A model generated the notes under the pieces. It saw only the letters and a list, made by a program, of their open reading frames with translations. It made no database searches and had not been told where the DNA came from. This document shows, piece by piece, positions 1-64,000 of a stretch of 64,000 nucleotides of DNA (its first letter is position 1; the number at the start of each line of letters is the position of its first letter). Source of the stretch: Pigmentiphaga litoralis (GTDB taxonomy: Bacteria > Pseudomonadota > Gammaproteobacteria > Burkholderiales > Burkholderiaceae_B); contig NZ_JACCBP010000001.1 in the NCBI RefSeq assembly GCF_013408655.1, forward strand, positions 62,001-126,000, given 5' to 3'. Made by a program: the position numbers and the translations under genes.

Positions 1-1236
1 GTGCCGGGCATGCTGAAGGAAAAGGTGCATCTGCTGCTGAAGTCCTTGCCGCAGAAATTGCGCCGGCATTGCGTGCCCTTGCCCGAGTATGCCGCGGGCT
101 TTTTCGACCGTTGGTTCGAAGTCGCCGTGAAGCCCGACCGTGGCCTGATCGAGACGCTGATTGCCGACGTGCGCGAACAGAAAACCCTTCAGCTCGCGCC
201 GCCCGACTTCAAGCTGGAAACGTTGCCGGCCCACCTGTTCATGAACTTCCGCGTGCTGGATGAAAATGGCCGCATGCTGTCCATGAGCCGGAACCTGGCG
301 CAGCTGAAAGGTGAACTGGGGCGCGAGGCGCAGGCCACCTTCCAGCAGGTGGCGTCGCGCGACAAGCAGGTGGCGCAGGCCCTGGCCCACGAAGGCCTGA
401 CGGACTGGACCTTTGGCCCGTTGCCGGAACTGCTGGAGATCAAGCGCGGCGGCCTGTCGGTGATCGGCTATCCGGCACTGGTGGACAAGGGCACATCGTG
501 CGACCTGGACGTGTTCGACGATCCGGCCGAAGCGCTGCGTCATCACCGCGCGGGCTTGCTGCGCCTGTTCCGCCTGCAACTGAAAGAGCAGGTCAAGTTC
601 CTGGAAAAGAACCTGAACGGGCTCACGCAAATGAGCATGCTGTATCTGCCGCTGGGAACGCAGGAAGAACTGCGCGACCAGATCATCGACACCGCCCTGG
701 CGCAGGCCTGCCTGGGCGATCCGTGGCCGACCGATGCCGCCTCGTTCACGGCCCGCCGCAACGAAGGCAAGGGCCGATTGGGCCTGCTCGCGCAGGAAAT
801 CGCGCGGCTGGTGTCGACCATCCTGACCGAGTGGGCCGCCGTCATGCGCAAGCTGCCGCAGGCACGGGGCCACGCGGCATCGCATGCCGATATCGAACAG
901 CAGATGCGGGCGCTGATGCCCAAATGGTTCGTACGCGAAACGCCGTATACGCAGCTGGTGCACTACCCGCGCTACATGAGGGCCGCCCAGGCCCGCGTCG
1001 ACAAACTGCGCGCCGATCCGGCCCGCGATGCCAAGCTGCTGGGTGAACTCGGCCAGTTGCTCACGCCCTACCAGCGCGCCAAAGCCGCCCGCAAAGGCGT
1101 CGACGACGCCCGCCTGGACGAATTCCGCTGGATGATCGAAGAACTGCGCGTCGCCCTGTTCGCGCAAGAACTGCGCACCCCCATGCCCGTATCCGTCAAA
1201 CGCCTGCAAAAAGCATGGGAAGCCATCCAACGTTAA
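1..1236 (+). CDS. hrpA: ATP-dependent RNA helicase HrpA, C-terminal part (cut by window edge)
   Basis: This is the C-terminal 411 residues of a DEAH-box RNA helicase of the HrpA type. HrpA proteins are about 1300 residues, so the helicase core lies left of the window. What remains is the large C-terminal domain (DUF3418 region), with typical stretches such as VPGMLKEKVHLLLKSLPQK near residue 2 and the motif GGLSVIGYPALVDKG near residue 149. The first base is in frame inside the gene, so the GTG at 1 is not the start. HrpA unwinds RNA and helps rescue stalled ribosomes in E. coli. Its stop lies 8 bp from the stop of the convergent thioredoxin-like gene. The family call is confident. Confidence 0.9.
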   Translation: MPGMLKEKVHLLLKSLPQKLRRHCVPLPEYAAGFFDRWFEVAVKPDRGLIETLIADVREQKTLQLAPPDFKLETLPAHLFMNFRVLDENGRMLSMSRNLAQLKGELGREAQATFQQVASRDKQVAQALAHEGLTDWTFGPLPELLEIKRGGLSVIGYPALVDKGTSCDLDVFDDPAEALRHHRAGLLRLFRLQLKEQVKFLEKNLNGLTQMSMLYLPLGTQEELRDQIIDTALAQACLGDPWPTDAASFTARRNEGKGRLGLLAQEIARLVSTILTEWAAVMRKLPQARGHAASHADIEQQMRALMPKWFVRETPYTQLVHYPRYMRAAQARVDKLRADPARDAKLLGELGQLLTPYQRAKAARKGVDDARLDEFRWMIEELRVALFAQELRTPMPVSVKRLQKAWEAIQR

Positions 1237-1244
1237 TGCGAAGC

Positions 1245-1646
1245 TTACTCGGGGCTCAACTTCATGCGTAGCCTCGGCGCAGCCGGAGCTACGTCAACAC
1301 CGGTGGGATCCGCCATGATCGCCTCGATCATCCGTTCCAGGTGCCCGATGTGCGGCAGCATCGGCCCATAGAACCGGGTCCGCGTGGCGTCCTGGATCAA
1401 CAGCGTCGGGAAATCTTCGATGTCATCGTCATCGAGCAATTCAGGATGTGTCTCGACATCCACCCAGACGAACACATGCTGCGGCAGCGATGCCGCCAGG
1501 TCGGTAAAACGGGGCAGGTATTCCCGGCAGGTTCCGCACCACTCGGCGCACAGGCACGCAACGAGCAAAGACGCTTCGCTAGACAGCTTTTCAGCAATCA
1601 GGTCGGTATCGGTATCGGGCAGGTAAACAGGCGCGGAAGCGGTCAT
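1245..1646 (-). CDS. Thioredoxin-family protein
   Basis: A 133-residue single-domain protein with the thioredoxin active site AEWCGTCREY near residues 34-43, giving a CxxC pair separated by Gly-Thr. It has no signal peptide, so it should act in the cytoplasm as a small thiol-disulfide oxidoreductase. The cis-proline region is visible as DFPTLLI. The CGTC pair differs from the CGPC of classical thioredoxin, so it is probably a specialised thioredoxin rather than TrxA. It is convergent with hrpA. The Shine-Dalgarno sequence before the ATG at 1646 is weak. Partner proteins cannot be predicted. Confidence 0.8.
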   Translation of the reverse strand: MTASAPVYLPDTDTDLIAEKLSSEASLLVACLCAEWCGTCREYLPRFTDLAASLPQHVFVWVDVETHPELLDDDDIEDFPTLLIQDATRTRFYGPMLPHIGHLERMIEAIMADPTGVDVAPAAPRLRMKLSPE

Positions 1647-1741
1647 TGGCGGGGTAACGGAAGGCTACGTTTCTGCAGCTATTATGCCTGTGCAGTGCGG
1701 CATACTGGCGTTCCCCTGACTCGTACGGATGACAGCGCGCA

Positions 1742-2497
1742 ATGAGTACTCACCCTGAAGCTTTGCCCGTGGTCGTTCGGTCCGCCGGTTTCGAAGGCGT
1801 CGGCCTGGCGATCGGCCGCGCGCTCAGGTCGCAGTGCCGCGGGCCCATGCTGCTGGCCCTGCTGTTGCCGCTCTTCGTGGCGGTGATCAGCGCCATCGCG
1901 CTCCTCTGGTTCTTTGGCGCCACCCTGAGCGACTGGCTGCAAAGCGCGGCGTCAAGCTACAACGTCACGCTTGGCGCGGTGGACGGAATGCTGATCCCCA
2001 TCGTGGTCGGCATCATCCTGCTGCCCATCGCGGGCATCCTTGGTCTGGTCGCCGCGGCGATCTTCGTCATGCCTCTTGTGCTGCGGCACCTGAACGAACG
2101 CGACTACCCCGGCCTGCAGCGCCTGGGTGGCCACGTGTTCTTCCCCAGCCTGTGGAACGCCACCTGGGTCATGGTCGTCTTCGCGGTGGGATGGGTATTG
2201 TCGCTGCCGCTGTGGATGGTCCCGCCGCTGGCCATCGTGGCCCACGTGGGCTGGTGGGCATTTGCCTTCACCAAGATCATGCGGCTGGACGCGTTGGCCG
2301 ATCACGCGACGCCACAAGAGCGTAAGATTCTGCAGGCACGGCACAACCGGGGCTTCTGGGCGCTAGGCACCATTTGCGCCCTGATCAATTTCCTTGTGCC
2401 GCCTGCATGGTTCCTGCTGCCGGTCCTATCGGCGCTCATGTTTTCGCACTTTGGCCTCGAGGCGCTGCGTCGTCTGCGCAGCGAAACACAACCATGA
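1742..2497 (+). CDS. EI24 domain-containing membrane protein
   Basis: A 251-residue integral membrane protein with about five or six hydrophobic segments (for example around residues 37-62, 85-112, 137-165 and 208-235). Its pattern fits the EI24/CysZ-like family, whose best-known bacterial member, CysZ, is a sulfate permease. This copy lacks clear evidence of sulfate transport and no cys genes are near, so only the family is called. The ATG at 1742 is chosen because the preceding 95 bp separate it from the divergent thioredoxin gene. Its stop overlaps the next start (ATGA at 2494-2497), so the two genes are translationally coupled. Confidence 0.75.
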   Translation: MSTHPEALPVVVRSAGFEGVGLAIGRALRSQCRGPMLLALLLPLFVAVISAIALLWFFGATLSDWLQSAASSYNVTLGAVDGMLIPIVVGIILLPIAGILGLVAAAIFVMPLVLRHLNERDYPGLQRLGGHVFFPSLWNATWVMVVFAVGWVLSLPLWMVPPLAIVAHVGWWAFAFTKIMRLDALADHATPQERKILQARHNRGFWALGTICALINFLVPPAWFLLPVLSALMFSHFGLEALRRLRSETQP

Positions 2498-3303
2498 CAC
2501 AAACATCATCGCCCGCTCAACGTCAGATCGGGCTCTTCATCATCGGTGACGAAATCCTGTCGGGTCGTCGCCAGGACCGGCACTTTGCCAAGGTCGTCGA
2601 ACTTCTCAGTGCCCGCGGGCTGCAGCTGTCATGGGCGCAGTTCATTGGCGATGACCGCGAAAAGCTGGTGGACGCCTATCGCCGCAGCCTGGCCAGCGAC
2701 GACATCGTCTTCTCGTGCGGCGGCATTGGCGCCACCCCCGACGACCACACGCGCCAGGCCGTCGCGGCCGCGTTGGGCGTCGAAACGGTGCTGCACCCCG
2801 AAGCCGCCGACCTGATCGGCCAGCGCATGGCCGAATCCGCCGCGCAAGGCAAGGGCAGCGCCGACATGACCACGCCGGAAAACCGCCAGCGTCTGCGCAT
2901 GGGCGAGTTCCCCCAGGGCGCCGAGATCGTGCCGAACCCGTACAACAAGATCCCCGGCTTTTTCATTCACGACCACACCTTCGTGCCGGGCTTTCCGGTC
3001 ATGGCCTGGCCGATGATCGAATGGACGCTGGACCACCGCTACGCCGACCTGCACCACAAGGCTCCGCATGTGGAACATTCCTTCCTGGTGTATGAGCTGG
3101 CCGAGTCCACCATCACGCCCGTGATGGAAGCGCTGGAAACGCGCTGGCCCGCCATCAAGGCCTTCAGCCTGCCGAGCATGGGTGGGGCAGGGCGCAACCA
3201 CATCGAACTGGGTGTGAAGGGCGAGCCCGAACAGGCCGCCGTGGCGCTAGAGTTCCTGAAGGACGAAGCCAGGCGCCTGGGCGGAACGTTCGGGGCGGCT
3301 TGA
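2494..3303 (+). CDS. Competence/damage-inducible protein A family (MoCF-binding domain)
   Basis: A 269-residue protein with a MoCF/MogA-like fold, beginning with GLFIIGDEILSGRRQDRH, the conserved N-terminal motif of CinA-type proteins, and a glycine-rich loop (SCGGIGATPDDHT). It has only the molybdopterin-binding-like domain, without the C-terminal nicotinamide-nucleotide amidase domain of full CinA. Such short forms are common in betaproteobacteria and their reaction is not established. The start is the ATG at 2494 that overlaps the stop of the EI24 gene; an open frame extends further upstream but would overlap that gene by more than 100 bp. A strong terminator follows. Confidence 0.85.
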   Translation: MTQTSSPAQRQIGLFIIGDEILSGRRQDRHFAKVVELLSARGLQLSWAQFIGDDREKLVDAYRRSLASDDIVFSCGGIGATPDDHTRQAVAAALGVETVLHPEAADLIGQRMAESAAQGKGSADMTTPENRQRLRMGEFPQGAEIVPNPYNKIPGFFIHDHTFVPGFPVMAWPMIEWTLDHRYADLHHKAPHVEHSFLVYELAESTITPVMEALETRWPAIKAFSLPSMGGAGRNHIELGVKGEPEQAAVALEFLKDEARRLGGTFGAA

Positions 3304-3354
3304 CCGGAACGCGCGCCCGCCGTGGCGCGCATCCGCCGCGACGCAATCCGGACA

Positions 3355-3387
3355 CAAAAAAAGACCCGCCGAGGCGGGTCTTTTTCT
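3355..3387. terminator. Bidirectional intrinsic terminator
   Basis: An inverted repeat (AAAGACCCGCC / GGCGGGTCTTT) flanked by A-runs on the left and T-runs on the right, between the convergent MoCF-domain gene and the phasin gene. It can serve both strands. Confidence 0.9.
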
Positions 3388-3443
3388 TTGGTTCTGCGCG
3401 TTGCAAGTCAGTGACTTACCCCGCGCAAATCCGGCCGTGGCAA

Positions 3444-4022
3444 TTACGCTGCGGCGGTAGCGGCCTTGCGGACGCGCGACGTGCGGGCAGCCGTATCGCT
3501 GGCAGCCTTGAACGTGGCGTTGGTCGCGGCGGTCATGTTCGACTCGGCAACTTCGGCGGCCTGCTTGGCAGCCTTGCTGACCGAATCATAGGCCGACGTG
3601 GCGGTAGCCAGCGACGACTTGATCATGGCGATGGCGCTTTCCGAACCGGCCGGGGCCGACTTGGACATCTGGTCGACGACGTCGATCATCTGTTGTTGCT
3701 GGGCGGCCACCTGGGCTTCGCTCAGCTTGGCAAATTCGCTTTGCACGCCAGCCATGATGTCATAGACATGCTTGCTGTAGGCCAGCGCCTTTTCGGCGTT
3801 AGGCTGAGCCAGCGAGGCGGTGAAGGCCATGGCTTCCTGGCCATCCTTCAGTTCGAACGCTTCCTGTGCCTTGATCGACATTTCGTCGAGCGTTGCCTTG
3901 GCAACCTTCACGTGCAGGTCGACCAGCTTTTCGAAGCCGGCGAAGGCGGTGTTGTTGGCGACCAGGAAAGCATCGAAAAGGGCTTTCTGGCTGGCGAGGG
4001 CGCGTTCTGGGGTAGCGGACAT
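3444..4022 (-). CDS. phaP: Phasin family protein
   Basis: A 192-residue, Ala- and Gln-rich, almost wholly helical protein of the phasin (PhaP) family. Phasins coat polyhydroxyalkanoate granules in the cytoplasm and control their size. Features are the N-terminal FDAFLVANNTAFAGFEKLVD region, no signal peptide, and a basic, Ala/Thr-rich C-terminal tail (residues about 160-192). The start is the ATG at 4022, which has AGGAG 6-7 bp upstream; a longer frame to 4079 lacks this. The pha synthesis genes are not in the window. A TGC-rich palindrome upstream may be the PhaR operator. Confidence 0.88.
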   Translation of the reverse strand: MSATPERALASQKALFDAFLVANNTAFAGFEKLVDLHVKVAKATLDEMSIKAQEAFELKDGQEAMAFTASLAQPNAEKALAYSKHVYDIMAGVQSEFAKLSEAQVAAQQQQMIDVVDQMSKSAPAGSESAIAMIKSSLATATSAYDSVSKAAKQAAEVAESNMTAATNATFKAASDTAARTSRVRKAATAAA

Positions 4023-4448
4023 GTTGACTCCTGGGTCGGTCGTGGATTTCAGAGATCGGTCATGAGAGCATCCGGTCATCCCGAAATCCCCGATCTACAT
4101 ATGTTGGTGGTCACGCTCTCGGTGACCGCGTTGCCTGCCACACCCTGGTCTGAACCGGCGATGTTGCAATGCACAATACCCATTTTAGGGACGGAAACCA
4201 CGGTGTCAAGGGTCGCTATCCGTGGTCCCGGCAACAGCTACAAGGTTGCCCACGCCCGGTCGGGGGCCCTCTCCCTGGGAAGACCCTGCACTGAAGCCAG
4301 ATCCCCGGTCCGAAAACTTTTTTTTTGCGTTCGATGAATTTTATGTTGCATCGCGAGAACGCAGCGCGTTCAGCTTGCATTCAGCCTGGCTGAGCAGCCG
4401 TTTGCGCACCCCGTTACACTTCCGGCTCCCTGTCGCCTGAGGTCCATC
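4023..4448. other. Intergenic region between phasin gene and EamA gene
   Basis: 426 bp without a supported gene. It holds the 5' regions of two divergent genes. Visible elements are the TGC palindrome at 4162-4176, a T-tract at about 4317-4326, and a perfect 6-bp inverted repeat with 3-bp spacer (GAACGC AGC GCGTTC) at 4357-4371 that could be an operator for the EamA gene. No convincing -35/-10 pair was found. Confidence 0.5.
4162..4176. promoter_or_regulatory. Candidate PhaR operator
   Basis: TGTTGCAATGCACAA is a near-palindrome centred on TGCA-A-TGCA, about 140 bp upstream of the phasin start. The phasin repressor PhaR is known to bind TGC/GCA-rich palindromes in front of phaP genes; assignment here rests only on sequence resemblance and position. 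Confidence 0.4.
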
Positions 4449-5309
4449 GTGGCCGATACGCTGCTGTCCCGCCTGGTTTCTCCATTCTTCGTCCTGACCT
4501 GGAGCACCGGCTTTGTCGTCGCGCGTTTCGGCCTGCCTTACGCCGAGCCCGCCACCTTCCTGGCGCTGCGCTTCATTGGCGTGCTGATCATCATGGCGCC
4601 CCTGGCCCTGCTGGCGCGCAGCGCGTGGCCGTCGCGGCGGCAAGGCATGCACATGGCGATTGCCGGCATCCTGCTGCAGGCGGGCTATCTGGGCGGCGTC
4701 TGGGCGGCCATCAAGCTGGGCATGGGCGCGGGGCTGGCCGCGCTGATCGTCGGGATGCAGCCGGTGCTGACCGCCGTGTTGGGGCAGTGGCTGGGCGACC
4801 GTCCCAACCTGCGTCAGTGGGCCGGCCTGGCGCTCGGCCTGGTGGGCGTCGCCATGGTGGTCGGCAATCGCCTGGGTAACGAACTGACGCCGGTCAGTCT
4901 ATCGTGGGCGATCCTGGGGTTGGTGTCCATCACCGCCGGCACGATCTACCAGCGCCGTTTTTGCCCCGCGATCGACCTGCGGGTGGGCAGCGCGCTGCAG
5001 TTCGGCGCCGCGCTGGTCGTGACCTTGCCCTTTGCCTTCCTGTTCGAAACCCGCGACGTGATGTGGACGCCGCAGTTCATCGGCGCGCTGGCGTGGTCGG
5101 TACTGGCGCTATCGATCGGCAGCGTGTCGCTGCTCTTTTTGCTGATTCGTCGCGGCGCCGCCACACGTGTCGCCAGCCTGATGTATCTGACGCCCGGGGT
5201 GACCGCCGTGATGGCGTGGCTCCTCTTCCGAGAGCCGTTGACGCTGGTGATGATCCTGGGTCTGGTCGTGTCCGCTGTCGGGGTGGCCTGGGCTCAGGGG
5301 AAACGATAG
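4449..5309 (+). CDS. EamA family (drug/metabolite superfamily) transporter
   Basis: A 286-residue inner-membrane protein with about ten hydrophobic helices in two EamA repeats (residues about 5-135 and 150-284). The N-terminal motif FFVLTWSTGFVVARFGLPYA is typical of this family. EamA permeases of this kind usually export amino acids or small metabolites, but the substrate cannot be read from sequence. The start is a GTG with GAGG 6 bp upstream. The family call is firm and the function is open. Confidence 0.85.
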   Translation: MADTLLSRLVSPFFVLTWSTGFVVARFGLPYAEPATFLALRFIGVLIIMAPLALLARSAWPSRRQGMHMAIAGILLQAGYLGGVWAAIKLGMGAGLAALIVGMQPVLTAVLGQWLGDRPNLRQWAGLALGLVGVAMVVGNRLGNELTPVSLSWAILGLVSITAGTIYQRRFCPAIDLRVGSALQFGAALVVTLPFAFLFETRDVMWTPQFIGALAWSVLALSIGSVSLLFLLIRRGAATRVASLMYLTPGVTAVMAWLLFREPLTLVMILGLVVSAVGVAWAQGKR

Positions 5310-5411
5310 TGTTCAGCTAGCCGTCAACCGGTCGGGCTTCCCGTAAACTCCCACGCAAGGCTGTAGGCACTACGTGCTCCAGTCAATAAATTCGATAAGC
5401 GGAGAAGTGGG

Positions 5412-6407
5412 ATGACATTGCGTAGAAAGATGATGTCCGTGGCGGTTGCCTCGGTCATGGCAGCGGGTGTGGCGGCGTTGGCGCCAGGGCTGGCAATGGC
5501 CCAGAACTATCCATCCAAGCCGGTCACGATGATCGTGCCATTCGCCGCAGGCGGTCCGACCGACGTCGTGGCGCGCTCGCTGGCCGAATCCATGCGCAAG
5601 ACGCTGGGCCAGACCATCGTGGTGGAAAACGTCGCCGGCGCCGGCGGCACGATCGGCACGGCGCGTGTCGCCAAGGCCCAGAACGACGGCTATACCTTGC
5701 TGTTGATGCACATCGGCTTTTCGACGGCGCCCGCGCTGTATCGCAAGCTGAGCTATGACGCCGCGAACGATTTCGCGCCGGTGGGCCTGACGGTCGACGT
5801 GCCGATGACGATGATCGCGCGCGACAACTTCCCGGCCAACAACTTTGCCGAATTCCTGGCTTACGTGAAGGCCAACAACGCCAAGCTGTCGATGGCCAAC
5901 GCCGGTATCGGTTCGGCCTCGCACCTGTGCGGCCTGATCTTCACCAGCACGATCGGCACCGAACTGCAGACCATCCCGTACAAGGGCACGGCGCCTGCCA
6001 TGAACGACATCCTGGGCAAACAGGTGGACTTCATGTGCGACCAGACGACCAACACGACTGGCCAGATCAAGGCCAACAAGGTCAAGGCCTATGCCGTGAC
6101 CAGCAAGGCCCGCGTGCCAAGCCTGCCTGACCTGCCGACCATGGACGAATCCGGCCTGAAGGGCTTTGAAGTGGGTATCTGGCACGGTCTGTGGGCGCCC
6201 AAGGGCACGCCGCAGCCGGTGGTCGACAAGGTCCAGGCCGCGCTCAAGGCAGGCCTGGCCGATCCGGCCTTCAAGAACCGCATGACCGAACTGGGCGCGA
6301 TCGTCCTGGCCGACCAGGCCAGCCCGGCTGCGCTCGACAAGCATGTCAAGAGCGAGACCGCCAAGTGGGGCGCGATCATCAAGAAAGCCGGCGTCTACGC
6401 CGACTGA
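5412..6407 (+). CDS. Bug family tripartite tricarboxylate transporter substrate-binding protein
   Basis: A 331-residue secreted periplasmic binding protein. A Sec signal peptide (residues about 1-30, ending AMAQ) precedes the Bug/TctC domain, which opens with YPSKPVTMIVPFAAGGPTDV, the family hallmark. Bug proteins bind carboxylates and related compounds and deliver them to TctAB-type permeases; hundreds occur per genome in Bordetella and relatives, usually without a linked permease, as here. A GGAGAAG Shine-Dalgarno sequence precedes the ATG. A terminator follows at once, so it is a single-gene unit. The ligand is unknown. Confidence 0.93.
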   Translation: MTLRRKMMSVAVASVMAAGVAALAPGLAMAQNYPSKPVTMIVPFAAGGPTDVVARSLAESMRKTLGQTIVVENVAGAGGTIGTARVAKAQNDGYTLLLMHIGFSTAPALYRKLSYDAANDFAPVGLTVDVPMTMIARDNFPANNFAEFLAYVKANNAKLSMANAGIGSASHLCGLIFTSTIGTELQTIPYKGTAPAMNDILGKQVDFMCDQTTNTTGQIKANKVKAYAVTSKARVPSLPDLPTMDESGLKGFEVGIWHGLWAPKGTPQPVVDKVQAALKAGLADPAFKNRMTELGAIVLADQASPAALDKHVKSETAKWGAIIKKAGVYAD

Positions 6408-6435
6408 TCGCCTTGATTTGATTGAGGTTTGAAGG

Positions 6436-6472
6436 ATGGCGGACCGGGTTTGACCCGTTCCGCCATTTTTTT
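6436..6472 (+). terminator. Intrinsic terminator after Bug gene
   Basis: A long hairpin (ATGGCGGACCGGGT paired with ACCCGTTCCGCCAT, one mismatch) followed by seven T residues, 29 bp after the Bug gene stop. Confidence 0.9.
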
Positions 6473-6528
6473 AAGCACGCATGGGATCAAGCAAGTTATA
6501 AAAATAGCGTTGTAAGTCGTTCATTTCA

Positions 6529-6557
6529 TGGACAATTCCGGTTCGAAATCTGATAAG
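6529..6557 (+). promoter_or_regulatory. Candidate sigma70 promoter for S11 peptidase gene
   Basis: TGGACA (5 of 6 to the -35 consensus), a 17-bp spacer and GATAAG (4 of 6 to the -10 consensus), ending 36 bp before the start codon. Confidence 0.5.
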
Positions 6558-6593
6558 CTGCGTCGCCTGGACAGAATCGTTACCGGAGGACAC

Positions 6594-7694
6594 ATGGCGC
6601 GCAGTTTGAATCGGGCTTTCGCAATCGCATTGCTTTGCGCGTCGAGTATTGCGGTCGGCTTGCCGGCCGTTTCCACCGCTGCCACGTCGTCTTCCCAGGC
6701 AACGGCAAAAAAGTCCAAGGCCAAGGCCACGGCAACGCCTGCTTCCAGCAAGGCCAAGGTCGTCGCAAAGAAAACCACCGCCAAGGCGGCCAGCAAGACG
6801 GCCGTCGTGGTCAAGAAGTCGTCCCGCGCCGTGGCGTCCGCCAAGGGCGCCGGCCAGGCCGCCGTGGTCGCTTCGGTGCGCCGCGCCTCTTTCGGTCCCA
6901 TGTCGTCGCTGGACCACGATGAATCGGTCTCCAGCGGCCAGCTCTCGCTGCGTTCCAGCACTGCCTTCGTGCAGGACCTGAACTCGTCCGACGTCCTGTT
7001 CGCCAAGAACGACGCCGCCATCGTGCCGATCGCGTCGATCACCAAGCTCATGACGGCGCTGGTCGTTGTCGACGCCAATCTCGACCTTGAAGAAATGCTC
7101 GAGATCACGACCGAAGACATCGACACGTACAAGAACACCGGCTCGCGCCTGGCCATCGGCACGCGTCTGTCGCGCACCGACATGCTGCACCTGGCGCTGA
7201 TGTCTTCCGAGAACCGTGCCGCCAGCGCCCTGGGCCGCAATTATCCGGGCGGCCTGCCGGCCTTCGTGCAGGCCATGAACGCCAAAGCCAGCCTGCTGGG
7301 CATGCACGACACGCGTTATGTCGAGCCCACCGGTCTGTCCAGCAGCAACGTGTCCAGCGCGCGTGACCTGGTCCGCCTGATGCAGACCGCCGCGCTGCGT
7401 CCGCTGATCCACGAATACACCACCAGCACCAGCTACTCGGTCGACGTGCGCGGCCGCACGCAAACCTTCCGCAACACCAACCAGCTGGTCAGCAAGCCCG
7501 ACTGGGGCATTACCGTGTCCAAGACCGGCTTCATCAACGAAGCAGGCCGTTGCCTGGTCATGCTGGCCAACATCGAAGGCCGCCAGCTGGCCATCGTGCT
7601 GCTGGATTCCGCCGGCTCGTTCACCCGCACGGCCGACGCCGTCCGCGTGCGTCAGTGGCTGCAGCGCGAAGTGGCGCACAACAACACGCTCTGA
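6594..7694 (+). CDS. D-alanyl-D-alanine carboxypeptidase/endopeptidase, S11 family
   Basis: A 366-residue periplasmic penicillin-binding protein of the PBP7/DacA type (peptidase S11). All three catalytic motifs are present: SxxK as S148-I-T-K151, SxN as S205-E-N207, and KTG at 310-312. The enzyme trims or cleaves peptidoglycan peptide side chains. A signal peptide spans residues about 1-30. Between it and the enzyme domain lies an odd Lys/Ala-rich stretch (about 39-97) resembling the tail of histone H1, unusual for an envelope enzyme. The ATG at 6594 is chosen for its GGAGGA Shine-Dalgarno and signal peptide. It is a single gene between a promoter and a terminator. It lacks the C-terminal amphipathic anchor domain of DacA/PBP5, so PBP7-like is the better fit. 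Confidence 0.92.
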   Translation: MARSLNRAFAIALLCASSIAVGLPAVSTAATSSSQATAKKSKAKATATPASSKAKVVAKKTTAKAASKTAVVVKKSSRAVASAKGAGQAAVVASVRRASFGPMSSLDHDESVSSGQLSLRSSTAFVQDLNSSDVLFAKNDAAIVPIASITKLMTALVVVDANLDLEEMLEITTEDIDTYKNTGSRLAIGTRLSRTDMLHLALMSSENRAASALGRNYPGGLPAFVQAMNAKASLLGMHDTRYVEPTGLSSSNVSSARDLVRLMQTAALRPLIHEYTTSTSYSVDVRGRTQTFRNTNQLVSKPDWGITVSKTGFINEAGRCLVMLANIEGRQLAIVLLDSAGSFTRTADAVRVRQWLQREVAHNNTL

Positions 7695-7728
7695 TTTCAG
7701 CGATCCCGGCGATCCCGCCATCCAGCAA

Positions 7729-7765
7729 AAAGCCCCGCGGCATGACAGTGCCGCGGGGCTTTTTG
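7729..7765 (+). terminator. Intrinsic terminator after S11 peptidase gene
   Basis: A 12-bp perfect stem (AGCCCCGCGGCA / TGCCGCGGGGCT) with a 6-nt loop, A-run before and T-run after. It may act in both directions, since the IclR gene converges from the right. Confidence 0.92.
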
Positions 7766-7785
7766 TTGGCGGACAGACCGCCGGG

Positions 7786-8607
7786 TCAGCCGTGCGTGGA
7801 AGGCTCGTAGCCCAAGGCGTCCGAAATCCGGTTGGCGGTTTCCACCAGGGCGTCGATCCACGCGTCCTGCAGGCGGTCGGCAGGCGCCGAGATCGACAGG
7901 CCGGCAATCAGCTTGCCCGAGTCGTCGTGAATGCCCGCGGCAATACAGCGCACGCCCAGCTCCAGTTCTTCGTTGTCGCGCGCGTAGCCGTGGTCGCGGA
8001 CCTGCCCGAGTTCTTCTTCCAGCATGCCCAGGTCCTTGACGCTGTTGTCGGTATGCGCCACCAGCCCGGTACGCGACGCATAGGCCTGGATCGACCGTGT
8101 GTCGTCCGCCGACAGGAACAGCTTGCCGGTCGACGTCAGGTGCAGCGGCGCGCGGCCGCCAATGGCGCGCACCACCTGCATGCCGGAGCGTTCGCTGTAG
8201 GCGCGGTCGATGTAGACGATTTCATCGCCCTGGCGGACCGACAGGTTGACGGTCTGGCCGGTCAGCCGGTGCAGGGTGCGCATGGGCGCCAGCGCGGCGT
8301 CGCGGATGTTCAGGCGGCCTTTGACCAGGTGCCCCAGTTCAAGCAGCCGCATGCCCAGACAGTACATGCCGCTGTCGACACGATCGACGTACCGTCCGGC
8401 GACCAGGTCGTTCAGGATGCGGTGAGCGGTGGACGGGTGCAGGCCCGTGGTCAGCGCCAGTTCCTTGAGGCTGACCGGGTCGGGCTGATTGGCCAGCGCA
8501 TCCAGCAGCAGCATGGTGCGCTCGAGGACCTGGATGGTGATCGGAGGTCGGGTTTCCGCCGCGGGCGCGGCAGGACCTTCCGATGTCATAGGAGAGTGTC
8601 CAGCCAT
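7786..8607 (-). CDS. IclR family transcriptional regulator
   Basis: A 273-residue regulator. The winged helix-turn-helix lies at residues about 25-85 (SLKELALTTGLHPSTAHRIL) and the IclR effector-binding domain at about 100-265 (with the GYARDNEELELGVRCIAAGI motif). IclR proteins control catabolic or multidrug genes in response to small molecules. The neighbouring genes (S11 peptidase, tas) are not obvious catabolic targets, so its regulon is unclear. The start at 8607 gives an N-terminal extension of about 20 residues before the domain; an ATG six codons further in is possible. Confidence 0.9.
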   Translation of the reverse strand: MAGHSPMTSEGPAAPAAETRPPITIQVLERTMLLLDALANQPDPVSLKELALTTGLHPSTAHRILNDLVAGRYVDRVDSGMYCLGMRLLELGHLVKGRLNIRDAALAPMRTLHRLTGQTVNLSVRQGDEIVYIDRAYSERSGMQVVRAIGGRAPLHLTSTGKLFLSADDTRSIQAYASRTGLVAHTDNSVKDLGMLEEELGQVRDHGYARDNEELELGVRCIAAGIHDDSGKLIAGLSISAPADRLQDAWIDALVETANRISDALGYEPSTHG

Positions 8608-8709
8608 GTGTCTCTAGGTCTTTGCACGAATAATCGCAAATTCTATCTCATATCGTGAAACAGGATAAGCCATTGGGTGGAGCCGGCCCCCTTGCGGGAA
8701 CCTGCCCTT

Positions 8710-9744
8710 TTACTGCGCCGGGTTGCGGATCTGCTCGTGGACGGCGTTCACTTCCGCAACGATCTCGTCGGTCAGCACCACGTGCTGCGCGTCGATGTTC
8801 TCTTTGAGCTGTGCCAGCGTGGTCGCCCCGATGATCGTGCTGTTGACGAACCACCGCGAATAACACCAGCCCAGCGCCAGTTGCGTAGGCGTCAGGCCAT
8901 GGCGGCGCGCAATGTCGATGTAGCGCCGGGTGGCGGCCAGCGTCTTGTCGCGCAGGTAGCGCGGGCTCCAGTCCTTGCCGAACACGTTCAGGCGGCCATG
9001 GGCATTTTCATCGTCGATGTATTTGCCGGTCAGCTGCCCGAAGCCGAGCGGGCTGTACGCCAGCAGGCCGACGCCGGTGCGAAAGCACACCTCGTCCAGG
9101 GCTTCTTCAAAGCTGCGATTGACCAGGCTGTACGGGTTCTGGATGGTCGCAACGACGGGCAGACCGTGCTTGTCGGCCAGGTGCAGGAATTCCATCACAC
9201 CATACGCGCTTTCGTTGGACACGCCAAAGTGGCGGATCTTGCCCGCGCGCACCAGTTCGTCCATCACCCGCAACTGGGCGTCGATGCTCTCGGCTTCGCG
9301 TTCGTTGTCGGGATTGAACGACGTCTGGCCAAAGTTCGGCACGTTCCGCGCCGGCCAATGGATCTGGTACAGGTCCAGGTGATCGGTCTGCAGGCGTTTC
9401 AGGCTGGCGTCGATGGCCTGGCGGATGTTGTCGGCGTCGAGCTTGCCATTGCGCACCCAGGGCATGCCCCGCGACGGGCCCGCCACCTTGCTGGCCAGCA
9501 CCACGCTGTCACGCGGCTGCGTGGCGATCCAGCGGCCGATGTACTGCTCGGTCAGCGTGTAGGTCTCGGCGCTGGGGCGCACGGGGTACATTTCGGCCGT
9601 ATCTATGAAGTTCACGCCCTGCGCCACGGCGTAGTCCAGTTGCGCGTGGGCGTCGGCCTCGGTGTTCTGCTGGCCAAAGGTCATCGTGCCCAGACAGATG
9701 CGCGAAACAGTAATGTCGGTGTTGCCAAGCCGGGTGGTCTGCAT
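8710..9744 (-). CDS. tas: NADP(H)-dependent aldo/keto reductase, Tas-like
   Basis: A 344-residue aldo/keto reductase that matches E. coli Tas along its whole length as I remember that protein: LGTMTFGQQNTEADAHAQLD near residue 18, the catalytic Tyr in AEMYPV, Lys in ASKVAGPSRG, and SLKRLQTDHLDLYQIHW. Aldo/keto reductases reduce carbonyls with NADPH in the cytoplasm; the natural substrate of Tas is not known. The start is the ATG at 9744 with AGGGA upstream; the longer frame would run toward pyrD. It lies 22 bp downstream of pyrD on the same strand and may be cotranscribed. Confidence 0.88.
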   Translation of the reverse strand: MQTTRLGNTDITVSRICLGTMTFGQQNTEADAHAQLDYAVAQGVNFIDTAEMYPVRPSAETYTLTEQYIGRWIATQPRDSVVLASKVAGPSRGMPWVRNGKLDADNIRQAIDASLKRLQTDHLDLYQIHWPARNVPNFGQTSFNPDNEREAESIDAQLRVMDELVRAGKIRHFGVSNESAYGVMEFLHLADKHGLPVVATIQNPYSLVNRSFEEALDEVCFRTGVGLLAYSPLGFGQLTGKYIDDENAHGRLNVFGKDWSPRYLRDKTLAATRRYIDIARRHGLTPTQLALGWCYSRWFVNSTIIGATTLAQLKENIDAQHVVLTDEIVAEVNAVHEQIRNPAQ

Positions 9745-9766
9745 GATGTCCCTTGAATGCGAGGTG

Positions 9767-10819
9767 TCAGTGGTCGGCCGAAAGCGTCGCGATCGCATTG
9801 GCGCTTTCGCGCACCAGCGCCGGGCCGCGGTAGATCAGGCCGGTGTAGATCTGGACAGCGTCGGCGCCAGCGGCAATCTTGTCCGCCGCGTCGTTGCCCG
9901 TCAGGATGCCGCCCACGCCAATGATGGCCAGGCCCTTGCCGGCCTGCGCCCGCAGCCGCGAGATCACCCGCAGCGACAGGTCGCGCACTGGCGCACCCGA
10001 CAGGCCGCCGGCTTCGGCCGCGTGTTCCAGGCCCTTGACCGCATCGCGGCCCAGGGTCGTGTTGGTGGAGACCACGCCATCGATGCCGTAGCGCGGCAGC
10101 AGGTCGGCAATGGCGTCGATCTGGCCGTCGTCCAGGTCGGGGGCGATCTTGACCACCAGGGGCACGCGCCGGCCATGCTGGTCGGCCAGGCGTTCCCGCG
10201 CTTCATGCACCCGCTGCAGCAAGGACGACAGTTCGTCCGCGCCCTGCAGCGCGCGCAGATTCTTGGTGTTCGGGGACGACACATTGATCGACACGTAGTC
10301 GGCATGGTCGTAGCAGCCGGCCAGGCAGGTCAGGTAGTCGTCGACCGCGTTTTCGATCGGCGTGGTCAGGTTCTTCCCGATGTTCAGGCCCAGGATGCCG
10401 CCCTGCGCGCGATAGCGGCTGCGCTGCACGTTGGCCAGGAAGGTGTCGAGCCCGTCGTTGTTGAACCCCATCCGGTTGATGACGGCGTGCGCCGCCGGCA
10501 GGCGGAACATGCGGGGCAGGGGATTGCCCGGCTGCGAACGCGGCGTGACCGTGCCGATTTCCATGAAGCCGAAGCCCAGGCTGCCCAATGCGTCGATGTG
10601 GTCGCCGTTCTTGTCGAGGCCGGCGGCCAGGCCGACCGGGTTCTTCAGGGTCAATCCCATCAATTGGCGGGGCTGGTGGGGCGCGCCGCCGAACAGGCGG
10701 GTCAGACCCAGGTCGTGCGCCGTGTGCAAGGACGTCATGGTGACGCGATGCGCGGTTTCAGGCTCGAGAGAGAACAGCGCGGGACGGACCAGCGGATAGG
10801 CTTGGAAAAGCAAGGACAT
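9767..10819 (-). CDS. pyrD: Dihydroorotate dehydrogenase (quinone), class 2
   Basis: A 350-residue FMN enzyme that oxidises dihydroorotate to orotate in pyrimidine synthesis, passing electrons to quinone at the inner membrane. Class 2 is shown by the N-terminal membrane-associating helices (residues about 1-45) and a serine as catalytic base in [11 protein letters not shown] (179-189). Other conserved parts are [13 protein letters not shown] (60-72) and the FMN-binding [10 protein letters not shown] near residue 300. Length is typical. It follows bpt by 15 bp, within a minus-strand run aat-bpt-pyrD-tas. Confidence 0.95.
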
Positions 10820-10834
10820 CAGGAAAGGGTTCGA

Positions 10835-11671
10835 TCAGGAAGGGTTGCCGTCGGCGCCCGGACCGCCGCGAGGCGGATGGACGACGTGCGAGACGGGGAT
10901 GGTCACCACGGAGGGTGACGCAGGCGTGGGCGGGAGGGGGGCGAAGTCGGGCTCGTAAGTCTGCCATTCGCCATTGACCAGGACCTGGATGGGCTGGAAG
11001 GCCGTCTTGTACGCCATTTTGGGACTTTCGGCGATCCAGTAGCCCAGGTACAGGTAGGGCAGGTCAAGCAGCTTGCACTGTTCGATCTGCCAGAGGATGT
11101 TCCACGTGCCGAGGCTGCCATGCAGGTCGGGATCGTAGAAGGTATAGACGGACGACAGGCCGTCGGCCAGTACGTCCATGATCGACACCATCAGCAGTTT
11201 GCCGTCGGCGTCGCGAAATTCGACGAGGCGGGTGTTGACCCGGCTTTGCAGCAGGAACTGCGCGTATTGGTCGCGGCTGTCCTGGTCCATGCCGCCGCCC
11301 TTGTGGCGAGTGGACTGGTAACGCAGGTACAGCGCGTAGTGTTCGGCCGAGTACGCCAGTTCGGCCACGAAGACCTGCAGGTCGGCATGTTTGCGCCAGG
11401 TGCGGCGCTGGGTGCGCCGCGGCGTGAAGGTGTGCACCGGAATACGCACGGGCACGCAGGCCCGGCAGCCATCGCAATGCGGGCGGTAGGTGAACACGCC
11501 GCTGCGGCGGAACCCCACGCGCACCAGCTCGGCATACACGTCGGCGTTGATCAGGTGGCTGGGAGTGGCGACTTGCGAGCGCGCCAGGCGGTCGCTGAGA
11601 TAGCTGCACGGATACGGCGCCGTCGCATAGAACTGCAAAGCGGAGAAGGGCAGGTCTCGGAGGTACGTCAC
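10835..11671 (-). CDS. bpt: Aspartate/glutamate leucyltransferase (arginyltransferase family)
   Basis: A 278-residue aminoacyl-tRNA-protein transferase of the Bpt/Ate1 family. It transfers leucine from leucyl-tRNA to proteins starting with Asp or Glu, making them substrates of the N-end rule protease system. The N-terminal cysteine-containing region ([15 protein letters not shown] near 68-82) and the central [16 protein letters not shown] are family marks. The start is GTG, overlapping the TGA of aat by 3-4 bp, so the two are translationally coupled. It was long annotated as arginyltransferase; the short bacterial form is the leucyl-transferring type. Confidence 0.92.
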
Positions 11672-12462
11672 TGGTCAACCCCGTAGGAAGCCGCGGCAGG
11701 GACCGCGGAAGACAGGGAGATCAGCCGGCCATCGGCGAGTATCCTGCCCGGATGCCAGGGCACGCCCGGCATCCCTATCGATTCTACAAGCTTGGACTCG
11801 AATTCGCTGCGGGAAATTGTGCCGCCGCCCAGCGACGTCAGATGCCGGGTGTCCTGCTGGCAGTCGATCATGCGCACGCCATGCAAGGACAGGAAACGAA
11901 CCAGGTAGGCGAGGGCGATCTTGGACGCGTCGGGAACCCGGGTGAACATCGACTCGCCAAAAAACGCCTGGCCGATGCTGACGCCGTACAGGCCGCCGGC
12001 CAGTTCCCCGTCGATCCACGTTTCGATCGAATGCACGCCGCCTTCCTGGTGCCAGGCCAGATAGGCGGCCTGCATGGCCGGAGAAATCCAGGTGGCGGGC
12101 TGCAGACCGTCGCGCGGGGCGGCGCAGGCGCGCATGACCTCGGCGCAGGCGGTGTCGACCCGGATTTCGTAGCGCGCGTCCCTGTCCACCTGCCGCAGCT
12201 TCTTGCGCAGCGAATGCGACGGCGCAAACCGGTCGGTAAACAGCACCATGCGCGGATCCGGACTCCACCACAGGATAGGCTCGCCTTCCAGGAACCACGG
12301 AAAAATCCCGTGCGAATAGGCATCGCGCAGCCGGGCCACGGACAGGTCGGCGCCCACCGCCAGCAAGCCCGCCGGGGACACCAGCGCGCAGTCCAGCGGC
12401 GGAAACGGCGTATCGGGCCCCAGCAGCGCGGGCATCCGTTGGCGAAGCGAAGCCTGACTCAC
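11668..12462 (-). CDS. aat: Leucyl/phenylalanyl-tRNA-protein transferase
   Basis: A 264-residue enzyme that adds Leu or Phe to proteins with N-terminal Lys or Arg, creating N-degrons for ClpS/ClpAP. The family signature is [20 protein letters not shown] (residues about 50-69) and [18 protein letters not shown] near 155. Together with bpt it gives two branches of the bacterial N-end rule, covering both basic and acidic N-termini. The start is a GTG with GAGGG close upstream; an ATG nine codons in is an alternative. It lies 7 bp after the Nudix gene. Confidence 0.95.
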
Positions 12463-12469
12463 GATGCCC

Positions 12470-13078
12470 TCATGCAGGTTCTTCGGGCGTCGGGATCATG
12501 CCGTGACTCAGCGCCTGGCTGTGCACGTCGAAATGCCCGGCGGCCCGATCGGCAAAGAACAGCCGCAAGGTCGTCGAAATCGACCGGAAGGCCAGGTCGT
12601 CCCAGGGGATCTCGGCTTCAGTGAACAGCTTGGCTTCCAGGCTTTCCGGACCTGGATCGAACCGGTCGTGCGTCAGGTTGGCCAGGTAGAAGATATGCAC
12701 CTGGTCGACATGCGGGATGTCGATCATGCTGAAGAGGGCGCCCATCGTGAAGGTGGCGCCCGCTTCTTCGCGCGTTTCGCGCGCGGCGCCTTCTTCGGTC
12801 GTTTCGCCCAGTTCCATGAAGCCGGCCGGCAGGGTCCAGTAGCCGTGGCGCGGTTCGATCGCGCGGCGGCACAGCAGGATCTGGTCACCCCAGATCGGCA
12901 CGGTACCCAGCACCATGCGGGGATTCTGGTAGTGGATCGCGCCGCAGTTGTCGCACAGATCGCGCACGCGGTTGTCGTCGTCGGGAATGCGGCGCGCAAG
13001 CACGCTGCCGCACTGCGAGCAGAAGCGCTGGGCCCGCGGGGCGGGAAAATAGGTGACCGTACGAAGGGGAGCAGTCAT
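12470..13078 (-). CDS. Nudix hydrolase with N-terminal zinc ribbon
   Basis: A 202-residue protein with two CxxC knuckles (FCSQCG near 20 and LCDNCG near 40), a zinc ribbon, followed by a complete Nudix box from [12 protein letters not shown] through RETREEAGA (residues about 80-103). Nudix enzymes hydrolyse nucleoside diphosphates linked to another group. The zinc-ribbon layout recalls NudC-type NADH/NAD-capped-RNA pyrophosphatases, but the protein is shorter and the NudC SQPWPFPxS motif is not seen, so only the superfamily is called. It heads the run Nudix-aat-bpt-pyrD-tas. Confidence 0.85.
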
Positions 13079-13177
13079 GTCATATCCAAGCGGGCGGTTG
13101 CCCGGATGGCAAGTTCCCTGTGAGCGTTGGCCGATGGCCGCGGGTAATGTGAACCGCGGTATCCGGCGAACGGGTGT

Positions 13178-13921
13178 TCATAAAAAACTGGCGACGCCTT
13201 GCACAAGATAAACCGACGCCACGCCCAGGACAATGCCGCGCGTCCATTTGCGGAACTGCTGGTCGCTCATGCGTTCGAGCACGACCCGGCTCAGGCTGGT
13301 GCCGGCTACTGCGCATCCCAACAGTATCGCCCATTGCAGCCAGTGCAGCGTGACGGTCTGCTGGTTCATGATGCCGCCAAAGTAGATCAGCCGCGATCCG
13401 TGTCCCAGCACCTGGCAGGTTGCCTTGGTCGCCACCACCTTGCGCCGGTCCATGGTGGTCGACCGCACAAAAAAGATATCCAGGATCGGGCCCGTCACGC
13501 CGCTCAGGAACTGCAAGGTCTGGCAGACGAATCCGCAGATTTCGGCGCCCCATTTGGCTTCGGCCTGCGGCGCGAAACGCGGCGGCACGAACAGCGCCAC
13601 GAAGGGACTGATACCCAGGATCAGCAGCACCACGCCGCGGCTAGGCACCAGTTGCACCGCCAGGAAGGCGCAAAAAGCCAGGGTGGCGCCAATCGCAAAG
13701 CGGCCCACGATGCGCCATTCGGTATGCCCGCGCCACAGAATGGCGCGCCAGCCATTGGACGTGAGCTGCATCGCGCTTTGCAGCACCATGGCCGACGCCA
13801 CCGGCAGCATCAGCAGCAGGGCGCCCATCAACACCATGCCGCCCGCCATGCCGAAAATGCCGGACATGAAGGACGTGGCGAGCACCAGAAAAGCGACCGT
13901 GGCGAAAATGGCGGTCGTCAT
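13178..13921 (-). CDS. Sulfite exporter TauE/SafE family permease
   Basis: A 247-residue membrane protein with about eight hydrophobic helices and the TSUP-family opening FMSGIFGMAGGMVLMGALLL (residues about 18-37). Members move organic or sulfur-containing anions across the inner membrane; the substrate here is unknown. An AGGAG Shine-Dalgarno lies 8 bp before the ATG at 13921. No sulfur-metabolism gene is adjacent. Confidence 0.85.
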   Translation of the reverse strand: MTTAIFATVAFLVLATSFMSGIFGMAGGMVLMGALLLMLPVASAMVLQSAMQLTSNGWRAILWRGHTEWRIVGRFAIGATLAFCAFLAVQLVPSRGVVLLILGISPFVALFVPPRFAPQAEAKWGAEICGFVCQTLQFLSGVTGPILDIFFVRSTTMDRRKVVATKATCQVLGHGSRLIYFGGIMNQQTVTLHWLQWAILLGCAVAGTSLSRVVLERMSDQQFRKWTRGIVLGVASVYLVQGVASFL

Positions 13922-13979
13922 GCGCAGGACTCCTGTAAAGGCGGAACCACGGCGTGGTGACGGCCCGGCGGCATTATAT

Positions 13980-14011
13980 AAGGCAGACTTCCCATCTAAG
14001 GCAGACTTCCC
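13980..14011. repeat. Short direct repeat upstream of tRNA-fMet
   Basis: AAGGCAGACTTCCC occurs twice (13980-13993 and 13998-14011), 4 bp apart. Role unknown. Confidence 0.6.
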
Positions 14012-14071
14012 GCTCAGGGTGGGCCGAACGCGTCAGGTCAGGGGCGTAACTAGCGAGATCTGCCCGCCGGC

Positions 14072-14100
14072 TTGCCCCGAAGGACCGGTTGGTATATACT
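14072..14100 (+). promoter_or_regulatory. Sigma70 promoter of tRNA-fMet
   Basis: TTGCCC, a 17-bp spacer and TATACT, placing the transcription start a few bases before the mature tRNA 5' end at 14113. Confidence 0.8.
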
Positions 14101-14112
14101 TCTTTTCTCAGA

Positions 14113-14189
14113 CGCGGGGTGGAGCAGTCTGGCAGCTCGTCGGGCTCATAACCCGAAGGTCACAGGTTCAAATCCTGTCCCCGCAACCA
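14113..14189 (+). tRNA. Initiator tRNA-fMet (anticodon CAT)
   Basis: A 77-nt tRNA with encoded CCA. The first base C and position-72 A do not pair, and the anticodon stem ends in three G:C pairs around CTCATAA; both are the hallmarks of initiator tRNA. The anticodon CAT is at 14147-14149. Near-identical to the E. coli initiator sequence in the 5' half. Confidence 0.98.
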
Positions 14190-14200
14190 AATGCTCGACA

Positions 14201-14242
14201 AAAAACCGTCTCAAGGTCTTCAACCTTGGGGCGGTTTTTTTA
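14201..14242 (+). terminator. Intrinsic terminator after tRNA-fMet
   Basis: An imperfect hairpin (AAACCGTCTCAAGGT / ACCTTGGGGCGGTTT) followed by a T-run, starting 11 bp after the tRNA. Confidence 0.85.
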
Positions 14243-14296
14243 TGGTTGGCCCATCAACCTTTGATCATGTCCGAGCATCAACAACGTGGGACATGA

Positions 14297-17152
14297 TCAA
14301 CCCTTGATCATGTCCCGTATCCGCAGCATCAGCGCATCGATCGCGAACGGCTTGGTGATCATCTGCATGCCGGGTTCCAGGAAGCCGTTCGCGATGGTGG
14401 CGTTTTCGGCGTACCCCGTCATGAATAGCACCTTGAGTTCGGGCCGCTGCTGGCGCGCGGCGTCGACGACCTGGCGGCCGTTCAGGCCGGGCAGGCCGAT
14501 GTCGGTGATCAGCAGGTCGATGCGCGCGGCCGACTGCAGCACCTTGAGGCCGGACGGGCCGTCGGCGGCTTCGATCGTCTGGTAGCCCAGGTCCTGCAGG
14601 ACTTCGACCACCAGGTCGCGCACCACGGTCTCGTCTTCGATCACCAGCACGACTTCGCCGGCATCGGTGCCGTGCGCGGTGCCCAGGCCGCGCTGCTCGT
14701 CATCCAGCCTGTCGGCATCGCCATAGAAGCGGGGCAGATACAGTTTGACGGTGGTGCCCTGGCCGACTTCCGAATAGATCTTTGCGTAGCCTTCGGACTG
14801 ACGCGCGAATCCGTAGATCATGGACAGCCCCAGGCCCGTGCCCTGGCCGATGGGTTTGGTCGTAAAGAAGGGTTCGAAGGCCCGCGCGATCGTTTCCTTC
14901 GTCATGCCTGTACCGGTGTCGGTCACGCACACGCACACGTACTGCCCGGGGCGCACATTGCCCAGGCGCGCCGAGTAGGCCAGGTCGATGTGGGCATTGC
15001 AGGTTTCGATGGTCAGCGTGCCGCCGCCCGGCATCGCATCCCGTCCGTTGATCACCAGGTTCAGCACGGCGCTTTCCAGCTGGTGCGGATCGCACAAGGA
15101 CTGCCACAGGCCACCGGCCGTCACGATTTCCAAAGCGATGTTTTCGCCGATGGTCCGGCGCAGCAGGTCTTCCATGCCGCTGACCAGCCGATTGGCGTTG
15201 ACGGCCTTCGGGTCCAGCGGCTGCCGGCGCGAAAACGCCAGCAGGCGGTGGGTGAGGGCGGCCGCGCGATTGGCCGACGTGGTGGCGGCGGTGGCGTAAC
15301 GCGCCAGCTTGTCGGTCTGGCCACGCGCCAGCTGGCGCTGCAGCAGATCAAGCGAGCCGATGACCCCGGTCAGCAGATTGTTGAAGTCGTGCGCGATGCC
15401 GCCGGTCAGCTGGCCCACGGCTTCCATCTTCTGGGCCTGCCGCAGTTGTTCTTCGGTCTGGGCCAGCGCCAGCGCCTGTTCGCGTTCGGCGGTAATGTCG
15501 CGGCCGGTGGCGTAGGTCACGTCCCCCGCGGGCGCGGCCACCCAGGAAATCCAGCGCGTCGATCCGTTCTTGTGGTGGTAACGGTTGACGATGGTGGTGC
15601 GTCCACCCGCCGCGGCGGACCGGTAGGACTGGATCGTGTCATCGTGGTCGTCGTTGACGACGAATTCGGTCACGTGGCGGCCGATCAGTTCCGCAGCCTC
15701 ATACCCCAGCATCGTGGTCCAGGCCGGGTTGACCTGGCGGAACACGCCGCTGAAATCAATCACCAGCATCAGGTCCGGCGACGTCGCCCACATCCGGTCG
15801 CGCTCGGCCGTCCGCTCGGCCACCTGCTGTTCCAGCGTTTCGTTCAATTGTCGCAGGGCTTCTTCGGCCTTGCGGCGGGCCGAAATATCGTTGAACAGGA
15901 TCGCGACACGGCTCTCGCTCGCGTGGCCGGTTCGGAACGCGAACACGTCGAACCAGCGTTCCAGCGCAGCCGACCCCTGCTCGAACCGCATGGGTTCGCC
16001 GCTGCGGGCCACGCGTCCGTACACGTCGTACCAGTGCTCTTCCAGGTTGGGTAGCGCCTTGCGCAGCCACTGGTCGACGATGGCTTGCGGAAAACCGGTC
16101 TGCTGGAAGAACGCCGGATTGGCTTCGACCACCCTGTAATCGACCTGATCGCCCGACAGATCGACTTCCACCACGCAGAACCCCGATTCGATCGAGTTGA
16201 ACAGCGTGCGGTATCGCGCTTCGCTGGCCTGCAGCTGCTCTTCGGCGTGGCGCCGGTCCTGGATGTCGATGACCGAGCCGATGTAGCCCAGAAAGGTGCC
16301 ATCGGCGCCAAATCTCGGCAGCGCAGCATCGATCGCCCAATGGTAGGACCCATCGGCATGCCGCAGCCGGTATTCCAGGCGGAACGGCACGCGGGTCGCA
16401 TTGGCGTCCAGGAAGATCTGCCCGGTCCGCTGGCTGTCGTCCGGATGCGTGGCGGCCAGCCAGCCCAGGCCTTCGGCCTCGGCCGGCGTCTGGCCGGTAA
16501 AGTCATACCATCGCTGGTTCAGGTAGGTGCAGGCGCCGTTGGCATCGGTCACCCACAGCATGACGGGCGCGTAATCCGCCATGTTGCGAAAGCGCGCTTC
16601 GCTGTCTACCGCCTCGTTGCGGGTCCGGGTCAGTTCGTCGTTGCCGCGATCGCGCTCGATCACTTCGCGGCGCAGTTCCAGTTGCGCCATGACCTGGCGG
16701 GCCAGCACGCGCAGCGATTTCTGCTGGAGGGCGGTCAGGGTGCGCGGCTGGTAGTCCAGCACGCACAGGGTGCCGATCGGCACGCCGTCGGCGGTCTTGA
16801 GCAAGGCGCCCGCATAGAAGCGCAGATGCGGTTCGCCCGTCACCAGGGGGTTGCAGGCAAACCGTGCGTCTTGCGTGGCGTCGGGCACCAGCAGGAATTC
16901 GTCTTCCAGCAGCGCGTGGATACAGAACGAATTGTCGAGCGGCGTCTCGCGCACGCCCAGGCCGACTTCGGCCTTGAAGAACTGCCGGTGGCTGGCGATC
17001 AGGTTGACGACGGCAATCGGCGCACCGCATAGGTCGGCGGCCAGTTCGGCCAGTTCATCGAACGAGGCTTCGCGCGGGGTGTCGACGATCTGGTAGTAGG
17101 CCAGGGCGGCCAGCCGGCGGGCATCACGGGGATCCTGGGCAGACGACGACAC
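14297..17152 (-). CDS. Hybrid sensor histidine kinase (GAF-PAS-PAS-PAS-HisKA-HATPase-REC)
   Basis: A 951-residue soluble hybrid kinase. Order of domains: GAF (about 25-160), three PAS domains (about 185-300, 310-430, 450-560), HisKA with phospho-acceptor His588 in [13 protein letters not shown], HATPase with [10 protein letters not shown] and [10 protein letters not shown], and a C-terminal receiver with phospho-acceptor Asp884 in [10 protein letters not shown]. No transmembrane helix is visible, so it senses a cytoplasmic signal. The chosen start is a GTG at 17152, 5 bp after the siaD stop; the open frame upstream of it is the out-of-frame reading of siaD. It is probably the last gene of the sia operon and may link that module to a phosphorelay, though no partner is adjacent. 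Confidence 0.88.
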
Positions 17153-17157
17153 CGTGA

Positions 17158-17955
17158 TCAGCCCGCCACGGCAGCGACGACGGCACGGTTGCGGCCTGCC
17201 CGCTTGGCGTCCAGCAGCGCCGCGTCGGCGCGTTTGATCGTGAGCGAAAAGGTTTCGCCCGGCACGTGCTGGCTCACGCCGATGCTGGCGGTCACGCAGA
17301 TGGCGTCGTTGTCGGTACGCACCGCCAGTTCGGCGATATTCTGCCGCACCCGTTCCATGACGACGAGCCCTTCGGCCGCGCTGGTTTCGGGCAGCAGCAC
17401 CAGGAATTCTTCGCCACCCCAGCGGCCGCACACATCGTATTCACGCAGGCCAGCCTGCAGGGTGGTGGCGATCGCGATCAGCACGCGGTCGCCGGTTTCG
17501 TGCCCGTGGGTGTCGTTGACATGCTTGAACTGGTCGACGTCCAGCATGGCCAGCGCGTAGCCCTGGCCCCGCCGCGTGGCGCGTTCGGATTCTTCTTTCA
17601 GCCGGTCCATCAGCAGCCGGCGGTTGCCCAGGCCGGTCAGCACGTCGCGGTTGGACGCCTCATTCAACGCAAGATTCAGGTCGCGCATCATCTGCTGGTA
17701 GCGGTCGGAAATGCGCGCGAGCTTTTCCAGCTGGCGCAGCTGCTTGTTGAACCGTTCGCCCAGGTGGGTCTCGCGCTGGCGCGCCAGCTGCTGGTAAGCG
17801 TCCGACAGATGCGTGACGCGTTCCAGCCGATAGCGCTCTTCCAGGTGCAGCTGCCACAGTTCGCCCAGCGCGCCGCGCAGGGGATGGTCGCTGTGGGCAG
17901 GATCCGCCAGCAATTGCTCGATGCGCTCGTCAAAAGCCGAATTGTCGCGGGGCAT
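17158..17955 (-). CDS. siaD: Diguanylate cyclase SiaD
   Basis: A 265-residue protein: a helical/coiled-coil N-terminal half (about 20-100) and a GGDEF domain with the active site RWGGEEF. The product-inhibition I-site REYD lies five residues before GGEEF. In Pseudomonas aeruginosa, SiaD makes c-di-GMP when bound by unphosphorylated SiaC, promoting aggregation and biofilm. Here it directly follows siaC with a 17-bp gap. The ATG at 17955 is chosen because earlier in-frame starts would overlap siaC. Call rests on the domain layout plus the complete siaABC set upstream. Confidence 0.88.
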   Translation of the reverse strand: MPRDNSAFDERIEQLLADPAHSDHPLRGALGELWQLHLEERYRLERVTHLSDAYQQLARQRETHLGERFNKQLRQLEKLARISDRYQQMMRDLNLALNEASNRDVLTGLGNRRLLMDRLKEESERATRRGQGYALAMLDVDQFKHVNDTHGHETGDRVLIAIATTLQAGLREYDVCGRWGGEEFLVLLPETSAAEGLVVMERVRQNIAELAVRTDNDAICVTASIGVSQHVPGETFSLTIKRADAALLDAKRAGRNRAVVAAVAG

Positions 17956-17972
17956 GGCGGACCAGGCTGACC

Positions 17973-18350
17973 TTATGAATAGGAAACGATGGAAAACGGG
18001 AAGCTGCAATCTTCCTTGAACTCCTCGGCGAGTTCGGCCACCCGTTCATTACGGTGATCGTAATGCCAGTTCACGGCCACGTCGCGTCCTCGCTGATGGG
18101 CTTCTTCCAGCGTGTCGAAAATGTCCATGACGGCGCGGATGCTGCTGGTGTTCAGGTACAGCAGGCGCAATTCGAGCCGCAGCGGCTGATTGGAGTCGGC
18201 AAGGAAACGTTCCACCCAGTCGATGATCGGTCCGAACAGGTCGAACGAATTTTCGGGATAGGAATCGCCTTGCATGCTCAGCTGGCCCGCGTCCCAGTCG
18301 GCCGTGATTTCCGGTGTCGACTGGCTGCCAGGGATGGTCAGGTTACTCAT
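17973..18350 (-). CDS. siaC: Biofilm regulation phosphoprotein SiaC (DUF1987)
   Basis: A 125-residue SpoIIAA-like switch protein. The conserved LLYLNTSSIRAVMD segment places a threonine at residue 68, the same number as the phosphorylated Thr68 of P. aeruginosa SiaC as I recall it. Unphosphorylated SiaC binds and activates the cyclase SiaD; SiaB phosphorylates it and SiaA dephosphorylates it. Position between siaB and siaD supports the assignment. No signal peptide or membrane segment. Confidence 0.92.
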   Translation of the reverse strand: MSNLTIPGSQSTPEITADWDAGQLSMQGDSYPENSFDLFGPIIDWVERFLADSNQPLRLELRLLYLNTSSIRAVMDIFDTLEEAHQRGRDVAVNWHYDHRNERVAELAEEFKEDCSFPFSIVSYS

Positions 18351-18370
18351 GCTGTTCGCTTTTGAATGGG

Positions 18371-18913
18371 TCAGATGATCGCGCGCAGGCTGAAAAACGC
18401 GCGGCCGTCGGGGGTGTCACGCAGGCTGGCCATCAGGGGCGCGCTCGATTTGCGCGCCATGTCGATCAGGCCAAGCCCGGCGCCGGTGCTGGCGCCCGCA
18501 TCGCGCGGCTTGCGCAACTGTTCCTTGTAGCTGGCCTTGAGCTGGGCCTTGTCGAGTCCCGCCAGGGATTCGACGCGCTGGAGCAGGGCGCGCCCGTCTT
18601 CCCGTTCCACCAGGTTGCCCGCCGACACCACGTAATGGTCGCCATCATCGCGGGCGACCACGACCGTGGCGGCCGCTTCGTGCTCCTGGTAACCGTTCTG
18701 GGCGGCGTAATGACGAATGTTCTGCGTCATTTCGATATACGTGCCGAAGACGTCCATGGCGGCCGACGGTTGCGCATGTTCCGCCTGCAGATAGTTCTTC
18801 AGGGCGTTGCCGATCTCTTCGATCAGGCTGCGCGAAATCGGGCCGTTGAAGCACAACATGATGTGCTGGCGATTGAACATCTCGCGCATGGCGAACAGGT
18901 CAGTCGAATCCAT
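18371..18913 (-). CDS. siaB: SiaB family protein kinase
   Basis: About 180 residues, the kinase partner in the SiaABC switch, with a GHKL/SpoIIAB-like fold. The C-terminal GAGLGLIDMARKSSAPL resembles the glycine-rich nucleotide-binding G-box. It phosphorylates SiaC on threonine in P. aeruginosa. Two starts are possible: the ATG at 18946 that overlaps the siaA stop (ATGA), or the ATG at 18913, which has GGAG 5 bp upstream; I prefer the second for its ribosome-binding site. The stop lies 20 bp before siaC. Confidence 0.85.
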   Translation of the reverse strand: MDSTDLFAMREMFNRQHIMLCFNGPISRSLIEEIGNALKNYLQAEHAQPSAAMDVFGTYIEMTQNIRHYAAQNGYQEHEAAATVVVARDDGDHYVVSAGNLVEREDGRALLQRVESLAGLDKAQLKASYKEQLRKPRDAGASTGAGLGLIDMARKSSAPLMASLRDTPDGRAFFSLRAII

Positions 18914-18942
18914 GGAAGCTCCGGTCTGTTTGGAAATTGGGC

Positions 18943-20925
18943 TCATTCAAATCGGAAGGACAGAATGGTGATGTCGTCGCGCTGCGGGAGATCCCCACGG
19001 TAGTTTACCAAGGCCTGCTCAACCGCAGCAGCCTGATCCTGCAGGGACTCGCCGGCGATCGACTGCAGCAGTTCGGCAAAGCGCCGGCTGCCGAAGCCAT
19101 AGCCATGCTCGCCGCCCGCCTGGTCCAGCACGCCGTCGGTAATCATGTAGAAGGTCCGGCCCGACAGTTCGGTCACAATATTCGTGTACTCGCCCAGGCG
19201 GCGCTCGCCCAGCGCGCGGCGTCCGCCCGGGAATTCCTGGGTGGTCACGCCGTCGCTGGCGTACAGCGACATCTTGGCGCCCGCAAAGTGGGCCAGGCCC
19301 GTCGCCCGGTCCACATACACCAGGCCCGCGTCCATGTTGGTGGCCAGCGAACGCGGCATTTCGGTGTCCCGCAGCATGGCGCGCATGGCGGCATCGGTGC
19401 GGGCAAGGATGGCGGCGGGGTCCCGCGCGCCCACTTCCTTGATGGCGTGGTCGATCGCGGCCCGTGCCAGCATGGTCATGAGCGCGCCGGCCACGCCATG
19501 GCCCGCGCAGTCCACCACGCCCAGCAGGCAGTTGTCGCCATCGGGCAGGAACACATAGAAGTCACCGCCCACCACGTCCCGCGGATGCCACATCACGAAG
19601 TGGTGCGCGCCCAGCGACTGCACCATCTGGCGGTCGGGCAGGATCGCGCGCTGGATCAGGCTGGCGTAGTCGATCGAATCGTCGATCTGCTTGTGGGCGG
19701 CCGCCATGCTTGAATTGGCGGCCTGCAATTCCTTGGTGCGTTCCCGCACGCGCTCTTCCAGCTCGGCCGTGTGCGTCTGCACCTTGGCGGCCATGGCGCC
19801 AAAGGCGCGGCTCAACTCGCCGATTTCGTCGTCGGTCTCGTCGGGCAGGGCGGTGTCGTAGCGTCCGGCGCTGATGGCCTGCGCGGATTGCTGCAGGCGG
19901 CGCAGGGGCTTGAGCACCAGGCGTTCCACCGCGTAACCGAACACGATCAGCAGGGCGGCCAGCAAGAGGACGAAGGCGATCAGGGCCTGGGTGGCCCAGC
20001 CCGGGTCGATCACCTGGGCGGCGCGCAGGTCAACGATCGACAGCACGTGCCAGCGCAGGTCGGGAATGTAGGCCAGCACCAGCAGCTGGCGCTTGCCGTC
20101 CACCGTGGCCCACAGGTCGACCGGGTTGGCCGGTTTGGCCTCCGCCGCGGCCATGGCCGTGCGCAGCGAGGCGCGTTCGGCATCCGAGCCGAGCAGGCCG
20201 AACGCCGTCTGCTGTTCCGTCGCCTTTTCGGACACCGACCCGTAGGCGATCCGGCGGGTATCCGGATGGGCCTGGATCGCGCCGTTGCGGTCGATGATGA
20301 TCGGGGTGACGCCGCTTTCGTTGGTGGCCAGGAAGTCGTTCAGGAACTTGCTGAGGTTCAGGCCGGTGCCGACGACGCCCAGGCGGCGGCCGCCGTCCTG
20401 CACGGCCACGTTGAACCAGACGTTGGTGATCTTGAGCTGGGCGCTGAGCTCGACATTGATGTTGTAGGCGTCGGGACTGCGCATGGTCGCGTAGTACCAG
20501 TTGTCGCTGGCCTTGTCGGGGGCCGTGGTGTAGCGCGGCGTGGTCGAGACCGGCGCCTTGCTGTCGTTGTAGTAGTAGTGCCCCTGGCTGTCGGCCACGA
20601 AGTAGGAGTGGTCCCGCAGGTCGGCACGGTAGCCTTCGGCTTCTTCGAAGAACAGGTCGCGCGCGGCGGCATCATCCAGGTTGGACAGCCAGCGGCGGGT
20701 CACGACAGAGTTGGCCAGGCGGCTGGCCAGGGCCAGTTCCCGCGACACGGGGGCGAAGATCTGTTCGCGATGCAGCAGGGTGTGATTGCGGGCGTAGGCC
20801 AGGCCAAAGTGGTTCCGAACCGTCTCGACCCCCTGCCAGGCGATGAACGCCGCGGGAATCAAGGCAAGTGCACAACTCAACAACAGCGCGACCAGCGATT
20901 TGCCGCGCAGACCCAACATGGCCAT
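18943..20925 (-). CDS. siaA: Membrane PP2C-type protein phosphatase SiaA
   Basis: A 660-residue sensor phosphatase. Layout: TM helix at about 9-31, a periplasmic dCache sensor domain (about 35-305), TM helix at about 312-335, HAMP, a coiled coil (about 385-420), and a SpoIIE/PP2C phosphatase domain with the metal-binding motifs DVVGGDFYVF and DCAGHGVAGALM and the C-terminal RDDITIL. In P. aeruginosa it removes the phosphate from SiaC in response to an outside signal. It is the first gene of the operon; siaB overlaps its stop. The Cache domain suggests a small-molecule ligand, unknown here. Confidence 0.92.
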   Translation of the reverse strand: MAMLGLRGKSLVALLLSCALALIPAAFIAWQGVETVRNHFGLAYARNHTLLHREQIFAPVSRELALASRLANSVVTRRWLSNLDDAAARDLFFEEAEGYRADLRDHSYFVADSQGHYYYNDSKAPVSTTPRYTTAPDKASDNWYYATMRSPDAYNINVELSAQLKITNVWFNVAVQDGGRRLGVVGTGLNLSKFLNDFLATNESGVTPIIIDRNGAIQAHPDTRRIAYGSVSEKATEQQTAFGLLGSDAERASLRTAMAAAEAKPANPVDLWATVDGKRQLLVLAYIPDLRWHVLSIVDLRAAQVIDPGWATQALIAFVLLLAALLIVFGYAVERLVLKPLRRLQQSAQAISAGRYDTALPDETDDEIGELSRAFGAMAAKVQTHTAELEERVRERTKELQAANSSMAAAHKQIDDSIDYASLIQRAILPDRQMVQSLGAHHFVMWHPRDVVGGDFYVFLPDGDNCLLGVVDCAGHGVAGALMTMLARAAIDHAIKEVGARDPAAILARTDAAMRAMLRDTEMPRSLATNMDAGLVYVDRATGLAHFAGAKMSLYASDGVTTQEFPGGRRALGERRLGEYTNIVTELSGRTFYMITDGVLDQAGGEHGYGFGSRRFAELLQSIAGESLQDQAAAVEQALVNYRGDLPQRDDITILSFRFE

Positions 20926-21229
20926 CTCATTCCTTTTCTTGATACCGGCTTACACCCTCGGCAATTGTGCAGGGGGGCGGTGGCCCTAGCAAACACTGCC
21001 CTGGGCGATGGCGCAAATAAGACGCTGCAGCGCGGGAATCGACGGTTGGGGTTGTGTTGGGCGCAAGCCTTGGTGTAGTCCCGCAGGCGCCCCCAGGCGG
21101 GTATTTACCGGTTGCACCTGACACGGGGCTTTACAGCAACCGGATGGACTGTCACCGGCCTCGCGCCTAGAGTGGAGACTCTGCAGGCCACGGGGCAGCG
21201 CGAGGCCCCGTCTTAATGGAGTGACAACA
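20926..21229. other. Divergent intergenic region siaA / DUF1488-like gene
   Basis: 304 bp without a gene, carrying the control regions of two divergent units. It contains an 8-bp inverted repeat with a 20-bp spacer (CCGGTTGC at 21108-21115, GCAACCGG at 21136-21143) and a GC-rich hairpin (ACGGGGC 21190-21196 / GCCCCGT 21205-21211) just before the Shine-Dalgarno of the downstream gene, which may affect its translation. No strong promoter was identified. Confidence 0.5.
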
Positions 21230-21499
21230 ATGACGACAGAACTGGCAAAAGAGGTTCAACCCACCGTGGTGGATGGCGCAGTGCGATTCACCGCAAGATT
21301 CGAAGGCCGCAAGAGCCAGGACTTCGAGATTTCGGGCGACGTGCTCGAAGAACACTTTGGCGCGGCCAGCCGCAGCGATGACGACCTGCTGGCGGCGTTC
21401 AAGCACGGCCGTGAAGAGATCCTGAAGGCCGCCGGCGAAGCCAGCAGCACGCCCACGACGGGCATCGTGCCCCTTGGAACGGGCGATTTCACGGAGTAA
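21230..21499 (+). CDS. DUF1488-like small protein
   Basis: An 89-residue soluble acidic protein. The core VRFTARFEGRKSQDFEISGD followed by LEEHFGA and a helical segment (LLAAFKHGREEILKAA) looks like the DUF1488 family, whose function is unknown. The C-terminal 15 residues are Thr/Gly-rich and appear disordered. The ATG at 21230 has GGAG 8 bp upstream; a GTG three codons earlier is less likely. It is a stand-alone gene facing away from siaA. Confidence 0.65.
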   Translation: MTTELAKEVQPTVVDGAVRFTARFEGRKSQDFEISGDVLEEHFGAASRSDDDLLAAFKHGREEILKAAGEASSTPTTGIVPLGTGDFTE

Positions 21500-21543
21500 G
21501 CGGCCGTTGCGGGCACGGCGGAACGCCGTCCCGCGCCAACCGG

Positions 21544-21879
21544 TCAGCCGGCGTCGGGTTGCAGCATGATGATGGCCATTCCGGCCAGGGCAACCACGCC
21601 GCCGGCGACATCCCAGCGGGTCGGCGCCACGCCGTCCACCCGCCACAACCACCCCAGCGCCACCACGATGTACACGCCGCCATAGGCGGCGTACGTGCGT
21701 CCGGCCGCGGTGGGGTGCAGCGTCAGGAGCCAGGCGAACAGCGCCAGCGACAGGGCGGCGGGTAGCAGCAGCCAGACGGGCTTGCCCTGCCTGAGCACCA
21801 GCCACGGCAGGTAGCAGCCGACGATTTCGGCAAGCGCCGTCAGCACGAAAAGGGCAGTGGTGGTGGTCAACGCAAGCAT
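21544..21879 (-). CDS. YnfA family membrane protein (UPF0060)
   Basis: A 111-residue inner-membrane protein with four hydrophobic helices, the normal size for YnfA/UPF0060. Conserved stretches are [19 protein letters not shown] (residues about 14-32) and [20 protein letters not shown] (about 60-79). The fold resembles small multidrug resistance pumps, but transport by YnfA is not well established. The ATG at 21879 is chosen for its GGAG and the family length; the longer frame adds a hydrophilic, unconserved tail. It converges with the DUF1488-like gene. Confidence 0.9.
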
Positions 21880-22350
21880 GGGACTCCGGGTGGATGCAAC
21901 GGAAGGAACGCAACGATGGCGGGACAATGCTTGTGACATTGCCCCGCTGAGGCTACACTAGGATTCGCTGTACGAGGTGTTGCGCCTTTCCTGTGGCCCG
22001 GTCCGATCCGGATCGCCCGGGCAAGGCCTCTACCGGCACCGGGCAATCGTCATTGGCCCGGCCCAGGCACCTCGCCCGGTCACGCTCCCGAACGTGATCC
22101 CCAGGTGGTCCCCAGAAAGTTTAGGCTCAGCCCGACGTCCAGGCTCAGTCCGGTATCCAGCGGCTGCTACGGCACACGCACCCAACGACATCTTGTTCAG
22201 CATGCGACTCGCCATGCGAGACCAGCCTGCACCTGCGGCTTGCTCGCAGGCAGGGCGTCAGGGATCGCAAGTTCCCGGCGCATCAATGGCTGAATGCTAT
22301 TCGAACCGTATTTCACCCTGTACGGATGACGCTCGTTTGATCAAACGCAC
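21880..22350. other. Intergenic region upstream of scpB
   Basis: 471 bp without a supported gene. A 125-codon open frame crosses it (21977-22354) but has no ribosome-binding site, no recognisable domain and a composition unlike its neighbours. The repeat AGGCTCAG(C/T)CCG occurs at 22123-22134 and 22141-22152. No clear promoter or Shine-Dalgarno for scpB was seen. Confidence 0.5.
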
Positions 22351-23235
22351 ATGAATACCAGCGAGGCACGTCTCGTTCTGGAAACCGCGCTGTTATGCGC
22401 GCAGGAACCTCTCCAGCTTTACGAATTGCGCAAGCTTTTCGCCGACGAAGTGGGCAACGACACCTTGCGTGGCCTGCTCGACGACATCCGCATCGCCTGG
22501 CAGGACCGCGGGATCGAACTGGTCGCGCTGTCCAGTGGCTGGCGCTTCCAGAGCCGCCTGTCGATGCGGCCGTATCTGGAACGCCTGAGTCCGGAAAAGC
22601 CGCCGCGGTATTCGCGGGCGGTGATGGAAACGCTGGCCATCGTGGCGTATCGCCAGCCGGTCACGCGGGGCGATATCGAAGAAATTCGTGGCGTGACGGT
22701 GTCGACGCAGGTGATCAAGGCGCTGGAAGACCGCGACTGGATTGAAGTGATCGGTCACCGCGACGCGCCAGGCCGCCCCGCCTTGTTCGGCACGACCCGG
22801 CACTTCCTGGACGACCTGGGCCTGAAAGCGCTGGATGAACTGCCGCCGCTGGAAACCACCGAAGCCGTGGCCGCGCTGAGCGGCCTGGGCGAACCGGAAG
22901 GCCTGGCCTTCGGCCCGGCTGCTGACGATGTCACCGCTTTGCCCAGCATGACCGAACCACCCGCCGTCGACGCCTCGGGCGCCGACCCTGAATCCCCTGA
23001 CGTTGACGGCGATGCTGCCGTTGACGCCACTCCTGTCACTGCGGTCTCCGGACCTACGATGCCTGACGAGGCCCCTGCAACGGATGCGACCGAGTCGCCC
23101 GAAGAAGCAGGCGCCCCGCAGGATGGGCCGGAGTCCGATGTCGTTGAGCCTCGTGCCGACGCGCCCACCGTGGCGCCCGATGCCGAGGATGACGATCCCT
23201 CTTTACGCCAGACTGGCAAGAACGATAAGTCCTGA
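22351..23235 (+). CDS. scpB: Segregation and condensation protein B
   Basis: A 294-residue ScpB, a subunit of the SMC-ScpAB condensin that organises and segregates the chromosome. Two winged-helix domains occupy residues about 1-170, with the diagnostic [20 protein letters not shown] near 92-111 and [10 protein letters not shown] near 139. The last 110 residues are an acidic Pro/Ala/Asp-rich tail, absent from most ScpB proteins outside this group. scpA is not adjacent in the window. It ends 3 bp before rluB, as in related genomes. The ATG has no obvious Shine-Dalgarno. Confidence 0.93.
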
Positions 23236-23238
23236 CAC

Positions 23239-25215
23239 ATGAACGACACCCCTGAAGGTCACAAGAGCGACGCCACGAGCGCGCCCGACGCCACTGGCGA
23301 GGGCCGGAACGCCGGCGCGCCCGAAAAGGCCCGCGGCCGGCGCAATCTGCGCACGCCGTTCCGCCGTCGCCGCCCCGCTGACGAAGCCGCTGCCGCGGGT
23401 GGCGCCGAAGGCGCTGAATCGGCAGCCGCTGCACCCGCCGCGGCAGGCGAGGGCGACGCTGCCCCCGCACCGGCGCAGAACCGCCGCAAGCCGCGCGGTC
23501 CCCGTGCCGCCGCCGCGCAAAAAGAACACAAGGAACAGAAAGACGCCGCTGCGCCGGCCCGCAATGGCCGCCGCGCACCTGCCAAGACCCGGGGCCGCGC
23601 CGCGCCTGCCGTGGTGGCCGTGACCGGCGGCGAAGACCTGGATGTGGCCGGTCCGGACCTGTCGCCCGACGAATTGCGCGCTGCCGAGAAGGAAGCCGAA
23701 CAGGCCCTGTCCTTCCTCGACAAGGCGCCCGACCTGAAGCGCCGCCTGGGCAAGTACCTGTCCAGCGACGCCGTCGTCCCCAAGCTGCACAAGGTGCTGG
23801 CCGATGCCGGCATCGGTTCGCGCCGCGAGATGGAAGAACTGATCGTCGCGGGCCGCGTGTCGGTCAATGGCGAGCCAGCCCATATCGGCCAGCGCGTGTC
23901 CCCGAACGACAACGTGCGGGTGAACGGCAAGCTGGTGGTGCGCCGCAATCTGTCGCGTCCGCCACGGGTGGTGCTGTATCACAAGCCCGCGGGCGAAATC
24001 GTGACGCAAGATGATCCGGAAGGCCGCGCAACCGTGTTTTCGCGCCTGCCCAAGATCAAGAGCGGCAAGTGGATTTCGGTCGGCCGTCTCGACCTGAACA
24101 CCGAAGGTCTGCTGATCTTCACCACGTCCGGCGATCTGGCCAACCGCATGCTGCACCCCCGTTATGGCATGGAGCGTGAATACGCAGTCCGTGTGCTGGG
24201 CGAAATGACCGAAGAACAGCGCGAATCGCTGCTGACCGGCATCCAGCTCGAAGACGGCATGGCCGCGTTCGGCGCCCTGGACTACCTGGGCGGCGAAGGC
24301 AGCAACCGCTGGTACCGCGTCACCCTGCAGGAAGGCCGCAACCGCGAAGTGCGCCGCATGTTCGAATCGCTGGGCGTGATCGTCAGCCGTCTGCTGCGCA
24401 CCCGCTTTGGCGACGTCACGCTGCCGCGCGCGCTGCGCCGCGGCCGCTGGGAAGAACTTGACGCCACCATGGTCACCGCCATGCAGGTCCAGCTGGGCCT
24501 GATCCGCGGCGACGATGACGAAGCCAGCGGTCGCCGCAATGGCCGCAGCGCGCAACCGCTGTCGCATGAAGGCGCCTTGCCGCCGGGCTATGGCACCCTG
24601 GACCAGAACGGCATGCACGGCGCGCGCGTCGGCCGCCGCGGCCAGGTGCAGGGCGGCGCGCGGGGCGCGCCCCGGTCGGCGGTCAGCCCGCTGGCGGGCC
24701 AGGTGTTTCCGTCCGATCCGTACGGTACCGGTGTGAGCTTTGCCGGCGGCCTGGCCAACGGCCATCCGCATGTCGGCAACGCGCGTCCGGGCCGTGAAGC
24801 ACCCGGCACGCCGGCCCGCCGCGGACCCAAGCGTGGGCCGGGCGCCCATGTGGGCCGTGGCCAGGGCGCCGTGCCGGCGAATCACCCATACGCCGAACCC
24901 GTCAAGGGCGCGCGCAAGCGCACCGCCAAGCCACGTGCCGAAGCCGGCAACGCGGCGCCAGGCGAGGGCCGTGCACCGCGCGGCCGCGCGGCTGGCGCAG
25001 GGGCGGGCGGCAACGGTCCGTCGGCGCCGCGGTCGGCTGCCGGCGCACCGCGCGGCAACCGTGCACCGGGCAAAACCGCCGGTCGTGGTCCGCGTGGCGC
25101 AGGCGGTGGCGGCGGGCGATCGGGCGGTGACGAGGCCCAGCCTCGCGGCGCCGCGGCGCACGAGTCCGCATTGGCGTTTGCCGGTGCGCCTCGTGCCCGG
25201 CGTGGCCGCGGCTGA
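23239..25215 (+). CDS. rluB: 23S rRNA pseudouridine synthase RluB with long low-complexity tails
   Basis: A 658-residue pseudouridine synthase of the RluB/RsuA group, which modifies 23S rRNA. Residues 1 to about 175 are Ala/Arg/Pro-rich and disordered; an S4 RNA-binding domain follows (about 180-235, [20 protein letters not shown]), then the catalytic domain with Asp285 in [11 protein letters not shown] and the [14 protein letters not shown] motif near 370. From about residue 430 to the end is a Gly/Arg/Ala-rich tail of about 230 residues. Family members in enterics are about 290 residues, so more than half of this protein is extra and probably binds RNA without a fixed structure. Confidence 0.92.
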
Positions 25216-25262
25216 CTGGCGTGACGCACCGGCGGCGCCTATGAGCAGAATGCACGCGTGAC

Positions 25263-25291
25263 TTGAAAAATAGGCCTAAATGGCTTATGAT
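25263..25291 (+). promoter_or_regulatory. Strong sigma70 promoter, 640 bp upstream of rimP
   Basis: TTGAAA (5 of 6), a 17-bp AT-rich spacer and TATGAT (5 of 6). The surroundings are AT-rich against the G+C-rich background. Predicted start of transcription about 25298. Confidence 0.8.
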
Positions 25292-25850
25292 CAACAAGCT
25301 AAGCACCCGCTTCCCAACGCCCCAAGCTGATTCGGCAATATGCCAGTCAAAGCGGGGCAGGTTAGAAAAGGGGCTGGCGAAGCCTTCGGCACTTCCGGGG
25401 TTTGGATCTGGAAGAACGCGTTTCACGTTTCAAACGTGGCCCGCATTCTTTGGATCTCTTTCCGGACTCAAGCGTCACGGGCTGGGTCGGGGTTCAGGAA
25501 AGTCGCTCTGCACAGTTGTTGCATCGAGCGATCAAGCTTTCCGGTACACCGATCTGGAGAGGGTCCGGGCAGCAGCATCTGCCCTCGCGGCCATCTCCGT
25601 TGGCCCTGCGTTCAGGCAGTTCCCGCTTCGCGCTGACTCCAGTGTTGTAAAAAACACAGTTGCGGAGTGGTGGAGCTGCCCCGATATTCCCCTTCAGGAT
25701 ACGGACAGAACCTTGTGGACAGAGCGCTGTGTGCGGCCGAAGTTTGGCTACGCGCCGGCAGGATGTCAGGGGCGGCGGGTGACACGCGCAACGGGGTCCG
25801 GAGGTCCGGGCTGGCGATTGCGGCGTATCGAGCTTAGGCAAGGTCGCAAA

Positions 25851-25882
25851 ATGGGCTGGACAGTACAGCCCATTTTTTTTTG
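25851..25882 (+). terminator. Intrinsic terminator / possible attenuator before rimP
   Basis: AAAATGGGCTG paired with CAGCCCATTTT around a 7-nt loop, then a run of T residues. It lies 50 bp upstream of the rimP start, on the same strand. Confidence 0.88.
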
Positions 25883-25931
25883 GTTTTCAGGTTTGCGATG
25901 CAAGTCGCACCACTAGATCGCACGATAAGGC

Positions 25932-26450
25932 ATGGCAGATATTTTCGAGCTTACGGAACAATCCCTGGCAGGACTGGGGGTGGAACTGGTCGACGTGGAA
26001 CGCGCCGGCGGCGGTCTGCTGCGCGTGACGATCGACCGCGACGAAGGTGTTCGCATTGAAGACTGCGAAGCGGTCTCCAAGCAGCTGTCGCGCGTGTTCG
26101 AAGTGGAAAACATCGACTACTCGCGCCTGGAAGTCGGCTCGCCCGGTACCGACCGGCCGCTGCGCCGCGCCAAGGACTTCATCAAGTTCGCCGGCGAGCG
26201 CGCCGAGATCAAGCTGCGCCTCCCGTTCAACGGACGCAAGGTATTCACCGGCACGCTCGTCGCGCCGGAGCCGGCCACCGGCGACACTGCCGATGCGGCA
26301 GCACCGAATAAAGAAGTACAAGGAGCCGAGGTATTCGGCATCGAATTCGAAGCAAAGGAAGGCGACATCCAGGTATTGAATTTCACGATCGATGAACTCG
26401 AGCGTGCAAAACTGGATCCGGTTCTGAATTTCAGGGGCAAAAAACAATGA
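25932..26450 (+). CDS. rimP: Ribosome maturation factor RimP
   Basis: A 172-residue cytoplasmic factor needed for 30S subunit maturation. The N-terminal alpha/beta domain ([17 protein letters not shown], residues about 7-23, and [20 protein letters not shown]) and the C-terminal SH3-like barrel are recognisable. An insertion of about 20 residues around 118-140 (Pro/Ala/Asp-rich) is seen before the last strands. First gene of the rimP-nusA-infB-rbfA-truB operon; its stop overlaps the nusA start (ATGA). Expression may depend on readthrough of the terminator 50 bp upstream or on a promoter between the two. Confidence 0.95.
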
Positions 26451-27925
26451 GCCGCGAGATTCTGTTGTTGGTGGACGCGCTGGCGCGCGAAAAGAACGTC
26501 ACGCGCGACGTGGTGTTCGGCGCGCTTGAAAGTGCGCTGGCTTCCGCCATGAAGAAGCTCTACAAAGAAGAAGTGGACATCCGCGTGGCGATCGATCGCG
26601 ACTCGGGCGACCACGAAGCGTTCCGTCGCTGGCAGGTCGTGCCCGACGAAGCCGGTCTGCAACTGCCCGACCAGCAGATCCTGCTGTCGGAAGCCCGTGA
26701 TGTCGAGCCCGAGATCGAACTCGAAGAGTTCATCGAGGAAGCGCTCGAGCCGATCGAATTCGGCCGGATCGGCGCGCAGGCCGCCAAGCAGGTCATCCTG
26801 CAGCGGATTCGTGACGCGGAACGTGAACAGCTCCTGAACGACTTCCTCGAGCGTGGCGAGTCCATCGTCTCGGGTTCGATAAAGCGGATGGACAAGGGCG
26901 ATGCCATCATCGAAATCGGCAAGGTGGAAGCCCGCCTGCCGCGTTCGGAAATGATCCCCAAGGAAAACCTGCGGATTGGCGACCGCGTGCGTGCCTACCT
27001 GGCCCGCATCGATCGCCAGGCCCGCGGCCAGCAAGTCATTCTGTCGCGTTCGGCGCCTGACTTCATCCGTCAGCTGTTCGAAAACGAAGTGCCGGAAATC
27101 GAGCAGGGTCTGCTCGAACTGAAGGGTGCTGCGCGGGATCCGGGCGTGCGCGCCAAGATCGCCGTCGTGGCCCATGACCGCCGCATCGATCCGATCGGTA
27201 CGTGTGTCGGCATGCGCGGTTCGCGCGTGCAGGCCGTCCGGAACGAATTGGGTGGTGAGCAGGTCGATATCGTCCTGTGGTCCGAAGATCCGGCCCAGTT
27301 CGTCATCGGCGCGCTTGCGCCGGCCAACGTGCAATCGATCGTGGTCGACGAAGACCGCCATGCGATGGACGTCGTGGTGGACGAGGACAACCTGGCGATC
27401 GCGATCGGCCGCAGTGGCCAGAACGTGCGCCTGGCGTCCGAGCTGACCGGCTGGCAGATCAACATCATGACGCCGGACGAAAGCCAGGCCAAGCAGCAGC
27501 AGGAACAGACCGCGCTGCGCGATACTTTCATGAGCAAGCTGGACGTCGACGAAGAAGTCGCCGACATCCTGATCTCGGAAGGTTTCACGGGTCTGGAAGA
27601 AATTGCTTATGTGCCCATCCAGGAGCTCCTCGAGATCGAGGCCTTCGATGAGGACACCATCAACGAATTGCGCAATCGCGCTCGCAATGCACTGCTCACT
27701 GAAGCAATTGCTCAGGAAGAGCGGGTCGAGACGGCGCAGGATTTGCTCACGCTCGAAGGTGTGACCCCCGAACTGGCGGCCAGTCTGGCTGCCGGTCAGG
27801 TGTTCACCCGAGACGACCTGGCGGATTTGTCCGTCGATGAGCTTACCGAATTGACCGGCATCGATGCAGAAGAAGCCAAGCAATTGATCGTACGTGCGCG
27901 TGCGCACTGGTTCGAACAGGCTTGA
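26447..27925 (+). CDS. nusA: Transcription termination/antitermination protein NusA
   Basis: A 492-residue RNA polymerase-binding factor that acts in pausing, termination and rRNA antitermination. Domains: N-terminal polymerase-binding domain (1 to about 130), S1 (about 135-200), two KH domains (about 205-345, including [20 protein letters not shown] region), and two C-terminal acidic repeats (about 365-490) that in E. coli contact the alpha subunit and lambda N. Its length matches E. coli NusA. It overlaps rimP by 4 bp. As in other bacteria, NusA may control its own operon at the leader terminator. Confidence 0.97.
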
Positions 27926-27969
27926 ATTTGTCTATAGCGTCGATCAGCCACACCGGGGAAGAGAAACGA

Positions 27970-30891
27970 ATGTCGAGTAACACTGTCGCCCAGTTCGCCA
28001 CCGAGCTGAAACTGCCTGCAAACGTGCTGTTGGATCAATTGCGCGCCGCTGGTGTAAGCATCAAGTCGGTTGACGATACCGTCACCGAAAGCGACAAGGC
28101 ACAACTGCTCGAATCGTTGCGCCGTGCCCACGGCGCCACCGAAGGCAAGAAGATCACGGTGACTCGCAAGCAAACGTCCGAGATCAAGCAGTCGGACGCC
28201 ACGGGCAAGGCACGCACGATCCAGGTGGAAGTTCGCAAGAAGCGCGTGTTCATCAAGCGTGACAATCCTGATGGTACGGAACTCGACGGCGCTGCCGCCG
28301 TGCGCGACGACGACGTCGCGGCCGTGCCGGAAGAAGACGATAGCGCGCTGCTGGCGCGCGAGGCTGAACGTCAGGCCAAGGAAGAAGCCGAAGCCAAGGC
28401 ACGCGCCGAAGCCGAAGCCAGGGAACAGCAAGAAGCCGAAGCACGGCTGCGCGAAGCGGAAGAACAGGCCCGCGTCGCAGCTGAAGCCGCCGAGCGCGCC
28501 GCCAAGGAAGCAGAGGCCGCCGCTGCGGCCGCTGCCGCCCGCGAGCAGGCGCAACCTGCTCCGGCGGCCCCGGTCAATTCCACCCAGCCTGCCACGCCCG
28601 AGGGAGGGGCTGCAGTGAGCGATGTCGTAGTGAACAAGGCGGTTTCCAGTGCGGAAGCCGCGCGTATCAAGGCCGACGAGGCCCGCAAGAACGCCGACGA
28701 AATCCGCAAGGCGGACGCCAAGGCGCAGGAAGTGCGCGCCAACGCCCGCCAGGCTGCAGAAGCCGAAGCCGCCGCGTTGCGCCAGATGCTGAGCCGTCCG
28801 CGCAACAAGGTGCTGCATGCCCCTGCGCCGACGCCGCCGGCAGCACCTGCTGCGCCCGCCGCGCCGATTGCCGGCACCTTGCACAAGCCTGCCGGCAAGC
28901 CGGGCCAGGAAACCAAGGAAGCCGTCAAGAAAGACGACAAGCCCGCAGCGCCTGGCAAGAAGGTCATCAAGACCGGTGCCGTGGCCTCGACCTGGTCGGA
29001 AGACGCCGCACGCAAGAAGGCGCTCAAGACACGCGGCGACGCATCCTCGGGCACCAGCCGTGACGGCTGGCGTGGGGGTGGCCGCGGCAAGAGCCGTCAT
29101 CAGCAGGACAACCGTTCGGCGCCGGCTGCCGAAAGCATCGTGCGCGAAGTGCACGTGCCGGAAACCATTTCCGTCTCGGATCTGGCTCACAAGATGGCCG
29201 TGAAGGCTGCCGAAGTGATCAAGGTCCTGATGAAGATGGGCCAGATGGTCACCATCAACCAGGTGCTCGATCAGGAAACCGGCATGATCGTGGTCGAAGA
29301 ACTCGGCCACACCGCCATCGCCGCGAAGCTGGACGATCCGGAAGCTTTCCTGGACGAAACGCCTGTGTCGTCGGAAGTGGTCGAGATGCCTCGTGCACCG
29401 GTCGTGACCGTCATGGGCCACGTCGACCACGGCAAGACCTCGCTGCTGGACTACATCCGTCGCGCCAAGGTTGCGTCGGGTGAAGCCGGCGGGATCACGC
29501 AGCACATCGGCGCGTACCACGTGCAGACCGAGCGCGGCATGGTCACCTTCCTTGACACCCCGGGTCACGAGGCCTTCACGGCCATGCGTGCTCGCGGCGC
29601 CAAGGCAACGGACATCGTGATTCTGGTCGTGGCGGCCGACGACGGCGTGATGCCGCAAACGAAGGAAGCCATTCACCACGCCAAGGCAGCAGGTGTGCCG
29701 ATCGTGGTGGCGATCAACAAGATCGACAAGCCGGACGCCAACCTGGAACGTGTGAAGCAGGAACTGGTTGCCGAAGAAGTGGTGCCGGAAGAGTACGGCG
29801 GCGATGCGCCCTTCGTGGGTGTGTCGGCCAAGACCGGTGCCGGTATCGACGATCTGCTGGAACAGCTGCTGCTGCAAGCCGAAGTGCTGGAACTGAAAGC
29901 GCCGGTCGAAACCGCCGCCAAGGGCCTGGTCATCGAAGCCAAGCTGGACAAGGGCCGCGGCCCGGTCGCCACGATCCTGGTGCAGAGCGGTACGCTCAAG
30001 CGCGGCGACGTGGTGCTGGCCGGCGCAAGCTTCGGCCGTGTCCGCGCCATGCTGGACGAATTGGGCAAGCCGATTTCGGAAGCGGGTCCGTCGATCCCTG
30101 TCGAGATCCAGGGCCTGACTGACGTGCCGGCCGCAGGTGACGAACTGATTGTGCTGAGCGACGAGCGCAAGGCGCGCGAAATCGCGATGTTCCGTCAGGG
30201 CAAGTTCCGCGACGTCAAGCTGGCTCGCCAGCAGGCCGCGAAGCTCGAAACGCTGTTCGACAACATCGGCGAAGGCGTGCAGACGCTGGCGTTGATCGTG
30301 AAGACCGACGTGCAGGGTTCGCAGGAAGCGCTGGTGCAGGCACTGACCAAGCTGTCGACCGACGAAGTCCGTGTGCAGGTCGTGCATGCGGCCGTGGGCG
30401 GCATCTCGGAAAGCGACGTCAACCTGGCTATCGCCTCGAAGGCAGTCGTGATCGGCTTCAACGTGCGTGCCGATGCAGGCTCGAAGAAGCTGGCCGAAAA
30501 CAACGGCGTGGATCTGCGCTACTACAACATCATTTACGACGCGGTCGACGAAGTGAAGTCCGCCATGTCGGGAATGCTGGCGCCAGAAAAGCGCGAAGAG
30601 ATCATCGGCCTGGTCGAGATCCGCGAAGTCTATGCGGTATCCCGTATCGGCAACGTCGCCGGTTGTATGGTCCTCGACGGCCTCGTGCGTCGCAGCTCGC
30701 AGGTTCGCCTGCTGCGCAACAACGTGGTGCAGTGGACTGGCGAGATCGAATCGCTCCGTCGCTTCAAGGATGACGTGCGCGAGGTCAAGTCCGGCTTCGA
30801 TTGCGGTATCACGCTGCGTAACAACAATGACATCGCGGTGGGTGACCAGCTCGAAGTGTTTGAAGTCAAGGAAGTGGCGCGTACGCTGTAA
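27970..30891 (+). CDS. infB: Translation initiation factor IF-2
   Basis: A 973-residue GTPase that brings fMet-tRNA to the 30S subunit. Layout: IF2-N subdomain (1-50), a long Ala/Glu/Lys-rich helical linker (about 95-330), a second IF2-N subdomain (about 390-445), the G domain with [10 protein letters not shown] (G1), DTPGHEAF (G3) and NKIDK (G4), and C-terminal domains to the end. The start is the ATG at 27970, giving [15 protein letters not shown], the conserved N-terminus; the 16 codons upstream are not conserved. GGGGAAGAG lies upstream. Its partner, the initiator tRNA, is also in this window. Confidence 0.97.
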
Positions 30892-30911
30892 GAAGCGTCC
30901 CGCCCATCAAG

Positions 30912-31388
30912 ATGAGTCGTCACAAGCAACAGAAAAAAATCCCCGGCGGCCGCCTGTTGCGGCTCGCCGACCAGATCCAGAAGGATCTGGCCGAAATGAT
31001 TCAGCGCGAGATTCCGATCTCGCGTGCAGGATTGATCACGCTCAGCGAAGTCGAGCTGTCGGCGGATTATGCCCACGCCCAGGTGTATTTCACGGTGATG
31101 GGCGCCGAACCCGACGTCGCTGTCGCGGCTTTGAACGAAAAGGCCGGCTACCTGCATTCGCTGCTGTTCAAGCGTCTGCACATCCACACGGTGCCGACCC
31201 TGCATTTCCATTACGACGAACAACGGTCGCGCGGCATGGTCATGGCGCATCTGATCAACCAGGCCAACACGCCCGGCGTGCTGGCTGACGAGGTCATGCC
31301 TGCCGGCCCGATGGATGCGACCGACGACGATGCGCGTCTGGAGATTTCTCCGGCGGAACCTCACGTCCCTGACGACCAGCGCGGCTAA
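30912..31388 (+). CDS. rbfA: 30S ribosome-binding factor RbfA
   Basis: A 158-residue KH-fold protein that binds the immature 30S subunit and helps process the 16S rRNA 5' end; needed for cold growth in E. coli. The family core is [18 protein letters not shown] and [16 protein letters not shown], and [11 protein letters not shown] near residue 97. The last 30 residues are acidic and unconserved. It starts 20 bp after infB and ends 35 bp before truB. Confidence 0.95.
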
Positions 31389-31423
31389 GCCGTCGCTGCG
31401 TCCATTTTTTCTCGACGATTCCG

Positions 31424-32379
31424 ATGGCTTCCCGACGCGGGTGTGCGCTCGACGGTGTGTTGTTGCTGGACAAGCCAGAAGGCCTGTCGAGCAACCACGC
31501 ATTGCAGCGGGCAAGGCGCATCCTGGATGCGCGCAAGGCGGGGCATACGGGAACACTTGACCCGTTCGCCACTGGATTGATGGTCCTGTGTTTCGGCGAG
31601 GCCACCAAGTTTTCCGCCGACATGTTCCATGCCGACAAGACCTACGTGGCCGATGTGGTGCTGCGGGAAGAGACCGACACGGGCGACCGGACCGGTCTGC
31701 CGGTGACCTACGACGGCCAGGTGGTCGACGCCCCGGTGGACGAGGAAAAGATCCGCGCCGTCCTGTCACGCTTCGTCGGTAGCATCGATCAGTTGCCGCC
31801 GATGTATTCGGCGCTCAAGCGCGATGGCAAGCCGCTGTACGAATACGCGCGGCAGGGCATCGAGCTGGAACGCGAGACGCGGCGCATCACCATTTTTTCG
31901 ATTGAATTGCTGTCTTGCACCGAATCCGGTTTTTCGATGGAAGTCAGTTGCAGCAAGGGCACCTATATCCGCACATTGGCGCAGGATATCGGTCGCATGC
32001 TGGGATGCGGCGCGCATCTTGGCGCGCTGCGCAGGACCCGCACGGCGGGTTTCGACATCGGCCAGGCAGTCACGCTGGAAGGTCTTGAAGCCTTGGACGT
32101 GGCGGCGACGGCGCTGATGCCCATCGAAGCCCTGCTCGCGCCCCTGCCGGTGGTCACCATCGATCAGGCCAGGGCAGCGAAGTTCATGCAGGGCCAAAAA
32201 CTACAGATCGAGACAGAAGGGCAGACGGCAGGCGACGCTACGGCGATCACCGGGCCGGATGCGGAAACGATTTTGACAAGGGCGCGTGTGCACGGCCCTG
32301 ACAGCAAATTTCTGGGAACGGCACGCTGCATAGGCGGTTGGCTGCAGCCCGACAGATTGATTTCTTTCAAGGAAACGAC

Positions 32380-32383
<4 letters not shown>
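31424..32383 (+). CDS. truB: tRNA pseudouridine(55) synthase TruB
   Basis: A 319-residue enzyme that makes pseudouridine 55 in the T-loop of tRNAs. The catalytic Asp46 is in GHTGTLDPFATG (40-51); the start of the catalytic domain is DGVLLLDKPEGLSSN (10-24), and the C-terminal part carries the PUA-like region. Length is usual. The stop overlaps the typA start (ATGA at 32380-32383), so typA is translationally coupled to the translation operon. Confidence 0.96.
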
Positions 32384-34200
<1,817 letters not shown>

Positions 34201-34221
34201 TCCTTGGGTTGTCGGGTAGAA

Positions 34222-34249
34222 AAGAAAGAGGCTTCGGCCTCTTTTTTTT
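34222..34249 (+). terminator. Intrinsic terminator after typA
   Basis: AAAGAGGC-TTCG-GCCTCTTT with a UUCG tetraloop and a long T-run; end of the rimP-typA operon. Confidence 0.95.
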
Positions 34250-34353
34250 CGTCTGTTTGCGGCGTCCCGGCGGCGCAAGGGCCGGGCGTCCGTCATGTAC
34301 GGTTGGTGATGCAGCGTGCTTTCATGCTCGACGGTAAGACGGTGTTCAGGACC

Positions 34354-34371
34354 CCGTCAGTGAACCGTCAT
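34354..34371 (+). promoter_or_regulatory. Candidate Pho box
   Basis: CCGTCAG-TGAA-CCGTCAT: two 7-bp repeats separated by 4 bp, the spacing of PhoB sites (consensus CTGTCAT repeats). It lies upstream of a lipoprotein and a phospholipase C, a classical phosphate-starvation gene. No good -10 element sits at the usual distance, so the call is tentative. Confidence 0.4.
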
Positions 34372-34372
34372 C

Positions 34373-34386
34373 GCTCATTAATGAGC
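34373..34386. promoter_or_regulatory. 14-bp perfect palindrome
   Basis: GCTCATTAATGAGC, directly after the possible Pho box and about 90 bp before the lipoprotein start. AT-rich centre; may be an operator. Confidence 0.35.
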
Positions 34387-34475
34387 ATGTTCATTTTTAT
34401 GCAACAGTGGATGTCTACGCTGCGAGCCTTGTTGTTCACACAACACGACACGACCCGTCCCGGAGACCGCACTTC

Positions 34476-34664
34476 ATGTCCACGCCTTGCCTTGTCCCTT
34501 CCACGCCGTCCCGCCCGCCGGCCGACGCCTTCAAGCGCGCGCTGATGGCGCTGGTACTTCCGCTATGCCTTACCCTGTCTGCCTGTGGTGGGGACGATGA
34601 TTCAGGATCGAACGGCGGCACGCCCGCAACCAGCCCGGCGCCGCAGATGAAATGCGCGCCCTGA
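34476..34664 (+). CDS. Small putative lipoprotein
   Basis: 62 residues: a hydrophobic helix (about 23-37) ending in the lipobox LSAC, then GGDDDSGSNGG and a Pro/Thr-rich tail ending MKCAP. This would be lipidated and anchored to a membrane as a peptide of about 25 residues. GGAG lies 11 bp before the ATG. No family is recognised. In the -1 frame, coding-like sequence continues another 19 codons (to the stop at 34715-34717), so this may be the remnant of a longer lipoprotein gene. It stands 107 bp before the phospholipase gene. Confidence 0.5.
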   Translation: MSTPCLVPSTPSRPPADAFKRALMALVLPLCLTLSACGGDDDSGSNGGTPATSPAPQMKCAP

Positions 34665-34771
34665 TCGGCCAGGGGACGCTCCCCGGCCGCCGCACTCAGG
34701 CTGTGCGCTTCGACTGACTGACTACCCGTTCACCCGCGCGCCCCGTGCGCTGCCCAGACCCAAAGACACCC

Positions 34772-36997
34772 ATGACCGAATCGCTTTCACGCCGCCGCTT
34801 CCTGCGCAACACCGCCACCGCCGCAGGCGCGACCATGGCGTTCTCGATGTTTCCGCCGTCCATCCGCAAGGCCCTGGCCATTGCTGCGAACAACCGCACC
34901 GGCACGATCCAGGACGTCGAGCACATCGTTATCTTCATGCAGGAAAACCGGTCGTTCGACCACTACTTCGGCACGATGCAAGGCGTGCGCGGCTTTGCCG
35001 ATCGTTTCCCGATCCCGGTAGCCGACTCGCCCGACTTCAGCAACAAGACCGTCTGGTACCAACGTTATGAAACGGCCGCCACCGGCGCGCCGCGCGTGCT
35101 GGCGCCGCAGCACAACGACACCACGCAGAACTTTGCGTTGATCCGCACGGCCGGCACGCCGCACTTGTTCCCCGACGCGCAAGACGCCTGGGACGACGGC
35201 AAGATGACCAACTGGCCCGACTACAAGCGCCCCGCGTCGATGGTGTACTACAAGGAAGCGGACATTCCGTTCCAGTTCGCGTTGGCCAACGCGTTTACGG
35301 TGGGCGACGCGAACCACTCGTCATTCAGTGGCGGCACCAACCCGAACCGCTGCTTTCTGTACACCGGCACCAACCACGGCAAGGACGACCCGACCAAGCC
35401 CGGCGTCTATAACGGCCCGGCCGTGGACAACTCGTACAACACGCTCAAGAACGGCACGATCGGCGCCGGCTATACCTGGATGACGTATGCCGAACGCCTG
35501 GAAGACGCAGGGGTGAGCTGGCAGGTCTATCAGAACAACGAAAAAGAGTTCTATGCCTTGAACTCGCTGTTCGGCTTCAAGACCTTCCGCGAGGCCAATG
35601 CGGCCAGCACGCCCACCGTGTCGCCCACCCGCACGCCGCGTCAGCAGGCCCTGTACGAAAAGGGCATCAAGACGCGCGACCTGGACCTGCTCAAGGCGGA
35701 TGTGATCGCCGGCAAGCTGCCGAAGGTGAGCTGGGTCTGCGCAACTTCGTCCGGTTCGGAACACCCCAGCGCGTCGAGCCCGGCGCAAGGCGCGGCCTAT
35801 ACCGCGCAAGTGCTGGACGCGCTGACCGCCAATCCGGAGGTGTGGAGCAAGACGGTGTTGATCCTGAACTTCGACGAGAACGACGGCCTGTTCGATCACA
35901 TGCCGCCGCCCGCGCCGCCGTCCTATCTGCAATACGACGCCAGCCCGGCGATCGCCCGATTGGCCGGCGCCACCACCGTGGACGCCAGCGATGAATACCT
36001 GGGCGAAGACATCGGCGGCATCAAAGCCGTTGAGAACTACAAGCATCGTCCGTATGGCCTCGGCCCGCGCGTGCCGCTGTATGTGATCTCGCCGTGGAGC
36101 AAGGGCGGCTGGGTCAACTCGCAGGTGTTCGACCAGACATCGACCATCCGTTTTGTCGAAGCGCGCTTTGGCGTGAAGGAACCCAACATCAGCCCGTGGC
36201 GCCGTGCCGTGGTGGGCGACCTGACGTCCTGCTTCAACTTCGTCAACCCGAATGACGACGATGTGGTCAAGACCTTCCCGGAAACCGCCACCCGCGATGC
36301 CGCCAGCCGCGCGCTTGGCAAGACCACGACACCGGCTCCGTCGGCCCAGGTGGTGCTGCCCGTGCAGGCGACCGGCACCCGCAAGTCGCGCGCCTTGCCG
36401 TACGAGCTGCACACCAGCAGCGTCGCTGCCGTGGGGGCAGGCAAGGTCGATCTGATCTTTGCCAACAGCGGCGCAGCCGCCGCCGTCTTTCACGTGTATG
36501 ACCGCAAGCATCTGGACGCCGCGCCCCGCCGCTACACGGTCGAAGCCGCTAAGCAGTTGACCGGGTCGTGGGATGTGGCCGCCGACAAGGGCGCCTACGA
36601 TCTGTGGGTGCTGGGACCGAACGGTTTCCATCGCCACTTCACGGGCACTGTGGCCGCGTCCGGCGCCAATCCGGAAGTGCAGGTCTGCTACGCGCCAGCC
36701 GAGAATCAGGTCTGGGTCAAGGTGCACAACACCGGGACGGCCGCAGCTAGCGTGTCGATCAAGTCCAACGCGTACCGCACCGATGGTCCGTGGACGCTGT
36801 CGGTTGCGCCGCAGGGCGAGGGCGTGCAGAGCTGGACGCTGGCGGACAGCGGCGGCTGGTACGACTTTACCGTGACGGTGCCGGGCGTGGCGGGCTACAG
36901 CCGCCGCTTTGCAGGCCGCCTGGAAACCGGCAAGGACTCCGTGTCTGACCCGGCCATGGGCGGCACCGCGATCGGGGAGCAGGTGAAAGTGGCGTGA
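34772..36997 (+). CDS. Phosphocholine-specific phospholipase C, Tat-exported
   Basis: A 741-residue enzyme of the acid phosphatase-like phospholipase C family (PlcH/PlcN type), which cleaves phosphatidylcholine. A twin-arginine signal (SRRRFLRN, residues 5-12) directs folded export. The catalytic domain begins with HIVIFMQENRSFDHYFGTMQ (about 51-70), the family's metal-binding signature, and runs to about 500; two C-terminal beta-rich domains (about 535-620, 640-725) are usual for this family. The ATG at 34772 is chosen because the Tat motif then starts at residue 5. Whether it is haemolytic cannot be told. The possible Pho box upstream fits regulation by phosphate. Confidence 0.9.
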   Translation: MTESLSRRRFLRNTATAAGATMAFSMFPPSIRKALAIAANNRTGTIQDVEHIVIFMQENRSFDHYFGTMQGVRGFADRFPIPVADSPDFSNKTVWYQRYETAATGAPRVLAPQHNDTTQNFALIRTAGTPHLFPDAQDAWDDGKMTNWPDYKRPASMVYYKEADIPFQFALANAFTVGDANHSSFSGGTNPNRCFLYTGTNHGKDDPTKPGVYNGPAVDNSYNTLKNGTIGAGYTWMTYAERLEDAGVSWQVYQNNEKEFYALNSLFGFKTFREANAASTPTVSPTRTPRQQALYEKGIKTRDLDLLKADVIAGKLPKVSWVCATSSGSEHPSASSPAQGAAYTAQVLDALTANPEVWSKTVLILNFDENDGLFDHMPPPAPPSYLQYDASPAIARLAGATTVDASDEYLGEDIGGIKAVENYKHRPYGLGPRVPLYVISPWSKGGWVNSQVFDQTSTIRFVEARFGVKEPNISPWRRAVVGDLTSCFNFVNPNDDDVVKTFPETATRDAASRALGKTTTPAPSAQVVLPVQATGTRKSRALPYELHTSSVAAVGAGKVDLIFANSGAAAAVFHVYDRKHLDAAPRRYTVEAAKQLTGSWDVAADKGAYDLWVLGPNGFHRHFTGTVAASGANPEVQVCYAPAENQVWVKVHNTGTAAASVSIKSNAYRTDGPWTLSVAPQGEGVQSWTLADSGGWYDFTVTVPGVAGYSRRFAGRLETGKDSVSDPAMGGTAIGEQVKVA

Positions 36998-37061
36998 TGA
37001 TTCGCGCTACAGATCTTTGACGCGCTGCCGATAACCCCCGTACATGAATACGTAATAGCAC

Positions 37062-37093
37062 GAACATCCACCGCCGCCCTGGCGGGGATGTTC
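37062..37093 (+). other. Strong hairpin before chemoreceptor start
   Basis: GAACATCC-A-CCGCC / GGCGG-GGATGTTC: 13 base pairs with one bulged A and a 5-nt loop. There is no T-run, so it is not a classical terminator. It covers an in-frame ATG at 37088, making the ATG at 37115 the likelier start. Confidence 0.65.
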
Positions 37094-37114
37094 ATGCAGG
37101 CAACAGGGGATGGC

Positions 37115-38827
37115 ATGAGCGCAGTACTGCACGATTCGGGAATTTCCATGGCCGCGGAGCCGCGGGCGGCCAAGGCGCCACGCACGGGTGGATCCACCCT
37201 GCGCACCAAGCTTTTTGCCATGGTCGCACTGGCCGTGGTGTTGTTGGTGGGCGTGCAGGCATGGTCCATCTACAGCGAACGCGAATTGATGGTCGCCACC
37301 AAGCGGACCGAAATCACGTCCGTGGCCCAATCGGCCTGGGGCGTCGTTAATCACTTCTACCAGCAGCAACAAGCCGGCAAGCTGTCGCAGGAAGCGGCCC
37401 AGGCCGCTGCCATCGAATCGCTGATGGGCATGCGCTACGGCGGCGTCGACGGCCGGTCCGAATACATTTTCGTCACGGCATCAAGCGGCATCATCGTCAT
37501 GAACGGCGGCAACCCGTCGTTTGCCGGCTCCAATTCCATTACCCGCAGCGGCGACAAGCGCGATCCGACAGCCGTCATGGCGGAACGGATGGCGGCCATG
37601 CGCGCCGGTGGCGGCACCAGCTTCATCAACATCCAGTTCGTGCGCCCGGGCGGCACCGAACCGTCGCCCAAGCTGAACATCTACAAGCTGCATGAACCGT
37701 GGGGCTGGGCCATCGGCACCGGCGTCTTCATGGACGACCTGCAGGAAATGGTGCGTGAACGCATCATCCACGGCGCCATCCTGGCCGTGATCCTGACCCT
37801 GATCCTGCTGGCCGGCGGCTGGGTGATTTCGCGCAAGGTGCTGTCGCAGATCGGCGGCGAGCCGAGCGACGTGATTGCCGTCATGAACCGCGCCGCGCAT
37901 GGCGACCTGTCGCAACCGCTGCCGGACTCGACGCCGGGCAGCGTGCTGCATGGCTTTTCGACCATGTCGGGTTCGGTCCGTGGCCTGATCTCCAAGGTGC
38001 GTGACGAAGCCGTCGAAATGAAGCGGGACTCGCAGCGTATTGCCGAGTCGGTCGCGCAAGTGACGGCCGCGTCGTCGGCACAAAGCGACGCCACGTCGTC
38101 GATGGCCGCTGCCGTGGAAGAGCTGACCGTATCGGTCGCGCACATTTCCGACGCTGCCACCGAAACGCAGCGCAATTCCGAAGGCGTGGCGCAAAAGTGC
38201 CGCGACGGCGAAGTGCAGGTGACGGGTGCTGCCGATGGCATGAAGCGCATCGCCACCGCCGTGGGCGAAGCCTCGGAAAAGATCCGTGGCCTGGAAGCGC
38301 GCGCGCTGCAGATCAATTCGATTGCTGCGTCGATCAAGGAAATCGCGGGCCAGACCAATCTGCTGGCGTTGAACGCCGCGATCGAGGCGGCCCGTGCAGG
38401 CGAGCAGGGCCGTGGCTTCAGTGTCGTGGCCGACGAAGTGCGCAAGCTGGCCGAGCGGACCTCGTCCGCCACGGTGGAAATCGAAGAGATGGTCAGCGCC
38501 GTGCAGCGCGAGACGTCGGAATCGACCGAAACCATGGAGCACATCCTGCCGATGGTGACGGAAGGCACGCAACTGGCCGATCAGGTAGCCGTGTCGCTGC
38601 GCGAAATCCGCTTGAGCGCCGATGCGTCGCTGGAACGGGTGCGCGAAGTGGCCAATGCCACCAAGGAACAGTCGGCGGCCAGCACGTCGATCGCGCAGCA
38701 GGTGGAAAGCATTGCGCAGATGGTGGAAGAGACGACCGCTGCGATGGGTGAGACGGCCCGGTCGGCGCAGGAAATGCGCGACATGGCGGAACGCCTGGAT
38801 CGCCTGGTGGGTACGTTTAAGGTGTGA
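37115..38827 (+). CDS. Methyl-accepting chemotaxis protein with periplasmic Cache domain
   Basis: A 570-residue chemoreceptor. TM1 at about residues 33-52, a periplasmic single-Cache domain (about 55-205, with [20 protein letters not shown]), TM2 at about 222-243, a HAMP region, and a long helical signalling domain whose tip, [20 protein letters not shown], binds CheA/CheW. Single-Cache receptors often sense organic acids, but the ligand is unknown. The ATG at 37115 has AGGGG upstream; an ATG at 37088 is buried in a hairpin. It ends VGTFKV without a CheR-tethering pentapeptide. A single gene with its own terminator. Confidence 0.92.
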
Positions 38828-38846
38828 TTGCGTTGAACGGATGACG

Positions 38847-38878
38847 AAAAAGCCGACTCGGTTGAGTCGGCTTTTTTT
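38847..38878 (+). terminator. Intrinsic terminator after chemoreceptor gene
   Basis: AAAAGCCGACTC-GGTT-GAGTCGGCTTTT with T-run; can serve the convergent acetyltransferase gene as well. Confidence 0.93.
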
Positions 38879-38905
38879 CGTCTTGCCGGGGTGATCGACG
38901 TTGGG

Positions 38906-39400
38906 TCAGTCCTTCTTTGCCAGCGACGTCAGCGCATCACCCGTCATGCGCACGATGCGCCATTCCGGCATCACCACCGCGCCCATCGCCTCGTAGAAAT
39001 CGATGGCCGGCTGGTTCCAGTCCAGCACGCTCCACTCGAAACGGGCGCAGCCGCGTTCCACGGCCAGCGCCGCTAGCCGCGTCAGCATCGCCTTGCCCAG
39101 CCCCTTCCCGCGATGATCGGGGTGCACGTACAGGTCTTCCAGATACAGCCCTTTGCGCCCAAGGAAGGTCGAGTAGTTGTGGAAGAAGAGGGCGTAACCG
39201 ATCACGGCGCCATCAACTTCGGCCGCCAGGCATTCCGCCGCCGGGTGGGGGCCGAACAGCGCGTCGTGCAGCAGTTCGTCCGTCGCGATGAACAGATGCG
39301 TGAGCTTTTCGTACTCGGCCAGGCCGCGCATCAGGTCGGTGATGGGGCCGACATCGGCAGGGGTGGCGGTGCGGACGAGCTGGGCGGGGAGGGCGGACAT
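38906..39400 (-). CDS. GNAT family N-acetyltransferase
   Basis: A 164-residue single-domain acetyltransferase. The acetyl-CoA-binding motif is seen as VHPDHRGKGLGKAML (residues about 92-106), preceded by YLEDLYV, and followed by FEWSVLDWNQPAIDFYEAMG. The layout resembles the diamine (spermidine/spermine) acetyltransferase group (SAT1-like), so a polyamine or related amine may be the substrate, but this is not certain. Convergent with the chemoreceptor gene. Confidence 0.88.
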   Translation of the reverse strand: MSALPAQLVRTATPADVGPITDLMRGLAEYEKLTHLFIATDELLHDALFGPHPAAECLAAEVDGAVIGYALFFHNYSTFLGRKGLYLEDLYVHPDHRGKGLGKAMLTRLAALAVERGCARFEWSVLDWNQPAIDFYEAMGAVVMPEWRIVRMTGDALTSLAKKD

Positions 39401-39523
39401 GGTGCTGGGGACGAGTGGGGGGAGGGGTCAGATTCTAGCTGACGCCTGGCGTTGCACCATGGCAATGTCCCTGGGATACGCCGCGTACGTAAAAGTATGA
39501 CAGGCATTCCCTCTTTCGGTAAC

Positions 39524-39542
39524 AATACGCGTTCTCATTTCC
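39524..39542 (+). promoter_or_regulatory. Candidate Fur box, first TonB receptor
   Basis: AATACGCGTTCTCATTTCC, about 10 of 19 to the Fur consensus, sharing the core GTTCTCATTT with the site before the second receptor. It ends 20 bp before the start codon. Confidence 0.5.
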
Positions 39543-39562
39543 ATTCGTCCCGGAACGCGTTC

Positions 39563-41803
39563 ATGCCCGCTCGCCACTTTGTTTTCCGCCCTCACGTGAT
39601 CGCGACCTTGCTCGCCTTGCAAACGCTGAGCGCCCACGCGCAGTCGCCTGCGTCATCCGCCGCCCCAACCTCTGTGCAGCCGCCGGCAGAAGCGACCACG
39701 CTGTCTACCGTGAACGTCAACGCCAGCGCCGACGCGTCCGCCGAGGGCGTTCCCGACGCCTACGCGGGCGGACAGGTTGCGCGCGGCGGCCGCGTCGGCA
39801 TCCTCGGCAACCTCGACACTATGAGCACGCCCTTCACCAGCACCAGCTACACCAGCGAACTGATCCAGGACCAGCAGGCACAAAGCGTGGCTGACGTTCT
39901 GCTCAACGATCCGTCGGTGCGCAGCGCACGCGGCTTCGGCAATTTCCAGGAACTGTATGTCGTGCGCGGCTTCCCGGTGTATTCCGACGACATCTCGTAC
40001 AACGGCCTGTACGGCATGCTGCCCCGCCAATACATCGCGTCGGAATTCTTTGAACGCGTCGAAGTGCTGCGCGGCGCGAACACCTTCCTGAACGGCGCGG
40101 CCCCGGCGGGCAGCGGCATCGGTGGCGCCATTAACCTGCTGCCCAAACGCGCGCCCAACGAACCGCTCAACCGCGTCGGCTTTGGCTTGCAGACCGGCGG
40201 GCAAAAGTCGGTCAACTTCGACGTTGCCCGGCGCTTTGGTCCGGACGACAGCGTTGGCCTGCGCCTGATCGGCGCGCGCCGCGACGGTGGCACGGGGGTG
40301 GATCGCGAAGAACGCGAAGTGTCTGCCCTCGGTATTGGCCTGGACTGGCGCGGCTCGCGGGCGCGTCTGTCAGCTGACGTGGGCTACCAGAACAGCAGCC
40401 TGAACGCAGGCCGGCCGAGCGTCACGCCGCTGGCAGGCGCACCGATCCCGCGCGCGCCGAATGCCTCGTCCAACTTCGCACAGCCATGGACGGTCGCCAA
40501 GGAACGCGACACCTTCGCGACCTTGCGTGGGGAATACGACATTACGGACCAGGTGACGGCCTGGGCGGCGGGGGGCGTGCGGCGCGGCAGCGAATTCAAT
40601 TCGCTGGCGAATCCGACGATCACCAATGCGGCAGGGGACACCACTGCCACCCGCTTCGACAACGCCCGCGAAGATCGGATCAGCACCGGCGAGATCGGCT
40701 TGCGCGCGAAGGTGCGCACGGGCAGTGTGGGGCACACCATTGTCGCGTCGGCTACGACGTACAACTCGCGGTCGGCCAATGCGTTTGTTCGCGGCACGGG
40801 CACGACGCTGAGCAACATCTATTCGCCGACTGACCGCGTGGCGACCGCGCTGGGCGCGCAGTCCAACGACATGACCAATCCGTCGTTGACCAACAAGGTC
40901 GAAACCAGCAGCTTCGCGTTGGCGGATACGCTTTCCTTCTATGACGACCGCGTCCTGCTGACCCTTGGCTTGCGGCGCCAGACCCTGGAGCAGACCAGCT
41001 ACGCCTACAACACGCTTGCGCCGGCACCGACTTCCGACACGACCAAGACGACACCGGTGGCCGGCATCGTCTTCAAGGCCACGGACTGGATGTCGGTGTA
41101 TGGCAACTACATCGAGGGCCTGGTGCGCGGGCCGATCGCCCCGGCCACGACCGGCGGGCTGGCCGTCGCCAACGTGGGCGCCATCCTGTCGCCGTACGTC
41201 GCGAAGCAGAAAGAAGCCGGCCTGAAATTCGACTCCGGCCGTATGGGCGGCAGCGTTGCGGTGTTCGAAACGACCCAACCGATCACGGGCTTTGAGCGTA
41301 TTGCCGGCAGCACCGCCGTCAACTTCGGCCCCTACGGCGAACAGCGCAACCGTGGCCTGGAATTCTCGGTATATGGCGAGCCGGTCCGTGGCGTGCGCGT
41401 GCTGGGCGGCTTGACCCTGCTCGATGCAGAACAATCCAAGACGCAAAACGGCGCGACAGACGGCAAGGACGCGGTCGGCGTTCCCGAACGCCAACTGAAC
41501 CTCGGCGCCGAATGGGACATCCCAGGCATCCGCAACCTGGCCGTCAACGCCCGCGCCGTCTACACGTCCAAGCAGTTCGCCAACGCCGCCAACACACAAA
41601 CCGTGCCCTCATGGACCCGCTTCGACTTGGGCGCACGCTACCTGATCGACATCGGCAACAACCGGACGCTGACCCTGCGGGCGCGCATCGACAACCTGTT
41701 CGACCGCAACTACTGGGCATCGGCAGGGGGCTCGCCAGGATCGAACTATCTGGTGGTGGGCGCGCCGCGTACGTTCTACGTGACGGGCACGATCGACTTC
41801 TGA
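39563..41803 (+). CDS. TonB-dependent siderophore receptor (copy 1)
   Basis: A 746-residue outer-membrane gated channel. A signal peptide (about 1-25, ending AHAQ) is followed by a TonB-box-like segment (TLSTVNVNA), a plug domain (about 70-190, with QSVADVLLNDPSVRSARGFG and GFPVYSDD) and a 22-strand beta barrel ending in the C-terminal aromatic residue F of TGTIDF. Such receptors import ferric siderophores using TonB energy. The start at 39563 matches the start of the next gene, giving exactly the same length. A Fur-like site lies upstream. The ligand is unknown; the plug resembles the ferrichrome/catecholate receptor group. Confidence 0.93.
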   Translation: MPARHFVFRPHVIATLLALQTLSAHAQSPASSAAPTSVQPPAEATTLSTVNVNASADASAEGVPDAYAGGQVARGGRVGILGNLDTMSTPFTSTSYTSELIQDQQAQSVADVLLNDPSVRSARGFGNFQELYVVRGFPVYSDDISYNGLYGMLPRQYIASEFFERVEVLRGANTFLNGAAPAGSGIGGAINLLPKRAPNEPLNRVGFGLQTGGQKSVNFDVARRFGPDDSVGLRLIGARRDGGTGVDREEREVSALGIGLDWRGSRARLSADVGYQNSSLNAGRPSVTPLAGAPIPRAPNASSNFAQPWTVAKERDTFATLRGEYDITDQVTAWAAGGVRRGSEFNSLANPTITNAAGDTTATRFDNAREDRISTGEIGLRAKVRTGSVGHTIVASATTYNSRSANAFVRGTGTTLSNIYSPTDRVATALGAQSNDMTNPSLTNKVETSSFALADTLSFYDDRVLLTLGLRRQTLEQTSYAYNTLAPAPTSDTTKTTPVAGIVFKATDWMSVYGNYIEGLVRGPIAPATTGGLAVANVGAILSPYVAKQKEAGLKFDSGRMGGSVAVFETTQPITGFERIAGSTAVNFGPYGEQRNRGLEFSVYGEPVRGVRVLGGLTLLDAEQSKTQNGATDGKDAVGVPERQLNLGAEWDIPGIRNLAVNARAVYTSKQFANAANTQTVPSWTRFDLGARYLIDIGNNRTLTLRARIDNLFDRNYWASAGGSPGSNYLVVGAPRTFYVTGTIDF

Positions 41804-41940
41804 GATTGCTTGGGGCGTGTGTGCGGATCGGCAGAGGCACGCCGACTGCCGCGCGCTAGCCATGGAGTTCCGCGTAAGCCTTTCGATTTAGGCGTTTCAC
41901 CTACGCGACAGCACTTACTTGCGGACGCCTTTTCAGCAAC

Positions 41941-41959
41941 AATAACGGTTCTCATTTTC
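41941..41959 (+). promoter_or_regulatory. Fur box, second TonB receptor
   Basis: AATAACGGTTCTCATTTTC matches 13 of 19 positions of the Fur consensus and ends 19 bp before the start codon, where it would block transcription when iron is plentiful. Confidence 0.65.
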
Positions 41960-41978
41960 GTTCCCTGTGGACCGTGTC

Positions 41979-44219
41979 ATGCCCCAACGCCGCTTTGCCT
42001 ACCGCCCGCACGTGCTGGCTACCCTGCTTGCGCTGCACGCCATGGGCGCGTACGCCCAGACCACAGGCGGCTCATCGGCCGACCCGGCGGCCCCCGCCGC
42101 GCCTGCCACGACACTGTCCACAGTCAACGTCAACGCCAGCGCGGACGCGTCGGCAGAAGGCCTGCCCGAAGCCTACGCAGGCGGCCAGGTCGCCCGGGGC
42201 GGCCGCGTCGGCATCCTGGGCAACCAGGACTACATGGCCACGCCGTTCTCCAGCACCAACTACACCAGCGAACTGATCCAGGACCAGCAGGCGCAAAGCG
42301 TAGCCGACGTATTGCTCAACGATCCGTCGGTGCGCACCGCACGCGGTTTCGGCAATTTCCAGGAGCTGTACGTCGTGCGCGGCTTTCCGGTCTATTCCGA
42401 TGACGTCGCCTACAACGGCCTGTACGGCATGCTGCCGCGCCAGTACATCTCGTCCGAATTCTTTGAACGCGTCGAAGTCTTCCGGGGTGCGAATACCTTC
42501 CTGAACGGCGCAGCCCCCGGCGGATCCGGCATCGGCGGCGCCATCAACCTGCTGCCCAAACGTGCACCGAACGAGCCCCTGAACCGCGTCGGCTTCGGCA
42601 TCCAGACGGGCGGCCAGAAATCCCTGCAATTCGATCTGGCGCGCCGTTTCGGCCCCGACGACAGCCTGGGTATCCGCCTGTACGGCACCCGCCGCGACGG
42701 CGGCACCGGTGTCCGCGGTGAAGACCGCGAACTGTCCGCCATGGGCGTGGGCCTCGACTGGCGCAGCAGCCGGGCGCGTCTGTCGGCCGACGTGGGCTAC
42801 CAGAACAACGACCTGCGCAATGGCCGCCCCAGCGTCACGCCGGGCGCCAACCTGCCGATCCCGCGTGCGCCCGATGCGTCGTCCAACTTCGCGCAACCCT
42901 GGACCTACTCCAAGGAACGCAACCTGTTCGCCACCGTGCGCGGCGAATACGACATCACCGACAACGTCACGGCGTGGGCCGCCGGCGGTGTCCGTCGCGG
43001 CAGCGAATCCAACTCGCTTGCCAACCCCACCGTCACCAACGCGGCCGGCGACACCACGGCCTACCGCTTCGACAACCACCGCGAAGACCGCATCAGCACC
43101 GGCGAAATCGGCCTGCGCGCCAAGCTGCGCACCGGCAGCGTCGGCCATACGCTCGTCGCATCGGTCGCCACCTACAACGGCCGCGAACGCAATGCCTATG
43201 CGTTCTCGGACTTTGGCGGCTTTGCCAGCAACCTGTACTCCCCGATCAACGTCGCCGCCCCGGTCGCCAATGCGTTGGTGGGCGGATCGCTGACCGATCC
43301 AGTGCAAACCAACAAGGTCGAGACCCGCAGTTTTGCGATCGCCGACACGCTGTCGTTCTTCGATGACCGCGCCTTGCTGACCATCGGCGCCCGCCGCCAG
43401 ACGATCGAGCAGAACGCCTACAACGTCAACACTGGATTCCAGGAAAGCAGCTACGACAAATCCAAGACGTCGCCGGTCGCTGGCATCGTCTTCAAGCTCA
43501 CACCAGCCACATCCTTGTACGGCAACTACATTGAAGGCCTGGTCCGCGGCGACGTCGCACCAACCACCACTCCCGGTGGCCTGGTGGTGACCAACGGCGG
43601 GCAGATCTTCTCGCCCTACAAGTCCAAGCAGAAAGAAATCGGCGTCAAATACGATGGCGGGCGCATCGGCGGCAATTTGGCGTTCTTCCAGACCGACAAA
43701 CCCATTACCGCGTTCGAGCGCACCGGCGCGTTCGCCGTGTACGGCCCGTATGGCGAACAACGCAACCGCGGGCTCGAACTATCCGTATTCGGCCAACCGG
43801 TCCGGGGCGTGCGCGTCCTGGGCGGCCTGACCCTGCTCGACGCCGAACAAACCAAAACGCAAGACGGCATCACCAACGGCAAAGACGCCATTGGCGTTGC
43901 CAAACGCCAATTCAATCTGGGCGCCGAATGGGACATCCCGGGTGTGAACAACCTGGCCGTCAACGCCCGCATGGTATATACGTCCAAACAGTATGCCGAC
44001 GCAGCCAATACCCAAAGCGTCCCGTCATGGACCCGCTTCGATCTGGGCGCCCGGTATCTGATGGATATCGGCAACAACCGCACGCTGACCATGCGCGCCC
44101 GCGTCGACAACCTGTTTGACAAGAATTACTGGGCTTCCGTCGGCGGCTATCCCGGTTCGGGCTATCTGGTATTGGGCGCCCCGCGCACCTTCATGCTGAC
44201 CGGCACCATCGACTTCTAA
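41979..44219 (+). CDS. TonB-dependent siderophore receptor (copy 2)
   Basis: A 746-residue paralogue of the gene just upstream, of equal length, with long identical stretches (for example GFGNFQELYVVRGFPVYSDD). Signal peptide about 1-25 (AYAQ), TonB-box-like TLSTVNVNA, plug, beta barrel ending TGTIDF. The two copies differ most in exposed barrel loops (around residues 270-300 and 400-440), suggesting different ligands or phages. The ATG at 41979 aligns with the start of copy 1. It ends 12 bp before the PepSY gene and is likely cotranscribed with it. Confidence 0.93.
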   Translation: MPQRRFAYRPHVLATLLALHAMGAYAQTTGGSSADPAAPAAPATTLSTVNVNASADASAEGLPEAYAGGQVARGGRVGILGNQDYMATPFSSTNYTSELIQDQQAQSVADVLLNDPSVRTARGFGNFQELYVVRGFPVYSDDVAYNGLYGMLPRQYISSEFFERVEVFRGANTFLNGAAPGGSGIGGAINLLPKRAPNEPLNRVGFGIQTGGQKSLQFDLARRFGPDDSLGIRLYGTRRDGGTGVRGEDRELSAMGVGLDWRSSRARLSADVGYQNNDLRNGRPSVTPGANLPIPRAPDASSNFAQPWTYSKERNLFATVRGEYDITDNVTAWAAGGVRRGSESNSLANPTVTNAAGDTTAYRFDNHREDRISTGEIGLRAKLRTGSVGHTLVASVATYNGRERNAYAFSDFGGFASNLYSPINVAAPVANALVGGSLTDPVQTNKVETRSFAIADTLSFFDDRALLTIGARRQTIEQNAYNVNTGFQESSYDKSKTSPVAGIVFKLTPATSLYGNYIEGLVRGDVAPTTTPGGLVVTNGGQIFSPYKSKQKEIGVKYDGGRIGGNLAFFQTDKPITAFERTGAFAVYGPYGEQRNRGLELSVFGQPVRGVRVLGGLTLLDAEQTKTQDGITNGKDAIGVAKRQFNLGAEWDIPGVNNLAVNARMVYTSKQYADAANTQSVPSWTRFDLGARYLMDIGNNRTLTMRARVDNLFDKNYWASVGGYPGSGYLVLGAPRTFMLTGTIDF

Positions 44220-44231
44220 GGAAACACACGC

Positions 44232-45518
44232 ATGCGCAGGGCCTTGACCCTTATTCATCGATGGGCGGGCCTGACGGTTGCGCTATTCCTCATCGTCGCC
44301 GGGCTGACCGGTGCGATTACCTCGTGGGACCACGAACTCGACGAGTGGTTGAACGAGGATTTATATAAAACCGAAAGCCGCGGCGAATTCCGGGACCCCC
44401 TGGAACTCGCCGCTGCGATCGAAGCCGCCGACCCCCGCGCCCGCGTCACCTACGTCGCCCTGAACTTCGAAGAAGGCCACAACGCCGGCTATTTCGTCGA
44501 ACCCCGCATCGACCCCGCCACGGGCGCCCCCTACGCGCTTGGCTACAACGCCGTCTTCGTCGACCCCGTCACCGCCAACATCGCCGGCCGCCGCGACACC
44601 ACCGCCGTGTCCCTCACCCGCGAAAACCTGATGCCCTTCCTGCGGACCGTGCACTACAGCCTGCACATCCCCAGCATGTGGGGCACCGACCGCATCGGCT
44701 ACTGGATCATGGGCACCGTTGCATTGATCTGGCTGATCGACAGCTTTGTCGGTTTCTACCTGACCACGCCCCGCAAACTGCGGTTGCCTTCGATCCCCCA
44801 CCGACGTGACCCCGCGACCTGGTGGCAAAGATGGAAACCCGCGTGGATGGTGCGGTGGAGGGCAGGGGGCTACAAGCTCAACTTCGACCTGCACCGCGCG
44901 GGCGGCCTGTGGGTGTGGGGCATCATCATCGTCGTGGCCTTCACCTCATTTTCGTTGAATCTGTACCGCGAGGTGTTTTATCCGGTGCTGTCTTTGGTTT
45001 CCAAGACCACGCCGGGGCCGTATGAGACGCGCACCATGGCGCCGCTAGGGACCTTCATTGAACCCAAACTGAGTTTTGCGCAAGTCGTGCCGATCGCGGC
45101 ATTTGCTGCGAAAGAACGCGGCTTCGCCACACCGCCGGGTGGCGTGTATTACGAAGGGCGGTATGGGTTCTATAACGTGTCGTTCTTCAATCCCGGCGGG
45201 GATCATGACCAGGGCGGGATGGGCCTGTCGAATCTTTATCTGGATGCGAACACCGGCGCGGTGCTGAGCGAGAACCAGCCGTGGAAGGGGACGGTGGCGG
45301 ATGTGTTCGTGCAGTTGCAGTTCCCGCTCCATTCCGGCCGGATTCTGGGAATGCCCGGGCGGATCATGATGTCGCTGATGGGGTTGCTGGTGGCGATGTT
45401 GTCGGTGACGGGGATTGTGATCTGGGCGAAGAAGCGGCGGGCGAGGCTGCTTCAGGAACGCCGGGAGAAAGCCATTTCAACGGGTCGACCTCAAACTGCA
45501 AGGCCTAGGACCGCCTGA
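44232..45518 (+). CDS. PepSY domain-containing inner-membrane protein (siderophore reductase type)
   Basis: A 428-residue protein with four TM helices (about 14-36, 150-175, 225-250, 375-400) and PepSY-type periplasmic segments. The opening RRALTLIHRWAGLTVALFLI and the histidines in HRWAG, HYSLH and DLHRAGG, which could bind haem, are typical of the PiuB/FoxB group. Such proteins are encoded beside TonB receptors and are thought to reduce ferric siderophores in the periplasm. An AAGGAAA Shine-Dalgarno precedes the ATG. Together with the two receptors it forms an iron-uptake unit, but no ABC importer is adjacent. Confidence 0.88.
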   Translation: MRRALTLIHRWAGLTVALFLIVAGLTGAITSWDHELDEWLNEDLYKTESRGEFRDPLELAAAIEAADPRARVTYVALNFEEGHNAGYFVEPRIDPATGAPYALGYNAVFVDPVTANIAGRRDTTAVSLTRENLMPFLRTVHYSLHIPSMWGTDRIGYWIMGTVALIWLIDSFVGFYLTTPRKLRLPSIPHRRDPATWWQRWKPAWMVRWRAGGYKLNFDLHRAGGLWVWGIIIVVAFTSFSLNLYREVFYPVLSLVSKTTPGPYETRTMAPLGTFIEPKLSFAQVVPIAAFAAKERGFATPPGGVYYEGRYGFYNVSFFNPGGDHDQGGMGLSNLYLDANTGAVLSENQPWKGTVADVFVQLQFPLHSGRILGMPGRIMMSLMGLLVAMLSVTGIVIWAKKRRARLLQERREKAISTGRPQTARPRTA

Positions 45519-45807
45519 TTCCACCGCGCCGGGGCGCTGTCCGAATGCAGCCAAGCCGGCACGTCTGGACCGTCGCTTTGCCCAATGGTCCTGCGTCGGC
45601 CTGCCACAACGTTACCGGATGGCTGTGGTGTTGCGGGTTGACACGCAGCGGCACCCGCGCGAATATCGGTCCAGATGACGCAGTGCACCAGTTTGCCGGT
45701 GCCGCGCATGTTTGTTCCCGGTCGCCGCGGCGCTTCAACCTTCGGCGCGACCTATCCAGCTCACAGCGCCCGCAGTGGTGAGCGATTGACTCTCAGACAG
45801 GATCGGC

Positions 45808-47004
45808 ATGGAAGCCTATGTTCTTGACTGGGCCAATCTTCTGCTGCGCTGGCTCCACATCATTGTGGCCATCGCCTGGATAGGCTCTTCCTTCTACTTC
45901 GTCTGGCTGGACAACAGCCTCCTCAAGCCGCAAAACCCTGCGCTCCTTAACAAAGGCGTGTCGGGTGAGCTGTGGGCCGTCCACGGTGGCGGTTTCTACA
46001 ATCCCCAGAAATACATGGTGGCGCCCAAGCAGTTGCCCGAGCACCTGCACTGGTTCTACTGGGAAAGCTACTTCACGTGGATGTCGGGTTTTGCGCTCTT
46101 TATCGCGCTGTACCTGTTCAACGCGCAGACCTATCTGATCGACAAGAACGTGTTCGACTGGAGCCCGGCGGCTGCAGTCAGCGCGGCGCTGGCGATGCTG
46201 GTGGTGGGCTGGGTGGTGTATCACCTGATCTGTACGATGGCCGGGACGGAAGAAGGGTCGGACCTGAAGGTGGGTATCGCGGTCAGCATCTTTATCGTGC
46301 TGGCGTCGTGGGTGGCCTGTCAGTTGTTTTCGGGCCGCGCGGCGTTTCTGCTGACGGGCGCAATGATCGCGACGATCATGAGCGCGAACGTGCTGATGGT
46401 GATCATTCCGGGGCAGCGCAAGGTGGTGGCGGCGATGCGGGCGGGGCAGCCGGTCGATCCGATCTATGGCAAGTTGGGCAAGCAGCGCAGCGTTCACAAC
46501 ACGTATTTCACGCTGCCGGTGATTTTCGCGATGCTGTCGAATCACTACAGCATGGTGTATTCCGCCAAACATAACTGGGTCGTGCTGGTTGTGCTGATGC
46601 TGTCGGGCGCGCTGATTCGCCAGTATTTTGTGCTGCGGCACAAGGGTGTGAATCAGATCGGTTATCCGATTGCGGGTGTGGCGCTGATTGTCGCGATCGC
46701 GGTGTGGATTGCACCGGCATCGGTAACGGCGCCGGCGCCGGCCAAGACGGCATTCACGGAAGCCGATACGGCGCAGGTGCAGCAGATTGTGGCGCAGCGC
46801 TGCGCGATGTGTCATAACGCGGTGGTGCAGAACAAGGGTATCCAGCTGGATACGCCAGCCACGCTGACGTCGCATGCCCAGGCTGTCTACCAGCAGGCGG
46901 TGGTGCAGAAGACGATGCCGATGGCGAATGCGACCGGCATGACGGATGAGGAACGGGCGCTGCTGGGCCGGTGGTTCCTGGCCGGGGCGCCTGCGCCGAA
47001 GTAG
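45808..47004 (+). CDS. puuD: Urate hydroxylase PuuD (membrane domain plus cytochrome c)
   Basis: A 398-residue membrane enzyme for the first step of urate breakdown (urate to 5-hydroxyisourate). The N-terminal domain has about eight TM helices with conserved histidines ([20 protein letters not shown] near 16, [15 protein letters not shown] near 79), and a C-terminal cytochrome c domain has a haem site C332-A-M-C-H336 and a Met ligand region (KTMPM). Unlike soluble uricase it passes electrons to the respiratory chain. Other purine-breakdown genes are not next to it. A hairpin follows. Confidence 0.93.
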
Positions 47005-47042
47005 TCAACACACTTATCCATCGCGCCTTCCCAGGCGCAAAT

Positions 47043-47070
47043 CGAGGGCGGCTTCCGGGCCGCCCTCGTC
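47043..47070 (+). terminator. Probable terminator after puuD
   Basis: A perfect 10-bp stem (CGAGGGCGGC / GCCGCCCTCG) with a 6-nt loop; the following sequence is only modestly T-rich. Confidence 0.6.
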
Positions 47071-47137
47071 ATTTACAATGCCCGGCATGTCTCGCCACCA
47101 CGGCGAGCCCGGCATTCCAGATAAAAAGGGCCTCCCC

Positions 47138-48334
47138 ATGATCATCAAACCGCGCGTGCGTGGATTCATCTGCGTGACTACCCATCCGGTTGGCTGCGAA
47201 GCCAACGTCAAGGAACAGATCGATTACGTGACCGCTCAGGGTCCGATCGCCAATGGGCCGAAGCGCGTGCTGGTGATTGGCGGGTCGACGGGGTATGGCC
47301 TGGCTGCTCGCATTTCTGCCGCGTTCGGGTCTGACGCCGCAACCCTGAGCGTGTTCTTTGAACGCGCGGGTACCGAATCGAAGCCGGCCACGGCGGGCTG
47401 GTACAACACGGCCGCCTTCGAAAAGTTTGCGACGGCCAAGGGCCTGTACGCACGGGGCATCAATGGCGACGCGTTTTCGGACGCCGTAAAGCAGCGCACG
47501 ATAGCCGTGATCAAGGAAGACCTGGGTCAAGTGGACCTGGTCGTGTACAGCCTGGCGTCGCCGCGCCGCACGCATCCCAAGACGGGTGAGGTCTTCAATT
47601 CGACGCTCAAGCCGGTCGGCAAGTCGATTACCGTGCGCGGTATCGATACCGACAAGGAAGTGGTCAAGGACGTGACGCTGGAACCTGCCAGCGAGAAGGA
47701 AATCGCCGACACGGTCGCCGTGATGGGTGGCGAGGACTGGCAGATGTGGATCGACGCGCTGCAGGAAGCGGGCGTGCTGGCCGAAGGCGCGAAGACGACG
47801 GCGTTCACTTACCTGGGCGAGAAGGTCACGCACGACATCTACTGGAATGGTTCGATCGGCGCCGCCAAGAAGGACCTGGACCAGAAGGTGTTGAGCATTC
47901 GCGAAAAACTGGCTGCGACGGGTGGCGACGCGCGTGTGTCGGTGTTGAAGGCGGTTGTGACGCAGGCAAGCTCGGCCATTCCGGTCATGCCGCTGTACCT
48001 GTCGTTGCTGTTCAAGGTGATGAAGGCCAAGGGCACGCACGAAGGGTGTATCGAGCAGGTCTACGGTCTGTACAAGGAAAGCCTGTACGGCAACGCGCCG
48101 CATGTGGATGACGAAGGGCGTTTGCGCGCGGATTACAAGGAACTGGATCCGGCAGTGCAGGAAGAAGTACAGAAGCTGTGGGATGAGGTCACGACCGAGA
48201 CCATTTATAGCCAGACGGATTTTGCGGGCTACAAGAAGGACTTTCTGCGGCTGTTCGGCTTCGAGATTGAGGGTGTGGATTACAACGCCGACGTGAATCC
48301 CGACGTGCAGATTCCGAACGTCGTGCAGGTCTAA
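47138..48334 (+). CDS. fabV: Enoyl-[acyl-carrier-protein] reductase FabV (NADH)
   Basis: A 398-residue enzyme of the FabV/trans-2-enoyl-CoA reductase family, performing the last reduction in each fatty acid elongation cycle. Marks are the N-terminal [20 protein letters not shown], the NADH-binding [16 protein letters not shown] (residues about 44-59), and the active-site Tyr-x8-Lys in [12 protein letters not shown]. FabV is naturally resistant to triclosan. The ATG at 47138 gives the standard length and has AAGGG upstream; a longer frame overlaps puuD. It is separated from puuD by a hairpin and is probably a single gene. Confidence 0.95.
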
Positions 48335-48533
48335 GCGCAGCGGCTTGAAGGTCAGGCCGGCGGCCGGCTGTTCCCGCGCGGAGCATGCTGTCGCAGTGAC
48401 AGCACGGCGGCAGCCGCGGGGCGACCAGAGCGTGCACATTGCTTCGCCGAGTGACGGCGATGCGATCACCGCGCGCTGTCATCACCAGGTCATAGACGCT
48501 CCGACGTAAAAAGACGCCGCCTCGGGGCAGGGG

Positions 48534-48539
48534 TATACT
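48534..48539 (+). promoter_or_regulatory. Candidate -10 element for the riboswitch operon
   Basis: TATACT, a few bases before the aptamer, so that transcription would start just at its 5' end. The -35 region is poor. Confidence 0.45.
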
Positions 48540-48544
48540 GCCTG

Positions 48545-48642
48545 CTGCTCCGGGGTGTGTCCGCGCAGTTGTTAGCGGACGCTGAGATGACCATACCGAA
48601 CCCGCGAACTTGACTCGGTTCATACCGACGTAAGAAGAGCTG
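48545..48642 (+). ncRNA. TPP riboswitch (thi box)
   Basis: The aptamer shows the TPP signature in order: P1 GCTC/GAGC (48547-48550 with 48637-48640), the CGGGGTG bulge, a P3 stem GTCCGC/GCGGAC with a 10-nt loop (about 48559-48580), the GCTGAGAT element (48581-48588), then ACCCGCGAACTTGA-like P4/P5 sequence with CGG-TTCATA-CCGACGTAAG (about 48615-48634), corresponding to the conserved CTGATC...TAAT...GCGTAGGGA segment. It lies 170 bp before the luxE-like start on the same strand. TPP binding normally lowers expression of the genes downstream. No T-rich terminator follows, so control of translation, or Rho-dependent termination, is more likely than intrinsic termination. Confidence 0.9.
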
Positions 48643-48813
48643 TCTGCCGAACCGCGGCCCCCGGGCCGCACCCTGCACGACTTCCCCGATCTTGGTGTGA
48701 CGGGACGTCGGGCCAAGCAGGATCGGCAGCGAATGGCGAGTGTCTGCCACGCTTTCGGAGCAAGGTTCCGGTTTCGACCGGCCAAGAACGCCAAGGCTCC
48801 GACGAGGCACCCT

Positions 48814-49941
48814 GTGACACACGCCGACCCCGCCGCACCGGGCATTGCGCCCGACCTGCTTGCGGATCTCCTCGCATTCATAGCTACGCCGCAGGCTGCT
48901 GCCAAGGCCGACACTGACGCCGACGCCGCCTTCAACGCGCTGGCGCTGCGTCTGTTCGCCCATCAGTTCCAGCACAACGCCGCGTTCCGCCGTTATTGCC
49001 AGCAGCAGGGCAAGACCGCGCGCACCGTGCGCCATTGGCGCGACATTCCGGCAGTGCCGATCAATGCCTTCAAGGATCTGACGCTGAGCTGCGTGCCGCC
49101 CGATCAATGCGAACGGGTGTTCATGACCAGCGGCACGACGCGCGGCGATGTGAAGGGCCGTCATTACCATCCGCACCTGCAGGTGTACGACCTGTCGATG
49201 CGCCGGCACTTTGCCGAGCGCGTGATGCGAGGCGTGCCGCGCATGCGGATGGGCATTGTCTTTCCAACCGAAGCGATGATGCCGAATTCGTCGCTCGCGC
49301 ATTATCTTGCGCTGGCCAAGACGCATTTCGGAACGGACGACAGCGCCTACTTTGTCGGGCCTGACGGGCTGGATGCCGACGCGTTGCGCGATACCTTGCT
49401 GGACGTGGTGCAGAAGGGCGAGCCGTATGCCTTGCTGGGCGCCAGCTACAGCCTGGTGCATGCCATGGATGCGCTGCGTGAGCAGGGCGTCAGCGTGAAG
49501 CTGCCGCCGGGCAGCCGGTTGTTTGATACGGGTGGCTTCAAGGGCCAGTCGCGCGAATTGGCAATGGATGATTTCTACAACCAGTTGACCGAGATGTTCG
49601 GCGTGCCGGCCGAGTGGTGCATCAACATGTACGGCATGACGGAACTGAGCACGCAGTTCTATGACGATGGCAATGCCACGTTGCCGGCGATCAAGTCCGG
49701 GCCGCATTGGATTCGATCCCGCACGGTGGACCCGATGACGGGGCAGGATGTCCCGAAGGGCGAGCGGGGCGTGCTGACGCATTGCGACCTGGCCAACTTC
49801 AATTCGGTCACGACCATCCTGACCGAAGATGTTGGGATTACCGTAGACGGCGGGTTCCTGCTGCTGGGCCGGGCGGAAGGTGCGCAGGCGAAGGGGTGTT
49901 CGATGGCGGTGGATGCGTTTTTGCAGGCGGCGCGGGCATGA
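48814..49941 (+). CDS. LuxE-like acyl-protein synthetase
   Basis: A 375-residue ATP-dependent acyl-activating enzyme of the LuxE family. It has the adenylate-forming motif FMTSGTTRGD and conserved TGGFKGQSREL and NMYGMTELSTQFYDD segments. Near the C-terminus, Cys362 in KGCSMAV matches in place the acyl-carrying Cys364 of Photobacterium LuxE, so it should form an acyl-AMP and then an acyl-enzyme for transfer to LuxC. The start is taken as the GTG at 48814 with GAGG 6 bp upstream, giving the family length; an ATG at 48733 is possible. First gene after the TPP riboswitch; its stop overlaps the luxC-like start. In luminous bacteria LuxE acts with LuxC and LuxD on fatty acids; here there is no LuxD or luciferase and the substrate is probably different. 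Confidence 0.88.
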   Translation: MTHADPAAPGIAPDLLADLLAFIATPQAAAKADTDADAAFNALALRLFAHQFQHNAAFRRYCQQQGKTARTVRHWRDIPAVPINAFKDLTLSCVPPDQCERVFMTSGTTRGDVKGRHYHPHLQVYDLSMRRHFAERVMRGVPRMRMGIVFPTEAMMPNSSLAHYLALAKTHFGTDDSAYFVGPDGLDADALRDTLLDVVQKGEPYALLGASYSLVHAMDALREQGVSVKLPPGSRLFDTGGFKGQSRELAMDDFYNQLTEMFGVPAEWCINMYGMTELSTQFYDDGNATLPAIKSGPHWIRSRTVDPMTGQDVPKGERGVLTHCDLANFNSVTTILTEDVGITVDGGFLLLGRAEGAQAKGCSMAVDAFLQAARA

Positions 49942-51479
49942 ACAGGAAGGGGCTTGGCGACGCGGCAAGCCAACCGGCACCCCGTGCTTGTCGATCCGCA
50001 TCGAATCCGCCCACGACGCGATTACCTTTAATCGCTGTTGCCTGCCACGTTCCCGGTCTTGCTGCGGACGCCATGGCTTGGGAGACCTTGTCCTTCGACG
50101 CGCACGGCGAGCGGGTCAACCTTTCCGTGCCGCGCCTGACGCCGGAGCAACTCACAGCCGTGGCGGACCGTGTGGCCCTGTCGTCGCAACACGTGATGAC
50201 GACCCTGCCGGTGATGGATGTGGTGGATGCTATCGACCGCGCCGTTGCACGCTTGCTCGACGTTAATAACGCCGATCGCCAATTGCTTGAACACCTGCTG
50301 CCCGTCATCACCGGCTTTGACCGCGAGATGGTTCGATCGGGTCTGAACGCCGCGCTGAAGTCATTCCGCCGTCCGCAGTTGCTGCGCTTTCTGGTCGAAG
50401 ACTTTGGCGATCCCGGTCTGCTGGATGACTTTCGGCCACGCGTCAAAGGCGGTTGGACGAAAGCCTGCGGCCCGCGCTTGTTGGGGCACGTGTGGGCAGG
50501 CAATGTGCCGGCCTTGCCCCTCTGGAGCATGGTGGCTGGCCTGCTCGTCAAGGGCGGCAACGTAGGCAAGGTATCGAGTGACGAGCCGCTATTCGCCGGT
50601 GTTTTTGCACGTGTGCTGGCCGAGGTGGAGCCGCGTCTGGCCGATGCCCTGGCCGTGCTGTGGTGGCCCGGCAGTGATGCTGCGATGGCGCAGGCGCTGT
50701 GTAGCAAAGTCGATGTGCTGATGGTCTACGGCGGTGATTCGGCATTGGCTGCGTGGCAGCAGCATGTGCCGCCTGGCGTGCGCTTCCTGCCGCACGGGCA
50801 CAAGATCAGCGCGGGGTTGGTGGCGGCTTCGGCGCTGGATGCGCGGCAGTCGCAGGCGACCGCGCGGCTGGCTGCGCTCGACATGGTGCGGTGGGATCAG
50901 CAGGGCTGCTATTCGCCGCAGGTGTTTTATGTCGAACGCGGTGCGCAGGTGGCGCCGCGTGCCTTTGCCCATCTGGTGGCGGGGGAACTGGCGGCGCAGC
51001 AGTATCGGTATGGCCGCCGCGGGCTGTCCTTGGAAGAAACAGCCGGCATGGCGGCGTGGCGGCAGCGGCTGGATTTCCAGGCCATGCAGGATGACCGCGT
51101 GTCGTTGATCGGTCCGGCCGACGCGCCCTGGAGCCTGGCCTTCCTCGACCTGCCGCAACCCCCGCCGCCCAGCGCGTTGAACCGCAGTGCCTGCGTTGTC
51201 GCGGTCGATAGACTGGACGACGTGGCTGCATTGCTGGCGCACCATCGCGCGCATTTGCAGACCGTGGGCGTGGCGGCCAGCCCGGAACGGCTGTTCCGGC
51301 TGGCGCCGCAACTGGCCGCGGCCGGTGCAACACGCATCTGCGGCTTGGGGGCCATGGCGACGCCCGACGTGGGCTGGCATCACGACGGGCGGTTCAGCCT
51401 GCTGGATCTGGTGCGCATGGTCGACATCGAAGCGTCGGCGGAAACGCTTGCCGAAGCACATGCCTCGTACCGCGATTGA
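49938..51479 (+). CDS. LuxC-like acyl-CoA/acyl-protein reductase
   Basis: A 513-residue NADPH-dependent reductase of the LuxC family (aldehyde-dehydrogenase fold), which reduces an acyl thioester to an aldehyde. The catalytic cysteine is Cys324 in RWDQQGCYSPQVFYVE, the equivalent of Cys286 in luminous-bacteria LuxC. Other marks are GHVWAGNVPALPLWSM (183-198) and LPHGHKISAGLV (284-295). The ATG overlaps the luxE-like stop (ATGA), so the two proteins are made together and probably form the reductase complex. The N-terminal 25 residues are Pro/Ala-rich and may not be conserved. Confidence 0.88.
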   Translation: MNRKGLGDAASQPAPRACRSASNPPTTRLPLIAVACHVPGLAADAMAWETLSFDAHGERVNLSVPRLTPEQLTAVADRVALSSQHVMTTLPVMDVVDAIDRAVARLLDVNNADRQLLEHLLPVITGFDREMVRSGLNAALKSFRRPQLLRFLVEDFGDPGLLDDFRPRVKGGWTKACGPRLLGHVWAGNVPALPLWSMVAGLLVKGGNVGKVSSDEPLFAGVFARVLAEVEPRLADALAVLWWPGSDAAMAQALCSKVDVLMVYGGDSALAAWQQHVPPGVRFLPHGHKISAGLVAASALDARQSQATARLAALDMVRWDQQGCYSPQVFYVERGAQVAPRAFAHLVAGELAAQQYRYGRRGLSLEETAGMAAWRQRLDFQAMQDDRVSLIGPADAPWSLAFLDLPQPPPPSALNRSACVVAVDRLDDVAALLAHHRAHLQTVGVAASPERLFRLAPQLAAAGATRICGLGAMATPDVGWHHDGRFSLLDLVRMVDIEASAETLAEAHASYRD

Positions 51480-51483
51480 TGCG

Positions 51484-52419
51484 ATGACACGCGATACGCA
51501 CAGCGACAGCAGGGACGTTTCCGGAGGCGCGACTGCCGGGCATGCCGCGCCGCTGACAGCCAACAGGGGGCAGCGTCCCTTGGTCGACGCGCGGGATGAC
51601 GCTGGCCGGGAAGCCGACCCTGACAACGCGTCGCGACCCGGTGCCGACGCTTTCCTGAGCATGAACGACGTGCGCTTCACGTACGCCGGGTCTTTGCATC
51701 CTGTGGTCGAGCACATCGATATGGCGTTGCCGGCCGGCGCGATCCATTGCCTGCTGGGCCGCAGCGGCTGCGGCAAGTCGACGCTGCTGAAGCTTGCGGC
51801 TGGCTTGCTGCGCCCCGACGTCGGGACGATTACGGTTGGCGGCGAACCGGTACGCGAGCCGGATCAAGCGACCGGTTTTGTCTTCCAGTCCCCGACACTG
51901 CTCGCGTGGCTGGACGTGCTCGACAACGTGCTGTTGCCAGTGTCCCTGCATCGCAAGCCGGGCGCCCAGGACATCGCCGAGGCGAAGACCTTGCTCGGGC
52001 AACTGGGCCTGGCCGACCTGTTGCATCGGTTCCCCCATCAACTGTCCGGCGGGCAGCAGAGCCGCGTGGCGATCGCACGCGCCTTGCTGCCGAAACCGCG
52101 CCTGTTGCTGATGGACGAGCCGTTCGCCGCCCTTGACGCACTGACGCGCGAAGCCTTGCAGGATGCCTTGCTGGCGGTGTGCGCATCGCAGGGGGTGTCG
52201 GTGCTGTTTGTGACGCATGACATTGCCGAAGCGGTGTACCTGGGTGACCGCGTGATGGTGGTGGAGCAGGGCAGCCTGCGCTGCGATATCCCGGTCACGG
52301 TGGGCCGGCCGCGAACGTCTGGCGTGCGGCATCGTGCCGACTTCAATGCCGTCTGCATGCAGCTGCGGGAAGTGATGGAAGCAGGTGAGCGTGCGGCCGG
52401 AATCGGGATGATCGGATGA
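51484..52419 (+). CDS. ABC importer ATP-binding protein, ThiZ/SsuB/TauB-like
   Basis: About 311 residues. The ATPase domain (residues about 58-285) has Walker A LLGRSGCGKST, Q-loop FVFQSPTLLAW, signature LSGGQQSR, Walker B LLLMDEPFAALD and H-loop LFVTHD. The first 55 residues are unconserved and Asp/Arg-rich; an ATG at 51661 right before the ATPase domain is an alternative start. It follows the luxC-like gene by 4 bp and overlaps the permease gene (ATGA). ATPases of this group drive uptake of sulfonates, nitrate or thiamin pyrimidine precursors; the TPP riboswitch upstream favours the last. Confidence 0.9.
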   Translation: MTRDTHSDSRDVSGGATAGHAAPLTANRGQRPLVDARDDAGREADPDNASRPGADAFLSMNDVRFTYAGSLHPVVEHIDMALPAGAIHCLLGRSGCGKSTLLKLAAGLLRPDVGTITVGGEPVREPDQATGFVFQSPTLLAWLDVLDNVLLPVSLHRKPGAQDIAEAKTLLGQLGLADLLHRFPHQLSGGQQSRVAIARALLPKPRLLLMDEPFAALDALTREALQDALLAVCASQGVSVLFVTHDIAEAVYLGDRVMVVEQGSLRCDIPVTVGRPRTSGVRHRADFNAVCMQLREVMEAGERAAGIGMIG

Positions 52420-53243
52420 CCGGACAATCGAAGCGAAACGGGGTGACACTGGAAACGAAAAATACCGCCACATGGGCGCGGTCCCCCGGCCTGTGGTCGG
52501 CCGCATTGTTGCTTGCCGCGCTGCTGCTATGGCAAGGCGCAGTCACTGTCTTTGACTGGTCGCAACTCGTCCTGCCATCGCCCGGCGTCGTTGCCGCGTC
52601 GCTGTACCGCGGCTTTACCTCGGGCTACTTCTGGCCGCATATCTGGCAGACCACGGTCGAAGTGCTGCTGGGCCTGGCGCTTGGCGGCGCGATCGGTTTT
52701 GCTTGCGGACTCGCGCTGGGCGAATCGGCTTTCGTGCGCCGCGTGGTCATGCCTTATGTGGTCGCCAGCCAGGTCATGCCCAAGCTGGCGCTGGCGCCGC
52801 TGCTGACGGTGTGGCTAGGCTTTGGCACCTTGCCCATGGTCGTGATCACGGCGATGGTGTGCTTTTTCCCGTTGCTGGAAAGCACGCTGACCGGCATCGG
52901 CCAAGCCGATCCCGCCCGGCTGGAACTGTTTCGCATGCTGGGCGCGTCGCGGTGGAAGACGCTGTGGCGGCTCAAGGTGCCGACCGGGCTGCCTGGCATT
53001 CTGGCCGGGCTGCGCATGGCCGTGGTGCTGGCGCTGGTAGGCGCGGTGGTGGGCGAGTTCATTGGCGGCAGCGTGGGGCTGGGCGCCCTGATCATTGCTG
53101 CCCAAGGATCGATGGATACGCCGTTGATGTTCGCCGTGCTGGCGTTGATCACGGTGCAAGGATTGGTGCTGTATCACGGCGTGGTCGGGCTGCAGCAGTT
53201 TCTGCTGCGCCGCTACGTCGCCCCGTCCGCGTCGGAGAACTGA
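52416..53243 (+). CDS. ABC importer permease, ThiX/SsuC/TauC-like
   Basis: A 275-residue inner-membrane protein with six TM helices. The permease-ATPase coupling motif is seen as EGA-loop equivalent in LFRMLGASRWKTLWRLKVPT (residues about 169-188). The N-terminal 20 residues are hydrophilic. It overlaps the ATPase gene by 4 bp. The type is shared by thiamin-precursor (ThiX), taurine and sulfonate importers, and the TPP riboswitch at the head of the operon suggests a thiamin-related substrate. The binding-protein gene follows after 104 bp. Confidence 0.9.
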   Translation: MTGQSKRNGVTLETKNTATWARSPGLWSAALLLAALLLWQGAVTVFDWSQLVLPSPGVVAASLYRGFTSGYFWPHIWQTTVEVLLGLALGGAIGFACGLALGESAFVRRVVMPYVVASQVMPKLALAPLLTVWLGFGTLPMVVITAMVCFFPLLESTLTGIGQADPARLELFRMLGASRWKTLWRLKVPTGLPGILAGLRMAVVLALVGAVVGEFIGGSVGLGALIIAAQGSMDTPLMFAVLALITVQGLVLYHGVVGLQQFLLRRYVAPSASEN

Positions 53244-53267
53244 ACGGGGGAACCGGGCGAAGCTGGA

Positions 53268-53327
53268 CCGAATCCAGATACGCCGAACCCAGGTAAATCG
53301 AACTCAGGTGATCCGAATTCGGGCACC
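53268..53327 (+). repeat. Degenerate ~15-bp repeats between permease and binding-protein genes
   Basis: About four imperfect copies of a unit like CCGAACCCAGGTAAAT (CCGAATCCAGATACG, CCGAACCCAGGTAAAT, CGAACTCAGGTGAT, CCGAATTCGGGCACC) lie in the 104-bp gap, just before the Shine-Dalgarno of the next gene. Role unknown. Confidence 0.5.
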
Positions 53328-53347
53328 TGACTTAAGGAAGTGGAACC

Positions 53348-54394
53348 ATGAGAAGAACATTCCTGCGCCGCACAGGCGCCCTGGCGGCGGCTGCTGCATT
53401 GACGTCGGCCGTGGGTGCGCTGACGCTGACGCTATGGCCAACGGCGGCCGTGCACGCGCAGGCCGCGCCCGCCAAGCCCACCGCACCCCAGCCTTTCACG
53501 CTGGCCGGGTGGAGCAAGCCCATTACCGAGATCACGCACCTGCTGGTCGAAGAAGAGAAGGGCTTTTTCCGCAGCGAAGGGTTGGCGCTGAACTACCTGC
53601 CGGGCGCGGGCGGTGGGGATGCCTTGCGCAATCTGCTCAGCGGTCAGGCAGACATCGCCTTTACCGATCCGGGTTCGTTTTTCGCAGCCCTGGACAAGGG
53701 CGAGAAGCTGCGCGCCGTGTACGACATCTACCCGCAAAACGTGTTCAACGTCGTGTCTTTGCCGACCAGCAATATCCGCAAGCCGGCGGACCTGAAGGGC
53801 AAACGTGTGGGGGTCTACAGCTTGTCCAGCGGCACGCTGCAGAACCTGCAGATTTTGCTGCAGCAGGCAGGATTGAAGAAGGACGACGTGACGGTGGTCG
53901 TGACCGGCCTGCTGAATTTCGCGCCGTTGATCCAGGGGCAGGTTGACGCTACCGCCGCCACCGATACCGGCCTGGCCTTGGCGCGCCGCCGTGGCGTGCG
54001 CGACCCGCAGGTGATTGAAGTCGGTGACTACCTGAATTATTCCAGCGACATTCTGGTGGTGCGCGAGTCGACCTACCAGCAGAACAAGGACGTACTGCGC
54101 CGCTTTCTGGCCGGCTATCGCCGCAGTGCGCAATGGATGATCGATCAGCCGGCCGAAGCCGCGCAATTGGCCGTGAAGCGAGCGATCGACGGGCAGGATC
54201 CGGCACTGAACCGCGAGATCATTGATATCCGCAACCGTTCCGCAGTGTCGCCGCTGACCAAGGAACGCGGGCTGGGCACCCTGGATGAGAAGAGCCTGCA
54301 GGCAGCCGCCGACGCGTATCGCAAGTTGGGGCTGATCGAGCGCGACATTCGTATTAGCGATGTGATCGGCACCGACCTGTTGCCGACGCGGTGA
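53348..54394 (+). CDS. ABC importer substrate-binding protein, NMT1/THI5 (ThiY)-like
   Basis: A 348-residue periplasmic protein. A signal peptide with twin-arginine-like start (RRTFLRRTGAL) ends near residue 38 (VHAQA). The mature part has the NMT1/THI5 binding fold: EEKGFFRSEGLALNYLPGAG (residues about 63-82), SGQADIAFTDPG, and LKGKRVGVYSLSSGT (about 149-163). This family includes the pyrimidine-precursor binding protein ThiY as well as sulfonate binders. AAGGAAG lies 7 bp before the ATG. Completes the importer encoded by the two genes upstream. Confidence 0.88.
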   Translation: MRRTFLRRTGALAAAAALTSAVGALTLTLWPTAAVHAQAAPAKPTAPQPFTLAGWSKPITEITHLLVEEEKGFFRSEGLALNYLPGAGGGDALRNLLSGQADIAFTDPGSFFAALDKGEKLRAVYDIYPQNVFNVVSLPTSNIRKPADLKGKRVGVYSLSSGTLQNLQILLQQAGLKKDDVTVVVTGLLNFAPLIQGQVDATAATDTGLALARRRGVRDPQVIEVGDYLNYSSDILVVRESTYQQNKDVLRRFLAGYRRSAQWMIDQPAEAAQLAVKRAIDGQDPALNREIIDIRNRSAVSPLTKERGLGTLDEKSLQAAADAYRKLGLIERDIRISDVIGTDLLPTR

Positions 54395-54464
54395 GCGAAG
54401 CCGAGGACGACGCGCCAAAGCACGTGCAAGCACCGCAATCCGTTTCTTACCTAAAGGCCCGCTG

Positions 54465-55232
54465 ATGGACTTCAAGAACAAGGTCGTACTGGTGACTGGC
54501 GCAAGCCGCGGCATTGGCGCGGCCATTGCCACAGCCTTTGCGAAAGAGGGGGCCGTTGTTGCCGTCAACTATCTGCAGAACGATGCGGCGGCGGGTGCGA
54601 CGGTGGACCGGTGTATTGCCGCGGGCGGCGACGCGTGGGCTGTCAAGGCAGACGTGACCGATGCCCAGGCCGTGCAGACCATGGTGGACGAGGTGCTGCT
54701 GGAAGCTGGCAAGATAGATGTCGTCGTCAACAATGCGTTCCGGCCGTATCGCTTCGATCCGGACACGCGTCGGCGCTTTGCGGAACTGGATTGGACGGCG
54801 TATCGCGACCAGTTCGACGGTGCCGTGCAGGGCGCCTGCAACGTGTGCCTGGCTGTGCTGCCGCACATGCGCGAGCGGGCAAGCGGCAGCATCATCAACA
54901 TCAGCAGTGACCTGGTCGAACAACCGGTAGTGCCGTATCACGACTACGCCACGGCCAAGGCCGCGTTGACGGGCTTCAGCCGGCATCTGGCCGCCGACCT
55001 GGGGCCGTCGAATATTCGCGTGAACTGCGTGGCGCCAGGCCTGGTGTGGCCAACGCATGCCAGTGCCGGCACGCGGGAATCGATACGCGAACAGATCGCA
55101 AGCCAGACGCCATTGCGGCGCATTGCGACGCCCGAAGACGTGACCGGCCCGGTGTTGTTCCTGGCATCCGACTGGAGCCGTTTCATGACAGGCCAGGTGC
55201 TGTTCGTGGACGGCGGGCTGGTCATGCGCTAG
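54465..55232 (+). CDS. Short-chain dehydrogenase/reductase (FabG-like)
   Basis: A 255-residue SDR oxidoreductase. The NAD(P)-binding motif TGASRGIG is at 11-18, the active-site Ser at 147-148 (NISSDL), and Tyr161-x3-Lys165 in YATAKAAL; the usual NNAG is NNAF. The C-terminal TGQVLFVDGG is typical. It could reduce an aldehyde or ketone with NADPH, and as the last gene after the luxC-like reductase it may turn that enzyme's aldehyde product into an alcohol (inference). AAAGG precedes the ATG; the gap to the binding-protein gene is 70 bp. Confidence 0.88.
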   Translation: MDFKNKVVLVTGASRGIGAAIATAFAKEGAVVAVNYLQNDAAAGATVDRCIAAGGDAWAVKADVTDAQAVQTMVDEVLLEAGKIDVVVNNAFRPYRFDPDTRRRFAELDWTAYRDQFDGAVQGACNVCLAVLPHMRERASGSIINISSDLVEQPVVPYHDYATAKAALTGFSRHLAADLGPSNIRVNCVAPGLVWPTHASAGTRESIREQIASQTPLRRIATPEDVTGPVLFLASDWSRFMTGQVLFVDGGLVMR

Positions 55233-55247
55233 GCGCGCGCAGCCACA

Positions 55248-55322
55248 AGCAACGACGCCTCAAACAACGACGCCTAAAGCAACGACACCCCAAACAACGA
55301 CACCGCAAACGACGACGCCCAC
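55248..55322 (+). repeat. Tandem array of five 15-bp repeats
   Basis: Five consecutive 15-bp units of the form A(A/G)CAACGAC(G/A)CC(T/C)(C/A)A: 55248-55262, 55263-55277, 55278-55292, 55293-55307 and 55308-55322 (the last more diverged). It begins 16 bp after the SDR stop. Purine-rich with a strong strand bias; the frame through it would read Lys-Gln-Arg-like pentapeptides but lies outside any supported gene. Confidence 0.85.
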
Positions 55323-55403
55323 CGCGGCATACCACCGGGCGGGCGTCTGGAAAACGGGTACTGCCAACTATTCCAACCGGGCCGAATAGTCCGCCCGAAT
55401 CCC

Positions 55404-56276
55404 TTACAGCGGATCGAACCCGTACAAACGCTGCGGGTTGTCCACCAGCAGCTTCTGGCGCAGTTCCGGCGTGTCGCAGAAGTCCAGCATCAGGTCGACC
55501 AGTTCACCGTCATTCGGCATGTCTTTCGAGATGTTCGGATGCGGCCAGTCGGTGCCCCACAACACGCGGTCGGGCGCGGCTTCGATCAGCGCGCGCGCAA
55601 ACGGCGCGGCATCGGCAAACGGGCGCTTGCCCACCGACACGCGTTCGCCGCCACACACCTTGACCCACGCCAGCGGATTCTTCATCAGCTCCAGCAGGCT
55701 CTTGAACGGAGCCTGGTCCAGGCCCTTGGCAGCCTGCACGCGACCCATGTGGTCGATCACGAAGGGCACGTTGATCGTGTTGATGCGATCGCTGTAGGTC
55801 AGGATGTCTTGCGCGTCCAGGTGCAGCACGACGTGCCAGCCCAGGGGCTTGAGCTTGCCGACGATCTTGTCGAACACGTCCAGATCGGGGGCGCCGCCCA
55901 GGTGCTGCACGAAGTTGAAGCGCACGGCGCGCACGCCGCCGTCATGCAGGGCCTGCAGTTCTTCGTCGGTCGTGTCGCCGTCGACAATGGCCACGCCGCG
56001 ATAGCGGCCGCCGCTGCGCGCAATGGCGTCGAGCATGGCGGTGTTGTCGGTGCCGTGGCAGCTTGCCTGCACGATCACGGCGCGCGACAGACCCAGGTAG
56101 TCATGCAGGGCCATCAGGCTTTCGAAGGGCGCGTCGGGCGGCGTGTAGCTGCGGTCGTCGGCATACGGGAACACGGCGGCCGGGCCGAACACGTGGCAGT
56201 GGGCATCGCAGGCACCCGTAGGCAGGGCTTCGCGGGGCTTGACGGGATTGGGATCGGGAGCAGCGCAGGTCTTCAT
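55404..56276 (-). CDS. ligI: 2-pyrone-4,6-dicarboxylate (PDC) hydrolase, LigI-like
   Basis: A 290-residue amidohydrolase-superfamily lactonase that opens 2-pyrone-4,6-dicarboxylate in the protocatechuate 4,5-cleavage (meta) pathway. Marks are CDAHCHVFGP (residues about 23-32), the segment YLGLSRAVIVQASCHGTDN, HLDAQD, VIDHMGR and the catalytic-Asp stretch GTDWPHPN near residue 243. LigI-type enzymes work without a metal. It lies with an aldolase of the same pathway and a Bug receptor, all on the minus strand. A related lactonase of another substrate is possible, as the ring-opening dioxygenase is not in the window. Confidence 0.83.
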   Translation of the reverse strand: MKTCAAPDPNPVKPREALPTGACDAHCHVFGPAAVFPYADDRSYTPPDAPFESLMALHDYLGLSRAVIVQASCHGTDNTAMLDAIARSGGRYRGVAIVDGDTTDEELQALHDGGVRAVRFNFVQHLGGAPDLDVFDKIVGKLKPLGWHVVLHLDAQDILTYSDRINTINVPFVIDHMGRVQAAKGLDQAPFKSLLELMKNPLAWVKVCGGERVSVGKRPFADAAPFARALIEAAPDRVLWGTDWPHPNISKDMPNDGELVDLMLDFCDTPELRQKLLVDNPQRLYGFDPL

Positions 56277-56450
56277 GATCGGGTCCGCAAAAAAAGGGAA
56301 ATGAAAAGGGAGGGCGGGCGTCGCCGCGGCGAGTTCGGCATCAGGGAGTCCGACATCGCGGAATCCCGGGCTGAATCGCCCCAGGCATTGACATCATCAG
56401 CGCCGCCCGTCAGGCAGGCAGGGCAGGCGGCGCGTGCCGCCCGCCATCCA

Positions 56451-57149
56451 TCAACGTGGCACGTCGTTAAGCGAGTCGTAGTACTTCAGGCCGGCTTCTT
56501 CCAGCTTCGGGCGCATCTTGTAGATGTCCAGGCCCAGTTCGCCGGATGCCAGGCGGGCACGCTTGCCTTCTTCTTCGGACGCGCGCTTTTCGGCCTTGGC
56601 CAGCACGGCGGCGATCTGGCCGTTCGGCACGATCACCACGCCGTCATCGTCCGACACGACCGCATCACCCGGGGTGACCAGGCCGCCGGCGCAGACGACG
56701 GGGATGTTGACCGAGCCCAGCGTGGCCTTGACCGTGCCGCGCGGGTTGACGGCCTTGGACCAGACCGGGAAGTTCATTTCCTGCAGGGTCGCGATGTCGC
56801 GCACGCCCGCATCGATGATCAGGCCGACCACGCCGCGCGACTGCAGGGACGTCGCCAGCAGGTCGCCAAACATGCCGTCGCTGTTGTCGGTGGTGCAGGC
56901 CACGACGAGCACGTCGCCAGGCGAGCACAGTTCGACCGCAACGTGCAGCATCCAGTTGTCGCCCGGCTGGGCCAGTACCGTCACGGCGGCGCCGGCGATC
57001 GATGCACCCGGGTAGATCGGACGCATGTAGGGCTTGAGCAGGCCTACGCGGCCCATGGCTTCGTGCACCGTGGCCGAGCCGAGCTTGGCCAGCTTGGCGG
57101 CGGCGCCTTCGGGCAGGGCGGGTTTGTTCTTGACTGCGACTCCGATCAT
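56451..57149 (-). CDS. 4-carboxy-4-hydroxy-2-oxoadipate aldolase/oxaloacetate decarboxylase
   Basis: A 232-residue class II pyruvate aldolase of the RraA-like fold (LigK/GalC group), splitting 4-carboxy-4-hydroxy-2-oxoadipate into pyruvate and oxaloacetate at the end of the protocatechuate 4,5- and gallate pathways. The active-site region is GLIIDAGVRDIATL (residues about 111-124), with Arg and Asp that bind substrate and divalent metal, and NPRGTVKATLGSVNIPVVCA after it. The ATG at 57149 has CGGAG upstream and gives the family length; the 50 codons before it are not conserved. It is in the same operon as the PDC hydrolase. Confidence 0.85.
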   Translation of the reverse strand: MIGVAVKNKPALPEGAAAKLAKLGSATVHEAMGRVGLLKPYMRPIYPGASIAGAAVTVLAQPGDNWMLHVAVELCSPGDVLVVACTTDNSDGMFGDLLATSLQSRGVVGLIIDAGVRDIATLQEMNFPVWSKAVNPRGTVKATLGSVNIPVVCAGGLVTPGDAVVSDDDGVVIVPNGQIAAVLAKAEKRASEEEGKRARLASGELGLDIYKMRPKLEEAGLKYYDSLNDVPR

Positions 57150-57302
57150 GGCAACTCCGAGGTCACTGAGGGTGGCGCGCGCCGGAGGCGTTCCGGCGGC
57201 GAATTGAATGGGGGACTTGAATGAGGTGATGCAGACAGCGGGGGTAGAGCGATGGTGCGATTCAAACTGCCCGCGCCAGGATTGCGGCGCGGGCAACACG
57301 CA

Positions 57303-58280
57303 TTACATGAGCTTTTCGATCTTGGCGGTGTCGATCACCTTGCGCCACTTGTCGATTTCGGTGACGAGGTACTTCGAGAATTCTTCCGGCGTCGTCGTCT
57401 GCGGCGTCAGGCCCAGTTCGGTCAGCTTCTTGTTGGTGGCGGGATCAGCCACCACTTCACGCACGGCCTTGTTCAGGGTGGCAACGATCGCGGGCGGCGT
57501 GCCTTGCTTGACGGCAATACCGTTCCACGAGGTGGCCACATAGTTCGGGACGCCCGATTCGGCAATGGTGGGCACGTCCGGGAACATCGGGTTGCGCTTG
57601 GTCGAACCAATGCCGATCACACGCAGGTCGCCGCTCTTGATGTTGCCGATGATGGCGGGCACCGTTTCGAACATGACCTGGACGTTGTTGCCGCGAACCG
57701 CCGACAGCACTTCGCCGCTGGACTTGAAGGGCACCACCGGCACGCTGAGGCCGGACGTGGTGCGGAACAGTTCAGCCGACAGCTGTTGCGTGCTGCCGAC
57801 ACCGATCGTGCCGATATTGAAGCCGTCGGGGTTCTTGCGGGCGCTGGCCATGACATCGGCCATGGTCTTGATCGGGCTCTTGCCATCCACCGCGGCCACG
57901 ATGTCGAACGAACCGATCAACGACACCATCTGGAACTGCTTGACCGGATCGTAAGGCAGCGAACGGAACATCGACGGGCTGACGGCGCTCTGGTTGCTGA
58001 CCAGGAACAGGCTGTAGCCGTCGGCGTCGCTGCGCAGCATGTTTTGCGCGCCGCTGATGCCACCCGCGCCGGCGTAGTTCTCAACCACAACGGGCTTGCC
58101 CAGCTTTTCAGCCAGGCCTTGCGCCACGACGCGCGCGGTCACGTCCGCCACACCGCCCGGGCCGAAGGGCACAACAATGCGCAGCGGCTTGTTGGGGAAG
58201 TCCTGGGCGACAGCGCCGGTGGTGGCAATCATTCCCAGGGCGAGGCCTGCGCACAGGCGAGCGAGCATAGAGCGTTTCAT
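57303..58280 (-). CDS. Bug family tripartite tricarboxylate transporter substrate-binding protein
   Basis: A 325-residue periplasmic receptor. Signal peptide about 1-25 (ending AVAQ), then FPNKPLRIVVPFGPGGVADV, the Bug opening motif. It starts the minus-strand operon that continues with the aldolase and PDC hydrolase, so its ligand may be an aromatic acid or a pathway intermediate. The ATG at 58280 has GAGGAAGAC upstream; the longer frame crosses the promoter region. The divergent LysR gene likely controls it. No permease genes are adjacent, as is usual for these proteins. Confidence 0.92.
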   Translation of the reverse strand: MKRSMLARLCAGLALGMIATTGAVAQDFPNKPLRIVVPFGPGGVADVTARVVAQGLAEKLGKPVVVENYAGAGGISGAQNMLRSDADGYSLFLVSNQSAVSPSMFRSLPYDPVKQFQMVSLIGSFDIVAAVDGKSPIKTMADVMASARKNPDGFNIGTIGVGSTQQLSAELFRTTSGLSVPVVPFKSSGEVLSAVRGNNVQVMFETVPAIIGNIKSGDLRVIGIGSTKRNPMFPDVPTIAESGVPNYVATSWNGIAVKQGTPPAIVATLNKAVREVVADPATNKKLTELGLTPQTTTPEEFSKYLVTEIDKWRKVIDTAKIEKLM

Positions 58281-58406
58281 GTCTTCCTCTTTTGATGGAC
58301 GCCGGCATGGATCCTGTGCAGAGCATGGTCCTGCCGACATTCTCGAAACGGTTGTCTTCGATAGACGGGTCGTCAATACCGCGATTGTGGACTGTTATCA
58401 CCCTTC

Positions 58407-58428
58407 ATAATAGACAATCCTCTACTAT
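58407..58428. promoter_or_regulatory. Candidate LysR operator
   Basis: ATAATAGA-CAATCC-TCTACTAT, an inverted repeat of two 8-bp arms with one mismatch, AT-rich, lying between the divergent Bug and LysR genes. Position and shape fit a LysR-type recognition site. Confidence 0.6.
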
Positions 58429-58483
58429 CTGATATGTTTAAATTGAACGATCCTCTCTGCGCGGGTCATCTTCGGAGCACACC

Positions 58484-59401
58484 ATGGATTTGCGGCAGCT
58501 GGAATGCTTCGTCCGCGTCGTCGAATTGGGCAGCGTCACGCGGGCGGCCATCACGCTGAACCTGTCGCAACCGGTCGTCAGCCGCCACGTCAGGCAGCTG
58601 GAAGTCGAGTTGAAGGAACACCTGTTGTCGCGCAACGGCCGGGGCGTCGCACCCACCGATGCCGGCAGGCGTCTGCTGGAACGTGGCAAGGGCATCCTGC
58701 ACCAGGTGGAGCTGGCCAAGCAGGAAGTCGAAGAGCAACGCGCATCGCCAAGCGGCAAGGTGGTGGTGGGCATGCCCCCAAGCGTGGGCAAGGCCATGAC
58801 CGTCAATCTGGTGACCCAGTTTCGCGAACATTATCCGAAAGCTTCGCTGGGCGTGATCGAAGCGCTGACGGTGTCGATGCATGAATGGCTGCTGCTGGGC
58901 CGCCTGGACTTTGCCCTGCTCTACAACCCGCCGGTCAGCCAGCAGGTGATCACCGAACACGTGTGGTCCGAAGACCTGTACCTGATCGGCGCCGACGTGC
59001 CGCATCGCCCCATGCCGGCCGAAGTGCAGATGGCCGACCTGCCGTCATGGCCGGTCATCGTGCCCAGCCAGCCCAATGCGCTGCGCAACCTGGCCGAAGT
59101 CGAATGCGCGCGGCTGGGGGTCCGGCTGGATATCACGCTGGAAGTCGATTCCATCGAATCCCTGCTGGACCTGGTCGACCGGGGCATGGGCTACGCGATC
59201 CTGTCCCGCAACGCGATCTTCGGCCGCGCCCAGCGGCCCAACCTTCGCGCCGCGCATATCGTGTCGCCCAATCTGGTCAGCCGCCTGGTGATTGCCTCGT
59301 CGGCCCAGCGGCCCCTGACCCGGCTCGCCCAGGGCACCATGCAACTGATCAAGGCGCAGATCCTGGCCGGCGGTCTGCAGGGCCACCGCCGCACGGCGTA
59401 A
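58484..59401 (+). CDS. LysR family transcriptional regulator
   Basis: A 305-residue regulator with the LysR N-terminal winged helix-turn-helix (MDLRQLECFVRVVELGSVTR, residues 1-20, and LSQPVVSRHVRQLE at 27-40) and a two-lobed effector domain (about 92-295). It is divergent from the Bug-aldolase-PDC hydrolase operon, the standard arrangement for a LysR activator and its target; the effector would be an aromatic acid or intermediate (inference). GGAG precedes the ATG. A hairpin (TGACGGCG / CGCCGTCA, 59434-59456) follows the stop. Confidence 0.92.
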   Translation: MDLRQLECFVRVVELGSVTRAAITLNLSQPVVSRHVRQLEVELKEHLLSRNGRGVAPTDAGRRLLERGKGILHQVELAKQEVEEQRASPSGKVVVGMPPSVGKAMTVNLVTQFREHYPKASLGVIEALTVSMHEWLLLGRLDFALLYNPPVSQQVITEHVWSEDLYLIGADVPHRPMPAEVQMADLPSWPVIVPSQPNALRNLAEVECARLGVRLDITLEVDSIESLLDLVDRGMGYAILSRNAIFGRAQRPNLRAAHIVSPNLVSRLVIASSAQRPLTRLAQGTMQLIKAQILAGGLQGHRRTA

Positions 59402-59574
59402 GGGCGCGAAGTCCATGCTATCGTCGGCAGCGCTGACGGCGGGCTGAACGCCGTCACGCATCCGGACGTCCTCGCCTTCCGCGACCGCGGTCAAATTTAC
59501 CGACGAAGCCCTTACTGTTGAGCAGGAATGTTTCTTGCGCAGAGCCGTCGTGCCACTTTTACCGAGCGAGGCTT

Positions 59575-60336
59575 ATGTCGGAGACTACCCAGCCCTTGAC
59601 CATCCGTATCCTGACGGTCAACACGCACAAGGGGTTCACTTTTTTCAATCGGCGGTTCATTTTGCATGAGCTGCGTGATGCCGTGCGCAATGTGTCGGCC
59701 GACGTGGTGTTCCTGCAGGAAGTGCTAGGCACGCATGACAAGCATTCGAACCGGTACACCAACTGGCCCGAGGTGTCGCAGTACGAATTCCTGGCGGACA
59801 CCATCTGGACGGACTTTGCCTATGGCCGCAACGCCGTCTATCCGGCAGGTCACCACGGCAATGCCTTGCTGTCGAAGTTTCCCATCCTGCGCTATGAGAA
59901 CCGCGATGCATCGATCAGCGGACCGGAGCGTCGCGGCCTGTTGCACTGTGTGCTGAAGGGCCCGAACGATATCGAGATCCACGCGATCTGCGTGCATCTG
60001 GGACTGCAGGAAGGGCACCGCCGCCAGCAACTCGAGATGCTGTGCGAATTGATCCGCGCCGAAGTGCCGGACAACGCACCGTTGATCATTGCCGGCGATT
60101 TCAACGATTGGCGCATGCGCGCCGGACAGATCCTGAAGCAGGGCGCAGGCCTGGAAGAGGTGTTTGTCGAAGCCCATGGACGCGAGCGCAAGACCTTTCC
60201 GGCGCGCTTTCCCTTGCTGGCGCTCGACCGCATCTACGTGCGTAACGTGCGCATCCACCAGCCGATCAAGCTGAGCATGCGCCCGTGGTCGCATCTGTCC
60301 GACCATGCGCCGCTAGCCGCGGAGTTGACGTTATGA
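59575..60336 (+). CDS. Endonuclease/exonuclease/phosphatase family protein, YbhP-like
   Basis: A 253-residue EEP-fold hydrolase with [10 protein letters not shown] near residue 11, FLQEVLG (catalytic Glu), [10 protein letters not shown] and the C-terminal LSDHAPL (catalytic His). The fold covers DNases, phosphodiesterases and sphingomyelinases; YbhP's substrate is unknown. The ATG at 59575 has GCGAGG upstream. Its stop overlaps the clsB start (ATGA). The order ybhP-clsB-ybhN matches E. coli ybhPON and suggests a role in phospholipid metabolism. Confidence 0.88.
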
Positions 60337-61577
60337 AATGGGAATGGGTGCCGGGCAACCGGATCCGCCTGCTGGAAAACGGCGAGGCGTTCTTTCCACG
60401 CGTGTTTGAAACGATCGCGAACGCCAAGAAGGAAGTGCTGCTCGAGACCTTCATCCTGTTTGAAGACAAGGTGGGGTATGAACTGCGCGACGTTCTGGTC
60501 GCGGCGGCCCAGCGCGGTGTGGAAGTGCTGGTCACGGTGGACGGCTACGGGTCCAGCGAACTGACGCCGGAATTCCTGGCGTCACTGACGACGGCGGGCG
60601 TGCGCTTCCATGTGTTCGACCCCCGCCCTAAGGTGCTGGGGATGCGGACCAACGTGTTCCGGCGCATGCACCGCAAGATCGTCGTGGTCGATGGCGAAAT
60701 CGCGTTCATTGGCGGCATCAACTATTCCGCCGAGCACCTGGGCGACTTCGGCCCGCAGGCCAAGCAGGACTACGCGGTCGAAGCCGAAGGCCCGATCGTT
60801 GACACCATCCACCGGTTTGCGCGCGCCGTGCTGACGCAGCCCGACCGCCGCCGCCGATGGCGGGGCCGTGGCGATACGCCGCCGGTCGCTGCAAATCGCG
60901 AAACCGCGGGCGAAGCGCAAACCCTGTTCGTGACGCGCGACAACGAACGTCATCACACCGATATCGAACAGCATTACCGCATCGCGATCCGTGCCGCGCG
61001 GCAGGAGATCACGATTGCCAATGCCTATTTCTTTCCGGGCTACCGATTGCTGCGGGACTTGGCCAAGGCCGCCAGGCGGGGCGTGAAGGTCACGCTGATC
61101 CTGCAGGGCGAGCCCGACATGCCGATCGTGAAAGTGGCGGCGCACCTGTTGCACGACTACCTGCTGTCGGCGGGCGTCACGATCTACGAGTATTGCGAGC
61201 GGCCCTTGCACGGCAAGGTGGCGTACGCCGACGATGAATGGTCGACGGTCGGATCGAGCAACCTGGATCCGCTCAGCCTGTCCTTGAACCTTGAGGCCAA
61301 CCTGATCATTCGGGACAAGCCGTTCAATTCCGTGCTGCGCGAACGGCTGCAGTACCTGATTGCCCATCACTGCAAGAAGATCGAACCCGAGCCCGGCCGC
61401 CGCCGATCCATCTGGCGCCTGACACTCGGCTTCCTGGTGTTCCACGTGCTGCGCCGTTTCCCGGCGTGGATAGGCTGGCTGCCGGCGCACACGCCGCGTC
61501 TGGCGCGTGTGACACCGCCTCCGCAGGCGCTGGCCGAAAAGGCCGATACCGAGCGGGGGGCCACATGCGAATCTTGA
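60333..61577 (+). CDS. clsB: Cardiolipin synthase B
   Basis: A 414-residue phospholipase D superfamily enzyme. Two HKD motifs are present: HRKIVVVDG (about 113-121) and HGKVAYADD (about 290-298). ClsB makes cardiolipin (in E. coli also phosphatidylglycerol) in the inner membrane. Like E. coli ClsB it lacks the two N-terminal TM helices of ClsA. The ATG at 60333 overlaps the ybhP-like stop. The stretch at about 170-190 is Arg-rich and variable. Confidence 0.92.
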
Positions 61578-61593
61578 TGACAGGGCACAAGCC

Positions 61594-62565
61594 ATGACCG
61601 AAGCGGTCCATCCGCAAACCGGGCAGGGCGCGAAGAAGGCGTGGTGGCCCTGGGCCAAACGTATCCTGACCGGCGTGTTCTTCATCCTTGTGATCTGGTT
61701 GCTGGTGACGCAGGCCAGAGCCGTGGAATGGGGAGAAGTGCGCGAGTCCATCACGGCGTACAAGACGTCGACGCTGGCGCTGGCCGTGCTGCTTGCCGCG
61801 GCCAGTCACCTGCTGTTCAGTTCCTTTGATCTGCTGGGACGTATCTACACGCAGCACGGATTGAGCAAGCTCAAGGTGCTGCTGGTGGCGTCGATCAGCT
61901 ATGTGTTCACCCTGAACCTGGGGGCGCTGGTGGGCGGCGTAGGCTTCCGGTATCGGCTCTACACACGGCTGGGCCTGGACAAGGGCGTCATCACGCGGGT
62001 GTATGCCCTGAGCGTGATCACCAACTGGCTGGGCTACTTCGTGCTGGGCGGCGCGGCGTTCCTGTTCGCCCCGATTGATGTGCCCGATGGCTGGAAGGTC
62101 GGATCAACGGCCTTGCAGGTGCTGGGCGCGGCGCTGCTGGCGATCGCCGCGGTGTACTTCTGCCTGTGTGCATTTGCCAAGAAGCGCACCTACACGATCC
62201 GCAAGCAGGAACTGACGCTGCCCAGTTTTCGCCTGGCGGCCACGCAATGCGTGATCTCGGTCGTGAACTGGTCCGTCATGGCCAGCATCATCTACCTGCT
62301 GTTGCAGCAGAAGATCGAGTTCACGGCCGTGCTGACCGTGCTGCTCATGAGCGCCGTGGCTGGCGTGCTGACCCATGTGCCTGCGGGCCTGGGCGTGCTG
62401 GAAGCGGTCTTCATCGCCATGCTTGGCGACCGCATGCCGGCGTCGGCCCTGCTGGCGGCCTTGCTGGCCTACCGGGCGATTTACTATCTCATTCCCCTGG
62501 TGATCGGCACGGTGGCCTATGCGGTGACCGAAGCGCGCGCCAAGAAAATGAAGCAGGCTGGCTGA
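61594..62565 (+). CDS. YbhN-like lysylphosphatidylglycerol synthase TM-region family protein
   Basis: A 323-residue inner-membrane protein with eight or so TM helices, family UPF0104/LPG synthase TM region. It has only the membrane (flippase-like) part, without the soluble lysyl-transferase domain of MprF. Motifs are TLNLGALVGGVGFRYRLY (about 103-120) and THVPAGLGVLEAVF (about 262-275). It lies 16 bp after clsB, so it may handle lipids made by ClsB; this is inference from gene order conserved with E. coli. Confidence 0.88.
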   Translation: MTEAVHPQTGQGAKKAWWPWAKRILTGVFFILVIWLLVTQARAVEWGEVRESITAYKTSTLALAVLLAAASHLLFSSFDLLGRIYTQHGLSKLKVLLVASISYVFTLNLGALVGGVGFRYRLYTRLGLDKGVITRVYALSVITNWLGYFVLGGAAFLFAPIDVPDGWKVGSTALQVLGAALLAIAAVYFCLCAFAKKRTYTIRKQELTLPSFRLAATQCVISVVNWSVMASIIYLLLQQKIEFTAVLTVLLMSAVAGVLTHVPAGLGVLEAVFIAMLGDRMPASALLAALLAYRAIYYLIPLVIGTVAYAVTEARAKKMKQAG

Positions 62566-62611
62566 CCCCTGCCGCCTGCGGTTTGACCGAGACCCCCTTT
62601 TGCCTGTGACC

Positions 62612-63898
62612 ATGCCGACTTCCGCAACACCTTCCCATTCCGCCGCGTCCGCTACCGTCGGCATGGCCGCACCGCCCACGGCGGGACGGTCACGCCGTTG
62701 GGAGCTCGACGCGCTGCGCGGCCTGATGCTGGTGCTGATGCTGTCGACGCACTTGCCGACCTTCTTTGCCTTGCCGCTGGGCCAGCCCTTCGGATTCGTG
62801 TCGGCGGCGGAAGGTTTCGTGATGCTGTCGGCCTACATGGCCGGCCTGGTGTACACGCAGCGCTCCATGAAAGAAGGCATTCCCGCCATGCGCAAGGCCT
62901 TCCTGCGCCGCGCCATGGTGGTCTACCTCTGCCAGGCGGCGTCGCTGCTGTTCCTGTTCACGGTGATTGCCTGGCTAGGCATGACCTTTGACCAGGCGGC
63001 CGCGCGCAATCTGATCTCGTTCTATCTCGCGCATCCGACGACTGGACTGTGGGCCTCGCTGCTGCTGATCTACAACCCGCCGCTGCTGGATATCCTGCCG
63101 ATCTACGTGATGTTCATGTTGCTGAGTCCCTGGGTGCTGGCTTACGGCCTGCAGCACGGCTGGCGGGCCATCGCGGCCCTTAGCGGGGCCTTGTGGGTGG
63201 CGACACAGTTCGGCCTGTCCAAGGTGCTGTACGACTGGCTGGTGGCCATGACGGGGCTGTCCGTGCCGTTCCGCGAAACCGGTTCGTTCGAAACCTTCGC
63301 GTGGCAGGCCCTGTGGATCTTCGGCCTGTGGATGGGCGCCCGGCATGCGCAGACGCCTGCCGAAAAGCGCGGCGAGTTTCCGCGCTGGCTGGTCAACGCG
63401 TCGATCGTGGTTGCCGTGGTGTTCTTCATCTGGCGGCACCTGACCGGCCAGGAACCGTTCCCGATGGGGCACCCCATCAATTTTGTCTTCGACAAATGGC
63501 ACCTGGGTCCGATGCGCCTGGTCGACTTCTTTGCGCTGATGATCTTGGTGATTCACTTCGAATCCTGGCTCAAGTCCCACGCACCCAGGCTCAAGTGGCT
63601 GGAGACCATGGGCGCCGCGTCGTTGCCGGTGTTCTGCGCGCACCTGGTGCTGGTGCTGCTCGCGCTGGCGCTGCTGGGCGAGACCAATCCCGGCCGGCCG
63701 ATGTGGATCGATCCGGTCATGTTCGTGGGATGCATCGTGGTGTTGTATGTCGTGGCCAGGCTGGTGCTGGCCTTCGAGTCCCGCGCACCGCGTAAAAAAG
63801 CCGGCTCGGAGCCGGCGGATGCAGCGGGAAGTGCGCGGGCTAGCGTGCCGCCTGCTGGGCCGTCGCCGTCGCCGGCGAATCCAGATGCGCCGAGATGA
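62612..63898 (+). CDS. opgC: OpgC domain-containing membrane protein
   Basis: A 428-residue membrane protein with about ten TM helices. The OpgC motif RRWELDALRGLMLVLMLSTH (about 28-47) is at the N-terminus; histidine at its end is the conserved acyltransferase residue region. OpgC adds succinyl groups to osmoregulated periplasmic glucans. opgG/opgH are not in the window. The start is uncertain: ATG 62612 is taken, but a TTG at 62600 is in frame. The last 40 residues are Pro/Ala/Ser-rich and are encoded over a minus-strand terminator and the end of the next gene. Confidence 0.85.
   Translation: MPTSATPSHSAASATVGMAAPPTAGRSRRWELDALRGLMLVLMLSTHLPTFFALPLGQPFGFVSAAEGFVMLSAYMAGLVYTQRSMKEGIPAMRKAFLRRAMVVYLCQAASLLFLFTVIAWLGMTFDQAAARNLISFYLAHPTTGLWASLLLIYNPPLLDILPIYVMFMLLSPWVLAYGLQHGWRAIAALSGALWVATQFGLSKVLYDWLVAMTGLSVPFRETGSFETFAWQALWIFGLWMGARHAQTPAEKRGEFPRWLVNASIVVAVVFFIWRHLTGQEPFPMGHPINFVFDKWHLGPMRLVDFFALMILVIHFESWLKSHAPRLKWLETMGAASLPVFCAHLVLVLLALALLGETNPGRPMWIDPVMFVGCIVVLYVVARLVLAFESRAPRKKAGSEPADAAGSARASVPPAGPSPSPANPDAPR
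63794..63816 (-). terminator. Intrinsic terminator for the minus-strand SGNH gene, inside opgC
   Basis: GCCGGC-TCGGA-GCCGGC with six A residues on the left, i.e. a hairpin plus T-run on the minus strand, 24 bp after the SGNH gene stop. It lies wholly inside the opgC coding sequence. Confidence 0.8.
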
Positions 63899-64000
63899 TG
63901 TTGCGCCACAGGGCATAGCCGGACGCATTCAGGTGCAGGTCGTCTTCGCGGAAGAGTTCGCCGCGCGGCTTGCCTGATGCGTTCATCATGGGCGTGAAGA
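63840..64000 (-). CDS. SGNH/GDSL hydrolase, C-terminal part (cut by window edge)
   Basis: The last 52 codons of a minus-strand gene, too short for a full ORF call. They read PRGELFREDDLHLNASGYAL and then WRNIISAHL, the block V of SGNH hydrolases, with the catalytic Asp-x-x-His as DDLH. Such enzymes are esterases or deacetylases acting on lipids or envelope polysaccharides. The stop TAG at 63840-63842 falls inside the 3' end of opgC: the two genes converge and overlap by 59 bp. Confidence 0.8.
   Translation of the reverse strand, partial: FTPMMNASGKPRGELFREDDLHLNASGYALWRNIISAHLDSPATATAQQAAR

Follow-up and report, generated by a model that had tools for sequence, protein, structure and literature searches.

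A conserved TPP-led operon with LuxE- and LuxC-like proteins and its proposed role in salvage of the thiamin pyrimidine from a carboxylic acid

The locus and its TPP leader

The window, a 64,000-nucleotide stretch of the Pigmentiphaga litoralis genome, contains a TPP riboswitch aptamer (48541..48653, RF00059, 48.8 bits, E 1.6e-8) heading an operon of six genes, all on the + strand. These encode a luxE-like acyl-adenylating/acyl-protein synthetase (48733..49941, PF04443 (LuxE), 1.9e-23), a luxC-like acyl reductase with Cys324 (49938..51479, PF05893 (LuxC), 6.1e-86), the ATPase (51484..52419, PF00005 (ABC_tran), 1.4e-31) and permease (52416..53243, PF00528 (BPD_transp_1), 1.1e-28) of an ABC transporter, an NMT1/THI5-type periplasmic binding protein (53348..54394, PF09084 (NMT1), 2.2e-49) and a short-chain dehydrogenase/reductase (SDR; 54465..55232, PF13561 (adh_short_C2), 4.7e-62). 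The covariance and Pfam matches thus confirm what the sequence-only reading had described at this locus, although it had counted three ATGA overlaps and the sequence has only two (luxE/luxC and ATPase/permease), with luxC and the ATPase gene lying 4 bases apart. The genes of the block form a conserved operon: the same six genes in the same order were found in 66 of the 68 loci with enough room on the contig, the operon is present in Burkholderiales as well as in Bacillota, and the Bacillota SDR orthologues still share 61–65% identity with the SDR of the window.

In order to examine the leader we scanned 601 bases with the Rfam TPP model, and the aptamer covers all of its positions (1–105 of 105). 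Its score stays below the gathering score of 54.3, and for this reason it is absent from the gathering-level Rfam scan of the whole window, where a tRNA was the lone match. The check proposed earlier therefore gave a mixed result, with a full-length match, a low E-value and a conserved core on the one hand and a sub-threshold score on the other. The genome of the window has two RF00059 matches in total, and the second one, which precedes thiC and thiG, is also below the cut-off (47.5 bits). Orthologous leaders, mapped by coordinates, exceeded the cut-off in 18 of the 28 genomes examined. As a regular expression for the aptamer overlooked most leaders, covariance models took its place, and we trained a model (R1) on the 28 orthologous leaders together with that of the window. 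R1 holds only 12 base pairs and thus leans on sequence; 24 columns including CUGAGA are invariant across the 29 leaders. In 79 of 80 loci this model placed an aptamer 5' of luxE, and 51 of these 79 leaders had played no part in its training, whereas the 82.1 bits of the window aptamer come from a training member. This upholds the placement of the TPP leader on the operon transcript, and the leaders are kept in homologous clusters, which was one of the points where, according to the sequence-only reading, its proposal could fail. A clear expression platform was not seen in the leader fold (z -0.72). As is usual for this riboswitch class, TPP would be expected to shut the operon off.

LuxE, LuxC and the importer

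Judged by Pfam score and catalytic cysteines, both proteins belong to the LuxE and LuxC superfamilies (83.4 bits against a cut-off of 24.9 for PF04443 and 289.2 against 21 for PF05893). The two cysteines pointed out previously, Cys362 of LuxE and Cys324 of LuxC, are both in the sequence and each is conserved in 78 of 78 alignment rows. The number 362 counts from an alternative in-frame start (GTG 48814), and the same C-terminal residue is position 389 from ATG 48733. The operon pair shares the two families and both catalytic cysteines with the luminous LuxC-LuxE fatty-acid reductase (PDB 7xc6; 1.2e-19 for LuxE and 1.1e-16 for LuxC). It differs from the latter in its TPP control, in its thi neighbours and in scores far under the cut-offs of the luminous equivalogs, reaching 78.6 bits of 550 for LuxE (NF052244) and 77.8 of 750 for LuxC (NF052251). 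Furthermore, luxA, luxB and luxD do not appear as neighbours in a clustering of the 80 neighbourhoods in which clusters of at least four loci were shown. The LuxE tree was rooted at its midpoint and its outgroup branches are very long. In the source annotation a protein of this LuxE/LuxC clade is called 'long-chain fatty acid--CoA ligase'. A further comparison is offered by griseoluteic acid synthesis, where EhpF adenylates and EhpG is LuxC-like; that system serves antibiotic production, whereas the operon set would serve vitamin salvage.

THI5-type HMP-P synthase carries a cysteine-rich iron-site motif, and this identity was rejected for the binding protein, as there is no cysteine in its 348 residues. 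Its best PDB match is the uncharacterised 3qsl (4.9e-14), followed by ThiY 3ix1 (2.8e-8). The importer suggested at first is supported by its genes, but the name 'ThiXYZ-like' promises more than the evidence gives. The NMT1/THI5 label spans other ligands too, and in the accessible text on another riboswitch case it is called misleading (PMC7373994).

The binding protein is related to ThiY, the NMT1/THI5-type binding protein of the salvage of base-degraded thiamin (ThiXYZ, YlmB, TenA), which, as is proposed for the operon, imports a broken pyrimidine half and ends at HMP, following the route FAMP to AmMP to HMP in the accessible part of PMC10470507. That salvage works by hydrolysis of an amide/amine, whereas the pathway proposed here would activate an acid with ATP and then reduce it twice. 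Neither TenA nor YlmB was among the recurrent neighbours across the 80 loci, again for clusters of at least four loci.

thi genes around the operon and the distribution of ThiC

Among the 58 Burkholderiales loci, 14 have thiD (HMP kinase) as the gene immediately 5' of luxE. In all 13 of these thiD-type loci whose contig includes the region, thiD lies behind the aptamer, and all ten thiD-type contigs running beyond the SDR gene continue with thiE (7) or thiO (3). ThiC is missing from 13 of the 14 thiD-type genomes, L053 being the sole exception, compared to 9 of the 44 other operon-bearing Burkholderiales genomes, many operon-bearing genomes being MAGs of unknown completeness. The Fisher p of 1.8e-6 for this contrast does not count independent events, since most thiD-type loci fall within a single Ramlibacter clade. 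When only loci with more than 1.3 kb upstream were used, ThiC was missing in 12 of 13 thiD-type genomes and in 8 of 41 others. Of the 13 thiD-type genomes that lack ThiC, 11 have ThiG, and the other two (L041 and L058) lack both.

ThiC loss was also considered as a genome-wide marker of the operon and rejected, as the family backgrounds show no enrichment: in the Ramlibacter family, ThiC is absent from 12 of the 37 genomes that carry the operon and from 130 of the 362 that do not, and in the family of the window from 3 of 42 and 39 of 226, respectively. We therefore relied on the comparison of the thiD-type loci with the others alone. Loss of ThiC is in any case commoner than loss of ThiG; among 268 genomes ThiC was over the cut-off in 226 and ThiG in 260, and among 79 operon-bearing genomes (that of the window and those of 78 of the 80 loci, L026 and L033 being left out) 27 have no ThiC and five no strong ThiG match.

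In Bacillota the block adjoins thiM-thiD-thiE in five loci (L064, L065, L066, L070 and L072), has these genes close by in L081, and sits behind thiW in L064, L066, L070 and L072. ThiM was found in 13 of 13 Bacillota genomes examined, whereas none of 16 Burkholderiales genomes has a ThiM (PF02110) over the cut-off, six of them having weaker matches below it. Bacillota also have thiMDE and thiW operons for salvage, which are TPP-led like this block and lie next to it in L064, L066, L070 and L072, but these use ready-made precursors, whereas the block would produce one from an acid.

Proposed pathway and alternative substrates

Taken together, we consider it probable that this TPP-controlled operon recovers the pyrimidine of thiamin from the corresponding carboxylic acid. 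Uptake of this acid, 4-amino-2-methylpyrimidine-5-carboxylate, would fall to the binding protein and the ABC importer. The compound is an oxidised product of the breakdown of thiamin on its pyrimidine side, and the title of a report from 1964 gives it as a thiamin metabolite in rat urine. LuxE would then form the acyl-AMP with ATP and move the acyl group onto its own C-terminal cysteine, from which the LuxC cysteine would accept it, and a reduction by LuxC at the expense of NAD(P)H would yield the aldehyde. This would be converted by the SDR to HMP, which could be phosphorylated by ThiD and joined to thiazole phosphate by ThiE. The sequence-only reading had proposed such a reduction of an imported, thiamin-related acid to the alcohol; the TPP leader, the importer, the thiamin context and a set of enzymes predicted to take an acid to the alcohol agree with it. 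It had left the substrate open, and from its three candidates (an oxidised pyrimidine, an oxidised thiazole or thiamin acetic acid) we favour the pyrimidine: in the thiD-type loci thiD is part of the operon and thiE or thiO follows wherever the contig continues, ThiC is missing from 13 of these 14 genomes, and 16 Burkholderiales genomes lack a ThiM over the cut-off. Several observations speak against this reading: presence of the operon and loss of ThiC do not go together family-wide, the thiD-type loci come mostly from one clade and one of their genomes keeps ThiC, the genome of the window itself carries thiC and thiG, the thiM and thiW neighbours in Bacillota also fit a thiazole substrate, and the best PDB match of the binding protein is uncharacterised.

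The same thi linkage would also be expected if HMP were delivered from another carboxylated pyrimidine, or if a thiamin antimetabolite were reduced and thereby detoxified or recovered; we regard this as unlikely, as it is the simple acid whose reduction yields HMP without a further enzyme, and this acid is a known thiamin metabolite. The Bacillota neighbourhoods, with thiM-thiD-thiE beside the block, thiW in front of it and ThiM in every genome examined, would suit a reduction of 4-methylthiazole-5-acetate to hydroxyethylthiazole for phosphorylation by ThiM. We set this product aside as improbable because of the ThiM result in the 16 Burkholderiales genomes and the presence of thiD, not thiM, inside their operon, and the retention of ThiG in most thiD-type genomes without ThiC also argues against it. 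Thiamin acetic acid, reduced to thiamin and phosphorylated afterwards, would fit TPP control and an importer where both halves are made, as in the genome of the window, but it leaves the thiD and the thiE or thiO-thiG-thiE neighbours unexplained and appears quite improbable to us. Finally, a fatty-acid reductase making an aldehyde or alcohol under TPP control merely by chance would agree with the 7xc6 matches and the ligase name in the source annotation, but is very improbable given the leader in 79 of 80 loci, the thi genes within the operon and the low scores against the luminous equivalogs.

A literature search, with most subscription papers outside its reach, found no paper linking LuxE or LuxC to thiamin; 'lux' is absent from the main text of PMC3766115, and in the accessible text of PMC3219970 lux serves as a reporter.

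Returning to the pyrimidine acid, the balance of the evidence tips us towards a further bacterial entry to HMP beside ThiC synthesis and TenA salvage, in which the imported acid would be reduced by LuxE, LuxC and SDR at the expense of ATP and NAD(P)H. This entry may replace ThiC in the TPP-led thiamin operon of Ramlibacter, with thiD ahead and thiE or thiO-thiG-thiE behind, and the whole unit including its riboswitch may have passed between Burkholderiales and Bacillota. If this is true, the LuxE/LuxC clade now named after a fatty-acid ligase would receive a function and provide an enzyme pair for the reduction of heteroaromatic acids. ThiC-less Ramlibacter and Bacillus relatives would gain a defined source of HMP, and an acid vitamer would join the vitamin B1 economy, with the pyrimidine acid being an overlooked currency of it in soil and water.

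The TPP aptamer and the genes that follow it

The TPP riboswitch aptamer lies at window positions 48541–48653 on the forward strand (RF00059, 48.8 bits, E 1.6e-8) and is followed on the same strand by the genes for LuxE, LuxC, an ABC ATPase, a permease, an NMT1/THI5-type binding protein and an SDR, just where the sequence-only reading had placed them. Its score is below the RF00059 gathering score of 54.3, and for this reason a scan of the window at the gathering threshold reports one tRNA only. A single further RF00059 match exists in the genome; it precedes thiC and thiG (G000:C1:2858136-2858251, 47.5 bits) and likewise fails to reach the Rfam cut-off. For LuxE, ATG 48733 and GTG 48814 are both possible starts; numbered from the latter, its C-terminal cysteine is indeed residue 362. 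Two ATGA overlaps are present instead of the three first counted. In the PDB the binding protein has its best match in an uncharacterised exported protein, and ThiY ranks second; the NMT1/THI5 label has proved misleading, according to an excerpt of PMC7373994. After the SDR stop, at 55240–55325, there are imperfect tandem repeats with a unit of about 15 bases (caacgacgcc-like). Upstream, a same-strand gene at 46946–48334, which we take to resemble a FabV-type enoyl reductase, stops about 200 bases before the aptamer.

For comparison, the best 80 of 98 LuxE relatives from a scan of GTDB genomes were used as loci, all from Burkholderiales and Bacillota. Sequence extends 6 kb or more downstream of the luxE match in 68 loci, and 66 of these carry the complete six-gene set in the same order; in the two exceptions, L014 and L017, luxC is followed by the permease gene with no ATPase gene in between. 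The ATPase gene is missing from this place in L013 too, which is too short for this count; all three are Alcaligenaceae MAGs, and their importer may depend on an ATPase encoded at another place. Two Hylemonella gracilis loci (L048:8506-9603 and L056:5370-6473) have an extra solute-receptor gene, presumably of the Bug/tripartite type, between binding protein and SDR. Both LuxE Cys389 (Cys362 when counted from GTG 48814) and LuxC Cys324 are conserved in 78/78 alignment rows, the window among them.

For 28 of the 80 loci the genome was searched with RF00059; by mapping of contig coordinates, all 28 carry an aptamer upstream of luxE, with 18 exceeding the cut-off. A custom covariance model trained on these 28 leaders and that of the window found the aptamer 5' of luxE in 79/80 loci, the one missed being L036, whose contig starts within thiD. 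Of its six remaining matches in 1.34 Mb, four lie ahead of thiM (L064, L066, L070 and L072, one each), one is at L081 5231, likewise before a thiM match, and one is a second aptamer copy in L034 (Hylemonella sp. UBA2468). There the copies at 1328–1437 and 2822–2931 (L034:1328-2931) bracket a small gene pair at 1672–2324 that looks to us like a nucleotidyltransferase-HEPN pair.

Thiamin genes beside the operon and elsewhere in the genomes

When neighbouring genes were clustered across the 80 loci, ThiD proved to be the commonest linked gene (18 loci). In 14 of the 58 Burkholderiales loci examined thiD stands directly 5' of luxE (thiD-type loci), and the aptamer precedes thiD in all 13 whose contig includes that stretch; the L023 gene product is a phosphomethylpyrimidine kinase in Pfam (5.5e-95). 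Ten of the 14 contigs extend beyond the SDR, where the next gene is thiE in seven (L023, L036, L043, L045, L046, L052, L082) and thiO in three (L039, L053, L058). L053 continues from thiO with thiG and thiE, L082 from thiE with thiO and thiG, and in L039 the beginning of thiG is visible at the contig end. The L046 thiE matches TMP-TENI (1.8e-36); the name thiO is our assignment from sequence and position, as PF01266, a broad family, was the sole match of the two proteins scanned. In L023, L043, L045, L046 and L052 the thiE product is extended at its N-terminus by about 120 residues, a stretch with no Pfam match in L046, the one scanned. In the thiD-type loci, which are thiamin operons, the luxEC-ABC-SDR block occupies the place needing a pyrimidine supply. 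In Bacillota the block adjoins thiM-thiD-thiE in several loci and thiW lies between aptamer and luxE in four; ThiW may bring the thiazole there and the block the pyrimidine.

ThiC, which makes the pyrimidine half, is missing in 13/14 thiD-type genomes versus 9/44 other operon-bearing Burkholderiales genomes (Fisher p 1.8e-6, which is no count of independent events because most thiD-type genomes belong to a single Ramlibacter clade). ThiG, for the thiazole half, was found in 11 of these 13. ThiM is required for the use of free hydroxyethylthiazole; it gave no match above cut-off in 16 Burkholderiales genomes (weaker matches in six) and was found in 13/13 Bacillota genomes examined. Carrying the operon was not associated with enriched ThiC absence in the Ramlibacter family (12/37 with the operon, taken as LuxE of at least 48% identity, vs 130/362 without) or in the window's family (3/42 vs 39/226), where the three genomes concerned are all less than 90% complete. 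Of 79 operon carriers, 27 lack ThiC and 5 ThiG, an asymmetry that is at least partly background since ThiC is generally lost more often (over cut-off in 268 genomes of the window's family: ThiC 226, ThiG 260).

Descent and spread of the operon

In the LuxE tree (87 rows) the operon-type proteins, 79 rows, group together with support 100/99; a branch with about 9.6 changes per column separates this main group from eight further LuxE-family proteins found in related genomes. All 20 Bacillota rows cluster together (100/98), nested within the Burkholderiales diversity, which suggests that the operon passed between the two, in one direction or the other, together with its leader; the tree has very long outgroup branches and a midpoint root. 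L118, on a 3250-base contig of G436, is a long-branched member of the main group; its 48% identity to the window's LuxE is intermediate between the values of that group (62–72% in the same search) and those of other LuxE paralogues (at most 30%). Distribution is patchy: 42/268 genomes of the window's family have a LuxE match with an identity of 60% or more (hand count, fragments included). In Variovorax sp. WS11 (L037) the record that carries the operon bears the name plasmid pVarWS11_2, which means that the operon can be mobile.

A possible acid-to-alcohol route to HMP

LuxE and LuxC jointly convert an acid into the aldehyde, which an SDR is able to take on to the alcohol; PDB 7xc6 is the pair from luminous bacteria. 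In the operon, LuxE and LuxC would reduce a carboxylic acid to the aldehyde and the SDR would then yield HMP. As HMP is the alcohol used by ThiD, the corresponding acid is 4-amino-2-methylpyrimidine-5-carboxylate. In griseoluteic acid synthesis, EhpF is taken as the adenylating enzyme and EhpG as a LuxC-like one. There an N-heteroaromatic ring carboxylate also ends as a hydroxymethyl group, as described in part of PMC3175449. The pyrimidine carboxylate itself has been isolated as a thiamin metabolite from the urine of rats, going by the title of Neal and Pearson 1964 in the references of PMC7780320. Known pyrimidine salvage leads from FAMP via AmMP to HMP with TenA, as outlined in an extract of PMC10470507, and its chemistry is unlike that proposed here.

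No paper connecting LuxE or LuxC with either thiamin or TPP riboswitches was among the matches listed, which cover open-access titles and abstract starts, with most subscription papers such as the 2002 thiamin regulon paper outside this scope; the one paper listed for a full combination of terms, PMC3219970, uses lux as reporter. Source labels of the operon LuxE are 'long-chain fatty acid--CoA ligase' or 'LuxE/PaaK family' acyltransferase, the former being probably wrong for this clade (P0008 and others). From sequence comparison, the operon appears to be a TPP-controlled salvage system for a thiamin precursor, which is a known kind, with a putatively new chemistry; in the window's genome, which has thiC and thiG, it would act as a supplement.
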